Origin: Pseudooceanicola antarcticus
Lineage (GTDB): Bacteria > Pseudomonadota > Alphaproteobacteria > Rhodobacterales > Rhodobacteraceae
DNA length: 64,000 nucleotides
Assembly: GCF_900215355.1 (NCBI RefSeq)
Contig: NZ_OBEA01000003.1
Coordinates: forward strand, 496,001 to 560,000
Reading direction: 5' to 3'
Part shown: positions 1 through 64,000 of the stretch, in pieces
Layout: every line of letters begins with the position of its first letter
Position numbering within the stretch: position 1 is the first letter of the stretch
Made by a program: the position numbers and the translations under genes
Notes under the pieces: model-generated
The model's database searches: none
What the model was told of the DNA's origin: nothing
Seen by the model: the letters and a program-made list of their open reading frames with translations, nothing else

Positions 1-105
1 AGCCCGCCACTCCTTGAGAAAATTGCATGGCTCGGGACGGTGCCTTGCCCGACCAAAGATCGCCTGAGATCGCGTTACCAGAGCGCGCGCTTCGGCAGCG
101 CCAAC

Positions 106-149
106 GTCGGTATCGTGTCGGTATTCCGTCGGTATCACGTCGGTTGATC
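106..149. repeat. Four tandem 11-base direct repeats (iteron-like)
   Basis: The unit GTCGGTATnnn occurs three times exactly at 106, 117 and 128, with a fourth degenerate copy (GTCGGTTgatc) at 139. The 11-base period is about one helical turn, so the repeats lie on the same DNA face. This suggests cooperative binding of a regulator. No target gene can be named because nothing is clearly transcribed from this spot within the window. Confidence 0.6.
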
Positions 150-240
150 TGCGGTATTCGAGCCTGTTGCCCAAATTTCGTGCAAGAAGCCGTGGCCCGG
201 ATGCAACATCCCGTTGCTTGCCGTGGGGCCAGGCGAACCG

Positions 241-391
241 GGCAGGGGGGCTTTGCCCCCCGTCTCCGTGTCGGAGACTCCCTCCAGCATGTTTACCGCA
301 AACTGAAAGGCAGGGCGCGCGCTCCCTCCCCATCCGACGGCCTGAAATACTGCGGGGGAGTCCGCGCAGCGGACGGGGGCAGCGCCCCCCC
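241..391. repeat. Palindromic intergenic element, copy A (degenerate)
   Basis: A G-run hairpin (about 242-262) is followed by a short hairpin around GTCTCCGTGTCGGAGAC, a degenerate left arm, and a clear right arm at 331-352. That arm closely matches the right arm of copy D at 38617-38640 (CCGACGGCCTGAAATACTGC against CCGACGGCCTTAAATACTGC). A second G/C-run hairpin closes it at 368-391, touching the stop codon of the minus-strand gene at 392. Confidence 0.55.
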
Positions 392-1204
392 TCAGCCCAG
401 ACGGTCGAGCAGATCCTCCACCATGCCGCGATAGCCCATGCCGAAGAGGCGCAGATGCACCAGCGCGGGCCAGAGCTGGTAGATCGCGCGGCGCTCTTCC
501 CAGCCGGGGGCAAGGGCGCCGTAGGCCTCCGCGAAACCCGGTCCGGGTCTGCCGAAGAGATGCAGCATGGCAAGATCCACCTCCGGGTCGCCCAGGTAGC
601 AGGCCGGGTCGATCAGGTGGACCCGGTCGCCGGGGCCGAAAAGCAGGTTGCCGGTCCAGAGATCCCCATGCAGCAGCGCAGGGCCGGGGCGGGCCGGCAG
701 GAACTGCGGCAGGCGGGTGCAGAGCGCCTCGATCCGCTGGCGCAGATCGCCGGGCAGGGGACGGCTGGCGGGCAGCAGCCGGGCGCGGGCCCAGAAGTCG
801 GGCCAGTCCGTGGCGGCGGGGTCTGCGCCTGCGGGGATCGGCAAGGCGCCGAAGGCGTAGTCCTCGTGCCAGCCGTAGCGAGAGAGCGGCGCGGGGGCGG
901 CGTGCAGCAGGCGCAGCGCCTCTCCCAGCCGGGTCCAGCCCTGCGGGCCGGGGCGGGTCTCTTCCAGCGCCTCCAGCAGCAACAGGCCGGGGCGCGCCTC
1001 GTGGACCTGGGGCACCGGCGCGCCTGCCTGCGCAAGTGCCTGCAGCATGCGGCCTTCCTGCTCTGCCAGGGCAGAGAGCTTGGCCACCCGCCGACGGCCA
1101 TCGGCAAAGGTGACGGCGAAGACTTCGGACAGATCCCCGCCATGCAGCGCGCGGGCCTCGGCCAGGGGCGCGCCGATCCGGTCGGAAAGCGCCCCGAGCC
1201 CCAT
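392..1204 (-). CDS. Fructosamine/ketosamine-3-kinase family protein
   Basis: The 270-residue product belongs to the aminoglycoside-phosphotransferase-like kinase fold, fructosamine kinase branch. These enzymes phosphorylate sugar adducts on protein amines in the cytosol so that the adducts fall off. Visible marks are a candidate ATP-binding Lys (K42, VAKLSAL), the catalytic loop HGDLWTGN at residues 179-186, and the metal-binding region DPACYLGDPEVDLAM at 199-213, all in the family order. The start ATG at 1204 lies two bases after the stop of the upstream folate-binding gene, so the two are probably translationally coupled. The family call is firm; the true substrate is not known. Confidence 0.88.
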   Translation of the reverse strand: MGLGALSDRIGAPLAEARALHGGDLSEVFAVTFADGRRRVAKLSALAEQEGRMLQALAQAGAPVPQVHEARPGLLLLEALEETRPGPQGWTRLGEALRLLHAAPAPLSRYGWHEDYAFGALPIPAGADPAATDWPDFWARARLLPASRPLPGDLRQRIEALCTRLPQFLPARPGPALLHGDLWTGNLLFGPGDRVHLIDPACYLGDPEVDLAMLHLFGRPGPGFAEAYGALAPGWEERRAIYQLWPALVHLRLFGMGYRGMVEDLLDRLG

Positions 1205-1206
1205 GC

Positions 1207-1953
1207 TCAGTCCTGCGGCAGCGGCGCGACCCTGGCCTCGCCCGCCGTCATCGGCTCGGTGGCGCGGTCGAAACGCAGGTAGGCGATGCCCCGGCCTCCG
1301 GCCTGGGTGTAGAGGGTGCCGGCGGCCTTGCCCCCGGCCTCGATGGCGGTGCCGACGGGGGCCTGACCCGAGACCTCGACCGCGACAAGGCCCTTCCTGA
1401 GCTCGGTCTTGTGCTTCATCCGCGCCGTGACCTCCTGGCCCACGTAGCAGCCTTTGCGGAAGTCGACGCCGTGCAGGCGCTCGAAGCCGGCTTCCAGGAT
1501 GAAGGTGTCGGGGGTCAGCTCGACCCCCGTCTCGGGGATGCAATGGCGGGTGCGGATCGCATCCCAGTCGCTGCCGTCGTCGCCCTCGGTCTCGCCATAG
1601 AGACGCCAGCCGAGCGCGGGGTGGCGCGGGTCGGTGACCGCACCCTCGGGGGCCTCGCCGGTGCCGCGTTGCAGCTTCAGCCCGCTGTCCGAGATCGTCA
1701 CCGCAGAGCGCAGCTTGTACATGCTCAGCCGCTGCACCAGCGCATCGGCCAGGGTTTCAGAGACATCCAGCAGCACGTCCTCGCCATCCTGCAGCAGCAG
1801 GAAATCGGCCAGGTACTTGCCCTGCGGCGTCAGCAGCGCGGCATAGACCGGCCCCTCGGAGAGGCGGCGGACATCATTGGTAACGAGGTTCTGCAGAAAA
1901 TCGACGGTATCGGCGCCGGAGAGGCGCAGGATCCTGCGGTGGGTTTCGCTCAT
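1207..1953 (-). CDS. ygfZ: YgfZ/GcvT-like folate-binding protein
   Basis: The 248-residue product is a homologue of YgfZ (IBA57 in mitochondria), a tetrahydrofolate-dependent factor that supports assembly or repair of certain iron-sulfur enzymes. The family signature KGCYVGQE is intact at residues 167-174, including the conserved Cys169. The N-terminal stretch LSGADTVDFLQNLVTNDV and the C-terminal beta-barrel part are also typical. ATG at 1953 gives the normal family N-terminus (MSETHRR); upstream in-frame sequence reads like noncoding DNA. It is the first gene of a likely two-gene unit with the kinase at 392-1204 and is divergent from the glycosyltransferase at 2026. Confidence 0.9.
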   Translation of the reverse strand: MSETHRRILRLSGADTVDFLQNLVTNDVRRLSEGPVYAALLTPQGKYLADFLLLQDGEDVLLDVSETLADALVQRLSMYKLRSAVTISDSGLKLQRGTGEAPEGAVTDPRHPALGWRLYGETEGDDGSDWDAIRTRHCIPETGVELTPDTFILEAGFERLHGVDFRKGCYVGQEVTARMKHKTELRKGLVAVEVSGQAPVGTAIEAGGKAAGTLYTQAGGRGIAYLRFDRATEPMTAGEARVAPLPQD

Positions 1954-2025
1954 CAGGGACTCCCGGATCGTGTTGGCCTCCCTTATAGCTGCGCTGAGAT
2001 GCGGGGGAAACAGGGGAAGCCAGGG

Positions 2026-2487
2026 ATGCCGGCGGCCATTTCGGTGATCGTGACCACATGCAATGCGCAAGAGCGCCTGCCGGGGCTGATGCCGCGGCTT
2101 TTCGAGGCGGTGCAGGAAGACCTGCTGCGCGAGCTGATCTTCGCGGATCGCGGGTCCAGCGACGAGACCGCGCAGATCGCCGAGGCGACCGGGGCCGAGC
2201 TGGTGGCCGCCGGGGCCGATGCGCGGGCGGCCGGCGCGGCGGCGGCGAAGGGGGACTGGCTGCTCTTCCTGGACCAGGACGACCTGCCAGAGGCCGGCTG
2301 GACCGCAGCGGTGCTGGCGCATCTGCCCAGCCAGGGCGCGGCCACCTTCCGGCGCGGCGGGATCGCGGATCTGCTGCACCCCCTGGGCCTTGGCGGTGCG
2401 CGGCCCCTGCTGATCCGGGCGCGGGACTTCAGGTCCGGTCGCCAACCGCGCGCCCGCCTGCTGGAGGCGCGCTGCCGCAGGCTTTGA
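2026..2487 (+). CDS. Short family-2 glycosyltransferase
   Basis: The 153-residue product starts with the GT-A strand and turn AISVIVTTCNAQERLPGL. It carries DRGSSDET at residues 41-48, the nucleotide-sugar binding Asp-Gly-Ser-x-Asp motif with Arg between Asp and Gly, and the DxD-type metal site DQDD at 83-86. It is shorter than usual GT2 enzymes (often over 220 residues), with a short C-terminus after the DxD region, so acceptor specificity cannot be read. ATG at 2026 is preceded by an A/G-rich stretch (AGGGGAAG). An upstream ATG at 1999 has no such site. Donor and acceptor are unknown. Confidence 0.75.
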   Translation: MPAAISVIVTTCNAQERLPGLMPRLFEAVQEDLLRELIFADRGSSDETAQIAEATGAELVAAGADARAAGAAAAKGDWLLFLDQDDLPEAGWTAAVLAHLPSQGAATFRRGGIADLLHPLGLGGARPLLIRARDFRSGRQPRARLLEARCRRL

Positions 2488-2533
2488 GCGCAGGCTTCAG
2501 GGGCAGGCTTGTCGGCAGGCGGTCTGCGCGGCC

Positions 2534-4504
2534 TCAGCCGAAGAGGCGCAGGAAGGCGCGGCGGAAGAAGCCCGCATCCTCGGCATCGGCAACCTCTCCG
2601 CGGCGGCGGGTCTGGTTGCGCGCCTCGGCCAGCGCCATGCGGTCGGCAGAGCGGCCATCGGTGCGGAACTGCAGGTCATGCAGATGCGCATAGAGGCCGC
2701 CACGGGCAAGCAGCTCTTCGTGGCTGCCCTGGTCGACGGCCCGGCCGCGATCCATCACCACGATATTGTCGGCATTGCGCACGGTCGACAGGCGGTGCGC
2801 GATGACCAGCGTCGTGCGCCCCTGGGCCAGCTTGTCCAGCGCCTGCTGCACCACGGCCTCGGACTTGGCGTCCAGCGCCGAGGTGGCCTCGTCCAGCAGC
2901 AGGATCGGCGTGTCGCGCAGCAGCGCCCGCGCGATGGCCACCCGCTGGCGCTGGCCGCCGGACAGGTTCGAGCCGCGCGGCCCGACCTCTGTATCCAGCC
3001 CCTTGGGCAGGTGCTGGACGAAATCCGTCACATGGGCGGCGTCCAGTACCTCCTGCAGGCGCGCGTCGCTGACATCTGTGCGGCCCAGCAGGATGTTCTC
3101 GCGCAGCGTCTCGTCGAAGAGGGCGGCATCCTGGGACACCACCGAGAAGAAGTTGCGCAGATCCTCGAGAGTCATGGCGCCGACCGGCACGCCGCCCACC
3201 TCAATATGGCCCGAGTTGGGATCGACGAGGCGGGTGAGAAGGTTGAAGACGGTCGACTTGCCCGCCCCGGAGGCGCCGACGAAAGCCGTGGTCTGGCCTG
3301 CCTTCGCCTCAAGCGTCAGCCCGTTCAGCACCGGCGTTTCGCCGTAGGACAGATGCACGTCGCGCAGCGAGACACCGGGCATGCCGGCGGGGGCGGCCAC
3401 CGGGTTCGACGGCGAGACCAGGGTGGGCTTGATCTCGAGCAGCTCCTTGATGCGTTCCAGCGCGGCGGCGGCCACCTGCCAGGTGCCCGAGACAGAGCCC
3501 AGACGGCGCAGCGGTTCGAAGGCGAAGCCGATGGCGGTGAAGAAGGCCATGAACTCGCCCACGGTCTTCTCGCCCGAGATGATCTCGGCACCGCCGAAGA
3601 TCAGCACGCCGAGGAAGCCGACGCCGGCCATGATGTCGATCATGCCGGGGATGGCGGCGGTGCCCAGGGTCGAGCGGATCTCGGCGCGCACCAGCTCGTC
3701 GGTCTGCTGGGCATATTGGCGGGCCTGGTAGTCTTCGAGCCGGTTCAGCTTCACCGGCACGATGCCGTGGAAGATCTCGTCCAGGCGCACGGCCAGGCGG
3801 GCGCCGAGGTCACGCGCCTCGCGCGAGCGGGCGCGGACGAAGCGCTGCACGATGATAGAGGGGGCCACGAGGATCGGCGCGCCGATGAGGGCGACGAGGG
3901 TCCAGCGCCAGTCCACGGTGATCGCCACGCCCATCAGGATCACCAGGGCGATCAGGTCGCGCCCGGCACCGGTGAGGATCGCCGACCAGACGCCGTTGAC
4001 GGCGGCGACATCGGCCTGGATGCGCTGGATCAGGAAACCCGGCGGGTGGGTCTGGTGGAAGGTGCCGTCCTGGCGCATCAGCTTCGTCAGCAGATCGTTG
4101 CGCAGGTCGGCGGCATTCATCTGCGAGACCCGCGCCAGCAGCGCCTTCTGCCCGATCGAGGCCAGCGCCCGGACAATGAAGATGCCCAGGATCGCCGCGC
4201 CGACCCAGCCGATGGCGCCGGTCTGGCCCTCGATGAAGACGGTGTCGAACATCGGCTTCATCATCCAGCTGAGCGCCCCCAGCATGGAGCCTTCGAGCGA
4301 CATCAGCAGGAAGGCCGCAACCAGGGCCCAGGTGTGTTTCTTCAGGTATCCCGTCCAGAGCCAGCGGCTGAGCACATAGCCCGAGACATGGGGGTCCTGG
4401 TCCGGGGCGGGGGGGTTGGCCTCTGCCTCGGGGGACTGCGCAGGGGCGGGCTCGGCGGCGGGGGCCTCGCTCTCGGAGGAGGGGTTGTTGGACGGGTGGG
4501 TCAT
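2534..4504 (-). CDS. ABC exporter, MsbA-like (fused TMD-NBD)
   Basis: This 656-residue half-transporter has an acidic Pro/Ala-rich N-terminal tail (about 1-38), a type-I exporter membrane domain (about 45-360) and a nucleotide-binding domain. In the latter, Walker A GASGAGKST is near residue 407, the signature LSGGQRQR near 512, Walker B ILLLDEATSALD near 531, and the switch His is in VIAHRLS. Such proteins work as inner-membrane homodimers. The best guess is lipid or lipid A flipping as in MsbA, but drug export cannot be excluded. The start ATG at 4504 overlaps the stop of the upstream phosphatase-like gene by four bases (ATGA), implying one transcript. Confidence 0.88.
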   Translation of the reverse strand: MTHPSNNPSSESEAPAAEPAPAQSPEAEANPPAPDQDPHVSGYVLSRWLWTGYLKKHTWALVAAFLLMSLEGSMLGALSWMMKPMFDTVFIEGQTGAIGWVGAAILGIFIVRALASIGQKALLARVSQMNAADLRNDLLTKLMRQDGTFHQTHPPGFLIQRIQADVAAVNGVWSAILTGAGRDLIALVILMGVAITVDWRWTLVALIGAPILVAPSIIVQRFVRARSREARDLGARLAVRLDEIFHGIVPVKLNRLEDYQARQYAQQTDELVRAEIRSTLGTAAIPGMIDIMAGVGFLGVLIFGGAEIISGEKTVGEFMAFFTAIGFAFEPLRRLGSVSGTWQVAAAALERIKELLEIKPTLVSPSNPVAAPAGMPGVSLRDVHLSYGETPVLNGLTLEAKAGQTTAFVGASGAGKSTVFNLLTRLVDPNSGHIEVGGVPVGAMTLEDLRNFFSVVSQDAALFDETLRENILLGRTDVSDARLQEVLDAAHVTDFVQHLPKGLDTEVGPRGSNLSGGQRQRVAIARALLRDTPILLLDEATSALDAKSEAVVQQALDKLAQGRTTLVIAHRLSTVRNADNIVVMDRGRAVDQGSHEELLARGGLYAHLHDLQFRTDGRSADRMALAEARNQTRRRGEVADAEDAGFFRRAFLRLFG

Positions 4505-5184
4505 CGGCGCCACCAGGGCAGGGCCTTGAAACCGGCCATGATCTGCTCGGGGTCGTATTCGGTCTTCAGCCAGGCCTCGAAGCCGATGGGGCTGCGGGCA
4601 TTGCGTTGGGCGTATTGATCAAGGGTGTAATCAAGCACGCCGGTCTTGCTCTGGCGGATGTGAATATACTTGAGCGACAGCATCTTGCGGGCTTCCTCTA
4701 CCGGGCGCCCCTCGATGCAGAGCAGGTAGAGCGCCGCAGCAAAGCCTGCCCGGTCAGCGCCGGATTTGCAATGCATGACAAAGGGCCGGGGGATGCTGCG
4801 GAAGGCCTCGATGACCTTCAGGATCTCTTCCGCCGGCACCGCGTGGCGGGCATGGAGATTGCAATCGACCATGGTCAGGCCAAGGCGGTCGCAGCTTTCC
4901 TTCTCGGTCAGGTAATGCGCCGCGCCGCCCGCGCCGCGCAGGTTCAGCACATGGGTGATCCCCATCTCCTTCATCTGCTCGAAGCGCTTGTGGGTCGGAT
5001 GGTTCGAGCGCCAGACGCCCGGCGCGATCTCGTAGAAATTGGTCCAGAAGGTCCTGAGGATCGCGTGGTCGAACCACAGATTGTAGATATGCGCCCGCCG
5101 CCGGTTCTCCGGAGTGGAGAGATCGGTGTTGTAATGGTTGCGCAGGTCGCGCTCCCATTGGCGGATCCTGTCGGTGAGTGTCAT
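4501..5184 (-). CDS. Tyrosine/dual-specificity phosphatase-like protein
   Basis: The 227-residue product has the Cys-based phosphatase loop HCKSGADR at residues 138-145 (nucleophile Cys139, phosphate-binding Arg145). A conserved N-terminal part contains YEIAPGVWRSNHPT, seen in bacterial tyrosine-phosphatase-like proteins. It probably dephosphorylates a protein, inositol or lipid phosphate in the cytosol. Its four-base overlap with an MsbA-like exporter suggests a link to envelope lipids, which is inference. ATG at 5184 follows AAGGGG at a good distance; upstream in-frame sequence is intergenic in character. Confidence 0.85.
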   Translation of the reverse strand: MTLTDRIRQWERDLRNHYNTDLSTPENRRRAHIYNLWFDHAILRTFWTNFYEIAPGVWRSNHPTHKRFEQMKEMGITHVLNLRGAGGAAHYLTEKESCDRLGLTMVDCNLHARHAVPAEEILKVIEAFRSIPRPFVMHCKSGADRAGFAAALYLLCIEGRPVEEARKMLSLKYIHIRQSKTGVLDYTLDQYAQRNARSPIGFEAWLKTEYDPEQIMAGFKALPWWRR

Positions 5185-5757
5185 GCCGACCCCTTGTCCT
5201 TGGCTTCCGGCCCGGTGGCCGGCATTTGCCCACTGGAAACCCGCCCCCATGTAGGCGAGCCGGGCGTCTTAAGCAAGCTTGGCAGGGCTGATGCCCGGCG
5301 AAGCTGCCCTGGCCGCGCGCGGCGCAGCGGGACGGCAGGGTGGGGGGCGCTGCCCCCCTTGAGCCTGCGGCTCAATTCCCCCGGAGTACTTCCAGCCTGG
5401 TGATGACGCGGGCATGCGCCCGGAATGGCACCCTCCTTTTGCCGTTGAGGGCTTGCACGCTCTCGATCGAGACGGAGGGAGCCTCCTTTTCGCAACCTGT
5501 TCCATCACCAGGCTGAAAGTACTCCGGGGGGAGGAGCCAACGGCGACGGGGGGCAGAGCCCCCCTGACCTTCGGCCAACTGCCGGGCTCCCTGGCCTGCC
5601 AGTTGTGCATTCCTGCCGGGGTGGCGTTGCGGCAAGTGAAACTGTGACTTTCGCTGTGGATTGACCTTGCCGGGCGGGCCGCTAAAGCTTGGCGCGCGAC
5701 TGGCAGTGACCGGGTTTCCGGTGCCGGGCGTCTCCGTTTTCAGTGAAAGGACCTGAC
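5185..5757. other. Divergent intergenic region carrying palindromic element B
   Basis: Between the minus-strand phosphatase and the plus-strand aminotransferase there are about 570 bases without a supported gene. Most of it (5339-5568) is one copy of the recurring palindromic element. Both flanking genes point away, so any promoters for them lie here and the element is not simply a terminator. The ribosome binding site of the next gene is GAAAGGA at 5744-5750. Confidence 0.7.
5339..5568. repeat. Palindromic intergenic element, copy B
   Basis: Outer G/C-run hairpins at about 5339-5360 and 5547-5568 bracket two inverted arms. The left arm (GGAGTACTTCCAGCCTGGTGATG) starts near 5392. The right arm (CATCACCAGGCTGAAAGTACTCC) lies at about 5503-5525. 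The arms are nearly perfect complements separated by roughly 90 bases, a much longer spacer than in copy C. The arm sequence is the same as in copy C at 33827-33892. Confidence 0.8.
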
Positions 5758-6969
5758 ATGAGCCTTGCCCATGGTCGCCCCTACCTTGCGATTCCCGGAC
5801 CGTCGGTCATGCCCGACGCCGTGCTGCAGGCCATGCATCAGCCCGCGCCCAATATCTACGAGGGCGATATCGTCACGCTTGTCGAGGGAATCGTGCGCGA
5901 CGTGAAGCGGGTGGCCCGCACCGAGGGCCATGTGGCGATCTATATCGCCAACGGACATGGCGCCTGGGAAGCCGCGCTCTCGAATCTCTACAAGCCCGGT
6001 GACCGGGTGCTGGTGCCGGCCACGGGCCGTTTCGCCCATGGCTGGGCCGAGATGGCCGAGGGCCTTGGGCTCGTGCCGCAGATCGTCGAGTTCGGCACCC
6101 AGTCGCCCATCGACGCGGCCCGCATCGAAGAGATCCTGACCGCAGACACCGCCCATGAGATCAAGGGCGTGCTGTTCAGCCATGTGGATACCGCGACCTC
6201 GATCCGCAACGATCCGCGCCCGCTGCGCGCCGCCCTCGATGCCGCCGGTCACCCGGCGCTGCTGATGGCCGATTGCATCGCCTCGATGGCCTGCGATGAG
6301 TTCCACATGGACGACTGGGGCGTCGACGTGGCGCTGACCGGCTCTCAGAAGGGGCTGATGGTGCCGCCGGGGCTGTCCTTCGTCTTTTTCAACGACCGTG
6401 CCAAGGCGGTGCGGGCGCAGATGCCCCGCGTCTCGCGCTACTGGGACTGGGTGCCGCGCAGCGAGCCCGAGTTCGTCTACCAGTACTTTGGCGGCACCTC
6501 GCCGACCCATCACCTGTTCGGCCTGCGCGCCGCGCTGGACATGCTGCACGACGAGGGGATGGAGCACGTCTGGGCCCGTCACGCCACCCTGGCCCGCGTG
6601 GTCTGGGCCGCCTGCGAGCGCTGGTCCGAGGGGGGGGCGCTGAAGCTCAACCTCGCCGACCGCAGCCTGCGCAGCCACGCGGTGACCGCCCTGGGTGTCG
6701 GCATCGGCAATGGCCAGAAGATGCGCGCCTGGACCGCCGAGAACGCCGGTCTGACCCTGGGCCTGGGTCTTGGCATGGCGACCGAGGAAGATCCCCATGG
6801 CACAGGCTTCTTCCGCATCGGCCACATGGGCCATCTCAATGCCCACATGGTGCTGGGCGCCGTCGGTGTCATCGAGGCCGGACTGCAGGCGCTGCAGATC
6901 CCCCATGGCAAGGGCGCGCTGGAAAAGGCCGCCGAAGTGGTCGCGCAGCCCGAAGCGGTGGCCTTCTGA
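5758..6969 (+). CDS. Class V aminotransferase, serine/alanine-glyoxylate type
   Basis: The 403-residue product is a PLP enzyme of the alanine-glyoxylate/serine-glyoxylate aminotransferase family. It begins with the typical LAIPGPSVMPDAV region. The PLP-binding Lys is K198 in TGSQKGLMVPPG, and the preceding Asp strand is MADCIASMACDE. In methylotrophic and photorespiratory metabolism such enzymes pass the amino group of serine to glyoxylate, giving glycine and hydroxypyruvate. Substrate choice cannot be settled by eye. ATG at 5758 is supported by GAAAGGA eight bases upstream; an earlier in-frame ATG at 5743 has no such site. It appears to be a single-gene unit ending in two hairpins. Confidence 0.85.
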   Translation: MSLAHGRPYLAIPGPSVMPDAVLQAMHQPAPNIYEGDIVTLVEGIVRDVKRVARTEGHVAIYIANGHGAWEAALSNLYKPGDRVLVPATGRFAHGWAEMAEGLGLVPQIVEFGTQSPIDAARIEEILTADTAHEIKGVLFSHVDTATSIRNDPRPLRAALDAAGHPALLMADCIASMACDEFHMDDWGVDVALTGSQKGLMVPPGLSFVFFNDRAKAVRAQMPRVSRYWDWVPRSEPEFVYQYFGGTSPTHHLFGLRAALDMLHDEGMEHVWARHATLARVVWAACERWSEGGALKLNLADRSLRSHAVTALGVGIGNGQKMRAWTAENAGLTLGLGLGMATEEDPHGTGFFRIGHMGHLNAHMVLGAVGVIEAGLQALQIPHGKGALEKAAEVVAQPEAVAF

Positions 6970-6976
6970 GCCAGCG

Positions 6977-7031
6977 GGCCGATCCCACGGGATCGGCCGC
7001 ACGTAGGGGGAGGGCGGGGCAAGCCCCGCCC
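6977..7031. terminator. Paired hairpins between convergent genes
   Basis: Two G/C-rich stem-loops follow one another: GGCCGATCCC pairing with GGGATCGGCC (6977-6998), and GGGCGGGG pairing with CCCCGCCC (7012-7031). They sit between the plus-strand aminotransferase and the minus-strand HisC-like gene, where a two-way terminator is expected. No U-tract follows, so this is a structural guess. Confidence 0.4.
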
Positions 7032-7105
7032 CACGGGGGGCACCGGGGCTGCCGGGGTCACAGCTGCGCGGGACAGGCCTTGCCCGGGCGTCGGGCCCGG
7101 AGCTT

Positions 7106-8212
7106 TCAGCCGAGGCGGGCCAGGGCGCGGGGCAGGGCCTCTTCCAGCGCTGCCAGCTCTGCCGCCGGGCCGCAGGAGATGCGGATGCAGCGGTCCTGAG
7201 GGGCCACGAAGGGCATGCGCACGAAGATCCCCTCTTCCGCCAGGGCCGCGACGAGGGCGCGGGCGCGGTCTCCGTCGCCGCCACAGTCGAGGGTGACGAA
7301 ATTGGTCGCGGAGGGCAGGGCGATGAGGCCGTTGGCGCTTCCGATGCGGGCGATCTCGGCCCGCGCGGCGCTGACCTGCTCAAGCACATGGCCCAGCCAG
7401 TCCTGGTCCTGCAATGCCGCCAGGGCGCCGATCTGCGCCGCCCGGTTCATGCCGAAGTGGTTGCGCACCTTGTCGAAGGCGCGGATCAGCTCGGCGGCGC
7501 CAAGCGCGTAGCCCACCCGGGCGCCCGCCATGCCATAGGCCTTGGAGAAGGTCCGCATGCGGATCACCCGCGGATCTTCGACCGGCAGGGGCAGGGCAGC
7601 ATCCTCGGGTGCCAGCTCTCCATAGGCTTCGTCGAGCACCAGCAGGGTGCCGTCGGGCATGGCCTTCAGCGCTTCGGCGATCTCTGCGCCGGGCATGTAG
7701 GAGCCCATGGGATTGTCGGGATTGGCGAAATAGATCAGCTTGGCGTCGACTTCGGCGGCGCGGGCGATGAGGGCGGGCAGATCCTCGGCGTCATCGCGGT
7801 AGGGCAGGGCCTCGATCCGGCCACCGAAGCCCGCCACATGGTAGTTGAAGGTCGGATAGGCACCGGCGGAGGTGACGATCACGTCGCCCGGTCCGACCGT
7901 CAGCCGCACCAGATCGCCCAGGAGCCCGTCGATACCGGGGCCCACGACGATGTTCTCCAGTTCGCAGGACCAATGCGCGGCCAGGGCGCTGCGCAGGTCA
8001 TGGCTGGCGGGATCGCCGTATTTCCAGATCTGCGAGCCCGCGCCGGTCATCGCCACCAGCGCGCGGGGCGAGGGGCCGAAGCCGTTCTCGTTGGCGCCCA
8101 GCCGGGCGGCGAAGGGCGCACCGCGACGGCGCTCCAGCTCTTCCGGGCCGGTGAAGGGCACGGTGGAGGGCAGCGCGGCGGCAAGCGGGGTCAGGCGGGC
8201 ATTGGTCGTCAT
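7106..8212 (-). CDS. HisC-like PLP aminotransferase (class I/II)
   Basis: The 368-residue product has the fold-type I layout of histidinol-phosphate aminotransferases: LGANENGFGPSP at 38-49, ANPDNPMG at 163-170, LDEAYGEL at 193-200 and the PLP Lys K224 in FSKAYGMAGARVGY. It could act in histidine synthesis or on aromatic amino acids; no his genes are nearby, so the specific substrate is open. ATG at 8212 gives MTTNARL, a natural start; the longer frame to 8263 reads into the A/T-poor divergent spacer. The spacer 8213-8406 separates it from the divergent secreted-protein gene. Confidence 0.82.
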   Translation of the reverse strand: MTTNARLTPLAAALPSTVPFTGPEELERRRGAPFAARLGANENGFGPSPRALVAMTGAGSQIWKYGDPASHDLRSALAAHWSCELENIVVGPGIDGLLGDLVRLTVGPGDVIVTSAGAYPTFNYHVAGFGGRIEALPYRDDAEDLPALIARAAEVDAKLIYFANPDNPMGSYMPGAEIAEALKAMPDGTLLVLDEAYGELAPEDAALPLPVEDPRVIRMRTFSKAYGMAGARVGYALGAAELIRAFDKVRNHFGMNRAAQIGALAALQDQDWLGHVLEQVSAARAEIARIGSANGLIALPSATNFVTLDCGGDGDRARALVAALAEEGIFVRMPFVAPQDRCIRISCGPAAELAALEEALPRALARLG

Positions 8213-8406
8213 GGCGGGGGCATTACTCCCGAGTTGCGCTGCGGCGCAAGAATTTTCACGCACCCCAGGTCAGGGGAGGCAGAGGCGCGCGGCGCGCCCC
8301 GCCCGCTGTTGCTGCGCGGAAACACCAGTACCAAGAAGGTATTGCGTATTCCAAAGCGGTTTGAGACGCTCCGACAGACAGGAGAAGCGTCACCCAGGAG
8401 CCGAAC

Positions 8407-9027
8407 GTGATCCGACAGAAGACCCCTTGGCAAGTTGAACCCAGATCCAGGCCGCAGGCATGGGCGTTTTCCGCGCGCCGAACCCTTGCGGGCAGGGCCC
8501 TGCGATCCGCTGCCCTCCTGTTGGCCGCCCTCGCGCCTCTGCCTGCCACGGCCGAGCGATACGAGCCCGAGGCTGTCCCGCTGGAGATCACCGTCAACGA
8601 GGTCAAACGGGTCTGTGGCCGGGTCGATGCGCGCAAGTCCTGGCAGCGCTTCAACCTCTGGCAAAGGGATGGTGTGAACCAGAGCGACTACCACAACCAA
8701 CTGATGGTCTCTTCGGATCAGCCGGGCTGGAGCGTCGATGCCGATGATTTCTCTCAGGTCGGCGTCCAGGGCTACCAGGGCCGCGAGGCGCAGAAGCTCT
8801 TCCCGCATCAGGATCGCAAGCTGCACCGGGCCTATCCCTTCGGCGCGCTGATGGTCCGGGTCGACGGGCGTCATGTCTACGGCATCCAGAACCCGGCGAG
8901 CTACGACATCTCGGACATGAGCGAGGATGGTTTCGCCAGCTTCGTCGACTTCCAGATCAACGAGAGCCACGAGGCGCTGGCCGACAATGCCGGTGCGCTT
9001 CTGGTCTGCATGAACACCACGCATTGA
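8407..9027 (+). CDS. Hypothetical secreted protein
   Basis: The 206-residue product has a twin-Arg/Arg-rich start, a hydrophobic segment (AALLLAALAPLPATA) ending at a plausible signal-peptidase site near residue 50, and a mature part rich in aromatic and charged residues with two Cys (VKRVCGRVD, LLVCMNTTH) that could form a disulfide. It probably acts in the periplasm. No domain is recognised. The start is GTG, chosen because AGGAG at 8396-8400 lies six bases upstream. Confidence 0.7.
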   Translation: MIRQKTPWQVEPRSRPQAWAFSARRTLAGRALRSAALLLAALAPLPATAERYEPEAVPLEITVNEVKRVCGRVDARKSWQRFNLWQRDGVNQSDYHNQLMVSSDQPGWSVDADDFSQVGVQGYQGREAQKLFPHQDRKLHRAYPFGALMVRVDGRHVYGIQNPASYDISDMSEDGFASFVDFQINESHEALADNAGALLVCMNTTH

Positions 9028-9201
9028 TCTCCTCAAGGCAGGGCGCGGTCCGCCGGTCTGGCGGGTGCCGGTCCGGCTTGTAGGCTTCGCGCAGCCAGCC
9101 CCGGCAGCCAACCCCCTGTGACGTTGCGTTGGTCGTCGGGCGCGGGTCTCGACAGCCTGCCTGCGGGCACCGAAGATCGCCTCGGGAAAGAGGAGGATCT
9201 C

Positions 9202-10014
9202 ATGGAACAGCTATTCGGCGGCGAGAACCCGCGCGTGCGGGTCGAGATCCGCGATCACGTGGCCCATGTCACCCTGGTGCGCTCTGACAAGATGAACGCC
9301 GTCGATACGCCCATGGCCGAGGCGATCATCGCCGCGGGCGAGGCCCTGATGGGGCGGGACGACCTGCGCGCGGTTGTGCTGGCGGGTGAGGGGCGCGCCT
9401 TCTGCGCCGGGCTCGACGTGGCCTCCTTCGCTGAATTCGCGGGGGGTGATCCCGAGGCGCGGGTCATGCCGCGCACCCATGGCGATGCCAATCTCTACCA
9501 GCGCGTGGCCATGGTCTGGCACGACCTGCCGGTGCCGGTGATCGCCGCGCTGCACGGGGTGGCCTTCGGGGCCGGTCTGCAACTGGCCGTCGGCGCGGAT
9601 ATCCGCATCGCCCACCCCGAGACCCGGCTGGCGATCATGGAGGCCAAGTGGGGGCTGGTGCCCGACATGGGCGGCATGGTGCTGCTGCCCCGGCTGATCC
9701 GCTCTGACGTGCTGCGGCGGCTGACCTACAGCGCGCAGCCCATCGGGGCCGAAGCGGCGCGGGATTGCGGGCTTGTCACCGAGATCGACGAGGCGCCGCT
9801 GCAGGCCGCCCAGGCGCTGGCTGCCGAGATCGCCGGCAAGTCTCCCTCGGCGATGCGCGCGGCGAAGCGGCTGATCGGCCTGGCGGAAAGCGGGGCGGGG
9901 CGCGAAGAGGTGCTGATGGCGGAAAGCCGGGAGCAGACCGCGCTCATCGGCGGCACGCACCAGCGCGAGGTCATCGCCGCCAACATGGCCGGGCGGGCGC
10001 CGGTCTTCGAGTAA
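9202..10014 (+). CDS. Enoyl-CoA hydratase/isomerase (crotonase) family protein
   Basis: The 270-residue product shows the crotonase fold: the oxyanion-hole segments GRAFCAGLD (64-72) and HGVAFGAGLQLAVGAD (118-133), then EAKWGLVPDMGG. Against classical hydratase, one catalytic Glu position is Gln (GAGLQLA, residue 127) while the second is kept (E148). Simple hydration of enoyl-CoA is therefore doubtful and isomerase or another crotonase chemistry is possible. Start ATG 9202 is well supported by AGGAGG at 9191-9196. It stands alone between a secreted protein and a convergent unknown gene. Confidence 0.85.
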   Translation: MEQLFGGENPRVRVEIRDHVAHVTLVRSDKMNAVDTPMAEAIIAAGEALMGRDDLRAVVLAGEGRAFCAGLDVASFAEFAGGDPEARVMPRTHGDANLYQRVAMVWHDLPVPVIAALHGVAFGAGLQLAVGADIRIAHPETRLAIMEAKWGLVPDMGGMVLLPRLIRSDVLRRLTYSAQPIGAEAARDCGLVTEIDEAPLQAAQALAAEIAGKSPSAMRAAKRLIGLAESGAGREEVLMAESREQTALIGGTHQREVIAANMAGRAPVFE

Positions 10015-10112
10015 CGGGAAAGGCGGGTCCGGCGCGTCCTGCGCGATCCCTTCGCAATGGGAAGAGGACGGGCGCGCCCTTGCGCCACCGTCCGGGCAAG
10101 CCGGCGGCGGGC

Positions 10113-12320
10113 TCAGCCTGCGGCGCGTTCCTCGGGGCGGAAGCCGATCAGGTCGGAGACAGAGAAACGGCCCGCCTCGGCCTTGCGGATCTTGCCGTCA
10201 CGCAGCAGCTGGCCGAAGGCGCGCAGCCCGTCTTCACGGGTGAACCCCTCGGGTTGCAGCGACTTCACGCGGCTCATCAGCTGCGGGCGCGAGAAGAGCG
10301 GCTGGTGCTCCATGAACGACATGTAGGAGGCCGCGGCCTCCAGCATTTCCCCAAGGCTGCGCGCGCCAACCGAGGCGGCGTAATCGACAAAGCTCTGATC
10401 CGGCGCGTCGCTGGCGGTGCCCTCGGGCGTGGGGTCCTCGGCACGGGCCAGGTCGGCGATGGAGACGCGGCGCGGGCGGACGGGGCCGGGGCTTGCGCTG
10501 CCGGCGTCGATCCGTTGCTCGGCCACCAGCTTCAGCGGCGCCGGGCGGGCGAGGCTGCGTCGGGCCGGGGTGGTGCTTTGATGGGCGATGGCCGGGCGGC
10601 GCGGGCGGACCACCTGGGCCAGGTCCTCGCGGTAGGCGTCGGTGGTGTCCTCGCGCGGCGCGAAGTCGGAGCCCGCCTCGCGTTCGGCCTTCTTGGCCGC
10701 CACGGCAGCGCGCAGATGCGCCAGGGCCGAACGGCGGCGCGTCGAGTCTTCCTGTTCAAAGTGATGATCGGTCTCGCGCAGGATGCGGTCCATCTGCGCG
10801 CCGTGATCGGTGTCGCGCAGGCTGCGGCCGGGTTCGCGCGATTGCGGTGCCGGGTCCACCCCGGCCTCGATCTGTGCCAGCTCGCGCAGCAGCTCGTCTT
10901 CCTGCTCGGGCGAGAGCGAGCTTTCGGCGGGCTCGCGGCGCTTGACCTTGATCACCCGCGCCATGGGGCGGGGCGGGGCGGGGGCCTCTGCCTCTGCCTG
11001 GGCCTCGGGCTCAAGCCGCAGCGGGGCCTCTTCCGCCACCTCGGGCAGATCATCGGAGGCAAGCGGTTCAGGGCTTTCCTGAGCGGGTGCTTCTGCGGCT
11101 GAGGTTTCGGGGGCCACGGCTTCGGAGGTGTCGGCCTCCGGTGCTTCGACTGCGGTATTTTCGGCGACGGTTTCTTCAGCGGCGGGGGCTTCAGCTTCGG
11201 GCGCCTGGGGAGACTGCGCTTCGGGCAGCAGAGCCGCCTGACGGCGGCGCGCGACCACGTCGCGGATACGTTGCAGTTTCAGCGCCACATCCGTGGGGCC
11301 AAGGCTGGCCGGTGGCAGCTCTTCTCCGTCGTCGGGTTCGGCGCGGGCAATGGCGATGGCCTCTTCGGCCTCGGCGATGGAATCCCAGCCCTCGCCCGAA
11401 GGCGTCAGGTCGGGGGTCGCCACGTCTTCTACGCTCTCGTCCTCGATCTGCGTTGGGGCTTCCGAGACAGGCATCTCTTCCGCCAGTTCCTGGGCCTCGA
11501 CGATCTCGGGGGAGGTCTCTGCCTCGGGGGTCACGTCGTCCAGCGCGATGGCGGCCGCGAAGTCTTCCTTGGCCGTGACCTCGTCGCGCAGAAGCGCCTC
11601 GATGCTGTCTTCGATCAGGGTTTCGGCCTCGGGACCCTCGGGGTCGCTCAGGTCGAGCTCGGGGGCGTCGACCTCGGGCAGGGTGAGCTCGGGGGCCGCA
11701 TCCGCCAGATCGAAGTTGTCCTCGGCGGGGGGCTGGGGCGCTTCGGTCGGGCCGCTGGCCTCGACCGCGGCCGTGTCTTGCGAAAGCTGGGCGGTGTTCC
11801 CGGAGGCGGCCGTCTCCAGCTCGGGCTCGGAGGCCAGCAGGGCAGCATCGCCCGCAGCGGCCAGGGCGGCGGCGATACGCGGCGCGCGCAGGGGGCGCAG
11901 CGGCATCTCGTCGTCCGAGACGTCCTCGGCGTCGACCGCTTCGGGCTGCGGCTCGGGCGCGACCGCCGGGGCCTCGGCGACAGGCGCGGCGGGCGCTGTT
12001 CCCTCGGGCGCAGGCGCTGCGGCCTGGGGGCTGGCGGTCTCGGGGGCGGGTTGCGTGGCGGCGGCCTGATCCGGAGAGAGCACGATATTGCCCTCTTCCG
12101 TGCGCGCATTCACCCGGCGCGAGGTGTTGCGCTCGGCCAGGCGAGCTAGCATGTCGGCATCGGGGGTGGGGGGCTCGGCACCGAAGTAACGGTCATCGGC
12201 GGCGAGATCGCGGAAGTATTCCGCGATGGCCTTCATCGTATCGAAAGCGTCGTCGAATCCCTCCAGGGTACAGGAGAAGGTCCCATAGGAAACGGTCAGG
12301 ATCTTGTTCGACTCTACCAC
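10113..12320 (-). CDS. Long acidic Ala/Glu/Pro-rich protein, unknown function
   Basis: The product (735 residues from the GTG at 12320) has three parts. A compact N-terminal domain (about 1-65, KILTVSYGTFSCTLEGFDD onward) looks globular and conserved. A central 500-residue segment is dominated by Ala, Glu, Pro and Val and is almost surely disordered. A C-terminal domain of about 90 residues (from FVDYAASVGARSLGEMLEA) has a helix pattern like a winged helix. There is no signal peptide. The start is uncertain: GTG at 12320 has GAGAAG upstream, and a GTG at 12374 would add 18 residues. It is divergent from thiN. Role unknown; the layout suits a scaffold or regulator. Confidence 0.75.
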   Translation of the reverse strand: MVESNKILTVSYGTFSCTLEGFDDAFDTMKAIAEYFRDLAADDRYFGAEPPTPDADMLARLAERNTSRRVNARTEEGNIVLSPDQAAATQPAPETASPQAAAPAPEGTAPAAPVAEAPAVAPEPQPEAVDAEDVSDDEMPLRPLRAPRIAAALAAAGDAALLASEPELETAASGNTAQLSQDTAAVEASGPTEAPQPPAEDNFDLADAAPELTLPEVDAPELDLSDPEGPEAETLIEDSIEALLRDEVTAKEDFAAAIALDDVTPEAETSPEIVEAQELAEEMPVSEAPTQIEDESVEDVATPDLTPSGEGWDSIAEAEEAIAIARAEPDDGEELPPASLGPTDVALKLQRIRDVVARRRQAALLPEAQSPQAPEAEAPAAEETVAENTAVEAPEADTSEAVAPETSAAEAPAQESPEPLASDDLPEVAEEAPLRLEPEAQAEAEAPAPPRPMARVIKVKRREPAESSLSPEQEDELLRELAQIEAGVDPAPQSREPGRSLRDTDHGAQMDRILRETDHHFEQEDSTRRRSALAHLRAAVAAKKAEREAGSDFAPREDTTDAYREDLAQVVRPRRPAIAHQSTTPARRSLARPAPLKLVAEQRIDAGSASPGPVRPRRVSIADLARAEDPTPEGTASDAPDQSFVDYAASVGARSLGEMLEAAASYMSFMEHQPLFSRPQLMSRVKSLQPEGFTREDGLRAFGQLLRDGKIRKAEAGRFSVSDLIGFRPEERAAG

Positions 12321-12478
12321 TTTACTTCTCGCTCGTTCTGGCGGTACGGACCGCTGCACGGGGGGCTTTCTCACCTGCCTTGCTTAACGGGATGAGACAC
12401 AACCGGACCGAATCTAAGGTGCAGAAGGTCTCATTTTGTGACGATATTGTGGTATCTGTCCAATCGGAGCCGAAAAAC

Positions 12479-13171
12479 ATGGGTCTTGAGACGGTTGTAG
12501 AGAGCGCGGGCCCCGTCGCGCTGATTGGCGGAGGGGCGGTGCCGGGCTCGGTCGCGGAACGGATTCTGCGGCTCTGCGGCCCGGTCGTGGCCGCCGATGG
12601 CGGGGCCGAGTACCTGCTCAGGGCGGGCCGTATGCCAGACGCGGTGATCGGGGACATGGACAGCCTTTCGGGGACCTGGGCACGGCTCGTCCCGGAGGCG
12701 GCGCTGCATCCCGTGGCCGAACAGGAAAGCACGGATTTCGAGAAATGCCTGACCCGGATCGAGGCGCCGCTGGTCATCGGCACGGGCTTTCTCGGGCCGC
12801 GTTCCGATCACATGCTGGCCGCGCTTTCGGTGCTGGCGCGCTTTCCGGCGCGCCGCTGCCTGCTGGCCAGCGAGAGCGACCTGGCCTTCCTCTGCCCGCC
12901 CGAGCTCGTGCTGGATCGCCCTGTCGGAGAGCGTTTTTCGTTGTTTCCCATGGGCTTGACCTCTGGCCGGTCAGAGGGGCTGGAATGGCCCATCGACGGG
13001 CTGGACTTCGCGCCCGATGGCCGCATCGGCACGTCGAACCGGATCTCGGGCCCGCTGCGGCTGCGCATGGATCAGCCGGGCATGGTGGTCATACTGCCGG
13101 TGGCGGCGCTGGAGGATGTGGCAACGTCGATTTGCGCAGGCTCCGCGCCATGGAGCGCTCGCGCAGGATGA
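12479..13171 (+). CDS. thiN: Thiamine diphosphokinase
   Basis: The 230-residue product matches thiamine pyrophosphokinase, which transfers pyrophosphate from ATP to thiamine to give the coenzyme. Visible are AADGG at 38-42, GDMDS at 58-62 and QESTDFEK at 82-89, the family's substrate and metal-binding acidic motifs in order. ATG at 12479 is the first start that fits the family N-terminus. The last 83 bases overlap the 3' end of the minus-strand DMT transporter gene in antisense, yet both C-termini read naturally. Confidence 0.85.
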   Translation: MGLETVVESAGPVALIGGGAVPGSVAERILRLCGPVVAADGGAEYLLRAGRMPDAVIGDMDSLSGTWARLVPEAALHPVAEQESTDFEKCLTRIEAPLVIGTGFLGPRSDHMLAALSVLARFPARRCLLASESDLAFLCPPELVLDRPVGERFSLFPMGLTSGRSEGLEWPIDGLDFAPDGRIGTSNRISGPLRLRMDQPGMVVILPVAALEDVATSICAGSAPWSARAG

Positions 13172-14036
13172 TGTAGAGGCCCGCGCCGATGGTCACCAGG
13201 ATGCCGATCAGCGCCAGCCCGTCGGGGAAATCACGGAAGATCAGCCAGCCGATGAGGGTGGCGAAGGGGATCTCGAGGTATTGCATCGGCGCCAGGGTGG
13301 CCGAGGGCGCATAGCGCAGCGACCATGTCATCAGCAGGTGCCCGAAAGAGCCGATGAGGCCGATCCCGGCCAGCAACAGCAGGCTGCCCTCTGGCGGCAC
13401 GACGAGGGACAGCTGCGTCCAGCCGGCCAGATGGGCGACCAGGGCCACCGGCAACAGCAGCCCCATGGCCATCACCCCCGAGGTCGCCTGCATGGCGATC
13501 GGGTCCACCTGCTTGGCGATCTGGCGGGTGACCAGCATGAACAGCGAGAAGAAGACCGCCACGCCCAGGGGCAGCAGCGCCGGCCAGCCGACCTCGGCGA
13601 AGCTGGGCTGGATCACCATCAGCGTGCCGACAAAGCCAACCGCGCAGGCCGCAAGCCGGCGGGGCCCGACCTCTTCGCCCAGCACCAGCCAGCCGAGCAG
13701 CAGCATCAGGAAGGGCATGATGAAGGCAATGGCAATGGCATCTGCCAGGGGCAGGTAGCGCAGGGCGGTGAACATGAAGCCGATGCCGCCGATATGGAAG
13801 ATCGTGCGGTAGAGCGTGAACCGCGTCGCCCGCGCCGACATGCGCCAGCGGCGGCGCCCGAGAATGACGAGAGGCCCCAGGAAGAGCGCCTGCATGGCGA
13901 AACGCGCGGTGAGCAGGGCGAAGACGGGCATGACCTCTCCCAGCAGCTTGGCGAGGCTGTCGCCCAAGGGGGCCAGCAGGCAGAAGCCCATCATGAGGGA
14001 AATGCCCAGGAGGGGCTTGTCGTCGGTATTGCTCAT
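13089..14036 (-). CDS. DMT-superfamily transporter (EamA type)
   Basis: The 315-residue product is almost entirely hydrophobic with about ten predicted membrane helices in two EamA halves (typical segments FCLLAPLGDSLAKLLGE and ADAIAIAFIMPFLMLLLGWLVLGEEVGPRR). Family members export amino acids, nucleotides or other small metabolites; the substrate cannot be read. The C-terminus ends in a Pro-rich tail. It converges on thiN with an 83-base antisense overlap. ATG at 14036 gives a normal start. Confidence 0.85.
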   Translation of the reverse strand: MSNTDDKPLLGISLMMGFCLLAPLGDSLAKLLGEVMPVFALLTARFAMQALFLGPLVILGRRRWRMSARATRFTLYRTIFHIGGIGFMFTALRYLPLADAIAIAFIMPFLMLLLGWLVLGEEVGPRRLAACAVGFVGTLMVIQPSFAEVGWPALLPLGVAVFFSLFMLVTRQIAKQVDPIAMQATSGVMAMGLLLPVALVAHLAGWTQLSLVVPPEGSLLLLAGIGLIGSFGHLLMTWSLRYAPSATLAPMQYLEIPFATLIGWLIFRDFPDGLALIGILVTIGAGLYIILRERSMARSLRKSTLPHPPAPPPAV

Positions 14037-14419
14037 GCCGAGACGCTAGGGGCGGGGCGGGGGGAAGTCCATGGGGGATGGGGGGCTGGGCGCAGGGAGC
14101 GAACGTTGCACTCGAAAGGGCGCGCGCCCGGAGCGGCTGTCGCTTTCGGCCCTAAGCCGACCTTCGCCAAGTCTGGCCTCGCTGCGGTGCAGCTTCTTCA
14201 AACTGGCCATCGGTGGCATCGTGCAACATGGCATGCCAAGGTCAGCTCCGCGGACTTTTCTGCCGTTCAGTTCACTTGTTGCAATGGCGGCTTTAGGAAA
14301 GTCCTACTGGAAACGGCTGATATCGCACACCCGGTAAATGGGTAAAGTGCAAGGACATAGTAGTTACTCGAAACCGAAGCTATACGTACCAGAATTTTGA
14401 CCCAAGGCGGTGATCGGCG
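14037..14419. other. Intergenic region, left border of A/T-richer island
   Basis: No gene is supported. Base composition shifts here from G+C-rich to mixed. At 14154-14168 lies a 15-base sequence whose exact inverse occurs at 14989-15003, on the far side of the next small gene. From about 14260 the DNA has many A/T-rich runs unlike the flanks. Confidence 0.6.
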
Positions 14420-15003
14420 ATGTACAAAATATTTCATGGAGACCTGTATATTGGAGACACGGATCTCGCGAAGGGCGGTGATGCTCCGATGGGGTGTGCG
14501 GAAGGTGAATTCCAACCAACTAAAGATTTTGTTAAGTTTCGAACGTCTGTGCCGCCGCAAATACAAAACGAACCGGACTACAAAATCTGGAATGGTTTGA
14601 TTTTGAAGATGGAAGATGGGCGCAGAGTTCAGTGTATTGATGTTGTCCTGCATCTCTTTGAATTTGACGAAAATGACATTGAAATACTTGTGGATGCTCT
14701 TGGTGTTAGCGAACCATCCTATGCAACGTTGTTCCCGCAGCATGTTGAAGCCTACGAAAGCCAGTTCAGGGCATAGGTGTTTGATCCCACGGTTTAATGG
14801 TGTGATCCAGACGAGACAACTTGATTTCGTCTTTTTGGACTATGCTGGAAACACCGACATTCGCACACAGCGCAGAATCGAACAGTTTGGGCTCGAAGCG
14901 GTCGTGCGGTAGTCTGGCAGGCTCCTCGCCCAAATGAACCGGGTCCGCGGAGCGCTTCCGGCCCAGATCGGGCATTTGACCCGGGTGCGGCGAAGGTCGG
15001 CTT
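14154..15003. repeat. 15-base inverted repeats flanking a small gene
   Basis: AAGCCGACCTTCGCC at 14154-14168 is exactly inverted at 14989-15003. The pair brackets the 118-residue unknown gene at 14420. The match does not extend further on either side and there is no transposase between, so this is either a relic of a mobile unit or two copies of a common intergenic motif. Confidence 0.5.
14420..14776 (+). CDS. Hypothetical protein, 118 residues, island gene
   Basis: This small acidic cytosolic protein (no signal peptide or membrane helix) begins MYKIFHGDLYIGDTDL and contains DAPMGCAEGEFQPT. I recognise no family. Codon use is clearly A/T-richer than in the flanking core genes, as in the two other island genes. 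The ribosome binding site is weak (AAGGCGG, 17 to 11 bases upstream). It is bracketed by 15-base inverted repeats. Small acidic proteins in islands are often immunity or antitoxin proteins, but nothing in the sequence proves that. Confidence 0.6.
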   Translation: MYKIFHGDLYIGDTDLAKGGDAPMGCAEGEFQPTKDFVKFRTSVPPQIQNEPDYKIWNGLILKMEDGRRVQCIDVVLHLFEFDENDIEILVDALGVSEPSYATLFPQHVEAYESQFRA

Positions 15004-15112
15004 CGAGCCAATTACCGCATTTCTGCAACGCCGCGAACGTCCGACTTTATTGTCTAGCCTGCGTGGATGTCAGATCGTAGGTCGTATGAAGAGCGAGCAA
15101 ATGTATTGCTGC
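14777..15112. other. Intergenic region within island, nothing coding seen
   Basis: About 335 bases between two unknown genes pointing toward each other. It holds the right 15-base inverted repeat at 14989-15003. Short open frames on both strands have no ribosome binding sites and no recognisable product. No clear terminator is visible. Confidence 0.5.
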
Positions 15113-15943
15113 CTAACCCTTGATCGCGTGGATCAGGTTCGTAAGCGTGACACTGTAAATTGAATTTTGACAGAGCAGCGCGGCTGTTTCTCCTCTGGTT
15201 GCGATTAAGGGTCGTTCGACTGGCTTGCCGCCGACTGTCAGTTCGACCAGCAGCCCTTCCCTCGACCTGAAATCAAAGAGGAATACGCCATCGCCGTCAT
15301 AGCTACCGAAAAAGGCGATATGATTGCCACCAACCAAGATTGCATTGGCGCCTTCGACGGGGCACCTTTCAATGATGATCTCTGCGACCCTATTCGAAAT
15401 TCGCGCAAGATAAAAGTCTGTATGCGGATAGATCCATATGTCGCCTCTCAGGTCCAGATGCATCGCGTAGAGATCGAAAATGTCATGGCCAGAGGAATTT
15501 TTGAAATCATATAGCAGGTCGCCAGTATCCGAGAACTCACGTAGTCCCAAGGGGTTCTCGTCAAAGTATCCGGTCCAAATACCATCCTTGCGATCGACGA
15601 TGACATTCTCGATCGCGTCGCCCAATCGGAACTCGCGGAGAAGTTTCAAATCTTGCGAGAAAACTCGGGCGTTGCTTTCGGATTCTCTGCAACGACTATT
15701 TGTTATGAGCCATCGGCCATCTGAAAACCTCTGAGCGGCGGGAAATTGGAGGTCCTGGCGCTTGAATTCCAAAGGCTCATGGCAGACTCCGACGCAATCA
15801 ACGAATACTGACCCGTTATTGTCAGGCCACGCAAAAAGCAACTCTCCACGCGCATCAAAATTAAGGGAACGGTAGACCTCGCTGGTTAACGGCTTGACTC
15901 CCGCTTGCTTCGTCAGTTCCAGAGTTGGTGTTGCCATAGTCAT
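15113..15943 (-). CDS. Hypothetical beta-propeller-like protein, island gene
   Basis: The 276-residue product has no signal peptide. It shows repeated strand-rich units of about 40 residues with patterns such as GRWLITNSRC, DGIWTGYFDENPLG, GDIWIYPHTDFYLARI and NHIAFFGSYDGDGVFLFDF, which look like blades of a six- or seven-bladed propeller. No enzymatic motif is seen. ATG at 15943 is chosen because AGGA lies eight bases upstream; a second ATG follows two codons later. The gene is A/T-rich compared with core genes and points toward the small gene at 14420. Confidence 0.65.
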   Translation of the reverse strand: MTMATPTLELTKQAGVKPLTSEVYRSLNFDARGELLFAWPDNNGSVFVDCVGVCHEPLEFKRQDLQFPAAQRFSDGRWLITNSRCRESESNARVFSQDLKLLREFRLGDAIENVIVDRKDGIWTGYFDENPLGLREFSDTGDLLYDFKNSSGHDIFDLYAMHLDLRGDIWIYPHTDFYLARISNRVAEIIIERCPVEGANAILVGGNHIAFFGSYDGDGVFLFDFRSREGLLVELTVGGKPVERPLIATRGETAALLCQNSIYSVTLTNLIHAIKG

Positions 15944-16474
15944 CCGTTCCTGAACGTGCTGCAATCAACACCTAAATCATTTATGTAAGACGTGATAGCC
16001 TGATGATCGCGGATGGATTAGATTATCCGTTGAAGCGCCGATGTCGAATGACAACTCCATCCCGCTATGGAGGCCTTGGTGCGATACGCAGCGAATGGCA
16101 GCTTCCCGCCCTTCGTGTCCGTGCCTGGCGACATGCTGCATCTGGTACAAATGTCTTGGAAAGGCTGGGTCCAGTCATTCGCTGCGACCGCCACGAGTGG
16201 CCGCTATGCGCAGGAAGCGGACATGCCAGGCGTGCTGTCTCCAGCCGCGCATTTAGGCGTTTCCGTGCCCTTTGTCGCCGTTGGCCAATGGGTCAAGATG
16301 CTGCGGCGCGGTCCGTCAGAGCCGCCATTCGATGCAAGGCCAACACCCGCTAGCACTTTGAAGCCGGATAAACGGGCCGAACAAGCGCTGAATACGGCAG
16401 GTTGAGCAGCTCCAAACACACAGGTCTCCGCCCAGTCGCTATCGGAGGCGTCGAGAAACCCGATCCTCTAATCA
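15944..16474. other. Intergenic region within island, no supported gene
   Basis: Roughly 530 bases without a convincing gene. A 112-codon open frame (16067-16405, +) exists but has no good start signal, and its translation lacks features of a folded protein. The DNA contains short degenerate motifs of the type CGAATGGCAGCTTCCCG and GGAAGCGGACAT, which look like dispersed noncoding repeats rather than codons. A decayed gene cannot be excluded. Confidence 0.5.
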
Positions 16475-19400
16475 TCACTCGAACCTTTGCTCGTCATCTC
16501 TGTCTATTTTTGCCTCGCGGTCGCGCTCTCTCTGTTCCACCTTTCTTTGCTTTGGCACCACCTCTGCAAGGTATTCCGCCACTCCTGGAATTGCTGCTTC
16601 GGAGATTGCTTCAAGCGCCGTTATCCGCTGGCCAACGATGTTTGCGCGACTGCCAGACCAACTCATTGGAACTATGTGTGCAACAAACACCGAAAGCACC
16701 TCGACCGGGTTCGGCGAGGCCTCGACTAGCGCCAAGCCTTGTTCCGTTAAGTTATCGTTTCCGCCATCGCGACCGCTTCCGAATGGTGAGATGGCTCGGG
16801 CAACCAAACTCCAAGCCGTGGCTTCGCCCGCGTTTTCGCACCAGTCAGTAAGATCGGTGGGTTCGATTTCAGAAAGTGGGTTCTCAAAGTGTGAACTGCC
16901 TTCGAAGGCGCGAAAGCGCTTGTAATCCTTGATGTCGCCTTGAAGAAGAGCACGTGTCAGGATGGAGTCGTACAAGAACTTGACTATAGTAGCGACAGCA
17001 GAGTCGAATCGATAGTAGTACTTTGCGGCGCCGTCTGCCGGGTCAAATAGGCTGTCGAGCAACTCTCCAATCGCCGCATCATCACAATCGTACTTGAGGC
17101 AGTGCCCAAGGACCCGGTTCATTCGGTAATCGCCATTTCCACCGGGGTCGTTGTCGTGTCCGAGTAATTGCTTTGCGGCGGCTCGTAGCGCGAGGCTGCG
17201 CAAGCGCTTTCCAAACAGTTCTTCTGTATCTTCCTTGTCTTGAAGTCTCATTGAAAGCCCCTCCAAAAGGGCGCTCTCGCCGCCTTCTTTCGTCACCATC
17301 ACACTTGCGAGCTGTTCCGCTCTCACAGAACCTCCATTTTGATACTCGTCCCGCCACAACAGTACTTCGAACTCATGTGGATTGTCCGCGTCGCGGAGTG
17401 CCGCCAAGCAGCGCTCGAAGTCTTGATCAGAGAAGCTACCTTGCGGATGGAGCATCACGATGATTGGACGGAGTAAATCGTCAGAGGCGGCTTCATCTAG
17501 CAACATAGCGGTCAAGGCCTGATCGGTGGTCGCAATTTCATTCAAGGCACCGCACAGCACACCATAGTTAAAATGCTTAGTACCTAGGGACTTGAGGCCC
17601 TTGACGAGTGCGTCCCATGTGGATCGACAATCTGAAGAGCATCGTATCAGGCCTTCACCGAAGGGTAATAGGTATGGAGCCCAACCCGGGTTGAAAAAGC
17701 GATAGGCTTGCTCCTCAAGCATCCTGTCAGACTGCCGACAGCGGCAACCCAAGATCCGCGCTTTCTCACTTAAACGCTTGCGCGAAGCTTCATACTTCGA
17801 AGGCTCGTCAGGATCGAAGTCCTCGTCCAAAGACCACATATCGTTGCCGGGATTAATAACGAGAGCTTCGATTTCTGAAAGTAAGTCTTGTGGCGCAAGC
17901 TTCTCTTCCAGAGACGCAAGGAGCGCCGCTCCGCCTTCATCTCGCTTCTCTTCTGCGATCCGCCGATAATCAAAGTACAAAGCCGATCGCACCGCGTGCC
18001 AACCTTCTACCCAAGGCAGCTTGTCATTTATGGCTTTGGAAGCGCCGATGATTTCAGCACGAAGATCGGGGTAGCGCCAAAGTCCACGAAAGTTCGCGGC
18101 AAGGAGCCTTCTGCACGATTTGGAAACTGACTGGGAGTTGGATTGGGATCCATCGAAGGCGATGTCTATGAAAGTCCTAAACCATTGAAGCCTTTCTTTG
18201 AAGTTCGGATTGTAGCCGTAGTCTCGAGGTCGCGCCCCAAACTCGAACGAATTGTTGCCTGACCAACGGCTAGCCTCAAGTGCGGAGTCTAAGAGTTCGG
18301 CGCCAATCTGGACGCGCGTCTCGTTGCCAGAGTTCAAGGCAGCTCGAACGATTTCAGCCCTTTGGGCAGTAGTTGCATGAGTTCCAGATAGGTATGCTTG
18401 AAACAAACCCTTTAGCTTACTTCGTACACTATCATAATTGTTGCCTGGGTCTTCGTGGTCCGCTACCACCAGCATCGCAGTAACAGCGCGTTCAAAGAAC
18501 TCAGGGTAATACGCAAGCCCCACCAATATGCCGAGCGCTACCGACCTAAATGAGTCTCGTGGTTCAAGAGCCGCCAAGGTTTCAGGATTTGAAAATGAAG
18601 TCTCCACCAACTCGAGTGCTCGAGCCGGAGAAACAGGCGCAATGTGCATCAGAAGTTCTCGACCATGTTCGTTCAAGGCCGACAAGTCAGATAGGAGGCC
18701 CCCGTCGGAAATCCATCGATCTACAATTTCTACTGCAATGGGGTGCTCGTGTAGGAAACCGAGGCGGCGTCCAAATGACTTTAAGAGTCGCGCGCCTGCC
18801 TTTCCCTCAAAGGTATCCGTGAGTTGATCAATTGGAATATTGTTAAGGGCCTCGGAAGCCAACCTGTTGGCAACCGCGTGTGGCAGAACGGCTCGCCAGC
18901 GCGACCTCTTCTGCGCAACTTGCCGATCAACGAGGGTTTGCGCTGCGCGATGCATTCGGAGCCTCGTCTGTTCACACAGCGCGCCCAGAAGTGCGAGCTC
19001 ATCTACTCCTTCTTCGTCACTTTCGATTGAGAAGGAGTAAACCAAAGACAGAGCTTCGGCTTGCTCTTTGAGGCCGGTGTCAAGGTCGTGTCTTTGGTAA
19101 AATAGACGATTGAAGAGTTCCTCATCCGTCAACCGGCCAAGCGTCTCATCGATTGGTGCGGCGTCAGCAATCGCGATTGCGAGCCGAGCGTTTCCCTCTG
19201 AAAAATCTGCAATCTTTGCCGCGTTCACATTTCCCAGTTCGGGGTGCCTTCTGAGGAGTAGCTTCTTCGCAATTTGCGGCCCGAAAGCCTCCAACTGCAC
19301 CACTTCTGTGGTCTGCGGCTTGTCCTCACGGATATCATACTCGACGGTAATCAGTCGGAGGGAATTCTCTTGCTTGGAGAGCCTCGAAGCCAGAGAATTG

Positions 19401-20320
19401 TGTAGGTCAGAGGCGCAATTGTCCAAAACAATAGTGGCAGAAACGTCCTGCGCAATCATTGCGTCGACTAGGGCGCGAGCGGAGGGTTCCGGTTCGTCGC
19501 TGATATCTGCATAGATCACTGAGGTGCGGTCCAAAGGAGCGTGGCCAACCCCGTCCTCAAAAAGCGCCTGCACGAAGCGAGATTTGCCAACACCTGAAAG
19601 GCCGGTGATCCTGATTGATTTTCCTGAAGTATCAAATAGTCTTCGGACAGCGTCTATGGCCTCACCAAGCGGTAAAGGCTGTTGAGAGGTTGAGGGAACG
19701 ACTACTCTAACGCCGTCGTCCAATATTAGGTCGTCGTTCTCGTCTGCAGGAGTGGCGCTCCACCTCCCAAACGGACGCCACCCAGCAAGTGGTCTTCCAA
19801 CCACCTCACGAACCCACATCTGGACTGCAGGATGCTGGCGCAGCCATAGGTGCAAGCGAGAACAGTCGTAGTAATCCACGTGGATCGCATTGGAATTATC
19901 AAGACCTACTAACGCCTCGGCCATGGCTTCGATACGGCGCTGGTATGTCAGCGGAGAACAGTCCTCGGTTGAAGCAATGATGTAAGAGCCACTGTTTTCA
20001 ACGAGTTCATAAATGATGCGTTTCAGGGTTCCTTCCGAAAGCATTTCGTCCAGAATTCCGGCGCGTGCCATGCTTTTGGCCTTGGCCTGAAACACGTTGT
20101 CGGCTCTTGGGATGAAATCTCCGTCGAAGCCCTCTCGAGTTACCGTAACCCTGACATCCACGCCTCCATCGGGCGCTGTCAAAGATCCTGACCATCTCAC
20201 ATCACGCAAGTAGCCACCGCGGGCGGTAAGCTCCGCTTCGCACAGTCTGGCAACGAGTTCCTCTAGCTGACTGTCGTCTAGCTGCGCCAGCTCATCCTTT
20301 TTTGGTTCGAAAATTGGCAA
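16475..20320 (-). CDS. Mrr-like nuclease fused to STAND P-loop NTPase; putative anti-phage sensor (Avs-like)
   Basis: The 1281-residue product has a nuclease-like N-terminus: a Glu-bearing first helix (E20/E21), then D51-G-G-V-D55, then Q78-A-K80. This is the PD-(D/E)xK layout of Mrr/Cap4-type nucleases. A P-loop NTPase follows with Walker A GLSGVGKS at 240-247 and a Walker B-like ATIVLDNC at 295-302 (D300). The remaining 900 or so residues are helical without obvious repeats, the usual place of the ligand sensor in STAND proteins. Known Avs3/Avs4 proteins combine such a nuclease with STAND and recognise phage terminase or portal; this one is shorter. The start is TTG at 20320: a stop lies nine codons upstream, no ATG comes before the nuclease motifs, and GGA precedes at normal spacing. 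It is A/T-rich, so probably acquired. Confidence 0.78.
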   Translation of the reverse strand: MPIFEPKKDELAQLDDSQLEELVARLCEAELTARGGYLRDVRWSGSLTAPDGGVDVRVTVTREGFDGDFIPRADNVFQAKAKSMARAGILDEMLSEGTLKRIIYELVENSGSYIIASTEDCSPLTYQRRIEAMAEALVGLDNSNAIHVDYYDCSRLHLWLRQHPAVQMWVREVVGRPLAGWRPFGRWSATPADENDDLILDDGVRVVVPSTSQQPLPLGEAIDAVRRLFDTSGKSIRITGLSGVGKSRFVQALFEDGVGHAPLDRTSVIYADISDEPEPSARALVDAMIAQDVSATIVLDNCASDLHNSLASRLSKQENSLRLITVEYDIREDKPQTTEVVQLEAFGPQIAKKLLLRRHPELGNVNAAKIADFSEGNARLAIAIADAAPIDETLGRLTDEELFNRLFYQRHDLDTGLKEQAEALSLVYSFSIESDEEGVDELALLGALCEQTRLRMHRAAQTLVDRQVAQKRSRWRAVLPHAVANRLASEALNNIPIDQLTDTFEGKAGARLLKSFGRRLGFLHEHPIAVEIVDRWISDGGLLSDLSALNEHGRELLMHIAPVSPARALELVETSFSNPETLAALEPRDSFRSVALGILVGLAYYPEFFERAVTAMLVVADHEDPGNNYDSVRSKLKGLFQAYLSGTHATTAQRAEIVRAALNSGNETRVQIGAELLDSALEASRWSGNNSFEFGARPRDYGYNPNFKERLQWFRTFIDIAFDGSQSNSQSVSKSCRRLLAANFRGLWRYPDLRAEIIGASKAINDKLPWVEGWHAVRSALYFDYRRIAEEKRDEGGAALLASLEEKLAPQDLLSEIEALVINPGNDMWSLDEDFDPDEPSKYEASRKRLSEKARILGCRCRQSDRMLEEQAYRFFNPGWAPYLLPFGEGLIRCSSDCRSTWDALVKGLKSLGTKHFNYGVLCGALNEIATTDQALTAMLLDEAASDDLLRPIIVMLHPQGSFSDQDFERCLAALRDADNPHEFEVLLWRDEYQNGGSVRAEQLASVMVTKEGGESALLEGLSMRLQDKEDTEELFGKRLRSLALRAAAKQLLGHDNDPGGNGDYRMNRVLGHCLKYDCDDAAIGELLDSLFDPADGAAKYYYRFDSAVATIVKFLYDSILTRALLQGDIKDYKRFRAFEGSSHFENPLSEIEPTDLTDWCENAGEATAWSLVARAISPFGSGRDGGNDNLTEQGLALVEASPNPVEVLSVFVAHIVPMSWSGSRANIVGQRITALEAISEAAIPGVAEYLAEVVPKQRKVEQRERDREAKIDRDDEQRFE

Positions 20321-20635
20321 TGCAAATCCAACTCTGGTCGAGCGTCACTTAGACGCCGTTCAGAAGCCTAGCGTTAGAACAGTTAGTGAAAAAAAGCTAC
20401 CCAGCTTAGCATTTAGGTGAGTCACACCTGCACACCATGACACTTTAGTACTTCGTAGAGTTTCCTGGAATGGGCCTGCAGTTCTCTCAGTTGGATAAGG
20501 TCTGCTTTCAGCGAGTACCCAGTCTCGACTCGGGCCTGCGGCGAACTTCTGGTTTCCGCTCATAGTGACGGCTCCTGCGGCCATGCTGCTCCTTGCACCC
20601 GTGGGTGCAAGCCGACGCTCGCGCCCAACTCCCCC
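20321..20635. other. Right border of the A/T-richer island
   Basis: About 315 bases with no supported gene. The promoter for the minus-strand STAND gene must lie here; A/T-rich runs near 20380-20400 could supply it but no clear -35/-10 pair stands out. Composition returns to G+C-rich at about 20520. A perfect palindrome sits at 20592-20611. Confidence 0.5.
20592..20611. terminator. Perfect 9-base-stem hairpin after sdaA
   Basis: CTTGCACCC and GGGTGCAAG pair around two central bases, 25 bases beyond the sdaA stop. With no U-tract it is a weak terminator candidate. It also marks the point where the A/T-rich island meets core DNA, so it could be a border mark instead. Confidence 0.4.
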
Positions 20636-22006
20636 TCAGCAATTCGGCACGTTCACTGCCAAGCCCCCCAACGAGGTCTCCTTGTAATGCTCGTGCATGT
20701 CGCGGCCGGTCTGGCGCATGGTCTCGATGCAGGCGTCGAGGGGGACGAAGTGGCGGCCGTCTCCGCGCAGGGCCAGGGACGCGGCAGAGACCGCCTTGAT
20801 GGCGCCGAGGCCGTTGCGCTCGATGCAGGGCACCTGGACCAGGCCCGCGACGGGGTCGCAGGTCATGCCCAGGTGATGCTCCAGCGCGATCTCGGCGGCG
20901 TTCTCGATCTGCTCGGGCGTGCCGCCCATCACCGCGCAGAGGCCGGCGGCGGCCATGGCGGCGGCGGAGCCCACCTCGGCCTGGCACCCGGCTTCGGCGC
21001 CCGAGATCGAGGCGTTGTACTTGACCAGCCCGCCGATGGCCGAGGCGGTCAGGAAGAACTCGGTGACGCGCTGCGGGGTGGCCGTGGGCACATGGGTCAG
21101 CCAGTATTTCACCACCGCCGGCATCACGCCCGCCGCGCCATTGGTGGGCGCGGTCACGACCTGGCCTCCGGCGGCGTTCTCCTCGTTCACCGCCATGGCG
21201 TAGCAGGAGATCCAGTCGTTCACCACGTGGGGCGGGGCGAGGTTGCGGCCGGCTTCCTGTTTCAGCGCCTCGTGGATGGCGCGGGCCCGGCGGCGCACGG
21301 CGAGGCCGCCGGGCAGCAGGCCTTCGTTGCTCAGCCCGCGGTCGATGCAGTCGGACATCACCTGCCAGATGCGCCCCACCCCCTGCGACAGGTCGGGGCG
21401 GCCACGGGCGGTCTCGTTGGCGGCCTTCATCTGGGCGATGGTCAGGCCGGAGGCGCGGGCCATGTCCAGCATCTCGGCGGCGGATTTGAAGGGGTAGGGG
21501 ACGGGGGTGCCCTCGGCCTTGTCCTCTCCCGAGGCGAGCTCGGCCTCGGTCAGCACGAAGCCACCGCCGACGGAGTAGTAGACCTCGGAAAGGATCACGT
21601 CGCCCTGGGCGTCGAGCGCCATCAGCTTCATGCCGTTGGGGTGGCCGGGCAGGGCCTCGTCGTAGTTGAACACGAGGTCGCGGCCGGGATCGAAGGAGAG
21701 CGCCCCGAGGCCGGGGGGCGAGACCTGACCCGTTTCCGATATCGCGGCGAGCGCCGCCTCGGCCTTTTCGCTGTCGTAGGTGTCGGGCAGGAAGCCCGCC
21801 AGCCCGAGGATGGTGGCGCGGTCGGTGGCGTGGCCCTTGCCGGTAAAGGCCAGGGAACCATGCAGCGAGGCGCGCAAACCCTTGGCCTCGAAGGGCGCGG
21901 CGCGCAGGCGGTCCAGGAAACGGCCACCGGCGACCATGGGGCCCATGGTGTGCGAGGACGACGGGCCGACGCCGATCTTGAAGATCTCGAAGACGGAAAG
22001 AAACAT
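20636..22006 (-). CDS. sdaA: L-serine ammonia-lyase (type I, 4Fe-4S)
   Basis: The 456-residue single-chain enzyme converts L-serine to pyruvate and ammonia in the cytosol using an oxygen-sensitive 4Fe-4S cluster. The N-terminal signature GPSSSHTMGPM is at residues 14-24; the Cys of TCDPVAG and PCIERN and of LDACIETM are candidate cluster ligands. The last residue is Cys456 (NVPNC); in the Legionella enzyme the C-terminal Cys caps the cluster in the resting state, so the same tail control may apply here. ATG at 22006 is the natural start. A 261-base spacer separates it from the divergent rpiA. Confidence 0.93.
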   Translation of the reverse strand: MFLSVFEIFKIGVGPSSSHTMGPMVAGGRFLDRLRAAPFEAKGLRASLHGSLAFTGKGHATDRATILGLAGFLPDTYDSEKAEAALAAISETGQVSPPGLGALSFDPGRDLVFNYDEALPGHPNGMKLMALDAQGDVILSEVYYSVGGGFVLTEAELASGEDKAEGTPVPYPFKSAAEMLDMARASGLTIAQMKAANETARGRPDLSQGVGRIWQVMSDCIDRGLSNEGLLPGGLAVRRRARAIHEALKQEAGRNLAPPHVVNDWISCYAMAVNEENAAGGQVVTAPTNGAAGVMPAVVKYWLTHVPTATPQRVTEFFLTASAIGGLVKYNASISGAEAGCQAEVGSAAAMAAAGLCAVMGGTPEQIENAAEIALEHHLGMTCDPVAGLVQVPCIERNGLGAIKAVSAASLALRGDGRHFVPLDACIETMRQTGRDMHEHYKETSLGGLAVNVPNC

Positions 22007-22267
22007 GAAATACCCCTGTTTGGCGCCAGCCTAACGGAGACCCGCCACCGGGCGCCACCGAAAGCGACCCGCAGCGGCGCGGGCGCGGCATCCGGCCGGG
22101 CCGGGGCCTGCCGCGCAGGCGCTTGCAGGGGGCCTTGGACCGACCCAGGCAGGGCAGCCAGCCTCGCGCGGGCAGATCGTCGCACTCCGATCGGATAGGC
22201 AGGCGATTCCCCTCTCGCATCCGACCCCCCAAATCCCTATAAAACCGACAAACAAAGGAGACCCAGG

Positions 22268-23056
22268 ATGAGCTCAGAGCTTTCCCCGATCGACAAGGCC
22301 AAGTTCCTTGCCGCGAAACGGGCCACGGATTTCGTCGAGGATGGCATGCGCGTCGGCCTCGGCACGGGAAGCACCGCCGCCTGGATGGTTCGTCTCCTTG
22401 GAGAGCGGGTGCGCGACGAGGGTCTGAAGATCTCGGGCGTGCCGACCTCCGCCCGCACGGCGCAGCTGGCGCAGGAGGTGGGGATCAAGGTCATCACCCT
22501 CGACGAGGCGAAGTGGCTGGACCTGACCATCGACGGCGCCGACGAGGTGGATGGCGACCTGAACCTGATCAAGGGTGGCGGCGGAGCGCTGCTGCAGGAA
22601 AAGATCGTCGCCACCGCCAGCGACCGGATGATCGTCATCGCCGATGCGGCCAAGGAGGTCGAGGCCCTGGGGGCCTTCCCCCTGCCGATCGAGGTGATCC
22701 CCTTCGGCTGGCAGACCTCGCAGGCGCTGGTCGAGGAAATGCTGATCTCGATGGATGTGCTGGGCCGCGACACCACGCTGCGGATGAACGGCGACGCGCC
22801 CTATGTCACGGATGAGGGCAACCACATCCTGGACCTGCACCTGAACCGTATCGGAAACGCGCGCGAGCTGGCGCTGGTGATGAACCAGATTCCGGGGGTG
22901 GTTGAAAACGGGCTTTTCATTGATATCTGCGACACGCTGGTCATCGGTCACGGCTCGGGCCGGGTCGAGACCCGTGATATCAATGACGGCACGATCGAGG
23001 ACATGCGCCTCGATTTCGTCGAGGACGACAACCTGTTCCGTGACATCTCGGACTGA
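22268..23056 (+). CDS. rpiA: Ribose-5-phosphate isomerase A
   Basis: The 262-residue product interconverts ribose-5-phosphate and ribulose-5-phosphate in the pentose phosphate pathway. Family motifs are intact: GLGTGSTAAW at 30-39, DGADEVD at 89-95 and KGGGGALLQEK at 102-112, which contain the phosphate-binding loop and catalytic Asp/Lys residues. It is slightly longer than the usual 220-235 residues because of a C-terminal extension rich in Asp. AAAGGAG lies just upstream of ATG 22268. Glutathione reductase follows 42 bases later on the same strand, so they may share a transcript. Confidence 0.95.
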   Translation: MSSELSPIDKAKFLAAKRATDFVEDGMRVGLGTGSTAAWMVRLLGERVRDEGLKISGVPTSARTAQLAQEVGIKVITLDEAKWLDLTIDGADEVDGDLNLIKGGGGALLQEKIVATASDRMIVIADAAKEVEALGAFPLPIEVIPFGWQTSQALVEEMLISMDVLGRDTTLRMNGDAPYVTDEGNHILDLHLNRIGNARELALVMNQIPGVVENGLFIDICDTLVIGHGSGRVETRDINDGTIEDMRLDFVEDDNLFRDISD

Positions 23057-23098
23057 GCCGGCCCCGCCGCGCGACCACTACCCCAAAAGGACCCTGCC

Positions 23099-24484
23099 AT
23101 GAGCGCCGACAGCCCCTTCGACTATGACCTCTTCGTTATCGGTGCCGGCTCTGGCGGCGTGCGCGCCGCGCGGGTGGCCGCGGGCGAGACCGGCGCGAAG
23201 GTCGCCATCGCCGAGGAAAGCCGCTACGGCGGCACCTGCGTCATTCGCGGCTGCGTGCCCAAGAAGCTGATGGTCTTTGCCTCGGGCTACGGGCGCATGG
23301 CCGAAGAGGGCCGCGCCTATGGCTGGGACATCGAGGAGAAGGGCTTCTCCTGGGATACCTTCAAGACCAAGCTGGAGGCCGAGCTTGACCGGCTGGAAGC
23401 CATCTACCAGCGCCTGCTCGACGGCTCGGGTGTCGACAAGATCGACCAGCGCGCCACGGTGGCCGATGCCCATACGGTGCGCCTGGCCGATGGCACCACC
23501 AGGACCGCCAAGCATATCCTGGTGGCCACGGGCGGGCGTCCGGTGAAGCCGGATCTGCCGGGTGCCGAGCTGGGCATCACCTCGAACGAGATCTTCCACG
23601 TGGCGGAGCTGCCGAAGCGCATCCTGATCATCGGCGGCGGCTATATCGGCTGCGAGTTCGCGGGCATTCTCAACGGCCTGGGCAGCCAGGTGACGCAATT
23701 CTATCGCGGCACCCAGGTGCTGCGCGGCTTCGATGACGAGGCGCGGGGGCTGATTGCCGACGAGATGCGCGGCGCGGGCATCGACCTGCAGGTCGAGACC
23801 GACGTGGTGAAGCTTGAGAAGGACGCCGACGGCATCCGCGTCTTCGACACCAGGGGCCGCGAGACGGTCTTCGACGAGGTGCTCTTTGCCACCGGCCGCG
23901 CGCCCAACACCGACGGCATGGGTCTGGTCGAGGCCGGTGTCGAGCTGGGCCGTGGTGGCGAGGTCGTCGTCGATGACTTCAGCCAGACCGCCGTGCCCTC
24001 GATCTGGGCGATCGGCGATGTCACCGACCGCGTGCAGCTGACCCCCGTGGCGATCCGCGAAGGCATGGCCTTCGTCTCGACCGTGTTCCGCGGCGTGCCG
24101 CAGAAGCCCGACCACGCGCTGATCCCCACGGCGATCTTCACCCAGCCCGAGATGGGCACGGTTGGCATGTCCGAGGAGGAAGCCATCCTGAAGGCCGGCG
24201 AACCGCTGGAAATCTACTCCACCTCCTTCAAGCCGATGCAGCAGAGCTTTGCCGGCACCGCGGCGCAGAAGATCCTGATGAAGCTGGTGGTCGGCAAGCA
24301 GAGCCGCAAGGTTCTGGGCTGTCACATCGTCGGCCCGGCGGCGGGCGAGATGATCCAGCTTGCCGGCATCGCCGTAAAGATGGGGGCGACGAAAGAGGAT
24401 TTCGACAATACGGTAGCAGTGCATCCGACGGCCGCCGAAGAGATCGTCACCATGCGCAATCCGACGCGGACCGTCGGCGAATAG
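23099..24484 (+). CDS. gor: Glutathione-disulfide reductase
   Basis: The 461-residue flavoprotein reduces oxidised glutathione with NADPH in the cytosol. The FAD-binding loop GAGSGG is at 15-20, the redox-active pair C47/C52 is in GGTCVIRGCVPKK, a second Rossmann loop is IIGGGYIGCEFAG, and the C-terminal catalytic base region AVHPTAAEE is present. The pairing with rpiA makes sense, since the pentose phosphate pathway supplies its NADPH. AAAAGGA precedes the ATG at a normal distance. Confidence 0.95.
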   Translation: MSADSPFDYDLFVIGAGSGGVRAARVAAGETGAKVAIAEESRYGGTCVIRGCVPKKLMVFASGYGRMAEEGRAYGWDIEEKGFSWDTFKTKLEAELDRLEAIYQRLLDGSGVDKIDQRATVADAHTVRLADGTTRTAKHILVATGGRPVKPDLPGAELGITSNEIFHVAELPKRILIIGGGYIGCEFAGILNGLGSQVTQFYRGTQVLRGFDDEARGLIADEMRGAGIDLQVETDVVKLEKDADGIRVFDTRGRETVFDEVLFATGRAPNTDGMGLVEAGVELGRGGEVVVDDFSQTAVPSIWAIGDVTDRVQLTPVAIREGMAFVSTVFRGVPQKPDHALIPTAIFTQPEMGTVGMSEEEAILKAGEPLEIYSTSFKPMQQSFAGTAAQKILMKLVVGKQSRKVLGCHIVGPAAGEMIQLAGIAVKMGATKEDFDNTVAVHPTAAEEIVTMRNPTRTVGE

Positions 24485-24597
24485 CCGGGAGGACGCCGGC
24501 GCCGGGCCCCCTGGGGCCTGGTCGGCACGCGAAAACTTGAAACTGGTCCTCCGGCTGCACAGCTAGAGGGTAAGTATGTTCGACAGAAAGGCAGACA

Positions 24598-25761
24598 ATG
24601 GCTGGACAGAATGGTGGCCCCTGGGGAGGAGGCGGCGGCTCGGGCGGGCGCCCGACACCGCCCTCGGGCGGCAATGGCGGAGGCCGCGGCACCGGAGGAG
24701 GCAACAATAACGGTGGTCGCGACGACAAGCCTTCCATTCCCGATATCGACGAACTGGTGCGCAAGGGCCAGGACCAGCTGCGCGTCCTGATGGGCGGCGG
24801 CGGTGGTGGTGGCCAGAACTCCGGCGGCGGTGCCCCCGGTGGCGGTGGCCCGCTGGTCTCGCGCTCCATGGTGGGGCTCGGCGTGATCGTGGCGGTGATC
24901 GGCTGGCTCTTTGCCAGTGTCTATACCGTGCGTCCCGACGAGCAATCGGTCGAGCTGTTCCTTGGCCAGTATTCCTCGACCGGGCAGCCGGGTCTGAACT
25001 TCGCGCCCTGGCCGCTGGTCACCCACGAGGTCATCGCGGTGACCCGCGAACGGACCGTTGAAGTCGGTGTCGGAGGCCGTGGCTCGGATGCGGGCCTGAT
25101 GCTGACCGGCGACGAGAACATCGTGGATATCGACTTCCAGGTCGTCTGGAACATCACCGATCCGGCCCAGTTCCTGTTCAACCTGCGCGATCCGCAGATG
25201 ACCATCTCGGCCGTCTCGGAATCCGCCATGCGCGAGATCATCGCTCAGAGCGAACTGGCACCGATCCTCAACCGGGATCGTGGCGCCATTTCGCAGCGTC
25301 TGCGCGACCTGATCCAGACGACGCTGGACAGCTACGGCGCCGGCATGTCGGTGATCCGTGTCAACTTCGACAAGGCCGATCCGCCCACCGAGGTGATCGG
25401 GGCCTTCCGCGAAGTGCAGGCTGCCGAGCAGCAGCGTGAACGACTGACCAACGAAGCCGATGCCTATGCCAACCGCGTCACCGCCGAGGCCCGAGGCCAG
25501 GCGGCGCAGCTGCGCCAGGAAGCCGAGGGCTATCGCGCCCAGGTGATCAACCAGGCCGAGGGTGAAGCCAGCCGCTTCTCCGCCGTGCTGGAAGAATACC
25601 GCAAGGCCCCCGGCGTGACCCGCAAGCGTCTCTACATCGAAGCGATGGAAGAGGTGCTGGGTGGCGTCAACAAGGTGGTCGTGGACGGCGAAGCAGGCTC
25701 CGGCGTGCTGCCCTACCTGCCGCTCAACCAGCTCGCGCCCTCCGGCGCGGCCAATCAGTAA
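24598..25761 (+). CDS. hflK: HflK, membrane protease regulator (SPFH/band 7)
   Basis: The 387-residue product is one half of the HflKC complex, which surrounds the FtsH protease in the inner membrane and tunes its access to substrates. The N-terminus (1-85) is unusually Gly-rich, then one membrane helix at about 91-111, then the SPFH domain facing the periplasm and a long Ala/Glu/Arg helix (about 270-340). AAAGG lies just ahead of ATG 24598. hflC follows 12 bases later, and degP downstream completes a quality-control cluster that is common in alphaproteobacteria. Confidence 0.95.
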   Translation: MAGQNGGPWGGGGGSGGRPTPPSGGNGGGRGTGGGNNNGGRDDKPSIPDIDELVRKGQDQLRVLMGGGGGGGQNSGGGAPGGGGPLVSRSMVGLGVIVAVIGWLFASVYTVRPDEQSVELFLGQYSSTGQPGLNFAPWPLVTHEVIAVTRERTVEVGVGGRGSDAGLMLTGDENIVDIDFQVVWNITDPAQFLFNLRDPQMTISAVSESAMREIIAQSELAPILNRDRGAISQRLRDLIQTTLDSYGAGMSVIRVNFDKADPPTEVIGAFREVQAAEQQRERLTNEADAYANRVTAEARGQAAQLRQEAEGYRAQVINQAEGEASRFSAVLEEYRKAPGVTRKRLYIEAMEEVLGGVNKVVVDGEAGSGVLPYLPLNQLAPSGAANQ

Positions 25762-25773
25762 GGGAGAGAGATC

Positions 25774-26775
25774 ATGAACAAGACAACGATCCTTCTGCCC
25801 CTGGTGGTGGTCCTCGGCCTGGTGGGTTTCTCGTCCTTCTTCATCGTGGACGAGCGTGAAAAGGCGCTGGTGCTTCAGTTCGGTCGCGTGATCGACGTGA
25901 AGGAAGAGCCTGGCCTGGCCTTCAAGATCCCTCTGATCCAGGAAGTCGTGACCTACGACGACCGTATCCTGTCGCGCGACATCGACCCGCTGGAAGTCAC
26001 CCCGCTGGATGACCGCCGCCTGGTGGTCGACGCCTTCGCCCGCTACCGCATCACCGACGTGCGCCAGTTCCGCCAGGCCAATGGCGTGGGCGGCATCGCG
26101 GCGGCGGAATCCCGGCTCGACTCGATCCTGCGCTCGCAGACCCGAGAGATCCTTGGTTCTGTCCGCTCCGACGAGATCCTCTCGTCCGACCGTGCGGCGC
26201 TGATGGTGCGTATCCGGGATGGTGCCTTCGACGAGGCGCAATCCCTGGGTCTCGAGATCATCGACGTGCGTCTGAAGCGCACCGACCTGCCCTCGGAAAA
26301 CCTGGAAGCGACCTTTGCCCGGATGCGGGCCGAGCGTGAGCGCGAGGCGGCCGACCAGATCGCCCGCGGTAACGAACGCGCCCAGGAGATCCGCGCCGAG
26401 GCCGACCGTAAGCGGGTCGAGACCGTCTCGGAAGCGCAGCGGGAAGCGGATATCATCCGCGGTGAAGCCGATGCACGCCGGAACGCGGTCTTTGCAGATG
26501 CCTATGGCGAGGACCCGGAGTTCTTCGACTTCTACCGTTCGCTCACGGCCTATCGCAAAGCCCTGCGCGGCGAGACCTCGACCATGGTGATCTCGCCCGA
26601 CAGCGAGTTCTTCACCTACCTCAAGGCCTTCAACCCCACCGGCGTCGACCTGATCGCCGCTCCGGTAGAGGCAGAGCCCGCCGCTGAAGCGCCCGAGGAG
26701 GTCATCGTGCCCGCCGAAGGCGATACCGCGACCGACGACGCGGCAGAGACCGAAGAGGCGCCGGTCAGCGAGTAA
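25774..26775 (+). CDS. hflC: HflC, membrane protease regulator (SPFH/band 7)
   Basis: The 333-residue partner of HflK has an N-terminal membrane anchor (about 5-25), the SPFH domain with VDEREKALVLQFGRVI, and a charged helix with ARMRAEREREAADQIARG. A C-terminal tail (about 300-333) rich in Glu/Ala/Pro is an extension of the kind seen in this bacterial group. GGGAGAGAG sits directly upstream of the ATG. The transcript ends at a clear intrinsic terminator starting 24 bases beyond the stop. Confidence 0.95.
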   Translation: MNKTTILLPLVVVLGLVGFSSFFIVDEREKALVLQFGRVIDVKEEPGLAFKIPLIQEVVTYDDRILSRDIDPLEVTPLDDRRLVVDAFARYRITDVRQFRQANGVGGIAAAESRLDSILRSQTREILGSVRSDEILSSDRAALMVRIRDGAFDEAQSLGLEIIDVRLKRTDLPSENLEATFARMRAEREREAADQIARGNERAQEIRAEADRKRVETVSEAQREADIIRGEADARRNAVFADAYGEDPEFFDFYRSLTAYRKALRGETSTMVISPDSEFFTYLKAFNPTGVDLIAAPVEAEPAAEAPEEVIVPAEGDTATDDAAETEEAPVSE

Positions 26776-26798
26776 CGCTCGCCACGGCCGAAAAACCA

Positions 26799-26827
26799 GG
26801 GGCTGGCCTTCGGGCCGGCCCTTTTTT
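26799..26827 (+). terminator. Intrinsic terminator after hflKC
   Basis: A strong stem (GGGCTGGCC against GGCCGGCCC, one G-U pair, loop TTCG) is followed directly by six T residues at 26822-26827. This is a textbook intrinsic terminator. Confidence 0.85.
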
Positions 26828-27188
26828 CATGCGCGCCCCTGCCGCTTTTCCGGGCCGTGCGTCGCGCACGGGCTTCGGTTGTTACAGCCGCCATGCCGAC
26901 GCGGAAGGCGTCTTTTCCGGATGACGTGATTTGTCACACCCCCTTGCAGAGCTGGCCTTCGGGGGCGGGAATGGCGATGGAAGTTTACGAAAAATAAGGG
27001 GAATTCGCGGAGGGTGAGGGGGGTCGCCTGTGCCCCGATTTCGGCAAGAAGCCTCTCACCGGGGTCTCACATCCTGTTGACGCCCTGCGACGGGCCTTTG
27101 TGTTGCGCGTCGAAGGACCTAGGTTAGAAACAAATCAGGCCGAACCAAGCTTCGGCCAGGGTTTCTTCAGGAAGAAGGAGATTTGGGA
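26828..27188 (+). other. Intergenic region upstream of degP
   Basis: No gene is seen in this 361-base stretch. It must contain the degP promoter: TTGACG at 27077-27082 could be a -35 box but no good -10 follows at 17 bases, and TTGTGT at 27098 with TAGGTT at 27121 (17-base spacing) is an alternative. Neither is strong, which would fit an alternative sigma factor. The ribosome binding site AAGGAG ends at 27179. Confidence 0.45.
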
Positions 27189-28715
27189 ATGACGAGACAG
27201 GCAATGGCCCTGCGATCCCCCGTGGAGCGCGCAGTTTCCGGGCCGCGAACCGCTGCTGTGGCAGGCCGCATGACGGCACAACCGCTGCGGGGGCTCTGGC
27301 TCGGTCTGCTGGCGGTGGTGCTGCTTCTGGCCCAGGCGATTTCCGCCCGTGCGTTGCCCGACAGCTTCGCCGACCTGGCCGAGAAGATCAGCCCCTCGGT
27401 GGTCAATATCACCACTTCGACCACGGTGACCGCACGCGAGGGTGGCCCCTCGCCGATCGTGCCCGAAGGGTCGCCCTTCGAGGATTTCTTCCGCGAGTTC
27501 CAGGACCGCAACGGCGGTGGCGGCGAAGCCCGTCCGCGTCGCAGCCAGGCCCTCGGCTCGGGTTTCGTGATCTCGGAAGACGGCTACATCGTGACCAACA
27601 ACCACGTGATCGAGAACGCTGACGAGATCCAGGTGGAATTCTTCAACGGTGACCTGCTGGACGCCGAGGTTGTGGGCACCGACCCCAACACCGATATCGC
27701 GCTGCTCAAGGTCTCGGCCGAGGCACCGCTGCCCTATGTCTCCTTCGGCGACAGCGACACTGCCCGCGTGGGCGAATGGGTCGTCGCCATGGGCAACCCG
27801 CTGGGCCAGGGCTTCTCGGTCTCCGCGGGCATCGTCTCGGCGCGCAACCGGGCGCTTTCGGGCACCTATGACGATTACATCCAGACCGACGCTGCCATCA
27901 ACCGCGGCAACTCGGGCGGTCCGCTGTTCAACATGACGGGCGAGGTGATCGGCGTGAACACCGCGATCCTGTCGCCCAATGGCGGCTCCATCGGTATCGG
28001 TTTCTCGATGGCCTCGAACGTGGTGAAGCGCGTCGTGGCGCAGCTGGAAGAATACGGCGAGACCCGCCGCGGCTGGCTGGGTGTGCGCATCCAGGATGTC
28101 ACCCCCGACATGGCCGAGGCCATGGGCCTCGAAGAGGCCATGGGCGCCATGGTCACCGATGTGCCGGAAGGCCCGGCCATGGAGGCCGGTGTCGAGGCCG
28201 GCGACGTGATCGTCAGCTTCGACGGCGTGGACGTGGCCGACACCCGTGGCCTGGTGCGCCAGGTCGGCAATACCGAGGTCGGCAAGACGGTTCGCGTGAC
28301 GGTCTGGCGCAATGGCGAAACCGAGACGCTGAAGGTCACACTTGGTCGCCGCGAGACCTCGGAAGCCGCCGTGCCCGCCGCCCAGATCCAGGATGAGCCC
28401 GCGGCCCCGCAGGTGCTGGACATGATGGGCATGTCCCTGTCCGAGCTGACCCCGGACCTGCGCGAGCAACTGTCGCTGGAAGACGGGATCGAGGGCCTCG
28501 TGGTCACCGATGTCGACCAGATGGCCGAAGCCTACGAGAAGGGCGTGCGCGCCGGTGACCTGATCACCGATGCGGGCCAGCAGAAGGTGGCCTCGATCGC
28601 CGAGCTTGAGGCACAGATCTCGGTGGCGAAGGAGGCCGGTCGCAAGTCGATCCTGCTGCTGATCCGCCGCGAGGGCGATCCCCGCTTCGTGGCGCTGCCG
28701 CTGGAAGACAGCTGA
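27189..28715 (+). CDS. degP: Do-family periplasmic serine protease (DegP/DegQ/HtrA)
   Basis: The 508-residue protein is a periplasmic quality-control protease. A long positively charged N-terminus precedes the signal helix (about 35-54, ending ISARA). The trypsin domain has the full triad H139 (TNNHV), D169 (NTDIALL) and S242 (GNSGGP), followed by two PDZ domains (about 285-375 and 405-500). Start 27189 is set by AAGGAG nine bases upstream; an internal Met28 (MTAQPLRG) would give a more ordinary signal peptide and cannot be excluded. It lies next to hflKC, also in membrane proteostasis. Confidence 0.93.
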   Translation: MTRQAMALRSPVERAVSGPRTAAVAGRMTAQPLRGLWLGLLAVVLLLAQAISARALPDSFADLAEKISPSVVNITTSTTVTAREGGPSPIVPEGSPFEDFFREFQDRNGGGGEARPRRSQALGSGFVISEDGYIVTNNHVIENADEIQVEFFNGDLLDAEVVGTDPNTDIALLKVSAEAPLPYVSFGDSDTARVGEWVVAMGNPLGQGFSVSAGIVSARNRALSGTYDDYIQTDAAINRGNSGGPLFNMTGEVIGVNTAILSPNGGSIGIGFSMASNVVKRVVAQLEEYGETRRGWLGVRIQDVTPDMAEAMGLEEAMGAMVTDVPEGPAMEAGVEAGDVIVSFDGVDVADTRGLVRQVGNTEVGKTVRVTVWRNGETETLKVTLGRRETSEAAVPAAQIQDEPAAPQVLDMMGMSLSELTPDLREQLSLEDGIEGLVVTDVDQMAEAYEKGVRAGDLITDAGQQKVASIAELEAQISVAKEAGRKSILLLIRREGDPRFVALPLEDS

Positions 28716-28737
28716 CCCCGAAACACTGTTGTTGAAA

Positions 28738-28760
28738 GGGCGCCTCCGGGCGCCCTTTTT
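28738..28760 (+). terminator. Intrinsic terminator after degP
   Basis: GGGCGCC and the following GGGCGCCC form a tight stem around TCC, followed by five T residues at 28756-28760. It begins 22 bases after the degP stop. Confidence 0.85.
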
Positions 28761-28948
28761 CTTGCGCAGCCGGTGTTTCCTGGCCCGATGCTTCCCGGGA
28801 TGGGGTGTTCACTGGCGCTGAAGCGGCGCTTGCGCCGCGCGTCGCCCAGCGATGGCCGACCTACTACCGATCCGCGCCAGCCACCTGCCTGCGGACAGCA
28901 TGGCCCGAAGGCGCTATGTCTCGGCTACCCCCAAGCCCGGAGCCGCCC

Positions 28949-29587
28949 ATGCACGACCAGTTTTCCGATCCCGCGCTCGCCCGCGCCCTGCTGCCCCATG
29001 CCTTCGACAAGCGCGACGGCGCCCATGACGAGGCCCATCTGCTGCGGGTCTGGCGCAATGCCCTGAAGATCCAGGCGGGCGAGGGCGGCGATCTGCGCAT
29101 CCTTCTGGCGGCAACGCTGCTGCATGATTGCATCTGGGTCGACAAGGCCTCGCCCGAGCGGCCGCGCGCCTCGCGCATGGCCGCCGAGAAGGCGAGAGAG
29201 GTGCTGGCGGCGCTGGACTGGGACGGGGCAGAGATCGACCGTGTGGCCCATGCGATCGAGGCACATAGCTATTCCGCCGCGATCCCGCCCGAGACCCTAG
29301 AGGCGCGGATCCTCCAGGACGCCGACCGGCTGGATGCCATGGGCTTCATCGGCGTGGCGCGTTGCCTCTGGCTGGCTGGGGCCCGCGGGGCCGTCATCTG
29401 CCATGCCACCGATCCCGCCGCGGCAGGGCGGCCCCTCGATGATGCGGCCCATGCGCTGGATCACTTCCAGACCAAGCTTCTGGGCCTTGGCGACGGCCTG
29501 ACCACTGCCACCGGGCGCCGCCTGGCCGAAACGCGCGCCGCCCGGCTGCGCGCCTTCTACGACGGGCTTCTCGAAGAGCTGGGCTGA
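28949..29587 (+). CDS. HD-domain phosphohydrolase, YedJ-like
   Basis: The 212-residue product has the metal-binding HD-domain residues in order: H26/H30 in GAHDEAHLLRV, H59-D60 in TLLHDCIWVDK, and D124/D126 in LQDADRLDAMG. It resembles E. coli YedJ along its length (AHAIEAHSYSA, LDDAAHALDHFQTKLLGL). Family members hydrolyse phosphate bonds in nucleotides, but the substrate is not known. ATG at 28949 has GGAG upstream and gives the family N-terminus. An in-frame ATG at 28916 with AAGG is a possible alternative. Confidence 0.85.
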   Translation: MHDQFSDPALARALLPHAFDKRDGAHDEAHLLRVWRNALKIQAGEGGDLRILLAATLLHDCIWVDKASPERPRASRMAAEKAREVLAALDWDGAEIDRVAHAIEAHSYSAAIPPETLEARILQDADRLDAMGFIGVARCLWLAGARGAVICHATDPAAAGRPLDDAAHALDHFQTKLLGLGDGLTTATGRRLAETRAARLRAFYDGLLEELG

Positions 29588-29633
29588 GCGCGGCCGGGCA
29601 GCCCAAAGCGCCTGGCTGGCGCCCGCAGGGCCC

Positions 29634-29655
29634 GGCGGGGGGCTTGCCCCCCGCC
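29634..29655. terminator. G/C hairpin between convergent genes
   Basis: GGCGGGGGGC and GCCCCCCGCC pair almost perfectly around TT, between the plus-strand HD gene and the minus-strand lipoprotein gene. It could stop transcription from both sides. No U-tract is present. Confidence 0.45.
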
Positions 29656-29679
29656 CCCTCTATGTGCCGCCTCTGGCGG

Positions 29680-30291
29680 CTACCCGGCCTCGGGCAGATC
29701 CAGCTCTGCCAGTCCCAGCTGCCGCGCCGCCGCCAGGGACAGGATGCCGCTGTCCAGGCCCTGCGGCGCCTGGTAGGCGCGGATCGCGCGCAGGGTGCGG
29801 GGCGTCATCTCGCCATTGACGGTTCCGGCATAAAGCCCTCGGGCGGCCAGCGCCCGTTGCAGCGAGGCAATGAAGGCCGGGGTCATCTCTTCCGCGCAGG
29901 GCACCCGGAACCAGAGCTCGCGACGCTCGCGGATGATCTCCTGCCGGGTCTCGGTCTTGTAGATCGCGGGCTGGGTGACCCGACCGTCGCTATGCACCTC
30001 GGCGGGCTGCATCAGGATCTGTGCAGTCACGGTTTCGATCACCGCGGGCTCCACCTCCTTGCCCCAGCATTGCGAGGGGTCCGAGCCGGGCGGCGGGGTC
30101 TGGTAGATACGGGTGATCTCTGGCGTGCCGAGGGCGGGGAACTCGGGCAGGCCGGGGGTGCAGCCTGCCAGGCAGAGCAGCGAGAGCGACAGCAGGGGCC
30201 ACCCGGAAAGACAGCGCACGGCCCGCGCCTGCGCGCCGGGAAAGCCCCCGCCTGCGCGCCAGCTGCTCTTGCCGGGGCCTGCCTCGTTCAT
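29680..30291 (-). CDS. Putative lipoprotein with peptidoglycan-binding-like C-terminus
   Basis: The 203-residue product has a basic start, a hydrophobic helix and a lipobox LCLAGC with Cys44 as lipidation site, so it should be anchored to a membrane facing the periplasm. The mature part holds Cys pairs (QCWGK, VPCAEE). The C-terminal region LQRALAARGLYAGTVNGEMTPRT resembles the peptidoglycan-binding type-1 repeat, which is inference from the helix pattern and the G-x-n-G turn. ATG at 30291 is chosen over upstream non-ATG frames; AAGG lies upstream. Confidence 0.72.
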   Translation of the reverse strand: MNEAGPGKSSWRAGGGFPGAQARAVRCLSGWPLLSLSLLCLAGCTPGLPEFPALGTPEITRIYQTPPPGSDPSQCWGKEVEPAVIETVTAQILMQPAEVHSDGRVTQPAIYKTETRQEIIRERRELWFRVPCAEEMTPAFIASLQRALAARGLYAGTVNGEMTPRTLRAIRAYQAPQGLDSGILSLAAARQLGLAELDLPEAG

Positions 30292-30389
30292 CACTTGCAC
30301 CTTCTGCCTCGGGCAGAGCCTAAAGCTTTTGCGCCCGCCCCGGAAGCGCCTTTGGCGACACCATTGCCGGGCCGCTGACAGGAGCGTGA

Positions 30390-30808
<419 letters not shown>

Positions 30809-30809
<1 letters not shown>

Positions 30810-31537
30810 TGAGCCGCCGCCGCGCCATGGTCCTTTGCCTGGCGCTGGCGGGGCTTCTGTTGGCCGGGGTCGGTCCGGGCACCGCCCGTGCCGATCAGAT
30901 CCGCGCCGCCAGCTACGCCGAGCCCACCACCCGCTATGCCCATGGTGTGTTGGGCGACAAGATCGAATACGGCGCGCTCGAGATCTCCCTGGCAAGCGGT
31001 GGCCGCCGTCTCTTCCGCCTGCCGAAGGAGCTGGTTTTCGAAGACGCGGCCCCCCGTCTGGCCGATCTCGACGGCGACGGCGCGCCCGAGGTGATCGTGG
31101 TCGAGAGTCACACCGCCCGGGGCGCCCGCCTGGCCATCTGGGGGCCCGAGGGCCGTATCACCGCAACCCCCGCCATCGGCCGCGCCTTCCGCTGGCTGGC
31201 CCCTCTCGGGGCTGCGGACCTCGATGGTGACGGGCGGACCGAACTGGCCTTTGTCGACAGGCCCCACCTGGCCAGGATCCTGCGCATCTGGCGCTACGAG
31301 GACGGGCAGCTCACCGAGATCGCCCGTGCCGAGGGCGTCACCAACCACCGGATCGGCTGGAGCCGCATCCCCGGCGGGCTGCGCGACTGTGACGGGCCGG
31401 AGATGATCCTGGCCGATGCGGAATGGACAGAGGTGCTGGCGCTGCGGCTCACCACCGGGGGCCGGGTGTCGCGCCGCGTGCTGGGGCCTTACACCGGGCC
31501 CGAGAGCCTGGATGCGGCGCTGGTCTGCGGCTCCTAG
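30809..31537 (+). CDS. Secreted FG-GAP/VCBS-repeat protein
   Basis: The 242-residue product has a signal peptide (about 1-28, ending ARA-DQ). It also has two calcium-loop-like repeats, LADLDGDGAPEVIVVE and AADLDGDGRTELAFVD, that mark a beta-propeller of the FG-GAP/VCBS kind. It should be periplasmic. Its start shares the A of the ferredoxin stop codon, so the two are translationally coupled although a functional link is not obvious. Its stop codon overlaps the stop of the convergent membrane-protein gene. Confidence 0.82.
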
Positions 31538-32187
31538 CGGAGGCCGACAAGCTGCTCGGTGGCGATCTGACCGTCCGGCAGGCCCTCGGGGCGGGGACCG
31601 CCCATGGTCCAGAGCACGAAGGGCAGGGTGGCGATGGGGAATACCTCGGGCTTGCGGAAGGGCCAGAACCGGCACGAGACGAGGGCGCCGGCAACGATCA
31701 TCACGATGAGTGCCGGCAGCATCGCGTAGTGGCTGACCTGTTCGTCGATGGAGGCATAGGCCACCAGCGGCAGGAGCAGCACCCCGACCAGCACGAGGGC
31801 GGCGCCGATCAGGAAGAGGGCCAGCCGGGCGCGGCGGGTGTCTTCCATGTGGTAGGTCATGCCGGGGCGCACATGGCCCAGCCGGTTCGAGACCATCGAC
31901 AGCAGCCTGAGGTATTCCGCAAGGTCCGGGTCGGTGTCCAGGCGGCGCGCCGTCGAGGAAATCTGGATGCGGGCGATCTGGTTCGCGGTCTCCAGGTCGA
32001 AGCGCATCATCCGGGTCGAGCCGGAGCGCATCTGCATCAGCGTCGCACGCTGCACACTGGGCAGGGCCACGGTGCCACCGGGGCCGGTCAACCGGTCCGC
32101 CTTGAAGGTCCACGTCTGGGGCCGCCTCAGCTTTGCCGGGCGGAAGGTGAAGCTTTGATCCTGGCGGGGCGCAGCATGGGAATTCAT
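31534..32187 (-). CDS. Hypothetical membrane protein with two helices
   Basis: The 217-residue product has a soluble N-terminal half (about 1-120, basic, no motif), two adjacent membrane helices (LFLIGAALVLVGVLLLPLV and MLPALIVMIVAGALVSC), and a short C-terminal tail. No family is recognised. The start ATG at 32187 gives MNSHAAPR; the ribosome binding site is weak. It converges with the VCBS-repeat gene, the two stop codons overlapping over four bases (TAG read on both strands). Confidence 0.7.
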   Translation of the reverse strand: MNSHAAPRQDQSFTFRPAKLRRPQTWTFKADRLTGPGGTVALPSVQRATLMQMRSGSTRMMRFDLETANQIARIQISSTARRLDTDPDLAEYLRLLSMVSNRLGHVRPGMTYHMEDTRRARLALFLIGAALVLVGVLLLPLVAYASIDEQVSHYAMLPALIVMIVAGALVSCRFWPFRKPEVFPIATLPFVLWTMGGPRPEGLPDGQIATEQLVGLR

Positions 32188-32389
32188 GGCGCCGGAGAGT
32201 ACGCGAATGGTTGAACCGCGCAAGCGCTCATGGCTGCACCCAAGTGAGCTGCGACAAAGAGTGACACCAAATAGCGTCACCTGGTTCGGCGGGGCGAAAC
32301 CCGCCGTCCACCCTTAAAAGACAGGGGTTGGCTGGTCCGAGGGGGAGGCGCCCCGGTAAAAAGTGACCCAAGGTAAGGGCTTGGCGGGG

Positions 32390-32415
32390 CGCCTCATGGA
32401 AACACCCATGAGGCG
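32390..32415 (-). terminator. Hairpin after purD
   Basis: CGCCTCATGG and CCATGAGGCG form a perfect 10-base stem around six bases, just beyond the purD stop. No U-tract follows on the minus strand, so it may protect the mRNA end or act with Rho rather than terminate alone. Confidence 0.5.
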
Positions 32416-32424
32416 AGCGCCGCC

Positions 32425-33690
32425 TCAGCCCAGGATGCGCCAGCCGATATCGCGCCGCAGGAAGCCCTCGGGCCAATCGACCGCATCGGCCATGGCATAG
32501 GCCAGGTCGCGGGCCTGACCAAGGCTCTCGCCACGCGCGGTCAGGTTCAGCACCCGCCCGCCATTGGCAAGGATTCGGCCCTGGTCGGCCTTGGTGCCGG
32601 CGTGGAAGCACATCTGCGAGGCGCTTTCGGGCAGGGCGTCGAGGCCCTTGATCTCGGTGCCCTTCTGGTAGCTGCCGGGGTAGCCCTCGGCGGCCATGAC
32701 CACGGTCATGGCGTGATCCTCGGCCCAGTTGACGCGTGCCTCGGCCAGGCGGTGCTCGGCGGCGGCCTGCATCAGGTCCAGCGCCTGGCCCCCGAGGCGC
32801 ATCATCAGAACCTGGCATTCGGGGTCGCCGAAGCGGCAGTTGTATTCGACCAGCCGCGCCTGGCCGTCCTTGATCATGAAGCCCGCGTAGAGCACGCCCT
32901 CGTAGGGGGTGCCGCGCTTGGCCATCTCAGAGAGCGTCGGGCGGATGATCTCTTCCATGGCGCGTTCGGCGATGGCGTCGGTCAGCACCGGGGCGGGGGA
33001 ATAAGCGCCCATGCCGCCGGTGTTGGGGCCCTCGTCGCCCTCGCCGACGCGCTTGTGGTCCTGGGCGGTGCCGATCGGCAGGGCGGTCTCGCCATCGCAG
33101 AGCACGAAGAAGGAGGCCTCTTCGCCCTCCATGAATTCCTCGATCACCACCTCGGCCCCGGCGGCCCCGAACTCGCCGCCGAACATGTCGTCGATGGCCT
33201 CGAGCGCCTCGGCCTCCGTCATCGCCACGATGACGCCCTTGCCGGCCGCCAGGCCGTCGGCCTTGACCACGATGGGCGCGCCCTGGGCGCGGATATAGTC
33301 CTTGGCCGGGGCGGCCTCGGTGAAGCGGGCATAGGCGGCGGTCGGCGCACCTGCGGCGTCGCAGATTTCCTTGGTGAAGCTTTTCGAGGCTTCGAGCCGG
33401 GCGGCTTCCTGGCTGGGGCCGAAGACCAGCAGGCCCGCCTCGCGCAGGCGGTCGGCGACCCCGGCGGCCAGGGGCGCCTCGGGGCCTATGATCACGAAGT
33501 CGATGGCATGTGCCTCGGCGAACTCGGCCACCACGCCGCCGTCGAGAATGTCGATGTCGGCGCATTCGGCGATCATGGCGATCCCGGCATTGCCCGGCGC
33601 GACAATGAGCTTGTCGCACTTGGGGTTCTGCAGAACGGCCCAGGCCAGCGCATGTTCACGGCCACCGCCGCCGAGGATGAGAATGTTCAT
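32425..33690 (-). CDS. purD: Phosphoribosylamine-glycine ligase
   Basis: The 421-residue ATP-grasp enzyme joins glycine to phosphoribosylamine in purine synthesis. The N-terminal GGGGREHAL at 7-15, ATP-grasp segments VVKADGLAAGKGV and VVIEEFMEGEE, and the metal site EYNCRFGDPECQ are intact. ATG at 33690 gives the family N-terminus MNILILGGGG; longer upstream frames run into repeat element C. No other pur gene is in the window. It is divergent from xseA. Confidence 0.96.
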   Translation of the reverse strand: MNILILGGGGREHALAWAVLQNPKCDKLIVAPGNAGIAMIAECADIDILDGGVVAEFAEAHAIDFVIIGPEAPLAAGVADRLREAGLLVFGPSQEAARLEASKSFTKEICDAAGAPTAAYARFTEAAPAKDYIRAQGAPIVVKADGLAAGKGVIVAMTEAEALEAIDDMFGGEFGAAGAEVVIEEFMEGEEASFFVLCDGETALPIGTAQDHKRVGEGDEGPNTGGMGAYSPAPVLTDAIAERAMEEIIRPTLSEMAKRGTPYEGVLYAGFMIKDGQARLVEYNCRFGDPECQVLMMRLGGQALDLMQAAAEHRLAEARVNWAEDHAMTVVMAAEGYPGSYQKGTEIKGLDALPESASQMCFHAGTKADQGRILANGGRVLNLTARGESLGQARDLAYAMADAVDWPEGFLRRDIGWRILG

Positions 33691-33786
33691 GGATCGCCTC
33701 CGAAGCTTTGGGCGGGGTTTAGCCTTCGCCCGGCCCTGGGGCAAGCGGCGAGGGGAGGGGCCCGTCGCCGGATGGCGACTGGAAGC

Positions 33787-33905
33787 AGGGGGGGGCTCTG
33801 CCCCCGTCTCCTGCGGAGACTCCCCCGGAGTACTTTCAGCCTGGTGATGGGTAGAAGAGCGCCTTGTTTCATCACCAGGCTGAAAATACTCCCGCCGGAG
33901 GCGTC
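33787..33905. repeat. Palindromic intergenic element, copy C
   Basis: After a G-run hairpin (about 33788-33806) and a small GTCTCCTGCGGAGAC hairpin, a 23-base left arm (33827-33849, GGAGTACTTTCAGCCTGGTG...) faces a right arm (33870-33892) with one mismatch around a 20-base loop. The arms equal those of copy B. The copy lies in the 298-base space between divergent purD and xseA, so the promoters of both genes are close to it. Confidence 0.85.
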
Positions 33906-33988
33906 CGACATCTGCCCCTCGCGCAGAGGCCGGGTCTTTCAACCCTCAGGCGGCAGCGTTAAACTGATCCGAAACAAGGGGCAGTTTC

Positions 33989-35590
33989 ATGGACATGTTC
34001 GAGGACGACGCAGCCGGCAATGCGCCGGAGTTCACGGTTTCCGAGATTTCGGGCGCGGTGAAGCGCGTGATCGAGGGCGAGTTTGCCCATGTCCGCATCC
34101 GTGGCGAGATCGGGCGGGTGAGCTTCCCGCGCTCGGGCCATGTCTACATGGACCTGAAGGATGACCGCTCCGTCATCTCGGGTGTCATCTGGAAGGGCGT
34201 GGCCAGCCGGCTGGAGACCCGCCCCGAGGAGGGGCTTGAGGTCGTGGCCACCGGACGGCTGACTACCTTCCCCGGCCAGTCGAAATATCAGCTGGTGATC
34301 GAGGACCTGGCGCCTGCCGGCATGGGTGCGCTCATGGCGATGCTGGAGAAGCGCAAGCAGATGCTGGCCGCCGAGGGGCTCTTCGAGGCCTCGCGCAAGA
34401 AGCCGCTGCCCTTCCTGCCCGAGGTGATCGGTGTGGTGACCTCGCCCTCCGGCGCGGTGATCCGCGATATCCTGCACAGGCTGAGGGACCGTTTCCCGCG
34501 CAAGGTGCTGCTCTGGCCGGTGGCGGTGCAGGGCAAGAACTGCGCCCCCGAGGTGGCGCGGGGGATCGCGGGCTTCAACGCGCTCAGCCCCGGCGGGGCC
34601 ATGCCGCGCCCGGATCTGATCATCGTCGCCCGGGGCGGGGGCAGCCTCGAGGACCTCTGGGGCTTTAACGAAGAGATCGTGGCCCGTGCCGCCGCCGCCA
34701 GCGAGATCCCCCTGATCTCTGCGGTGGGGCACGAGACTGACACCACGCTGATCGACTTCGTCTCGGACCGGCGCGCGCCGACCCCGACTGCCGCGGCCGA
34801 GCTGGCCGTGCCGGTGCGCGGCGAGCTCCTGGCCTGGGTGGCCGAACAGGGGGCCCGCCTGACCCGTGCCCAGACCCAGTCGCTGGAGGCGCGCAACCGC
34901 TGGCTGCGCGATCTCTCGCGTGCCCTGCCGCGGGCCGAGGCGCTGACCGAGGGACCGCGGCAGCGGCTGGATTATCTCTCTGAACGGCTGCCCGGTGCCC
35001 TGCGCAGCCTGGCGCAACGCCGCCGTGTCACCCTGTCGGAGAAGGGCGCGCTGCGTCCCGCGCTGCTGCGCGGGCGGCTGGCCGAGGAACGCCGCCGGAT
35101 GGAGGCGCTCTCGACGCGGCTGCGCCCGGCGCTGGACCGCGCGGTGTCGGCCAAGCGCGAGGCGCTCGGCTACCGCGCCGAACGGCTGAGCCCGCGTCCC
35201 ATCACCCGCGACCTGGCCCGCCAGAAGGCCGACCTGGCCGAGCTACTGGCGCGGTTCGCGCGCGCCGGAGAGGCCGACATCCGCCGCAGGCGCGACCGGC
35301 TGGAGGCCTCGGAACGGATGCGCGAAACCCTGGGCTACAAGGCCACCCTGCGGCGCGGCTATGCGCTGGTGCAGGATGGCGAAGGCCAGATCCTGCGCTC
35401 GCGCGAGGCGGCTGCCGGGGCCGGGGCGCTCAGGATCGAATTTGCCGACGGGGTGCTGGACCTGGGCGAGGGCGCGGGCCCGCAGCCTGCGACCGGGGCC
35501 GAACCCAAGACCGCCCAGAAGCCCGAGAGCAAGCCGCGCAAGCCCGCGAAAACGGGAGAAACCCCGCCCGAGCAGGGTTCGCTCTTCTAG
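33989..35590 (+). CDS. xseA: Exodeoxyribonuclease VII large subunit
   Basis: The 533-residue catalytic subunit degrades single-stranded DNA to oligonucleotides together with XseB. Visible are the N-terminal OB-fold part (about 12-110, FTVSEISGAVKRVIEGEFAHVRIRGEI), the conserved core GVVTSPSGAVIRDI, IIVARGGGSLEDLWGFNEE and SAVGHETDTTLIDFVSD, and a long coiled-coil stretch (about 290-450). The last 40 residues are a Lys/Pro-rich tail. CAAGGGG precedes ATG 33989. xseB is not adjacent. Confidence 0.95.
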   Translation: MDMFEDDAAGNAPEFTVSEISGAVKRVIEGEFAHVRIRGEIGRVSFPRSGHVYMDLKDDRSVISGVIWKGVASRLETRPEEGLEVVATGRLTTFPGQSKYQLVIEDLAPAGMGALMAMLEKRKQMLAAEGLFEASRKKPLPFLPEVIGVVTSPSGAVIRDILHRLRDRFPRKVLLWPVAVQGKNCAPEVARGIAGFNALSPGGAMPRPDLIIVARGGGSLEDLWGFNEEIVARAAAASEIPLISAVGHETDTTLIDFVSDRRAPTPTAAAELAVPVRGELLAWVAEQGARLTRAQTQSLEARNRWLRDLSRALPRAEALTEGPRQRLDYLSERLPGALRSLAQRRRVTLSEKGALRPALLRGRLAEERRRMEALSTRLRPALDRAVSAKREALGYRAERLSPRPITRDLARQKADLAELLARFARAGEADIRRRRDRLEASERMRETLGYKATLRRGYALVQDGEGQILRSREAAAGAGALRIEFADGVLDLGEGAGPQPATGAEPKTAQKPESKPRKPAKTGETPPEQGSLF

Positions 35591-35609
35591 GCAACCGGCT
35601 TTCGGAAGA

Positions 35610-36038
35610 TCAGACGCCCACCTCGGGGCCGTGACAGATCATCGGCTCGGGGCTGGTCTGCATCTCGTAGAGCACCGTCTGGCTGCCGCCCTGGAAGTAG
35701 GCGGTGAGGCCGGAGCTGCCCTCGACGAAGCTCCAGCACTGCGGATCCGGCATGTCCTCGTAGACAAAGCAGATGTGGCCCGCCTCTTCGTACCAGTGCC
35801 CCTCCTGGCAGTTGCCGTCCAGGAAGGACCAGCGCACGCGGCGGTCGGGCAGGTATTCCTCGGCCCCATAGGGCTCGCCCTGGGCGCCGTAGTAGAAGGT
35901 CTTGCCTTGGGAATAGGCATCGAACTCCTGCGCCGTCATGGCGTCCGGCACCTGTTGGGCCGAGGCGGAGAGGGGCAGGGCCAGCATCAGGGCGGCAAGC
36001 GACAGGGGGGCGAGGGGATGGGCGGCGAGAGATTTCAT
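35610..36038 (-). CDS. Small secreted protein, Cys-rich
   Basis: The 142-residue product has a clear signal peptide (about 1-27, ending ASA-QQ). The mature part of about 115 residues has AMTAQEFDAYSQGKTFYY, RRVRWSFLDG and four Cys (NCQEG, HICFV, PQCWS, MICHG), likely forming two disulfides in the periplasm. It looks like a conserved family of this bacterial group, but I cannot name a function. It converges with xseA and is followed by its own short spacer. Confidence 0.75.
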   Translation of the reverse strand: MKSLAAHPLAPLSLAALMLALPLSASAQQVPDAMTAQEFDAYSQGKTFYYGAQGEPYGAEEYLPDRRVRWSFLDGNCQEGHWYEEAGHICFVYEDMPDPQCWSFVEGSSGLTAYFQGGSQTVLYEMQTSPEPMICHGPEVGV

Positions 36039-36126
36039 GGGCTCATCTTGTCAGAGAGGGGGGCTGCGGTGAAACCCCGTTTGCGAGGGATCACGGGATT
36101 GCGCGGGGGCGTGCCTTCGGGCTGCC

Positions 36127-37173
36127 TCATTGGCGGGCCGTGCCGGGCGGCGAGGCCTGCTGCGCGCGGACGCGGGGGTCCATGACCCGCCGCCACCAGC
36201 CGGGAAAGAGCGCCACCGTCGCCATTACCGGCAGCGAGCGCGGCAGCATGGGCATGCGGCCCGCATCAAGTTGCAGGCCGGGGTAGATCCGGCCCGGATG
36301 CAGGTGGTGGTCCGAGTGGCGCGGTGCGTTGAGCATCATGGCCTGGCTGGCCGCATGGGGGGCATTCCACGAATGCTGCGGGCCGACGGGTGCCAGCTTG
36401 CCATGGGCCAGTTCCTCGCGTTGCAGCCCGTAGTGCTGTACATAGTCCGACAGCAGGATCTGCACCTGGGCGAAGGCGCAGATGCCCACGTAGATCGCCA
36501 ACCCGGAAAGCCCGCCGAACGCCGCCGCAAGGCCCAGGCAGAGCGCCGCCGTCAGCAGGTAGCCCAGGTAGGGATGGCGCAGCCAGGTGCGGCCGGCGCG
36601 CTTCAGGTCCTGGCTTTCCACCCGGAAGCCCTGAAGGAAGGAGCCGCGCCAGGCGCGCGGCAGGTAGCGCCAGAACCCTTCGCCCAGCCGGGCGGTGTTC
36701 GGGTCCTGAGGCGAGGCGACCCAGACGTGGTGGATCTTCGGATGGGCGCTGGCGTGGTGGCCGAAGAGCATGGTGGCATAGATCATCCGGCCCAGGCGGC
36801 GCAGGTCGCGGCTTGGGCGGTGGATCAGCTCGTGCGCGTCGGGGTGCGAGACCTGGCCGAAGTAGACCCCGAAGGCCAGCGCGGCGGGCAGCACCTCGGA
36901 CCAGGTTTCGGCGCCGCCGGGGCCGCCGAGGAAACGCATGGCGACGAGCACCAGCCACAGATGCGCCAGCCCCAGGCTGACCTGAAGCCCGGCACCGGCG
37001 ATGAAGGGTTGATCCAGCGGCTGGTTCTGCCAGTTCTTCGGCAGAAGCGCATCCAGAAGGGCGGTGAAGCCGGTCAGGTAGACCAGCGCGACCCAGCCCC
37101 AGCCTCCGCCCGCCAGCGCGGCGAGCAATAGCAGCGGGACCGGCACGAGGGTGGCGATCAGGAAGGCGGGCAT
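36127..37173 (-). CDS. AlkB-type alkane/fatty-acid membrane monooxygenase, divergent
   Basis: The 348-residue product has several membrane helices and the diiron His clusters of the fatty acid desaturase/AlkB superfamily: HELIH at 114-118, HPKIHH at 144-149, QHYG at 246-249 and RHSDHH at 285-290. Classical AlkB reads EHxxGHH and NYxEHYG at the second and third sites; here Glu and Gly are replaced (AHPKIHH, DYVQHYG), marking a side branch. It would hydroxylate an alkyl chain using electrons from a rubredoxin or ferredoxin; none is adjacent, though a 2Fe-2S ferredoxin lies 6 kb away. Start 37173 has GAGG upstream; the ATG at 37212 has none. Confidence 0.82.
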   Translation of the reverse strand: MPAFLIATLVPVPLLLLAALAGGGWGWVALVYLTGFTALLDALLPKNWQNQPLDQPFIAGAGLQVSLGLAHLWLVLVAMRFLGGPGGAETWSEVLPAALAFGVYFGQVSHPDAHELIHRPSRDLRRLGRMIYATMLFGHHASAHPKIHHVWVASPQDPNTARLGEGFWRYLPRAWRGSFLQGFRVESQDLKRAGRTWLRHPYLGYLLTAALCLGLAAAFGGLSGLAIYVGICAFAQVQILLSDYVQHYGLQREELAHGKLAPVGPQHSWNAPHAASQAMMLNAPRHSDHHLHPGRIYPGLQLDAGRMPMLPRSLPVMATVALFPGWWRRVMDPRVRAQQASPPGTARQ

Positions 37174-37358
37174 CGGGTCTACCTCTGTGGGGTCCGGGGA
37201 GGGCGGCGTCATCCGGGGCCAGAGTAGCGGAGTTTGCGCCGGTATTCGGGCGGAATGTCAGCCCTTTCTGGGCGATAGGGGCCACCGCGCGCCTTCCGGG
37301 GCCTTCCATCGGGGCGGCTTTGGCATTACCTCGGGTGGAAGCAAGGAAGGAAGGCCCC

Positions 37359-38510
37359 ATGGCGCTGTTTTCAAAACTGAAGGATCGTCTGTTCAAGTCG
37401 TCTTCCCGCCTGGAAGCGGGGCTTGATGCCATCGTCGAGGAGGGCGCCGGGGCCGAGGCCGGGGCGAGCTCCGAGAATGCCGGTCTCGCCGCGCCGGAAA
37501 CTCCCGCCGCGCCAGAGCGCCCGGCTGCGCCCGAGGCCCCCGTCGCCGATCTGCCCGCGCCCGGCTCGGAAGAGGTGCCCGCCGCCGCGCCGGACCTGGC
37601 GCAACTGGGGACACAGGAGGGCGCACGTTCGGGCGGACTTGTTTCGCGCCTCTTCGGGCGGGGAGACAGCGCGCCGCGCCGGGTGCTCGACGACGAGATG
37701 CTGGAGAGCCTCGAAGAGCTCCTGATCGCCTCTGACATGGGGGTGGACACGGCGCTGCGCGTCACCGCCAACATGGCGGCAGGGCGCATGGGGCAGAAGC
37801 TGTCGGTGGAAGAGATCAAGCGCCTGCTGGCCGAAGAGGTCACCCGCGTGATGGAGCCCGTGGCGCGTCCGCTGCCGATCTTCCAGAAGACCCCGCAGGT
37901 GGTGCTGGTGGTGGGCGTCAATGGCTCTGGCAAGACCACGACCATCGGCAAGCTGGCCTCGCAGTTCCGCGCCGCCGGCAAGTCGGTGGTGATCGCGGCG
38001 GGCGACACCTTCCGCGCGGCGGCGGTCGAACAGCTCGAGGTCTGGGGCCAGCGTGCCGGGGTGCCGGTGCTGAAGGCCGCCCAGGGCAGCGATCCCGCCA
38101 GCCTGGCCTTCGACGCCATGGTCAAGGCCGAGGAAGAGGGCGCGGACCTTCTGATGATCGACACCGCAGGCCGGTTGCAGAACCGCCAGGACCTGATGGA
38201 GGAGCTCTCGAAGATCGTGCGGGTGATCCGCAAGAAGGACCCCACGGCACCGCACAACACCCTGCTGGTGCTGGATGCCACCACGGGCCAGAACGCCCTG
38301 AGCCAGGTCGAGACCTTCCGCAAGCTGGCCGATGTCTCGGGCCTGGTGATGACCAAGCTCGACGGCACCGCCAAGGGCGGGGTGCTGGTGGCGCTGGCCG
38401 ACAAGTTCGGCCTGCCGATCCATGCCATCGGCGTGGGCGAGCAGATCGACGACCTTGCCCCCTTCGATCCCGAGGATTTCGCCCGCGCGCTGACCGGGCT
38501 TTCGGACTAG
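37359..38510 (+). CDS. ftsY: Signal recognition particle receptor FtsY
   Basis: The 383-residue GTPase docks the signal recognition particle at the inner membrane. An N-terminal amphipathic helix (MALFSKLKDRLFK) and an acidic Ala/Pro-rich linker (about 25-95) precede the NG domain, which has GVNGSGKTTT near 185, DTAGR near 267 and TKLDG near 332. ATG at 37359 follows AAGGAAGGAAGG, a strong ribosome binding site. The Ala/Pro expansion of the linker is common in G+C-rich species. Confidence 0.96.
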   Translation: MALFSKLKDRLFKSSSRLEAGLDAIVEEGAGAEAGASSENAGLAAPETPAAPERPAAPEAPVADLPAPGSEEVPAAAPDLAQLGTQEGARSGGLVSRLFGRGDSAPRRVLDDEMLESLEELLIASDMGVDTALRVTANMAAGRMGQKLSVEEIKRLLAEEVTRVMEPVARPLPIFQKTPQVVLVVGVNGSGKTTTIGKLASQFRAAGKSVVIAAGDTFRAAAVEQLEVWGQRAGVPVLKAAQGSDPASLAFDAMVKAEEEGADLLMIDTAGRLQNRQDLMEELSKIVRVIRKKDPTAPHNTLLVLDATTGQNALSQVETFRKLADVSGLVMTKLDGTAKGGVLVALADKFGLPIHAIGVGEQIDDLAPFDPEDFARALTGLSD

Positions 38511-38532
38511 GCGATCGCGTGGCCGGAAGCCG

Positions 38533-38660
38533 GGGGTGGGGGCTCTGCCCCCGTCTGCTGCGCAGACTCCCCCGCAGTATTTTCAGCCGTCGGATAGGTG
38601 TAAGAGCCTCTTGTTGCTATCCGACGGCCTTAAATACTGCCGCCGGAGGCTCGGCCTGCG
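38533..38660. repeat. Palindromic intergenic element, copy D
   Basis: A G-run hairpin (GGGGGCTCTGCCCCC, about 38539-38553) and GTCTGCTGCGCAGAC precede a 24-base left arm (38574-38597, GCAGTATTTTCAGCCGTCGG...). Its near-complement lies at 38617-38640, with a few mismatches around a 19-base loop. The frame is the same as in copies B and C, but the arm core is CCGTCGGATAG instead of CCTGGTGATG, so there are two arm subtypes. It sits 23 bases after ftsY. Confidence 0.85.
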
Positions 38661-38787
38661 CAGCAGGTCGACAAGGCGCCCGGCTTGCAACTGCCCAGCC
38701 CTTGCGCCAATGAGAGGCGTATTCCGAACCCGAGACGCCCATGCCTGACGACATTCCACGACGCTTCCAGAGAACGGAGGCGGAGGC

Positions 38788-39702
38788 ATGAGCGACTGGA
38801 TCACCTCCATCGAGGGGACCCAGGTCGGTCACGAGGCGGCGCTGATCCTGGCGCTGGCCGCGGCCTTCCTGCACGCGCTTTTCGGTTCCCTGCAGAAGGG
38901 GCGGCTGGATCCCTGGACTTCGCGCGGGATCATGGACGTGTTCATGGTGCTGCTGGCGGTGCCCGTGGTGCTGTTCCTGGTGCCTGCGCCCGAGGGGGCG
39001 TTGCAATGGGCGCTGGTGGCCGGCGCGATCCCGATCCACATGGCCTACAAGATCGGCATGGCCATGGCCTATTCCCGTGGCGCCTATACGGTGGTCTACC
39101 CGGTGGTGCGCGGCACCGGGCCTGTGTTCACCGTGCTCGGCGCCTGGGTGATCTTCGGAGAGACCTTCGCCCCGCTGCAATGGCTTGGCGTGGCGATCCT
39201 GTTGTCGGGGATCTTCGGGCTGGCGCTCTACAACCTGCGCACCATCACCGTGGCGCGGGATACGCTGGTGGCGGCGCTCGGGCTGGCGCTGGCCACGGGC
39301 TCCCTGGTCGCCGCCTATACCACCTATGACGCCTATGCGATCCGCGCCCTGCCGGATCCCTTCACCTTCCTGGCCTGGTTCTTCCTGGTGACCAACCTCG
39401 ACTTCCCGCTGATCCTGGCCTGGCGCTGGCGCGGGCTCGCGCCGGAGCAGAGGCCCACAACCGTCAACTGGCTGCGCGGCGGCCTGCTGGGAGCAATCGT
39501 CGCCTATGGCTCTTTCGGCTCGGTCATGCTGGCCACGCGGCTCGACAAGGTGGGCGAGGCGGCGGTGCTGCGCGAGACGTCGACGGTCTTCGCCGCGCTC
39601 ATCGGCTGGCTCGTGCTGAAAGAGACCGTCGGGCCGCGCCGTATCCTGCTGATGACGTTGATTGCCGTGGGCGCCGTGGTAGTAGAGGTAGGTGGACGAT
39701 GA
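38788..39702 (+). CDS. DMT-superfamily membrane transporter
   Basis: The 304-residue product has about nine to ten membrane helices arranged as two EamA-like halves (AAFLHALFGSLQKGRLD, YTVVYPVVRGTGPVFTVLGAW; AAVLRETSTVFAALIGWLVLKE). Substrate unknown. GGAGGCGGAGG just before the ATG is a strong ribosome binding site. Its stop overlaps the start of yciB by four bases (ATGA), so the two are coupled. Confidence 0.82.
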   Translation: MSDWITSIEGTQVGHEAALILALAAAFLHALFGSLQKGRLDPWTSRGIMDVFMVLLAVPVVLFLVPAPEGALQWALVAGAIPIHMAYKIGMAMAYSRGAYTVVYPVVRGTGPVFTVLGAWVIFGETFAPLQWLGVAILLSGIFGLALYNLRTITVARDTLVAALGLALATGSLVAAYTTYDAYAIRALPDPFTFLAWFFLVTNLDFPLILAWRWRGLAPEQRPTTVNWLRGGLLGAIVAYGSFGSVMLATRLDKVGEAAVLRETSTVFAALIGWLVLKETVGPRRILLMTLIAVGAVVVEVGGR

Positions 39703-40328
39703 AGGAGAGCCCCGTGGCCGAACCCAAGAAGATTTCCCCTGCCCTGAAGATGTCGCTGGAACTGGGCCCCGTGCTGCTGTTCTTCGTGGCCTACCTGCTC
39801 CTGAAGGATCGGGTCTTCACCATCGGCGGGCGCGAATACGAGGCCTTCATCCTGGTCACCGCGGGCTTCATCCCGGTGATCCTTGCGTCGACCATCGCGC
39901 TCTGGCGGCTCACCGGCAAGCTTTCCAAGATGCAGGTGGTGACGGCGGTGCTGGTGGTCGTCTTCGGCGGCCTCTCGGTCTATTTCAACGATGAGCGCTT
40001 CTTCAAGATGAAGCCCACGATGATCTACCTGCTCTTCGGCGGTGCCCTGGGTCTTGGCCTGCTGCGCGGCCAGAGCTGGCTGCAGCTGGTCATGGAAGAG
40101 GCCATGCCCCTGAAACAGGAAGGCTGGATGATCCTGACCCGCCGTCTGTGCTTCTTCTTCCTGGCCCTGGCGGTGCTGAACGAGATCATCTGGCGCGGCT
40201 TCAGCACCGAGACCTGGGTGTCTTTCAAGACCTTCGGCCTGACCATCGCCGTCTTCGGCTTCTTCATCACCCAGGCCAAGCTCTTCGAGACCTACGCCAT
40301 CCAGGACGACGACACCCCCGAGGCCTGA
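39699..40328 (+). CDS. yciB: Septation protein A / YciB family membrane protein
   Basis: The 209-residue product has five or six membrane helices and family segments LELGPVLLFFVAYLL, KMKPTMIYLLFGGALGLGLL, LTRRLCFFFLALAVLNEIIWR and WVSFKTFGLTIAVFGF. YciB/IspZ proteins act at the inner membrane in cell division and envelope synthesis; the exact reaction is not settled. ATG at 39699 overlaps the preceding DMT gene. The unit ends at a strong hairpin about 30 bases downstream. Confidence 0.92.
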   Translation: MKESPVAEPKKISPALKMSLELGPVLLFFVAYLLLKDRVFTIGGREYEAFILVTAGFIPVILASTIALWRLTGKLSKMQVVTAVLVVVFGGLSVYFNDERFFKMKPTMIYLLFGGALGLGLLRGQSWLQLVMEEAMPLKQEGWMILTRRLCFFFLALAVLNEIIWRGFSTETWVSFKTFGLTIAVFGFFITQAKLFETYAIQDDDTPEA

Positions 40329-40359
40329 TCGCGGCGACGGCCCGGCAGCCCGGACAGGA

Positions 40360-40391
40360 AAAGGCCCCGGTGCGCTAGCGCCGGGGCCTTT
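40360..40391. terminator. Two-way intrinsic terminator
   Basis: AAAGGCCCCGG and CCGGGGCCTTT form an 11-base perfect stem around a 10-base loop, with A and T runs at the outer ends. It serves convergent yciB (+) and the minus-strand gene at 40424. Confidence 0.8.
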
Positions 40392-40423
40392 CTGCTATCG
40401 GTTGGATCGCAGGTTCTGCCGGA

Positions 40424-41194
40424 TCAGAGACCCAGCTCGCGGCGGGCGAATTCCATCATCTCGTCGGTGACATCATCAAGGGTGATCGTGTCACCGCCGG
40501 TGGCGTTCTGCGCGTCGACGATGGCCTGCTTGAGCGCCTCGTCGGAAGCCGCTGCGCTGGCCTCGGTGTAGCCTGCCTCGGCGCTGTCCAGCACGGATTT
40601 GTCGGCCAGGGCATCGGCCAGGGCGGCCTCGGCATCGGCGACGTCCTGAAGCGCCTGCTGATACGCTTCGTAGCCCTCTTCGCCCTCGGCGACCGGATTG
40701 GCCTCGAGCTCGGCGCTGCGGGCCGCGATCTCGTCGACCCAGGTTTCGGGCGTGTCGGAGAGGCCGAGCGTCTCGGCCGAGCTCTGCAGCTCGGCGAAGC
40801 TGTCGGCATAGGCGCCACGGGCGGCGGCCAGGGCGTCTTCTGCCTCTTCAAGGCTGTCCACGGCGCCGAGATATTCGCGCACGGAGGCCATCTTGGGGTC
40901 CGAGGAGTTCATGATGCCGTTGGCGTTGCGCTTGAGCGAGTTCAGACCCTTCAGCGAAGCGGCGAGGGGCTTGTCTGCGCCCGAGCCGCCCTTGTTGGCG
41001 CTGCCGTTGTTGCCCGAGTTGCCGCCGTTGCCGCCCGAGTTGCCCCCGGAATTACCCTTGTCGCCGGAGTTGCCGCCATTGGCGTTGTCGCTCTTGGCGT
41101 AGGCGGCGGCGGAGTCCGATATATCGGACATCAGGACCGGCGCGGCCAGACCGAGCATTGCGGTGGTCAGGGCAAGTTGGGTGATTTTACGCAT
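40424..41194 (-). CDS. Secreted Gly/Asn-rich protein, unknown function
   Basis: The 256-residue product has a signal-like N-terminus (MRKITQLALTTAMLGLAAP), then a low-complexity Gly/Asn/Ser/Lys segment (about 38-75, repeats such as GGNSGGNGGNSGNNG), then a long Ala/Glu-rich helical part (about 95-256) with acidic character. It is probably exported and partly disordered. The contrast between a Gly/Asn spacer and a coiled-coil tail suggests a surface or matrix protein, which is inference. TAGGAG lies 12 bases ahead of the ATG. Confidence 0.75.
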   Translation of the reverse strand: MRKITQLALTTAMLGLAAPVLMSDISDSAAAYAKSDNANGGNSGDKGNSGGNSGGNGGNSGNNGSANKGGSGADKPLAASLKGLNSLKRNANGIMNSSDPKMASVREYLGAVDSLEEAEDALAAARGAYADSFAELQSSAETLGLSDTPETWVDEIAARSAELEANPVAEGEEGYEAYQQALQDVADAEAALADALADKSVLDSAEAGYTEASAAASDEALKQAIVDAQNATGGDTITLDDVTDEMMEFARRELGL

Positions 41195-41374
41195 CGGTAA
41201 ACGCTCCTACTGTTTAAATTCCACCTTGGGTGTCTGGGTGGGAAACGTGGCGGGAATATGGCGCCAACCCACGGGGAACGGCGGAGAAATGCCGGGTTGA
41301 CCAAGCTGCCCCTGGGGAAGGTTGGGCTGCTTTCACCGCTTGTGCCGCCCCGGCCCGGCGGTCAGACTGCGGTC

Positions 41375-42115
41375 ATGACATTCGCAGTGATCGCAGACAT
41401 TCATGGCAATGCCGACGCCCTCGCGGCGGTTCTCGAGGATATGCAGGGGTTTGGCGTCACGCAGGCGGTGAACCTTGGCGATCACTTCAGCGGGCCGCTG
41501 GATGCGGCGGGCACGGCAGAGCTGCTGATGGCGCGGGATTTCGTCTCGATCCGGGGCAATCACGACCGCTGGCTGCTCGAGCAGGACCCCGCCGACATGG
41601 GCCCCTCGGACCTTGCGGCTTTCCGCCAACTCCCGCCCGAGGCCCTGGACTGGCTGCGCGCACTGCCCGCCACGCGGCGCCCTTTCGAGGGGGTCTTCAT
41701 GTGCCACGGCACCCCAACCAGCGATCTGGCCTATTGGCTGGAGCGGCTCGACGCACAGGGTCAGCCCCGTGCGGCGACACTGGCCGAGGTCGAGCAAGAG
41801 GCCGGGTTGGTCACGGAGGGGCTCATCCTCTGTGCCCATACCCATATCCCCCGGATCGTCCGGCTGGGCGACGGGCGGGTGGTGCTGAACCCCGGCAGCG
41901 TCGGCTGTCCGGCCTATGACGATGATCACCCGGTCTTTCACGTGATGCAGACGGGCACGCCCAATGCCTCTTACGCGCTGGTGGACAGGGCGGCGGCGGG
42001 CTGGCAGGTCAGCTTCCGCTCGGTGCCCTATGACGCAGGCCGCATGGTGCGGATGGCGGAAGAGGCGGGGCGGCCCGACTGGGCGCGGGCCGTGGGCACG
42101 GGCTGGCTGACATAG
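41375..42115 (+). CDS. Calcineurin-like metallophosphoesterase
   Basis: The 246-residue product holds the metallophosphoesterase metal sites: D8/H10 in ADIHGN, GDH at 35-37, GNHD at 61-64, a central MCHGTP, and AHTHIP near 155-160. The fold type matches YfcE/MJ0936-like phosphodiesterases. The substrate is unknown. ATG at 41375 is selected because it gives the standard MTFAVIADIHGN start; a longer frame upstream is low complexity. Confidence 0.88.
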   Translation: MTFAVIADIHGNADALAAVLEDMQGFGVTQAVNLGDHFSGPLDAAGTAELLMARDFVSIRGNHDRWLLEQDPADMGPSDLAAFRQLPPEALDWLRALPATRRPFEGVFMCHGTPTSDLAYWLERLDAQGQPRAATLAEVEQEAGLVTEGLILCAHTHIPRIVRLGDGRVVLNPGSVGCPAYDDDHPVFHVMQTGTPNASYALVDRAAAGWQVSFRSVPYDAGRMVRMAEEAGRPDWARAVGTGWLT

Positions 42116-42117
42116 CA

Positions 42118-42149
42118 AGGGGCCCCCGTCTTTTCCGACGAGGGCCCCT
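42118..42149. terminator. Hairpin between convergent genes
   Basis: AGGGGCCC and its partner AGGGCCCCT, together with GTC/GAC, form a stem around TTTTCC between the phosphoesterase (+) and the monooxygenase (-). It is a likely two-way terminator. Confidence 0.6.
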
Positions 42150-42166
42150 GATCCGTGAGCGGAATT

Positions 42167-43186
42167 CTAGCGCCAGCCGAGGGCCGGGGCCACATGGGTC
42201 AGGATGCTCTCGATCACATGGGTGTTGTAATCGACACCCAGAGAGTTCGGCACCGTCAGCAGCAGCGTGTCGGCCTCGGCGATCGCCTCGTCCTTCTTCA
42301 GCTGCTCGATCAGGCGGTCGGGCTCGTCCGCGTAGGACCGTCCGAAGATCGACCGCTGGCTTTCGATATAGCCGACCGAGTCGTCCTCCTTGCCGCCGCG
42401 GCCGAAGTACATCCGGTCCTGGTCATTGGTCAGCGCGAAGATCGAGCGGCTGACCGAGACGCGCGGCTTGCGCGAATGGCCGGCGGCCTTCCAGGCTTCG
42501 CGGTACTTTCGGATCTGGTCGGCCTGCTGGACGTGGAAGGGCTCGCCCGTCTCGTCGTCCTTCAGGGTCGAGCTTTGCAGGTTCATGCCCAGCATCGCGG
42601 CCCACTCGGCGGTCTTGACGCTGCCAGACCCCCACCAGATGCGATCCTTCAGCCCCTCGGAGTGGGGCTCCAGCCGCAGCTTGCCCGGCGGGTTGGGGAA
42701 CATCGGACGGGGGTTCGGCTCGGCAAAGCCATGACCGTCGAGCATCTGCAGGAAGACCTGGGCATGTCGGCGGCCCATGTCGGCGTCGGTCTCGTCCTCT
42801 CCGGGCTGGTAGCCGAAGTAGCGCCAGCCGTCGATGACCTGCTCGGGCGAGCCGCGCGACAGGCCCAGTTGCAGACGCCCCTCCGAGATCAGGTCGGCAG
42901 CCCCTGCATCCTCGACCATGTAGAGCGGGTTCTCGTAGCGCATGTCGATCACGCCGGTGCCGATCTCGATCTTGCTGGTCTTGGCGCCGACGGCGGCCAG
43001 CAGCGGGAAGGGCGAGGCATGTTGCCGTGCGAAGTGGTGGACGCGGAAATAGGCACCATCAAGGCCCAGCTCTTCGGCCGCGACCGACAGGTCGATGGCC
43101 TGCAACAGGGCGTCCGAGGCGGTGCGGGTGGCCGAGCCCCGCTGCGGGGACCAATGGCCGAAGGACAGGAATCCAATGGACTTCAT
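42167..43186 (-). CDS. Luciferase-like flavin-dependent monooxygenase
   Basis: The 339-residue product belongs to the bacterial luciferase-like (LLM) TIM-barrel flavoenzymes, which use reduced FMN and oxygen. Typical segments are EELGLDGAYFRVHHF, KIEIGTGVIDMRYENP and ISEGRLQLGLSRGSPEQ. The substrate is unknown; a separate flavin reductase would be required. AAAGGAGAG ahead of ATG 43186 is an excellent ribosome binding site. A glutathione S-transferase gene lies upstream on the same strand, and a joint role in detoxification is possible. Confidence 0.87.
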   Translation of the reverse strand: MKSIGFLSFGHWSPQRGSATRTASDALLQAIDLSVAAEELGLDGAYFRVHHFARQHASPFPLLAAVGAKTSKIEIGTGVIDMRYENPLYMVEDAGAADLISEGRLQLGLSRGSPEQVIDGWRYFGYQPGEDETDADMGRRHAQVFLQMLDGHGFAEPNPRPMFPNPPGKLRLEPHSEGLKDRIWWGSGSVKTAEWAAMLGMNLQSSTLKDDETGEPFHVQQADQIRKYREAWKAAGHSRKPRVSVSRSIFALTNDQDRMYFGRGGKEDDSVGYIESQRSIFGRSYADEPDRLIEQLKKDEAIAEADTLLLTVPNSLGVDYNTHVIESILTHVAPALGWR

Positions 43187-43357
43187 GACATCTCTCCTTT
43201 GCGACAGGCGACCCGGCGGAGGCCGGGCCCGGCCTTCGCCGATTTGACGCCTAGCTAGGCCCGGAAGATGCACAAGACAATGCGCGGCTCTGTTCATCAG
43301 CGCGCAAGGCCTGTGTGGGAAACCGGCGCGTTGTGCGCCGGTGCCCCGTTTGCCGCC

Positions 43358-44059
43358 TTACTTCTGGCCGAAGAGGATCTTCTGCTCTTCCTTGGTCTGG
43401 ATGCCACCGCGGTTCTCGGCGGCGACGGCCTTGCCGGCCTGCACGGCGGGGCGTTCGCCCACCAGGTCCAGCCAGCGCTTCAGGTTCGGCTTGTCCGAGA
43501 TGTCCTGCTGCTGGCCTTCCCAGAGGATCGCCCAGGGCCAGATCGCCATGTCGGCGATCGAGAAGAAGTCGCCCGCCACGTATTCGGTCTGCCCCAGCTG
43601 GGTGTCCAGCACCCGGTGCAGGCGGCCGACCTCGTTGCGGTAGCGGTCCTGGGCGTAGGGCAGCTCTTGCGGCGGATCCATCTGCGGGGCGTATTTCAGG
43701 AAGTGATGCGCCTGGCCGGCCATCGGGCCCAGGCCGCCCATCTGCCACATCAGCCACTGGTCCACCGCGATGCGGTCGCGCTGGGTGGGGCCGCAGAACT
43801 GGCCGGTCTTGCGCGCCAGGTACTGCAGGATGGCCCCCGACTCGAAGATCGAGATCGGCGCGCCGTCCGGGCCTTCGGGGTCGATGATCGCGGGCATGCG
43901 GTTGTTGGGCGAGATCTTCAGGAAGTCAGGCTCGAACTGCTCGCCCTTGCCGATGTTCACGAGGTTCAGGTTGTAGGGCAGGCCCATTTCTTCCAGCGCG
44001 ATGGAGACCTTCCATCCGTTGGGGGTGGGCCAGTAGTAAAGCTCGATGGGTGCGGTCAT
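43358..44059 (-). CDS. Glutathione S-transferase, YfcG/YghU-like
   Basis: The 233-residue product has the thioredoxin-like N-domain (IELYYWPTPNGWKVSIALEE, then NNRMPAIIDP and the glutathione-binding ESGAILQYLA) and the all-helical C-domain (FFSIADMAIWPWA). The TPNG turn matches YfcG-type enzymes with disulfide-bond reductase activity and glutathione-dependent detoxification. CGGAGGAC lies just before ATG 44059. Confidence 0.9.
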   Translation of the reverse strand: MTAPIELYYWPTPNGWKVSIALEEMGLPYNLNLVNIGKGEQFEPDFLKISPNNRMPAIIDPEGPDGAPISIFESGAILQYLARKTGQFCGPTQRDRIAVDQWLMWQMGGLGPMAGQAHHFLKYAPQMDPPQELPYAQDRYRNEVGRLHRVLDTQLGQTEYVAGDFFSIADMAIWPWAILWEGQQQDISDKPNLKRWLDLVGERPAVQAGKAVAAENRGGIQTKEEQKILFGQK

Positions 44060-44080
44060 GGTGTCCTCCGTGTTCGGCGG

Positions 44081-45037
44081 TCATGATGACGCATTCGCCC
44101 CCCATGGCAAGGGCAGGCTCAAACCGCCGCGGACAGGGGCGGGGCGTTTGGCGGCGATGCGGGTCACTTCGGCGTGAAGCGCGGCACCGCGCGGGCCGGT
44201 CAGCGCATGGTAAAGCGGGAAGGCCCCGGGGCGCAGGTAGCTGGACCAGTGGCAGATGCGCCGCTCGGGTCGGCCCAGAGCAAACCCCATGGCGGCAAGC
44301 CCTGCCAGGTGCTGCGGATCGTCCAGCCTCAGTTGCGGCAGCGCGGGATGGACCGCGCGGCCCAGCACCCGGTCGCCCGCACCCTTGCCGCCGACGAGCC
44401 CGGCCAGCAACAGGTCATAGAGCAGGTTCTCACGGCTCGTCACATGCAGCAACCGGGCGCTGCGCCCGGCGGGGCTGGCCCGCGCGGCCTCCAGGTGGCT
44501 GACGTGATCGGCCCCCGCCAGCAGCAGCACCTGGCCAAGTGCCGGGGCACCGAGCGCGGACAGCGCCGAGAGCAGCACCCGCGCACCCAGGGAATGGCCG
44601 ATCGCGTGGATCTCGCGCTGCGGGTCGATCTGGCGGATCAGGGTGATCACCTGCGCTAGCGCCCGTCCGGCCGCATCGGCCTGCCGATGGGCCTGCCAGA
44701 TCGAGCCGCGCGCCGGCCACCCGAAGGCCAGCCCCAGCCGGTCTGCCCCGATCCCGAGGCCACGCGGCCAGCTGACGGCCTTGCGGCAGGGATGGGCATC
44801 ATGATCCGACAGGATGTGGCTATGGGGGCAATGCACGGGGTCTCCGGGCTGGAAGCGGTAACCATGCACCATGATGATGACCGGGGCGGGCCTCGGGGAA
44901 GGGGAGGGGCCGCTGCCGCGGGGGGAGGGGAAGGCGCCGGACCGGGCGAGACCCCGCTCCAGTTCTGCCGCGACGGGCATCGTTTTCCCCTGCGCAAAAG
45001 GCTGGTCGCCGATTGCGTCGATCCTGATCAAGGCCAT
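44081..45037 (-). CDS. Alpha/beta hydrolase
   Basis: The 318-residue product shows the oxyanion segment IIMVHGYRFQPG (HGY at 58-60) and the nucleophile elbow GHSLG with Ser149, typical of lipase/esterase-like alpha/beta hydrolases. A Cys/His-rich insert (residues about 65-85) follows the HGY motif. No signal peptide is seen, so it is cytosolic. Substrate unknown. ATG at 45037 gives a natural start with AAAGGG upstream; its promoter region backs onto the metZ riboswitch. Confidence 0.75.
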   Translation of the reverse strand: MALIRIDAIGDQPFAQGKTMPVAAELERGLARSGAFPSPRGSGPSPSPRPAPVIIMVHGYRFQPGDPVHCPHSHILSDHDAHPCRKAVSWPRGLGIGADRLGLAFGWPARGSIWQAHRQADAAGRALAQVITLIRQIDPQREIHAIGHSLGARVLLSALSALGAPALGQVLLLAGADHVSHLEAARASPAGRSARLLHVTSRENLLYDLLLAGLVGGKGAGDRVLGRAVHPALPQLRLDDPQHLAGLAAMGFALGRPERRICHWSSYLRPGAFPLYHALTGPRGAALHAEVTRIAAKRPAPVRGGLSLPLPWGANASS

Positions 45038-45166
45038 GGTGACAGCCCTTTGCTCACCTCTGCGGGGATCGTGACATGACGGTGCAAAAGAGCCGTGAAT
45101 ACAGGGTAACAAGGCCGTGACGCGATCTGAATCTTGACCTGCAGGGCGACCGGGCGTAAGGCGGAA

Positions 45167-45222
45167 CCGTGGCGCTTTGTTACCGGATTGCGGGCCACGT
45201 TAAACATCCCGCTAAAGAGGTC
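45167..45222 (+). promoter_or_regulatory. SAM-II riboswitch (metA motif)
   Basis: The stem CGTGGC (45168-45173) pairs with GCCACG (45194-45199). The internal GCGGG (45190-45194) pairs in an H-type pseudoknot with CCCGC (45208-45212). The hallmark runs GTTAAA and GCTAAAGAGG are in the expected places. This is the SAM-II class of alphaproteobacteria, which binds S-adenosylmethionine and lowers expression of methionine genes when SAM is plentiful. It lies about 80 bases ahead of metZ, its expected target. Confidence 0.9.
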
Positions 45223-45231
45223 GAGTTAGGG

Positions 45232-45267
45232 AAGCCCCTTTCGCTTGACCGCGTCTGGGGCTTTTTT
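45232..45267 (+). terminator. Intrinsic terminator within the metZ leader
   Basis: AAGCCCC (45232-45238) pairs with GGGGCTT (45257-45263), ending in a run of six T (45262-45267). It lies ten bases beyond the riboswitch and about 36 bases before the metZ ATG, so it can act as the expression platform (attenuator). Confidence 0.82.
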
Positions 45268-45303
45268 GTTGGCCGCGCAGCCCCCGTGGCCGGGAGATGG
45301 AAG

Positions 45304-46485
45304 ATGACCGAAGAATTCAAACCCCGCACCAAGCTGGTTCATGGCGGCACTCGCCGCTCGCAGTACAACGAGGTCTCGGAAGCGATCTTCATGACGCAGG
45401 GCTTCGTCTACGACAGCGCCGAACAGGCCCAGGCCCGCTTCGAGGAGACCGGCCCGGACGAGTTTATCTACGCCCGCTACGGCAACCCCACGGTGGCCAT
45501 GTTCGAGGACCGGATCGCGCAGCTGGAAGGCGCCGAGGCGGCTTTTGCCACGGCCTCCGGCATGGCGGCGGTGAACAACGCTCTGATGGCCTCGCTCAAG
45601 GCGGGTGACCACGTGGTCGCGGCGCGGGCGCTCTTCGGCTCCTGCCTCTACATCCTGGAAAAGGTGCTGGTGCGCTACGGGGTCGAGCTGACCCTGGTCG
45701 ACGGCACCGACCTTGAGCAGTGGAAGGCGGCCATCCGCCCCGACACCGCGCTGGTCTTCTTCGAGAGCACCTCGAACCCGACGCTCGAGGTCATCGACAT
45801 CGCCGCGGTCTCGGAGATGGCCCATGCGGTCGGCGCGCTGGTGGTGGTCGACAATGTCTTTGCGACGCCGGTCTATTCCCGCTCCATCGAGCTGGGCGCC
45901 GACGTGGTGGTCTATTCCGCCACCAAGCATATCGACGGCCAGGGCCGGGCGCTCGGCGGCGTCGTGCTGGGCAGCAAGGAGTTCATCTCGGGGGATTTCT
46001 TCAACTACTCCAAGCACACCGGCGCGGCGCTGTCGCCGTTCAACGCCTGGCTGATGCTGAAGGGGCTGGAAACCATCGACCTGCGCGTGCGCGCCCAGAC
46101 CGAGGCGGCCGAGAAGATCGCCGAGGCCCTTCACGGCCACGAGAAACTGGCGCGGATGATCTACCCCGGCCATAGCTCTCATGCGCAGCACGACCTGGTG
46201 AAGCGGCAGACCGGCAAGGGCGGCACCGTGATCTCGATCGACCTGGCCGGCGGCCAGGAGGCGGCGTTCAACTTCCTCAACGCGGTCAATATCGGCGTGA
46301 TCTCGAACAACCTCGGCGATGCGAAGTCGATTCTCACCCACCCGGCGACGACAACTCACTCCAGCCTCACCGAAGAGCAGCGCCAGTCGCTGGGTATCAC
46401 CCGCGGGCTGGTGCGGATCTCTGTCGGGCTGGAAGATCCCGAGGATCTGGTCGCCGATTGGACCGCCGCGCTGGCCGGCGCATGA
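45304..46485 (+). CDS. metZ: O-succinylhomoserine sulfhydrylase
   Basis: The 393-residue PLP enzyme forms homocysteine from O-succinylhomoserine and sulfide in methionine synthesis. It has the Cys/Met-metabolism fold with YARYGNPTVAMFEDRIAQLEGAE, the PLP Lys K208 in SATKHIDGQG, and the C-terminal RISVGLEDPEDL. The SAM-II riboswitch upstream supports this assignment over cystathionine enzymes. ATG at 45304 is preceded by GGGAGATGG. A long in-frame extension to 45169 overlaps the riboswitch and is not coding. Confidence 0.93.
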   Translation: MTEEFKPRTKLVHGGTRRSQYNEVSEAIFMTQGFVYDSAEQAQARFEETGPDEFIYARYGNPTVAMFEDRIAQLEGAEAAFATASGMAAVNNALMASLKAGDHVVAARALFGSCLYILEKVLVRYGVELTLVDGTDLEQWKAAIRPDTALVFFESTSNPTLEVIDIAAVSEMAHAVGALVVVDNVFATPVYSRSIELGADVVVYSATKHIDGQGRALGGVVLGSKEFISGDFFNYSKHTGAALSPFNAWLMLKGLETIDLRVRAQTEAAEKIAEALHGHEKLARMIYPGHSSHAQHDLVKRQTGKGGTVISIDLAGGQEAAFNFLNAVNIGVISNNLGDAKSILTHPATTTHSSLTEEQRQSLGITRGLVRISVGLEDPEDLVADWTAALAGA

Positions 46486-46492
46486 GCCCAAC

Positions 46493-46527
46493 GGATACGG
46501 CGTTTCGCACCATTCGACGCCGTATCC
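46493..46527 (+). terminator. Perfect 11-base hairpin after metZ
   Basis: GGATACGGCGT and ACGCCGTATCC form a perfect stem around a 13-base loop, starting 8 bases after the metZ stop. The absence of a U-tract leaves termination uncertain. Confidence 0.6.
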
Positions 46528-46654
46528 AGCCGCCGGATTTCTTAATCACTGATTATCTTTAGTTGAGCGAGGTGCACGTTCAGATGGAAATCCGTGTCAA
46601 AGCCGACTAAGCTGTGGGCGTACCCATGAACGGGGCGACGTGGAGACTGTGGCG

Positions 46655-47749
46655 ATGAATGTCCACCCGAATGAGCTGAAGCCGAAGACTGACGAGGCGC
46701 GTGACGCGCTTGCCTTGTTGCGGGATTGGGCTGCCAAAGCCTCTGATTCCGAGATCGCGGCACTGGACCCCGCCATCGCGCGTCTTCTGCCTGGCCAGAC
46801 GGACTACCCGCAGCTGTCGGATGAGTATCCTGCTGATTTCAAAGCAGGTTCCAACTATCGCAGCACGATGCCGGATCTGCAGAACGGCCCGTCCAGCCTG
46901 ATTCGCGGTGCCCATGCCCGCATTCAGCACGTCGGTATCTCGAATTTCCGCCTGCCGATCAGCTTCCACAGCCGTGATGGCGGGGACCGCACTCTCGAAG
47001 CTTCGGTGACCGGCACGGTCAGCCTCGAAGCCGAGAAGAAGGGCATCAACATGTCCCGCATCATGCGGAGCTTCTACGGCCATTCCGAAAAGCGCTTCTC
47101 CTTTGAGGCGATCGAGGCTGCGCTTGAAGACTACAAGTCGGATCTCGGCAGCCTGGATGCGCGGATCATGATGCGCTTCTCCTACCCGGTGAAGCGCGAG
47201 AGCCTGCGCTCCGGCCTGGTGGGGTACCAGTATTACGACCTGGCGCTGGAAGTTGTCGAAGAGGGCGGAGAGCGCAAGCGCTTCATCCACCTCGACTATG
47301 TCTATTCCTCGACCTGCCCCTGTTCGCTGGAACTGTCCGAGCATGCCCGCCGCGAGCGTGGCCAACTGGCCACCCCGCATTCGCAGCGCTCGGTGGCGCG
47401 GATCTCGGTGCAGGAAGCGCCGGTGCCGGGGCAGTGCCTGTGGTTTGAAGACCTGATCGACATGGCCCGCCGCGCGGTGCCGACCGAGACCCAGGTCATG
47501 GTCAAGCGCGAAGATGAACAGGCGTTTGCAGAGCTTAACGCCGCCAATCCGATCTTCGTCGAAGATGCGGCGCGGCTCTTCTGTGAAGAGCTGGAAAACG
47601 ATCCCCGGATCGGTGACTTCCGCGTCGCGGCCAGCCACCAGGAAAGCCTGCATTCCCATGATGCCGTTTCGGTGCTGACCAAGGGCGAGACCTTCGCCAG
47701 CCACAGCCTGGACCCGCGTTTCTTCACCACCCTGCACAAGGTCGGCTGA
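46655..47749 (+). CDS. folE2: GTP cyclohydrolase FolE2 (type IB)
   Basis: The 364-residue enzyme carries out the first step of folate synthesis, GTP to dihydroneopterin triphosphate, with less strict need for zinc than FolE. Family segments HARIQHVGISNFRLPI, SRIMRSFYGHSE and the metal-site Cys region YSSTCPCSLELSEHA are intact. ATG at 46655 has GGAG at suitable spacing; an in-frame GTG at 46640 overlaps that site. FolE2 is often under the zinc regulator Zur, but I see no convincing Zur box upstream. Confidence 0.94.
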   Translation: MNVHPNELKPKTDEARDALALLRDWAAKASDSEIAALDPAIARLLPGQTDYPQLSDEYPADFKAGSNYRSTMPDLQNGPSSLIRGAHARIQHVGISNFRLPISFHSRDGGDRTLEASVTGTVSLEAEKKGINMSRIMRSFYGHSEKRFSFEAIEAALEDYKSDLGSLDARIMMRFSYPVKRESLRSGLVGYQYYDLALEVVEEGGERKRFIHLDYVYSSTCPCSLELSEHARRERGQLATPHSQRSVARISVQEAPVPGQCLWFEDLIDMARRAVPTETQVMVKREDEQAFAELNAANPIFVEDAARLFCEELENDPRIGDFRVAASHQESLHSHDAVSVLTKGETFASHSLDPRFFTTLHKVG

Positions 47750-47806
47750 TCGCTGCACCAAAGGTTGCCCAATCCTTGGGCGCTTTGGCGTGTTATGCGG
47801 CAGGCT

Positions 47807-47836
47807 TTGGCTTGGCCATTTGAATAGGCTTACACT
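47807..47836 (+). promoter_or_regulatory. Possible sigma-70 promoter of urease operon
   Basis: TTGGCT at 47807-47812 and TACACT at 47831-47836 are 18 bases apart, in the spacer between folE2 and ureD. Both match the housekeeping consensus moderately. Nitrogen control would be expected for urease, but no NtrC or sigma-54 site was recognised. Confidence 0.4.
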
Positions 47837-47923
47837 CGGGTCACCGCTTGTTAATCTGCCTGTCGACTGGAGGGACATGCTATCAACGCCGAGGTTAAGG
47901 ACCTGCGCCCGGAGGAGGGCCCT

Positions 47924-48721
47924 GTGGCACAGCGCCAGCCGCGTTCGCGCGGGGTCTTGCGTGTTTCCGCCCGCCCCGGTGCCAGGATCGGCCGGCTGCA
48001 CCAGGCGGGGTCGCTCAAGGCGCTTTTCCCGGCGTCCCGACATGGCATCCTCAACGCTGTTTTCCTCAATACCTCCGGCGGCGTAACCGGCGGTGACCGC
48101 TTCCGCATCGAGGCCGAGGCCGAGGCGGGCGCGGCGCTCATGGTCACCTCGCAGGCGGCCGAGCGGCTGTACCGCGCCCAGCCGGACGAGACCGGGCGCA
48201 TGTCCATCGACCTGAGTGTCCGCGAGGGCGCGAGGCTGGACTGGCTGCCGCAGGAAACCATACTCTTCGATGGCGCAAGGGTGGCGCGGGAGTTCCGCGT
48301 CGACCTGGCCGCAGACGCCCGTTTCCTGGCCGTGGAGCCCCTCGTGGCGGGGCGGCTGGCCATGGGCGAATTTGTGAATTCCGGTACGCTGAGCGATAGC
48401 TGGCGCGTTTCGCGCGCAGGTAAATTGACTTTCGCTGACAATTTCCGCCTTTCCGGCGATATCGACGCGCAGCTGGCGAAATCCGGTGTGGCCGGGGGCT
48501 GTCGCGCCCTGGCCTCGGTGATCTTTGCCGCTCCCGGTGCCGAGGCGATGCTCGGACCGCTGCGCGAGGCGCTTGGCCCGCTGGGCGGCGCCAGCCTGGT
48601 GTCGGAAGACCTTCTCTTTGCCCGCATCCTCGCCGAGGATGGCTACGGGCTGCGCCGGCGACTCATCCCGGCGCTGACCCTGCTTTCGGGGCAGGACATT
48701 CCAAGGACGTGGACGCTTTAA
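47924..48721 (+). CDS. ureD: Urease accessory protein UreD
   Basis: The 265-residue product is the chaperone that binds apo-urease first and forms the platform for UreF and UreG in nickel delivery. Family segments LNTSGGVTGGDRF, TSQAAERLYRA, LDWLPQETILFDGA and FADNFRLSGD are present. The start is GTG at 47924 with GGAGGAGGG upstream. In-frame sequence continues upstream without ATG, so the N-terminus could be a little longer. First gene of the urease operon. Confidence 0.92.
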   Translation: MAQRQPRSRGVLRVSARPGARIGRLHQAGSLKALFPASRHGILNAVFLNTSGGVTGGDRFRIEAEAEAGAALMVTSQAAERLYRAQPDETGRMSIDLSVREGARLDWLPQETILFDGARVAREFRVDLAADARFLAVEPLVAGRLAMGEFVNSGTLSDSWRVSRAGKLTFADNFRLSGDIDAQLAKSGVAGGCRALASVIFAAPGAEAMLGPLREALGPLGGASLVSEDLLFARILAEDGYGLRRRLIPALTLLSGQDIPRTWTL

Positions 48722-48724
48722 GAC

Positions 48725-49027
48725 ATGCAGCTAACCCCTCGTGAAAAAGACAAACTCCTGATCGCCATGGCCGCTGAAGTGGCGCGCAAGCGCTTGGCCC
48801 GCGGCGTCAAGCTGAACTACCCCGAGGCGATCGCGCTGATCACCGACGCGGTGGTCGAGGGCGCCCGCGACGGTCGCTCGGTGGCTGACATGATGGAGGC
48901 CGGAGCCCAGGTCATCACGGCCGAACAATGCATGGAGGGCGTGCCCGAGATGATCCACGAGGTCCAGGTCGAAGCCACCTTCCCGGATGGCACCAAGCTG
49001 GTCACTGTCCACAACCCGATCCGTTAA
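48725..49027 (+). CDS. ureA: Urease gamma subunit
   Basis: The 100-residue product is the smallest structural subunit of nickel urease. It is collinear with known UreA ([69 protein letters not shown]). It begins three bases after the ureD stop, indicating coupled translation. Confidence 0.97.
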
Positions 49028-49057
49028 ACCAACGCTTCAAGAAAGGGACGCAAGCAA

Positions 49058-49168
49058 ATGAGCTTTCTCGACAAACTGCTGGCCCTCTTCGGACCCAAGG
49101 CGCAGCCTGCGCCGATCCCCGTGCGCGCGGCCCCGCCCCGTCGCGCCCCCTGGGAGGCCCGCCGATGA
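49058..49168 (+). CDS. Small ORF between ureA and ureB, 36 residues
   Basis: An open frame of 36 codons starts with ATG at 49058, has GAAAGGG about ten bases upstream, and ends in a TGA that overlaps the ureB start by four bases (ATGA). The product starts [15 protein letters not shown], a short amphipathic helix, and ends in a Pro/Arg-rich tail. The good ribosome binding site and exact overlap argue that it is translated and couples ureB translation. No family is recognised. It could be a membrane-touching or regulatory peptide, or serve only as a translational link. Confidence 0.6.
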
Positions 49169-49470
49169 TCCCCGGAGAAGTCTTCCCCGCCGAGGGCAGC
49201 CTTGAGCTGAACTCGGGCAGCGAGTCGATCTCGCTGATGGTGGCCAATACCGGCGACCGCCCGGTGCAGGTCGGCAGCCACTACCATTTCGCCGAGGCCA
49301 ACGAGGCGCTGGACTTCGACCGCGCAACGGCCATGGGCATGCGCCTGGACATCGCCGCCGGCACCGCCGTGCGTTTCGAGCCGGGCCAGCGCCGCGACGT
49401 GCAGCTGATCCCGATCGGCGGCGCCCGCGAGATCTATGGTTTCAATCAGAAGGTCATGGGGACGCTGTGA
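49165..49470 (+). CDS. ureB: Urease beta subunit
   Basis: The 101-residue structural subunit is collinear with UreB ([51 protein letters not shown]). In many bacteria UreB directly follows UreA and precedes UreC. Here a small ORF precedes it with a four-base overlap, and another inserted gene separates it from ureC. Confidence 0.97.
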
Positions 49471-49561
49471 CCAGAGGCGGAGGGGCGCAGAGCCGCCCCC
49501 CGCGAGGCAGGCAAAGGCGGCCTTCGGGCGCAGGTGACATGAACGAGAAAGGGAAGACCCG

Positions 49562-50302
49562 ATGATGGACACGACCCAGATCATGATCCGCCAGGCCAGC
49601 TTCATTCAAAGCCTGGCCTTCGGCGCCGCGCGGCTGACGGAGTGGCAGATGCGTTTCAGCCATGCGCTGGTGCATTCGCTCTGGCAGGAGGCCGGAGAGC
49701 TCGCGCCGGCACCCAAGCCCACCCCGGCGGCGCCGAAAGCGCCTGCGAAGACCGCCAGGAAGGTGGCGGAACCTGCCGCGAAGCCTGCGCCTGCCGCCAA
49801 GACCGCAGAGCCTGTTGCAAAGCCCGCGCCTGTCGCAAAGCCCGAGCCTGTCGCCAAGACGGCAGAGCCCGCCCCGAAGCCTGCGCCAGTCGCAAAGGCA
49901 GCGGAGCCCGCCCCGAAGCCCGAACCCGCTGCCAAGGCCGCGGAGCCCGCCGCGAAGCCCGAGCCCACGGCCAAGACCGCAGAGCCTGCCCCGAAGCCCG
50001 CGCCGGTTGCGAAGGCGGCAGAGCCCGCGCCCGCGGCCAACAAGCCAGCGCCTGCCAAGCGGGCCAGGACGAAGCCCGCTGCCAGGAAGGCCGCGCCCGC
50101 TGCCAAAACGGCACCCGAGACGCCCGCCAAGGCGCCCGCCAAGGCTCCGGCCAGACGCAGCGCCTCGAAGCCCAAGCGCGCGCGCAAGGTTGCGGCAAAG
50201 CCCAGTGAACCCCCGGCTGCGACAGCGGCAAGCCCGGCCAAGCGGCCGCGCAAGCCCTCGCCGCCGCCCGCGATGCCCGAAAAGCCCGAGGACAAGAGCT
50301 GA
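49562..50302 (+). CDS. Ala/Lys/Pro-repeat protein inserted in the urease operon
   Basis: The 246-residue product has a 44-residue N-terminal helix-forming part (IMIRQASFIQSLAFGAARLTEW) followed by about 120 residues of repeats built from AEPAPKPAPVAK-like units and a very basic C-terminus (RARTKPAARKAAPAAK). It resembles histone H1-like and PHA-granule regulator tails, so DNA or polyanion binding is possible. The N-terminal helix has a phasin-like hydrophobic pattern, which is inference. It lies between ureB and ureC, on the same strand, with GAAAGGGAAG ahead of ATG 49562. A link to urease is suggested only by position. Confidence 0.75.
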   Translation: MMDTTQIMIRQASFIQSLAFGAARLTEWQMRFSHALVHSLWQEAGELAPAPKPTPAAPKAPAKTARKVAEPAAKPAPAAKTAEPVAKPAPVAKPEPVAKTAEPAPKPAPVAKAAEPAPKPEPAAKAAEPAAKPEPTAKTAEPAPKPAPVAKAAEPAPAANKPAPAKRARTKPAARKAAPAAKTAPETPAKAPAKAPARRSASKPKRARKVAAKPSEPPAATAASPAKRPRKPSPPPAMPEKPEDKS

Positions 50303-50338
50303 CGCTCGTCCCCTCTCCGCCCAAGTCAGGAGCCCAGA

Positions 50339-52086
<1,748 letters not shown>

Positions 52087-52087
<1 letters not shown>

Positions 52088-52704
52088 TGCGACCCCTCCT
52101 GATCCTTGCGGTGCTGCTGCTGCCCACCGGGGTGGCGGCCCGCTGCCCCGTCTCCGACGATATCTCCAGGGGCATCGTCTATATCTCGACCCTCGGAGAG
52201 GAAGAGGCGATCCAGGTCGCCATGGGCACCTCTTCTTTCCTGTCGAGCTATTTCGAGCTGGGCGAATACGGGCTGACCAAGCAGTACCTGCTGATCAAGG
52301 GGGCCTATCCGCTGTCGCTGACCTCGGTGATGACCGAGGAGGCGCTGACGATCTCCTATCACTACCCGGTGCCTCAGACGGGCTTTCCCGAGCCCGCGCC
52401 GGGCGTGAACTGGCAGATCGAGGCGGTGGTGGCGCAGGGGGATGTCTCTCTGGTCGAGACCCACAGCTATACCTTCGGCACAGAGCGCGAGCGCCGGATC
52501 GGCGATTGCAGCTACCTGGTGGTGCCCTACGACATCGAAACCTCCTCCGAGGTCTATGGCACCCAGGTGCTGCCGATGTTCTACATCCCGGTGCTCGGCG
52601 TCAGCTTCCCCGATTCCTCTCGCGAGTCGGGCGTGGGCGAGGGGGTGGCGTTCTCGGAGCGCATGACCACCTACCCGGACCTGCTGGCGGAATGGGGGAA
52701 CTGA
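52087..52704 (+). CDS. Hypothetical secreted protein in urease operon
   Basis: The 205-residue product has a signal peptide (MRPLLILAVLLLPTGVAA). The mature part is rich in beta-type residues with two Cys (ARCPVSDD, GDCSYLVV). The ATG shares the A of the ureC stop codon, so it is translated with ureC. A periplasmic product would be an unusual partner for cytosolic urease. Function unknown. Confidence 0.75.
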
Positions 52705-52991
52705 GGCGATGTCTTTGACAAGTCTTGTGATCACAAAGTCGTCCGCACGGCGATTTAAGCCTTGCAGCGCAGGGGAATGGGGCTCTCGGGTCCTGCCGCA
52801 GCGCAGCAAGTTTCGGCAAAAAGCTATGCGCTCTGCGCAAGGGGGCTCTGCATGGACCTTGAAAACAACGCTTTCTGCGTTGCAGCAGGCGCATGGCGGT
52901 AATGAAGGATTGAAAATGGTAAGGGTGCACATGCTGACCTATTGTCAATGTCAAGCAACGCAAACAACAACACACGAGTATGAGGTTTCTC

Positions 52992-53213
52992 ATGGCTTCC
53001 GTTACCAGCAACATTCCCGCCGCCGGCTTCTCGGCAAAGTTCTCTGCCCTGATGGCCTCCATCTCGGCCGGCCTGGTGGCCTACATGGAGCGCCGCACCC
53101 GCTCCGAGCAGATCGCAGCCCTGCAGTCCAAGTCGGACGCCGAGCTGGCCAAGCTGGGCATCTCCCGCGAAGAGATCCCGGCCTACGTTTTCCGCGACCT
53201 GTTCTACGTCTGA
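52992..53213 (+). CDS. DUF1127-like small protein
   Basis: The 73-residue basic product ends in a motif like that of YjiS/DUF1127 proteins (RSEQIAALQSKSDAELAKLGISREEIPAYVFRDLF). The larger YjiS-type proteins act in RNA handling and phosphate or stress responses in alphaproteobacteria; here only the small form exists. ATG at 52992 has GAGG upstream; an ATG at 52980 would add four residues with a poorer site. It sits between ureC and ureE and may have its own promoter in the 287-base spacer before it. Confidence 0.8.
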   Translation: MASVTSNIPAAGFSAKFSALMASISAGLVAYMERRTRSEQIAALQSKSDAELAKLGISREEIPAYVFRDLFYV

Positions 53214-53300
53214 CCCCCACGCGATCCGGAGACGCGCAAGCGGCTCCGGCGCGGGGCAGGGCGGCTGAACGGGAATGTTCCACGGTAGCCGAGGTGTGCC

Positions 53301-54050
53301 ATGTCTGAGCGCACCCAAGTGACGAGAGCCCTTTCAGCCCTCAGATCCCACGAGCTGGGTGACGGCGAGATCGCCGACACCGTGACGCTCGACTACGATG
53401 CGCGTTTCTTCCGCCGGAAGGGTCTTCAGACCGACGGCGGCGCGCGCATTCTGGCCGATCTTGCACAGACCATCTCGCTGGACGAGGGCGATGCCCTGCA
53501 GCTTGAGGACGGACGCCTGATCGGCATCCGCGCGGCCCCCGAACCACTTCTGAAGGTGACGGGGCCCGACCTGCCGCGCCTGGCCTGGCATATCGGCAAC
53601 CGCCATACCCCCTGCCAGATCGAGGCCGCGGCGCTCTTCATCCGCACCGACAAGGTCATCGCCGAGATGCTGCGTCACCTCGGCGCGGGTGTGGAAGAGG
53701 TGACCGCGCCCTTCCTGCCCGAAGGCGGAGCCTATGGCCACGGGCGCACCCATTCCCATGAACACGGCGCGACGCTGCACGATGGCTCGGGCCATGCGCA
53801 CAGCCATTCCCATGATCATTCGCACGATCATGGCCACGCGCATTCGCACGATCACGGTCACGCGCATTCGCACGATCACACCCATGACCACGGGCATTCG
53901 CACGGTCATGGGCATTCCCACGATCATTCCCATGGGCATTCCCACGGCCATCTGCATCACCATTCCTCCCACGACGATGCCAGCGCGCGCGCCGAGGATA
54001 CTGACGATGGTGCGCCGAAGGCCCCGACCGATGAGCGGCGCGACCCGTGA
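53301..54050 (+). CDS. ureE: Urease accessory protein UreE with long His-rich tail
   Basis: The 249-residue nickel chaperone has the two UreE domains (about 1-145, with VTLDYDARFFRRKG and LAWHIGNRHTPCQ). A C-terminal tail of about 80 residues holds roughly three dozen His in HSHDHGHAHSHDH-like repeats. The tail should store or bind many nickel ions. The family usually has a short or medium His stretch, so this is at the long end. The stop overlaps ureF (GTGA). Confidence 0.93.
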   Translation: MSERTQVTRALSALRSHELGDGEIADTVTLDYDARFFRRKGLQTDGGARILADLAQTISLDEGDALQLEDGRLIGIRAAPEPLLKVTGPDLPRLAWHIGNRHTPCQIEAAALFIRTDKVIAEMLRHLGAGVEEVTAPFLPEGGAYGHGRTHSHEHGATLHDGSGHAHSHSHDHSHDHGHAHSHDHGHAHSHDHTHDHGHSHGHGHSHDHSHGHSHGHLHHHSSHDDASARAEDTDDGAPKAPTDERRDP

Positions 54051-54688
54051 GCACCGACCCGGCCCTGATCCTGCATCGCTGGCTGTCCCCGGCCTATCCG
54101 GTGGGCAGCTTCGCCTATTCGCATGGCATCGAGGCGGCGGTGGCCGAAGGCCGGCTGACCGGACGGGCCGAGACGCAGGACTGGATCACCGACATCCTGG
54201 AAGAAGGGGCCGGTCGCAACGATGCGATCCTGCTGGCCGCCGCCTACCACGCCGACCCCCCGGCGCTGGAAGAGATCGCCACCCTGGCCTCGGCCCTGGC
54301 GCCCTCGGCCAACCGGCGGCTCGAGACCGAGGCCCAGGGCGCGGCCTTCGCCCGCACCACCGCCGAGGTCCATGGGTTGGAGCTGCCCGCCATGCCCTAT
54401 CCGGTGGCGCTCGGGCGCGCGGCGCGGCTGATGGAGCTGCCGCTCGAGCTGACCCTGCGCCTCTATCTCATGGCCTTCGCCTCGGCGCTGACCTCGGCGG
54501 CGATCCGGCTGGTGCCACTTGGCCAGACCGACGGGCAACGCCTGCTGACCGCACTGGAACCGCTGGCCGAGAGGCTGGCCGCCGAGGCGCTGCCGGGTGA
54601 TCTCGACGCGCTAGGCTCTTGTGCTGTAATGTCCGACATTGCGGCGATGCGGCAGGAGATCCTGCCAACCCGATTGTTCCGCTCCTGA
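54047..54688 (+). CDS. ureF: Urease accessory protein UreF
   Basis: The 213-residue product works with UreD and UreG in activation of apo-urease. Family parts LHRWLSPAYPVGSFAYSHGIE and AAAYHADPPALEEIATLA are clear, as are the C-terminal PTRLFRS residues needed for complex formation. The start is GTG at 54047, overlapping the ureE stop by four bases. Confidence 0.94.
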   Translation: MSTDPALILHRWLSPAYPVGSFAYSHGIEAAVAEGRLTGRAETQDWITDILEEGAGRNDAILLAAAYHADPPALEEIATLASALAPSANRRLETEAQGAAFARTTAEVHGLELPAMPYPVALGRAARLMELPLELTLRLYLMAFASALTSAAIRLVPLGQTDGQRLLTALEPLAERLAAEALPGDLDALGSCAVMSDIAAMRQEILPTRLFRS

Positions 54689-54719
54689 GCGGGGACGAAA
54701 TGACTGAAAAGGTAGCAAG

Positions 54720-55346
54720 ATGAGCAGCTCTCCCCATGGCCCCCTGCGGATCGGCCTCGGTGGCCCGGTCGGCGCCGGCAAGACCTCTCTGACCGCCGCC
54801 CTGTGCCGGGCGCTGCGTGACAAGCTCTCGGTCGCCGTGGTGACCAATGATATCTACACGCAGGAGGATGCCGAGGCGCTGGTGCGCATGCAGGCGCTTT
54901 CCTCGGACCGCATCCGTGGCGTCGAGACCGGCGGCTGTCCCCATACCGCGATCCGCGAGGATGCCTCGATCAACCTGGCGGCCATCGACGAGCTGAACCG
55001 GGCCTTCCCGGATCTCGACGTGGTCTTCGTCGAATCGGGCGGCGACAACCTGTCTGCCACCTTCTCGCCCGAGCTGGCGGATGTGACCATCTACGTGATC
55101 GACGTGGCGGCCGGTGAAGAGATCCCCCGCAAGGGCGGCCCCGCCGTGACCCGCTCGGATATCCTGGTGATCAACAAGACCGACCTGGCGCCCTACGTGG
55201 GCGCCGACCTGAAGGTCATGGAGCGCGACGCCACCGCGCAGCGCAGCGGCCGGCCCTTCGTCTTCACCAATCTCAAGACCGGCGAGGGGCTGGACCAGAT
55301 CCTGACCCTGCTGGAAGAGATCGGTGGCCTCGCCGTGCCTGCATGA
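54720..55346 (+). CDS. ureG: Urease accessory GTPase UreG
   Basis: The 208-residue GTPase powers nickel insertion. The P-loop [11 protein letters not shown] is near 14-24, the metal-binding GGCPHT lies around 71-76, and [17 protein letters not shown] and the base-binding [13 protein letters not shown] complete the family signature. AAAAGG is placed before ATG 54720. trkH begins within its last codons. Confidence 0.97.
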
Positions 55347-56833
55347 GCCTGTTTTCCGACATGCCGCGGGGGCAAAGCCTTGCCCTGATCGACTTTCGCC
55401 CGATCGGCTATGTCGTGGGCATGCTGGTTGCGGTGCTGGGCCTGACAATGCTGGTGCCGCTGGCGGTCGATGTCGCCGACGGCAACGGCCACTGGCCGGT
55501 GTTCTTCGAGAGCTTCCTGGTCACCTTCACCGTGGGGGCCCTGACCTCGCTGGCCTGCCAGAGCGGCGCCCGCGAGGGGCTGACGCTGCAACAGACCTTC
55601 ATCCTGACCACCGGGCTCTGGGCCATGCTGCCGCTCTTCGGCTGCATTCCCTTCATCATGGGCGCCACCGATGCCAGCTTCACCGACGCCTATTTCGAGG
55701 CCATGTCGGGGATGACCACCACCGGCTCCACCGTGTTCAGCGGGCTCGAGGCGCTGCCACGCGGCCTGTTGCTGTGGCGGGGCATCCTGCAATGGCTGGG
55801 CGGCATCGGCATCATTGTCGTGGCCATGGTCTTCCTGCCCGAGCTGCGCGTCGGCGGCATGCAGGTCTTTCGCTCGGAAGCCTTCGAGACCATGGGCAAG
55901 ATCCTGCCCCGCGCCTCGGCCATCGCCGGGCAGATCTCGGTGATCTACGTCGGGCTGACCGTGGCCTGCATGCTGACCTACCTGTTGCTGGGAATGGACC
56001 CGTTCAACGCCACGGTGCATGCGCTGACCACGCTGTCCACGGGGGGTTTCTCGACCTCGGATGCCTCCTTCGGCGCCTTCCAGGGGCCAATGGAATATGC
56101 CGCCAGCTTCTACATGATCGCCGCCGCGCTGCCCTTCGTGCGCTACGTGCAGATGCTGAACGGTAATCGCGTGGCCCTGTTCCGCGACGTGCAGGTGAAG
56201 GGCTTCATCGGCACCATCGCGGTGCTGGTGGCGGTCTCGGCCTTCGTGCTGCTGTCGATCTTCCCGCACCACTGGGAGCAGGCTGTGCGCGAGAGCCTCT
56301 TCAACATCGTCTCGATCATGTCCGGCACCGGCTATGCCTCGGTGGACTACATGGCCTGGGGCCCGCTGCTGATCACGATGTTCTTCTTCATCGGCCTGAT
56401 CGGCGGCTGTGCGGGCTCGACCGCCTGCTCGGTGAAGATCTTCCGCTACCAGATCCTGATTGCCTCGATCAAGGCGCAGATCAAGCGCATCCACTCGCCA
56501 CACGGGGTCTTCTGGCCGCGTTACGACGGCAAGAAGCTGGACGAGGACGTGCTGGCCTCGGTGATGTCCTTCTTCGTCTTCTTCACGGTCTCGGTGGGGG
56601 TCTTCTCGGTGGCGCTGGCGCTGACCGGGCTCGACTTTGTCACCTCGCTCTCGGGCGCGGCCACGGCGCTGGCCAACATCGGTCCGGGCCTGGGCGATAT
56701 CATCGGGCCGGCGGGCTACTTCGGGCCGCTCAACGATACCGCCAAGTGGATTCTGATCGTCGGCATGCTCTGTGGCCGGCTTGAGCTGATGGTTGTCTAC
56801 GCCATGCTCACATTGCGGTTCTGGCGCGCCTGA
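55343..56833 (+). CDS. trkH: TrkH-family potassium transporter
   Basis: The 496-residue membrane protein has the four repeated pore loops of TrkH (for example [40 protein letters not shown]), each near the potassium filter glycines. It takes up K+ with the cytosolic regulator TrkA, not encoded here. It overlaps ureG by four bases (ATGA), putting it in the urease transcript. Urea breakdown gives ammonium and a pH rise, so co-expression with K+ uptake could help ion balance; that is inference. Confidence 0.93.
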
Positions 56834-56944
56834 ACGGCAGATTTTCTTGATTTTGGCCGCTGGTCGGGGCATTCTGACCCTGATACGCGGCAATGGCGCT
56901 GCGGCTCTCTCCCACAGGTCGGGAAAATTGGCAGGGATGCCCAT

Positions 56945-56962
56945 CCGTGACGCGTGTCACGG
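56945..56962 (+). promoter_or_regulatory. CRP/FNR-like palindrome upstream of cysG
   Basis: The sequence CCGTGACGCGTGTCACGG has 7-base inverted arms and the core GTGA-N6-TCAC of CRP-family operators. It lies 38 bases ahead of the cysG start, in the spacer after trkH. A possible binding site for a CRP/FNR-type regulator; not tested. Confidence 0.4.
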
Positions 56963-56999
56963 AATGGTCGCCCTTTTCCGTTTTGCTGGAGTTCGAGAG

Positions 57000-58382
57000 A
57001 TGAAGAATTTCCCCATGTTCCTGAAGATGGCCGGGCGGCGTGTCGTGATCTGCGGCGGCGGCGCAGAGGCGGCGCGCAAGGCTCGGCTGGTGCTGAAGAC
57101 CGAGGCCGAGATCCTGTTGGTGGCGCCCGAGCTCGACCCCGAGCTGGAGGGCCTCGTGGCCTCGGGACGGGCCGCGCATCAGCTTGAGGCCACGCCCGGG
57201 ACCTTCCGCAACTGCATCCTGACCTTCATCGCCACCGGCGACGAGGCCGAGGAAGAGGCCCTGGCGGCACAGGCGCGCGCGGCGGGGGCGGTGGTCAACA
57301 TCGTCGACCGGCCCGAGAAATGCGACGCCTTCACCCCCTCCATCGTCGACCGTGACCCGGTGGTGGTGGCCATCGGCACCGAGGGCGCGGCCCCGGTGCT
57401 GGGCCGCGCCATCAAGACCGAGGTCGAAACCATGCTCGACCCGCGCCTCGGGGCCTTTGCCGCCCTGGCCGGGCGGCTGCGCGGCGCGGTGGCCGAGGCC
57501 TTCCCGGACGGGATGCGGCGCAAGTTCTGGGAATGGGCCTTCAACGGCCCGGCCTTTGATGCGCATCGCGCCGGGCGCGAGCGCGCGGCGGCCGAGATGC
57601 TGAAAGAGGCCATCGCGGCCGGTGCGGCCCCCGAGGGACGCGGCCGCATCGCCCTGGTCGGTGCCGGCCCCGGTGCGCGCGATCTGCTGACCCTGCGCGC
57701 GGTGCGCCACCTTCAGGAGGCCGATGTGATCTTCTACGACCGGCTGGTCGATCCCGAGGTGCTGGAACTGGCGCGCCGCGATGCGGACAGGGTCTTCGTC
57801 GGCAAGGAGGTCGGCGCGTCGTCCTGGCCGCAGGAAAAGATCGACGCCCTGATCGTCGCCGAGGCCAGCAAGGGGCTGCGGGTGGTGCGGCTGAAGTCCG
57901 GCGACCCCTCGATCTTCGGACGCGCCACCGAGGAACTGACGGCAGCCCGCGCGGCGGGCGTGCCGGTCGAGATCGTGCCGGGCATCACCGCGGCTTCGGC
58001 GGCGGCGGCCTCGCTGGGCCATCCGCTGACCGAGCGCGGCCAGAGCGATGCCTGCGTGCTGGTCACCGGCACCTGCCGTCCGGGCGACCCGGTGCCCGAT
58101 TGGGCACCGCTGGCGCGCGCAGGCACGACGCTCTGCATCTACATGGGGGTGGCACGGGCCCCGGTCATCGCGGCAGAGCTGATGGCGGCGGGCGTGCCCG
58201 AGGATACCTGCGTCGAGGTGGTCGCCGAGGCCTCCAGCACCGCCGAGCGCCGGCTTGTCACCTCGTTGAAGGAGCTGCCAGAGGCCCTGGAGCGCGAGGG
58301 CATTGGCAACCCGGCGGTGCTACTGGTGCGGCACGGCAAGCCCGAAGCCGCCAGGGCCACGACCCTGACCACTGTCGCCTGA
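57000..58382 (+). CDS. cysG: Siroheme synthase (trifunctional CysG)
   Basis: The 460-residue fusion makes siroheme from uroporphyrinogen III. The N-terminal Rossmann part (VVICGGGAEAARKARLVL) is the precorrin-2 dehydrogenase/sirohydrochlorin ferrochelatase. The C-terminal part (from about 215: IALVGAGPGARDLLTLRAV, DVIFYDRLV, LKSGDPSIFGRATEEL) is the uroporphyrinogen methyltransferase. ATG at 57000 is supported by GGAG nine bases upstream; longer upstream frames overlap the trkH end and a palindrome. It supplies siroheme for sulfite or nitrite reductase; these are not in the window. Confidence 0.95.
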   Translation: MKNFPMFLKMAGRRVVICGGGAEAARKARLVLKTEAEILLVAPELDPELEGLVASGRAAHQLEATPGTFRNCILTFIATGDEAEEEALAAQARAAGAVVNIVDRPEKCDAFTPSIVDRDPVVVAIGTEGAAPVLGRAIKTEVETMLDPRLGAFAALAGRLRGAVAEAFPDGMRRKFWEWAFNGPAFDAHRAGRERAAAEMLKEAIAAGAAPEGRGRIALVGAGPGARDLLTLRAVRHLQEADVIFYDRLVDPEVLELARRDADRVFVGKEVGASSWPQEKIDALIVAEASKGLRVVRLKSGDPSIFGRATEELTAARAAGVPVEIVPGITAASAAAASLGHPLTERGQSDACVLVTGTCRPGDPVPDWAPLARAGTTLCIYMGVARAPVIAAELMAAGVPEDTCVEVVAEASSTAERRLVTSLKELPEALEREGIGNPAVLLVRHGKPEAARATTLTTVA

Positions 58383-58391
58383 CCCAAAGGA

Positions 58392-58414
58392 AAAGCGCCC
58401 CCGAGGGGGCGCTT
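58392..58414 (+). terminator. Terminator hairpin after cysG
   Basis: AAAGCGCCCC and GGGGCGCTTT form a stem around a short loop, followed by TTGTTCT. Ten bases past the cysG stop. Confidence 0.7.
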
Positions 58415-58482
58415 TGTTCTATCGTGGGGGAGGGGCTCCGACTGTGATCTCCCACGAGTGGGGCTCCGCCCGTGAAATCCTC

Positions 58483-58503
58483 AAACGCTCCCCCGGAGCG
58501 TTT
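58483..58503. terminator. Hairpin after the minus-strand trypsin-fold gene
   Basis: AAACGCTCC and GGAGCGTTT pair perfectly around CCC, 28 bases past the stop of the minus-strand gene at 58532. The T run on one strand is short. Confidence 0.45.
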
Positions 58504-58531
58504 GTCGGCCCCTAAGTGGCCGAACCGGATT

Positions 58532-60304
58532 TCACTCCCAGCACTGCACCAGCACCGTGACTTCCTGGGCGTGGCGGGTCAGGGCGTTCGGGGTCAGCGG
58601 GGCGCTGCCGGAGGCCGCGACCGGGGAGACACCGGAGCCGGTCAGCATCTCGGCAAGGCTCAGCGGGGCCACGGCGAAGGCCACGCCTTCGGGCAGTTGC
58701 CGGTTGCTGTCCTCGGGGGCCGTCAGCAGCCCGACCAGCGCGCCGGTGCTGTCGAAGACCGGACCGCCCGCATCGCCGGGCAGGGTGGCGATGTCGAGCC
58801 GCGAGATCCCCTCTTCGCCCGAAAGGCCGCGCACATCGGCCAGGGTGCCCCAGCTGACGCTGGGCGCGCCCAGAAGGCCTTCATAGGAATAGCCCGCCAG
58901 CACGATCTCGCTCGAGATGCGCGGGCTCATCGTGGCGATCCGGGCCACGGCCATGGGGGCCGAGGCTTCGACCGGGCGCAGCAGGGCCAGGCCGGTGGCG
59001 GGGTCGGTGGCGGCGATCTTCATCGGCGCGCCATCGTCGAGGCCCGAGCCCACGGTGACCCGGCCGCAGCCCGACACGGCAGAGGCCAGCGTCAGCACGG
59101 CACCATCCTCTGCCACATAGACCCCGGAGCGGCCCTTCAGCGGCTTGCGGATCTCCAGGCCCGAGACCAGGTCGACGCTCTGCTCGGCACCGGCGCCCGC
59201 GTCGTGGGGCAGCACGCCCGGCGTGCGGGTGAAGCTGGCCTGCATCTGCTCAAGCAGGCGCGTACGGCGCTGGCTGTCGCCCGCAGGCCAGACCAGGACG
59301 AAGCCCTTGATCTCTCCGCCTTCCAGGCTGGCCTCGGCATGGGTCACCACGCGCGACGAGCGCCCCTCGATGCGGAAGCTGTCGGAGTTGCGCTGGCGGG
59401 GGCCGTCCTCGGGTACGATCTGCAGGGTCTGCAGGATGTCGTAGAGGCCGAAGAGCGTCTCCTGGTCGCCTTCCTGGCTGATCAGGATCAGCTGGGCGTC
59501 AAGCTCTCCGCTGGGGGTGTAGAAGGCGAAGGGGGCCTGGTAGCGGTCGAAGTCCACCACGCCGAGGGGCATGTCCATGCGGATGCCGGCGCGGGCGTCG
59601 CTGCGCGAGGCCAGGCCCAGCCCGTCGAGGATGGCATTGTACTGCCCCAGGAGCTCGGCCCGTTGGGCGGTCGTCAGCACGCCACTGGGCTCATGGCCGT
59701 TGTTGCGCTGCCAGGCGGCCATGGCGGAGCGGGTGCCGCGTCCGAAGGCGCCGTCGATGGCGCCATTGTAGACACCGGCCCAGTCGAGGGCGATCTGCAG
59801 CTGGTCGCGCTCGGCGCGGCTGAGCTGGGCTTCGCTGCGCCGGGCTTCGGCGGGGCTTTCATCGGGCAGGGCGGGCAGCTCTGCCACCTCCGGCGCGGCC
59901 TTGGGCGTGGCCTCGGCAGTGCCGGCGGGCGCGGGCGGTGCCGCAGGCGCGGCGCCCGGCGGATAGATCTGTTCTGCGAACCACGAGGGATAGGCAATGT
60001 AGCTGTCCGGGGGAATGCGGCCCTCGGCGCGCAGCACGCGCAGCACCTGGCCGGCGTCGCCACGGGTGTAGGGGCCAAGCGCGATGGCGTAGAAGCCGTT
60101 GCCAAGCGAGAAGCCCTTCACATCCGAGAGGTAGCCTTCGTAGTAGGAGATCGCCTGCCGGGCATCGGCCAGGTTGGGCAGTGCCTGGATCTGGACATAG
60201 ACCTCGCCTGCCTGCTGGGCGGCGGCGCGCTGCGGCAGCGTGGTCAGGGTGAGCCCCAGGATCAGGCTGAGCGCCAGCAATGGCGCAAGTAGGTACCGGG
60301 TCAT
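58532..60304 (-). CDS. Secreted SPOR/peptidoglycan-binding protein with inactive trypsin-like domain
   Basis: The 590-residue product has a signal peptide (about 1-29, QRAAA-QQ), a SPOR-like repeat (about 33-110), an Ala/Pro linker, a peptidoglycan-binding type-1 repeat (about 165-225, VYNGAIDGAFGRGTRSAMAAW), an unassigned middle part and a C-terminal chymotrypsin-like domain (about 395-530). The triad positions are lost: TLASAV (S408 in place of His), TGLALL (G438 in place of Asp), and GDAGGP (A512 in place of Ser). So it should be a periplasmic cell-wall-linked pseudoprotease. GGAAAGG lies just ahead of ATG 60304. Confidence 0.8.
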   Translation of the reverse strand: MTRYLLAPLLALSLILGLTLTTLPQRAAAQQAGEVYVQIQALPNLADARQAISYYEGYLSDVKGFSLGNGFYAIALGPYTRGDAGQVLRVLRAEGRIPPDSYIAYPSWFAEQIYPPGAAPAAPPAPAGTAEATPKAAPEVAELPALPDESPAEARRSEAQLSRAERDQLQIALDWAGVYNGAIDGAFGRGTRSAMAAWQRNNGHEPSGVLTTAQRAELLGQYNAILDGLGLASRSDARAGIRMDMPLGVVDFDRYQAPFAFYTPSGELDAQLILISQEGDQETLFGLYDILQTLQIVPEDGPRQRNSDSFRIEGRSSRVVTHAEASLEGGEIKGFVLVWPAGDSQRRTRLLEQMQASFTRTPGVLPHDAGAGAEQSVDLVSGLEIRKPLKGRSGVYVAEDGAVLTLASAVSGCGRVTVGSGLDDGAPMKIAATDPATGLALLRPVEASAPMAVARIATMSPRISSEIVLAGYSYEGLLGAPSVSWGTLADVRGLSGEEGISRLDIATLPGDAGGPVFDSTGALVGLLTAPEDSNRQLPEGVAFAVAPLSLAEMLTGSGVSPVAASGSAPLTPNALTRHAQEVTVLVQCWE

Positions 60305-60562
60305 GAAATGCCTTTCCGTCAACTCTTTCACACCCCGTTCTAGCCGGTTTCGCAGGGGGGCGGGCAAGAGCTTTGAACACCGGGACACCAGAGCCGCCGC
60401 GGGGCGGGCTTCCCTTGCAACAGGGCAGGGGGGAGCGGGGACGGAAATCGCGGCGCGGCGGAGAGCTCCGGGCTAGCCCATTGACCCTTCCCGCCGCCGC
60501 CCGTAATCAGGCCCCTGACGTGGGGCAGGCGCTCTGCCCCGCCGGCTGCGAAAGGGATATCC

Positions 60563-61507
60563 ATGTCCGAGACCCGCATCGAGAAACCCCGCTCCTTCCA
60601 GGAGATCATCCTGCGGCTGCAGGCCTATTGGGCCGCCAAGGGCTGCGCGGTGATGCAACCCTATGACATGGAGGTCGGTGCTGGCACCTTCCACCCGGCC
60701 ACCACGCTGCGCTCTCTGGGCTCCAAGCCCTGGGCCGCAGCCTACGTGCAACCCTCGCGCCGCCCCACCGATGGCCGCTACGGCGAGAACCCGAACCGGC
60801 TGCAGCACTACTACCAGTACCAGGTGCTGATCAAACCCAGCCCGCCGGATCTGCAGGCGCTTTACCTGGGCTCGCTCGAAGCCATCGGGATCGACATGGA
60901 GCTGCACGACATCCGCTTCGTCGAGGACGACTGGGAAAGCCCGACCCTGGGCGCCTGGGGCCTTGGCTGGGAAGTTTGGTGCGACGGCATGGAAGTCAGC
61001 CAGTTCACCTACTTCCAGCAGGTCGGCGGCCATGATTGCCACCCGGTCTCGGGCGAGCTGACCTACGGGCTGGAGCGCCTGGCCATGTATGTCCTTGGCA
61101 TCGACCACGTGATGGACATGCCCTACAACGATCCCCAGGCTCCGATCGCGCTGAAGTACGGTGACGTCTTCCGCCAGACCGAGCAGGAATATTCCCGCTG
61201 GAACTTCGACGTGGCCAACACCGAGGTGCTGCTCAAGCATTTCGAGGAGGCCGAGGCCGAATGCCAGGCGATCCTGGCGCAGGAGCATGTCGACCCGAAG
61301 ACCGGCAAGCGCATCGTCATGGCGCACCCGGCCTATGATCAATGCATCAAGGCCAGCCATCTGTTCAACCTGCTGGATGCGCGCGGGGTGATCTCGGTCA
61401 CCGAGCGTCAGGCCTATATCGGCCGCGTGCGGGCCCTGGCCAAGCAATGCGCCGATGCCTTCGTGCAGACCGAGGCCGGGGGCTGGACGCCCGAGAGCGC
61501 GGCCTGA
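60563..61507 (+). CDS. glyQ: Glycyl-tRNA synthetase alpha subunit
   Basis: The 314-residue class II synthetase subunit carries the adenylate site that activates glycine. Conserved segments include [62 protein letters not shown] (each seen only in part here) and [17 protein letters not shown] precedes ATG 60563. glyS lies 1.7 kb downstream, separated by two small genes, the usual alphaproteobacterial arrangement of alpha then insert then beta. Confidence 0.97.
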
Positions 61508-62028
61508 TGCTGGGTCGCATCCTGATCGTCGCCCTGCTGCTCACAGCCGTCGTGGCGGGGGGCTCGATCTACTACCTGCAGGAATACGCCTATTACGAGA
61601 CCCTCTCGGAAGAGCGGATCATCGTGACGGACCTGGAGGGCGCGCTGCAGGAGCTGCCCGCCGAGGGCATCGCGGCCATCGACGCCAATTCCTCGCCGAT
61701 CCGCTACCGGGCCTGTTTCACGACTGACCTCGACACGGACGCGCTCGCGGCCTTCGAGCCCTATCCCGAGGCCGAGCCCCTGCAGGGGCCGCGCTGGTTC
61801 GACTGCTACGACGCGGGCGAGATCGGCGCCGCGCTGGAGGAGGGCCGGGCCACGGCCTATCTCTCGCAGCGAGATGTGACCTATGGCATCGACCGTGTCC
61901 TCGCCATCGACAGCGACGGGCGCGGCTGGGTCTGGCACCAGATCAATCGCTGCGGCGAAGAGGTCTTCGACGGCCACCCGGCCCCCGAGGGCTGCCCCCC
62001 GGTGCCCGAGGGCGTCGCCCGGCAATAA
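61507..62028 (+). CDS. Hypothetical single-pass membrane protein
   Basis: The 173-residue product has one N-terminal membrane helix (LGRILIVALLLTAVVAGGSI) and a periplasmic-type domain with ASPIRYRACFTTDL-like sequence and four Cys that could pair. It shares an A with the glyQ stop (TGATG), so it is translated with glyQ. It is a conserved companion of glyQ/glyS in related bacteria as far as I recall, but no function is known. Confidence 0.75.
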   Translation: MLGRILIVALLLTAVVAGGSIYYLQEYAYYETLSEERIIVTDLEGALQELPAEGIAAIDANSSPIRYRACFTTDLDTDALAAFEPYPEAEPLQGPRWFDCYDAGEIGAALEEGRATAYLSQRDVTYGIDRVLAIDSDGRGWVWHQINRCGEEVFDGHPAPEGCPPVPEGVARQ

Positions 62029-62214
62029 GGCCGCGCCCGTCACGCGGCTTGACGGCTCCGAACACATGACGACAGGCCGCGCCCCGCGCGGCCTTTTGCG
62101 TTCCGGCCCCTCGCGCCTCTGGCGGCATCCGGTGCCCTTATCCGGGGCGCGGAAGGAACCTGGGCAGCTCGCTTTGCATTGGCTCTGTAACACAACACCG
62201 TGAGGAGCCGACCC

Positions 62215-63078
62215 ATGTCCCAATCCCGTGCGCCCGCCTGGGTCGTCCCCCTGATGCGCTTTGGCTACGGTGCTCGCGGTGTCACCTACATCCTGCTCGG
62301 AGGCCTCGTCCTTTCTGCCGCCCTGACCGGCGGGCAGGCCGGCAGCACCTCCACCGCCCTGGCCCAGCTGAAGGGGCAGCCCTTCGGTGACCTGATGCTG
62401 GGCGCAATGGCCTTGGGCTTGCTGGCCTATGCGCTGTGGCGCCTGATCTGCGCGGGGATGGACCTGGAACGGCGCGGCACGGATGCCGAAGGGATCGTGG
62501 CCCGGCTCGGCCAGACCATTTCGGGCGCCGTCGCCGCCGGTCTTGCGATCACTGCGGCGCGCCTCGCCCTTGGCTCCGCCAGCGGCAGCGGCGGAGAGGG
62601 GACCACGACGCTGGCCTCCTGGCTGCTGCAACAGCCGATGGGCAAGTGGCTGGTTATCGTCGTGGGCGTCGTGACCATCGGTGCCGGTGGCTACTACGCC
62701 GTGAAGGCGCTGAAGGAGAAGTACAAGGATCACATGCGCGCCACCGCCACCAGCGAGAAGCTGGACCCGGTGGTGAAGGCCGGTCTGATCGCCCATGGCG
62801 TGGTGATCGCGCTGATCGGTGGCTTCCTGGCCTATGCCGGCTGGACCTCTGACGCCTCGGAGGCGCAGGGCATGACCCAGGCCTTCGAGGCGGTCCGCGC
62901 CCAGCCCTTCGGGCAGGTCCTGCTTGGGGTGCTGGCGATCGGCCTGCTGGGCTTCGCCGTCTACTGCTTCGTCGAGGCGCGCTATCGCATCGTGCCGGCG
63001 CGGGCGGGTGATGACGGCACCACCCTGGCCCAGCGGGCCAAGCGCGAAGGTCGGCGCGCGGCGGCCCGTCTGGGCTAG
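62215..63078 (+). CDS. DUF1206-type membrane protein
   Basis: The 287-residue product has three repeats, each with two membrane helices and the starting pattern of an aromatic-Gly-x-Arg-Gly motif ([18 protein letters not shown] first), the layout of DUF1206 proteins. Function unknown. GAGGAG precedes ATG 62215; an in-frame ATG at 62200 lacks one. It lies between glyQ and glyS on the same strand. Confidence 0.82.
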
Positions 63079-63199
63079 GGGCAGGCAGGCTGCGGAACGG
63101 GGAATTTCCCCGCCCTCTCTGGACGCTCCCGGCCCCCTTCGCTATTCCCTGCGGCAACGCGCCCTTCGCGGCGCCCCACGCTGCCTGGATGGAACCGAC

Positions 63200-64000
63200 A
63201 TGCCCGATCTGCTGATCGAACTCTTTTCCGAGGAAATTCCCGCGCGCATGCAGGCGCGGGCCGCGGAAGACCTGAAGAAACGCATGACCGACGCGCTGGT
63301 CGAGGCCGGTCTGACCTATGCCGGTGCCTCTGCCTTCCACACGCCCCGCCGGCTGTGCCTGACCGTGCATGGCCTGCTGGCCGAAAGCCCCATGGTGCGG
63401 GAAGAGCGCAAGGGCCCCCGTGTCGATGCGCCCGAGAAGGCCATCGAGGGCTTCCTGCGTGGGGCCGGCCTGACCCGCGACCAGCTGGAAGAGCGCGACG
63501 AGAAGAAGGGCCGCGTCTTCTTCGCCGTGATCGAGAAGCCGGGCCGACCGGCTGCCGAGATCGTCGCCGAAGAGCTGGAAAAGATCATCCGCAACTTCCC
63601 CTGGCCCAAGTCTATGCGCTGGGGCGCGGGCAGCCTGCGCTGGGTGCGTCCGCTGCATTCGATCCTCTGCATCCTCTCCGATGAAGAGGGCGCGGCTATC
63701 GTCCCGCTGGATATCGACGGCATCAAGGCCGGCGACAGCACCGAGGGCCACCGCTTCATGGCGCCGGGCCGCTTCCAGGTGCGCGACTTCGACCAGTACC
63801 AGACCGAGCTGAAGCGCCGCTTCGTGGTGCTGGGCGCCACCGAGCGCGCCGATGCGATCTGGCAGGATGCCTCCAACCAGGCCTTCGCCTCTGGCCTTGA
63901 ACTGGTCGAGGACAAGGGCCTGCTGGCCGAGGTCGCGGGCCTCGTCGAATGGCCCGTGGTCCTGATGGGCGAGATCGGCGCCGAGTTCCTCGAGCTGCCG
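63200..64000 (+). CDS. glyS: Glycyl-tRNA synthetase beta subunit (5' part, cut by window end)
   Basis: An open frame of 267 codons begins with ATG at 63200 and is still open at the last base. It reads [18 protein letters not shown], then [33 protein letters not shown] and [10 protein letters not shown], which is the start of GlyS. The full protein should be about 690 residues. It binds tRNA-Gly and pairs with GlyQ. GGA precedes the start codon. Incomplete only because of the window border. Confidence 0.95.

Follow-up and report, generated by a model that had tools for sequence, protein, structure and literature searches.

What is the long gene in the most A/T-rich part of this 64-kb stretch of Pseudooceanicola antarcticus DNA (the window), and does it encode a phage sensor of an unrecognised kind? 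An earlier note had read it as a lone Mrr-nuclease/STAND NTPase gene, Avs-like in build and belonging to a subfamily of its own.

The gene, its island and its family

The note placed a single minus-strand ORF at 16475-20320, in an A/T-rich island with core genes on both sides, and each of these points was confirmed. Its product has 1281 aa, and its TTG start is shared with all six close relatives that we aligned. GC content is lowest between 14 and 20 kb, at 0.503-0.562 in six 1-kb steps, and is at least 0.607 in the remaining 58 steps of the window; the flanks carry core-like genes for thiamine pyrophosphokinase, an EamA transporter, L-serine dehydratase and ribose-5-phosphate isomerase A. 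The features of the locus are as follows:

14075..20633, no strand assigned: low-GC island, inserted between the EamA transporter gene and serine dehydratase (GC profile and congener comparison)
16475..20320, minus strand: PD-Lambda-4_A homologue, a predicted nuclease-STAND-solenoid protein of 1281 aa with a TTG start (ORF and PADLOC)
20321..20563, no strand assigned: conserved 5' flank, putative promoter region, which travels with the gene (DNA matches to six close relatives)
16277..16474, no strand assigned: 3' tail of the shared stretch, complete only in L001 and L004 (DNA matches)

We compared 10 of the 19 congeners that have a serine dehydratase match. The gap between the EamA gene and serine dehydratase measures only ∼130-280 bp in three (L053, L054, L056) and holds 2.9-9.3 kb of different DNA in four (L052, L055, L058, L059); the EamA match is absent in one (L057), and the left flank is absent from the fetched stretch in two (L051, L060). 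Because congeners hold little or different DNA here, the island is best read, from the sequence comparison, as DNA inserted at a variable position. The note's description of the gene as alone held in part: the island also contains small ORFs and a 283-aa ORF (15113-15964, minus strand), but the latter was found in no other locus compared.

The protein matched the PADLOC model PD-Lambda-4_A (PDLC03991) end to end, with 1298.9 bits over model positions 3-1283 of 1283. At E ≤ 1, PADLOC returned only PD-Lambda-4_A models and NCBIfam returned nothing; no Pfam model exceeded its cut-off, and a search of solved structures by sequence gave one weak P-loop match (E = 0.24). Identity to the Escherichia coli A protein is ∼40%, with the same invariant motifs; A of E. 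coli R32_14_1F (1283 aa) scored 2532 bits against the model. On this sequence match, the 1281-aa protein almost certainly belongs to the PD-Lambda-4_A family. That family is already named, hence the protein is not unclassified, and on the full-length match we reject the unrecognised Avs subfamily that the note had proposed.

PD-λ-4 comes from an E. coli functional selection (Vassallo et al. 2022; PMC9519451). The accessible text of that paper demonstrates phage protection for E. coli systems only, and number 4, which it does not mention, presumably appears in the figures. In the accessible part of a review (PMC10952713), a table citing Vassallo et al. 2022 places PD-λ-4 under P-loop NTPase, not PD(D/E)XK nuclease. 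No study of its mechanism was found in the literature searched, with subscription papers and preprints outside its reach.

Predicted architecture

Conservation was assessed in 26 intact homologues, a set that excludes broken, cut or too distant relatives (L007, L016, L023/L027, L033 and L035) as well as L021, whose A is nearly identical to that of L020. Together with AlphaFold2 models and fold matches, it points to a three-part protein, all on the minus strand:

19796..20320: Mrr-type PD-(D/E)xK nuclease domain, residues 1-175 (conservation, hhalign, secondary structure)
20156-20170: nuclease motif D51-G-G-x-D55 (conservation)
20081-20089: nuclease motif Q78-x-K80 (conservation)
19283..19720: STAND NTPase core, residues ∼201-346 (conservation, AlphaFold2, fold matches)
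19580-19603: Walker A, GLSGVGKS (conservation)
19421-19423: Walker B aspartate, D300 (conservation)
18881..19282: helical and winged-helix-like domains, residues ∼347-480 (AlphaFold2 secondary structure, NLRC4 alignment)
16478..18880: HEAT/ARM-like solenoid, almost wholly helical, putative sensor, residues ∼481-1281 (structure-based matches)

Most of the PD-(D/E)xK residues picked out by the note stood up: E21, D51, D55, Q78 and K80 are invariant in 26 of 26 homologues, but E20 is not (E in 19, R in 7). Profile comparison with an Mrr_cat set by hhalign aligned the first-helix E, DGGxD and QxK in register; it scored 93.8% with E = 1.8e-7, but the match spans only query positions 12-85, and 1 of 20 column shuffles also scored 73%. 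No Pfam nuclease model matches the domain directly; it differs from Mrr_cat in being too diverged for such a match and in being fused to STAND and solenoid parts. AlphaFold2 predicts an alpha-beta-beta-beta-alpha-beta order for residues 16-151, the core that carries E, D and (D/E/Q)xK in Mrr-type enzymes, and thus appears to supply the nuclease fold that the note expected at residues 1-110. Conserved residues, profile comparison and secondary-structure order together support residues 1-175 as a predicted Mrr-type PD-(D/E)xK nuclease. The Cap4_nuclease collection matched no sequence whatever and so gave no discrimination. At L079, a frame of 1337 aa also matched Mrr_cat; its partial sequence is helicase-like on reading.

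Walker A and the Walker B aspartate were likewise as the note had them: G240, S242, G243, G245 and K246, together with D300-N301-C302, are invariant in all 26 homologues. Pfam AAA_16 matched the NTPase core below cut-off. Downstream of the P-loop, AlphaFold2 predicts NBD, helical and winged-helix-like modules, whose absence the note had held would count against a STAND protein; residues 401-500 are the richest in invariant positions, with 26 of them. Structural alignment with NLRC4 covers residues 183..547, and the fold matches listed include NLRC4, CED-4 and Avs5; Walker A and B followed by these modules thus place the protein among STAND NTPases by prediction, although AAA+ proteins score close to NLRs. 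A family missing from the structural alignment lists is not thereby excluded. Foldseek ranks a clamp-loader subunit first and gives low TM-scores by query, 0.20-0.27, to the NLR-type rows that have E ≤ 0.001. The predicted NBD-helical-winged-helix arrangement resembles that of NLRC4 and CED-4, but identity is 11-12% in the aligned rows, and the predicted nuclease stands in place of the CARD of such receptors.

The remainder of the protein is less conserved than residues 1-560; its last two residues, FE, are nevertheless invariant, and 24 of 26 homologues end in QxFE. The note saw no obvious TPR repeats here, and in structure-based matches the repeats indeed look like HEAT/ARM type, not TPR.

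As a description of the predicted build, "Avs-like" is apt: an effector enzyme, a STAND NTPase and a helical C-terminal sensor occur in the order seen in Avs proteins, for which phage proteins (terminase or portal, for example) act as activators. By sequence, the likeness ends. PADLOC includes Avs models and the NCBIfam library includes Avs4 (NF041815), but no Avs family matched at E ≤ 1, and hhalign against one Avs4 protein aligned only the P-loop (5.4% probability). Avs3 and Avs4 carry TPR repeats rather than the HEAT/ARM-like repeats predicted here. Since no Avs sequence family matched, we do not file the protein under Avs; of the note's proposal, the layout holds, as do mobility and a link to defence (see below), but not the family membership.

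The presence of nuclease and NTPase in one chain would also fit a Type IV-like restriction factor. Such a factor would need no protein ligand: its Mrr-type head would cut foreign, possibly modified, DNA, and its NTPase would act on DNA as that of McrBC does. Modification-dependent cleavage is a known property of the Mrr family and counts for such a reading. So does a figure from the accessible text of Vassallo et al. (PMC9519451), which attributes direct immunity to 7 of 11 systems whose components bind or cleave DNA. We consider it unlikely: STAND-type modules and a solenoid of ∼800 residues fit ligand sensing better than DNA translocation, and Pfam at E ≤ 1 revealed no SRA or other base-reader domain.

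Spread and neighbourhood

The gene moves without the rest of its island. Copies with 85-87% DNA identity, including ∼240 bp upstream, occur in Rhodophyticola, Roseicyclus, an uncultured member of the Rhodobacteraceae and Shimia and on a Phaeobacter conjugative plasmid, and the Hoeflea copy is 79% identical; the remainder of the island is not common to these relatives. Matches in the 5' flank extend to 20559-20563 in five of the six close relatives and to 20442 in the sixth, and 20321..20563 likely contains the promoter. By itself, A travels as a stretch of 4.0-4.3 kb that has crossed genus boundaries and entered a conjugative plasmid; a search for terminal repeats of this stretch gave no useful result. 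For all 21 pairs of seven copies, dN/dS was 0.09-0.17, indicating purifying selection.

Distribution is patchy. At E ≤ 1e-20, only 4 of the 149 family genomes have A, its own included. Matches also occurred in 42 of 72,556 plasmid records and at 13 loci in a viral-contig collection; none of 14 control genomes matched, and none of 50,697 phage genome records did at E ≤ 1e-5. The form without B, the second PD-λ-4 component, occurs in alphaproteobacteria, Enterobacter, Burkholderia, Candidatus Entotheonella and a cyanobacterium. Some relatives (L007, L023/L027, L033) are broken or misassembled, as expected of mobile defence genes but also of dispensable genes.

At E ≤ 1e-20, 144 neighbour ORFs from 12 loci matched 46 PADLOC families, and 85 ORFs from 10 viral-contig loci matched 71. 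These counts contain many redundant models of one gene, and PD-Lambda-4_B itself is among the families; names were taken from the best 25 of the 46 and the best 25 of the 71. The 144 were scanned from a total of 156, leaving out 12 ORFs of L003, whose A is nearly identical to that of L010. As a control, 109 ORFs of ten serine dehydratase loci yielded one family (mad3, 4 members) at the same threshold, but these ORFs are core DNA, not mobile elements, and a general property of mobile DNA may explain some of the contrast. A defence hotspot at EamA-sdaA was rejected on the same count of matches, and because the examined congeners have little or different DNA there.

Among 10 long neighbours tested individually, three matched defence families (Gabija A and B at L030, a DISARM-type helicase at L008) and seven matched none; in E. 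coli, an AbiP2-type reverse transcriptase lies near A at L019, and two of the three neighbours tested besides B matched no defence family. As far as tested, therefore, homologues do not occur only as core genes away from defence islands, the pattern that the note had named as contrary to its proposal. They reside on plasmids and within islands, and some have Gabija, a DISARM-type helicase or an AbiP2-type reverse transcriptase as a neighbour. These defence neighbours, the patchy distribution (4 of 149 genomes), the low-GC insert at a site empty of it in congeners, carriage on a conjugative plasmid and the agreement with a defence family model along the whole protein all make it highly improbable that the gene encodes a non-defence STAND regulator or housekeeping protein; a defence role is quite likely.

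Component B and the proposed mode of action

PD-λ-4B is absent here. The model PD-Lambda-4_B (PDLC03992) had no match in the P. antarcticus genome (97.4% complete), and the best tblastn match of E. coli B to the window had an E value of 0.54. The adjoining 283-aa ORF was considered as a disguised B or partner and rejected: it has no PADLOC match at E ≤ 1, E. coli B does not match there, and only one of the 149 family genomes, its own, has it at E ≤ 1e-8. The gene is, by sequence, a PD-Lambda-4_A protein without B. Its real difference from E. coli PD-λ-4 is the missing B: component A is present over its full length, but it spreads as a single-gene stretch. Lacking B, the locus is not filed as a complete PD-λ-4 system.

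Could A be half of a system that needs PD-λ-4B, or a partner encoded elsewhere, leaving the lone gene an orphan with weak or no defence? PADLOC names A and B together, and in E. coli R32_14_1F, B (303 aa, 650 bits) starts 45 bp past A, the pair lying in an island next to a tmRNA gene and an integrase. Of 5,426 E. coli genomes, 80% or more of A is present in 131, of B in 145 and of the joint 4,809-bp stretch in 131, the last being a threshold just within reach of A by itself; a distant search found an A relative in 173. Against dependence on a partner, a search of 15 genomes or records that carry A, P. antarcticus included, yielded no B (L020, L003, the other E. coli loci and the viral contigs lay outside its scope). 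By tblastn, B adjoins A in 3 of 31 distinct places, all with E. coli-like sequence, in a convenience sample with little or no downstream DNA for L014, L022 and L035. E. coli STEC434 has A without an adjoining B, and one genome has B without any A within the 8.5 kb examined. In 10 of the 12 E. coli rows listed, two annotated ORFs lie under B. Among the 14 control genomes, E. coli matches B at E ≤ 0.001 but not at 1e-10. Finally, copies of A that lack B are intact and show purifying selection, both in the window and in six other contexts. We regard an obligatory partner as improbable.

We favor, at a probability of roughly 60%, a self-contained, horizontally mobile, ligand-triggered and ATP-switched anti-phage nuclease of NLR/Avs-like build from the PD-Lambda-4_A family. 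The C-terminal solenoid would keep the protein inactive and recognize a phage product; ligand binding would cause the STAND module to exchange ADP for ATP and oligomerize; clustering would bring together the N-terminal Mrr-type PD-D-QxK domains, which would then cut DNA, stopping the phage directly or through death of the infected cell. The analysis itself established family membership, the predicted layout, the invariant catalytic-motif and Walker residues, spread as a single-gene stretch, purifying selection and the lack of PD-λ-4B; for the 16475-20320 copy, we infer defence function, ligand sensing, oligomerization and DNA cleavage.

It is plausible, with the odds about evenly balanced, that PD-Lambda-4_A is a separate family of NLR-like immune receptors parallel to Avs1-5 and a single-gene unit, to which B is an E. 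coli-type add-on; the A-only form would act alone, with its own phage trigger sensed through the HEAT/ARM-like arm. PD-λ-4 has so far come with little mechanism in the literature searched, and component A now becomes a concrete, testable candidate for an NLR-like sensor-nuclease with named catalytic residues. Intact, selected copies of A exist without B, and detection rules that demand both together would overlook them. At ∼4.3 kb with its flanks, the gene offers a compact single-gene test object for the ligand of the HEAT/ARM-like arm.

The probable insertion spot and its 283-aa ORF

The interval between the EamA transporter and serine dehydratase genes (window positions 14075-20633) is a variable spot: of the ten congeners examined, three have just 130-280 bp there and four carry different DNA, 2.9-9.3 kb long. 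A further ORF lies inside the low-GC island.

15113-15964, minus strand, 283-aa ORF

Its product, as read from its sequence, is probably propeller-like. Across the 149 Rhodobacteraceae genomes searched, the ORF was found in one, the window's own, and at none of the other loci compared.

The C-terminal tail of PD-Lambda-4_A

The 1281-aa nuclease-STAND-solenoid protein, PD-Lambda-4_A, ends in an invariant dipeptide.

16478-16483, C-terminal FE, last two residues

All 26 aligned homologues terminate in FE and 24 of the 26 in QxFE; in contrast, conservation in the protein is lowest at residues 1101-1200. The terminal FE is possibly a docking or autoinhibitory tail.

Neighbour genes, PD-Lambda-4_B and probable transfer

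L019:12075-13613, plus strand, AbiP2-type reverse transcriptase
L080:5961-6860, plus strand, PD-Lambda-4_B relative
L021:11898-12810, PD-Lambda-4_B region

In E. coli STEC434 (L019), PD-Lambda-4_A is followed by the reverse transcriptase in place of the partner component, PD-Lambda-4_B. The latter may exist independently of PD-Lambda-4_A; no PD-Lambda-4_A accompanies its L080 relative within the 8.5-kb stretch examined. The PD-Lambda-4_B match covers two annotated ORFs in 10 of 12 E. coli rows among the matches listed; in R32_14_1F it covers a single one.

The PD-Lambda-4_A genes of an uncultured Rhodobacteraceae metagenome-assembled genome (L003) and a Phaeobacter conjugative plasmid (L010) are nearly identical (dS 0.008), which points to recent transfer.
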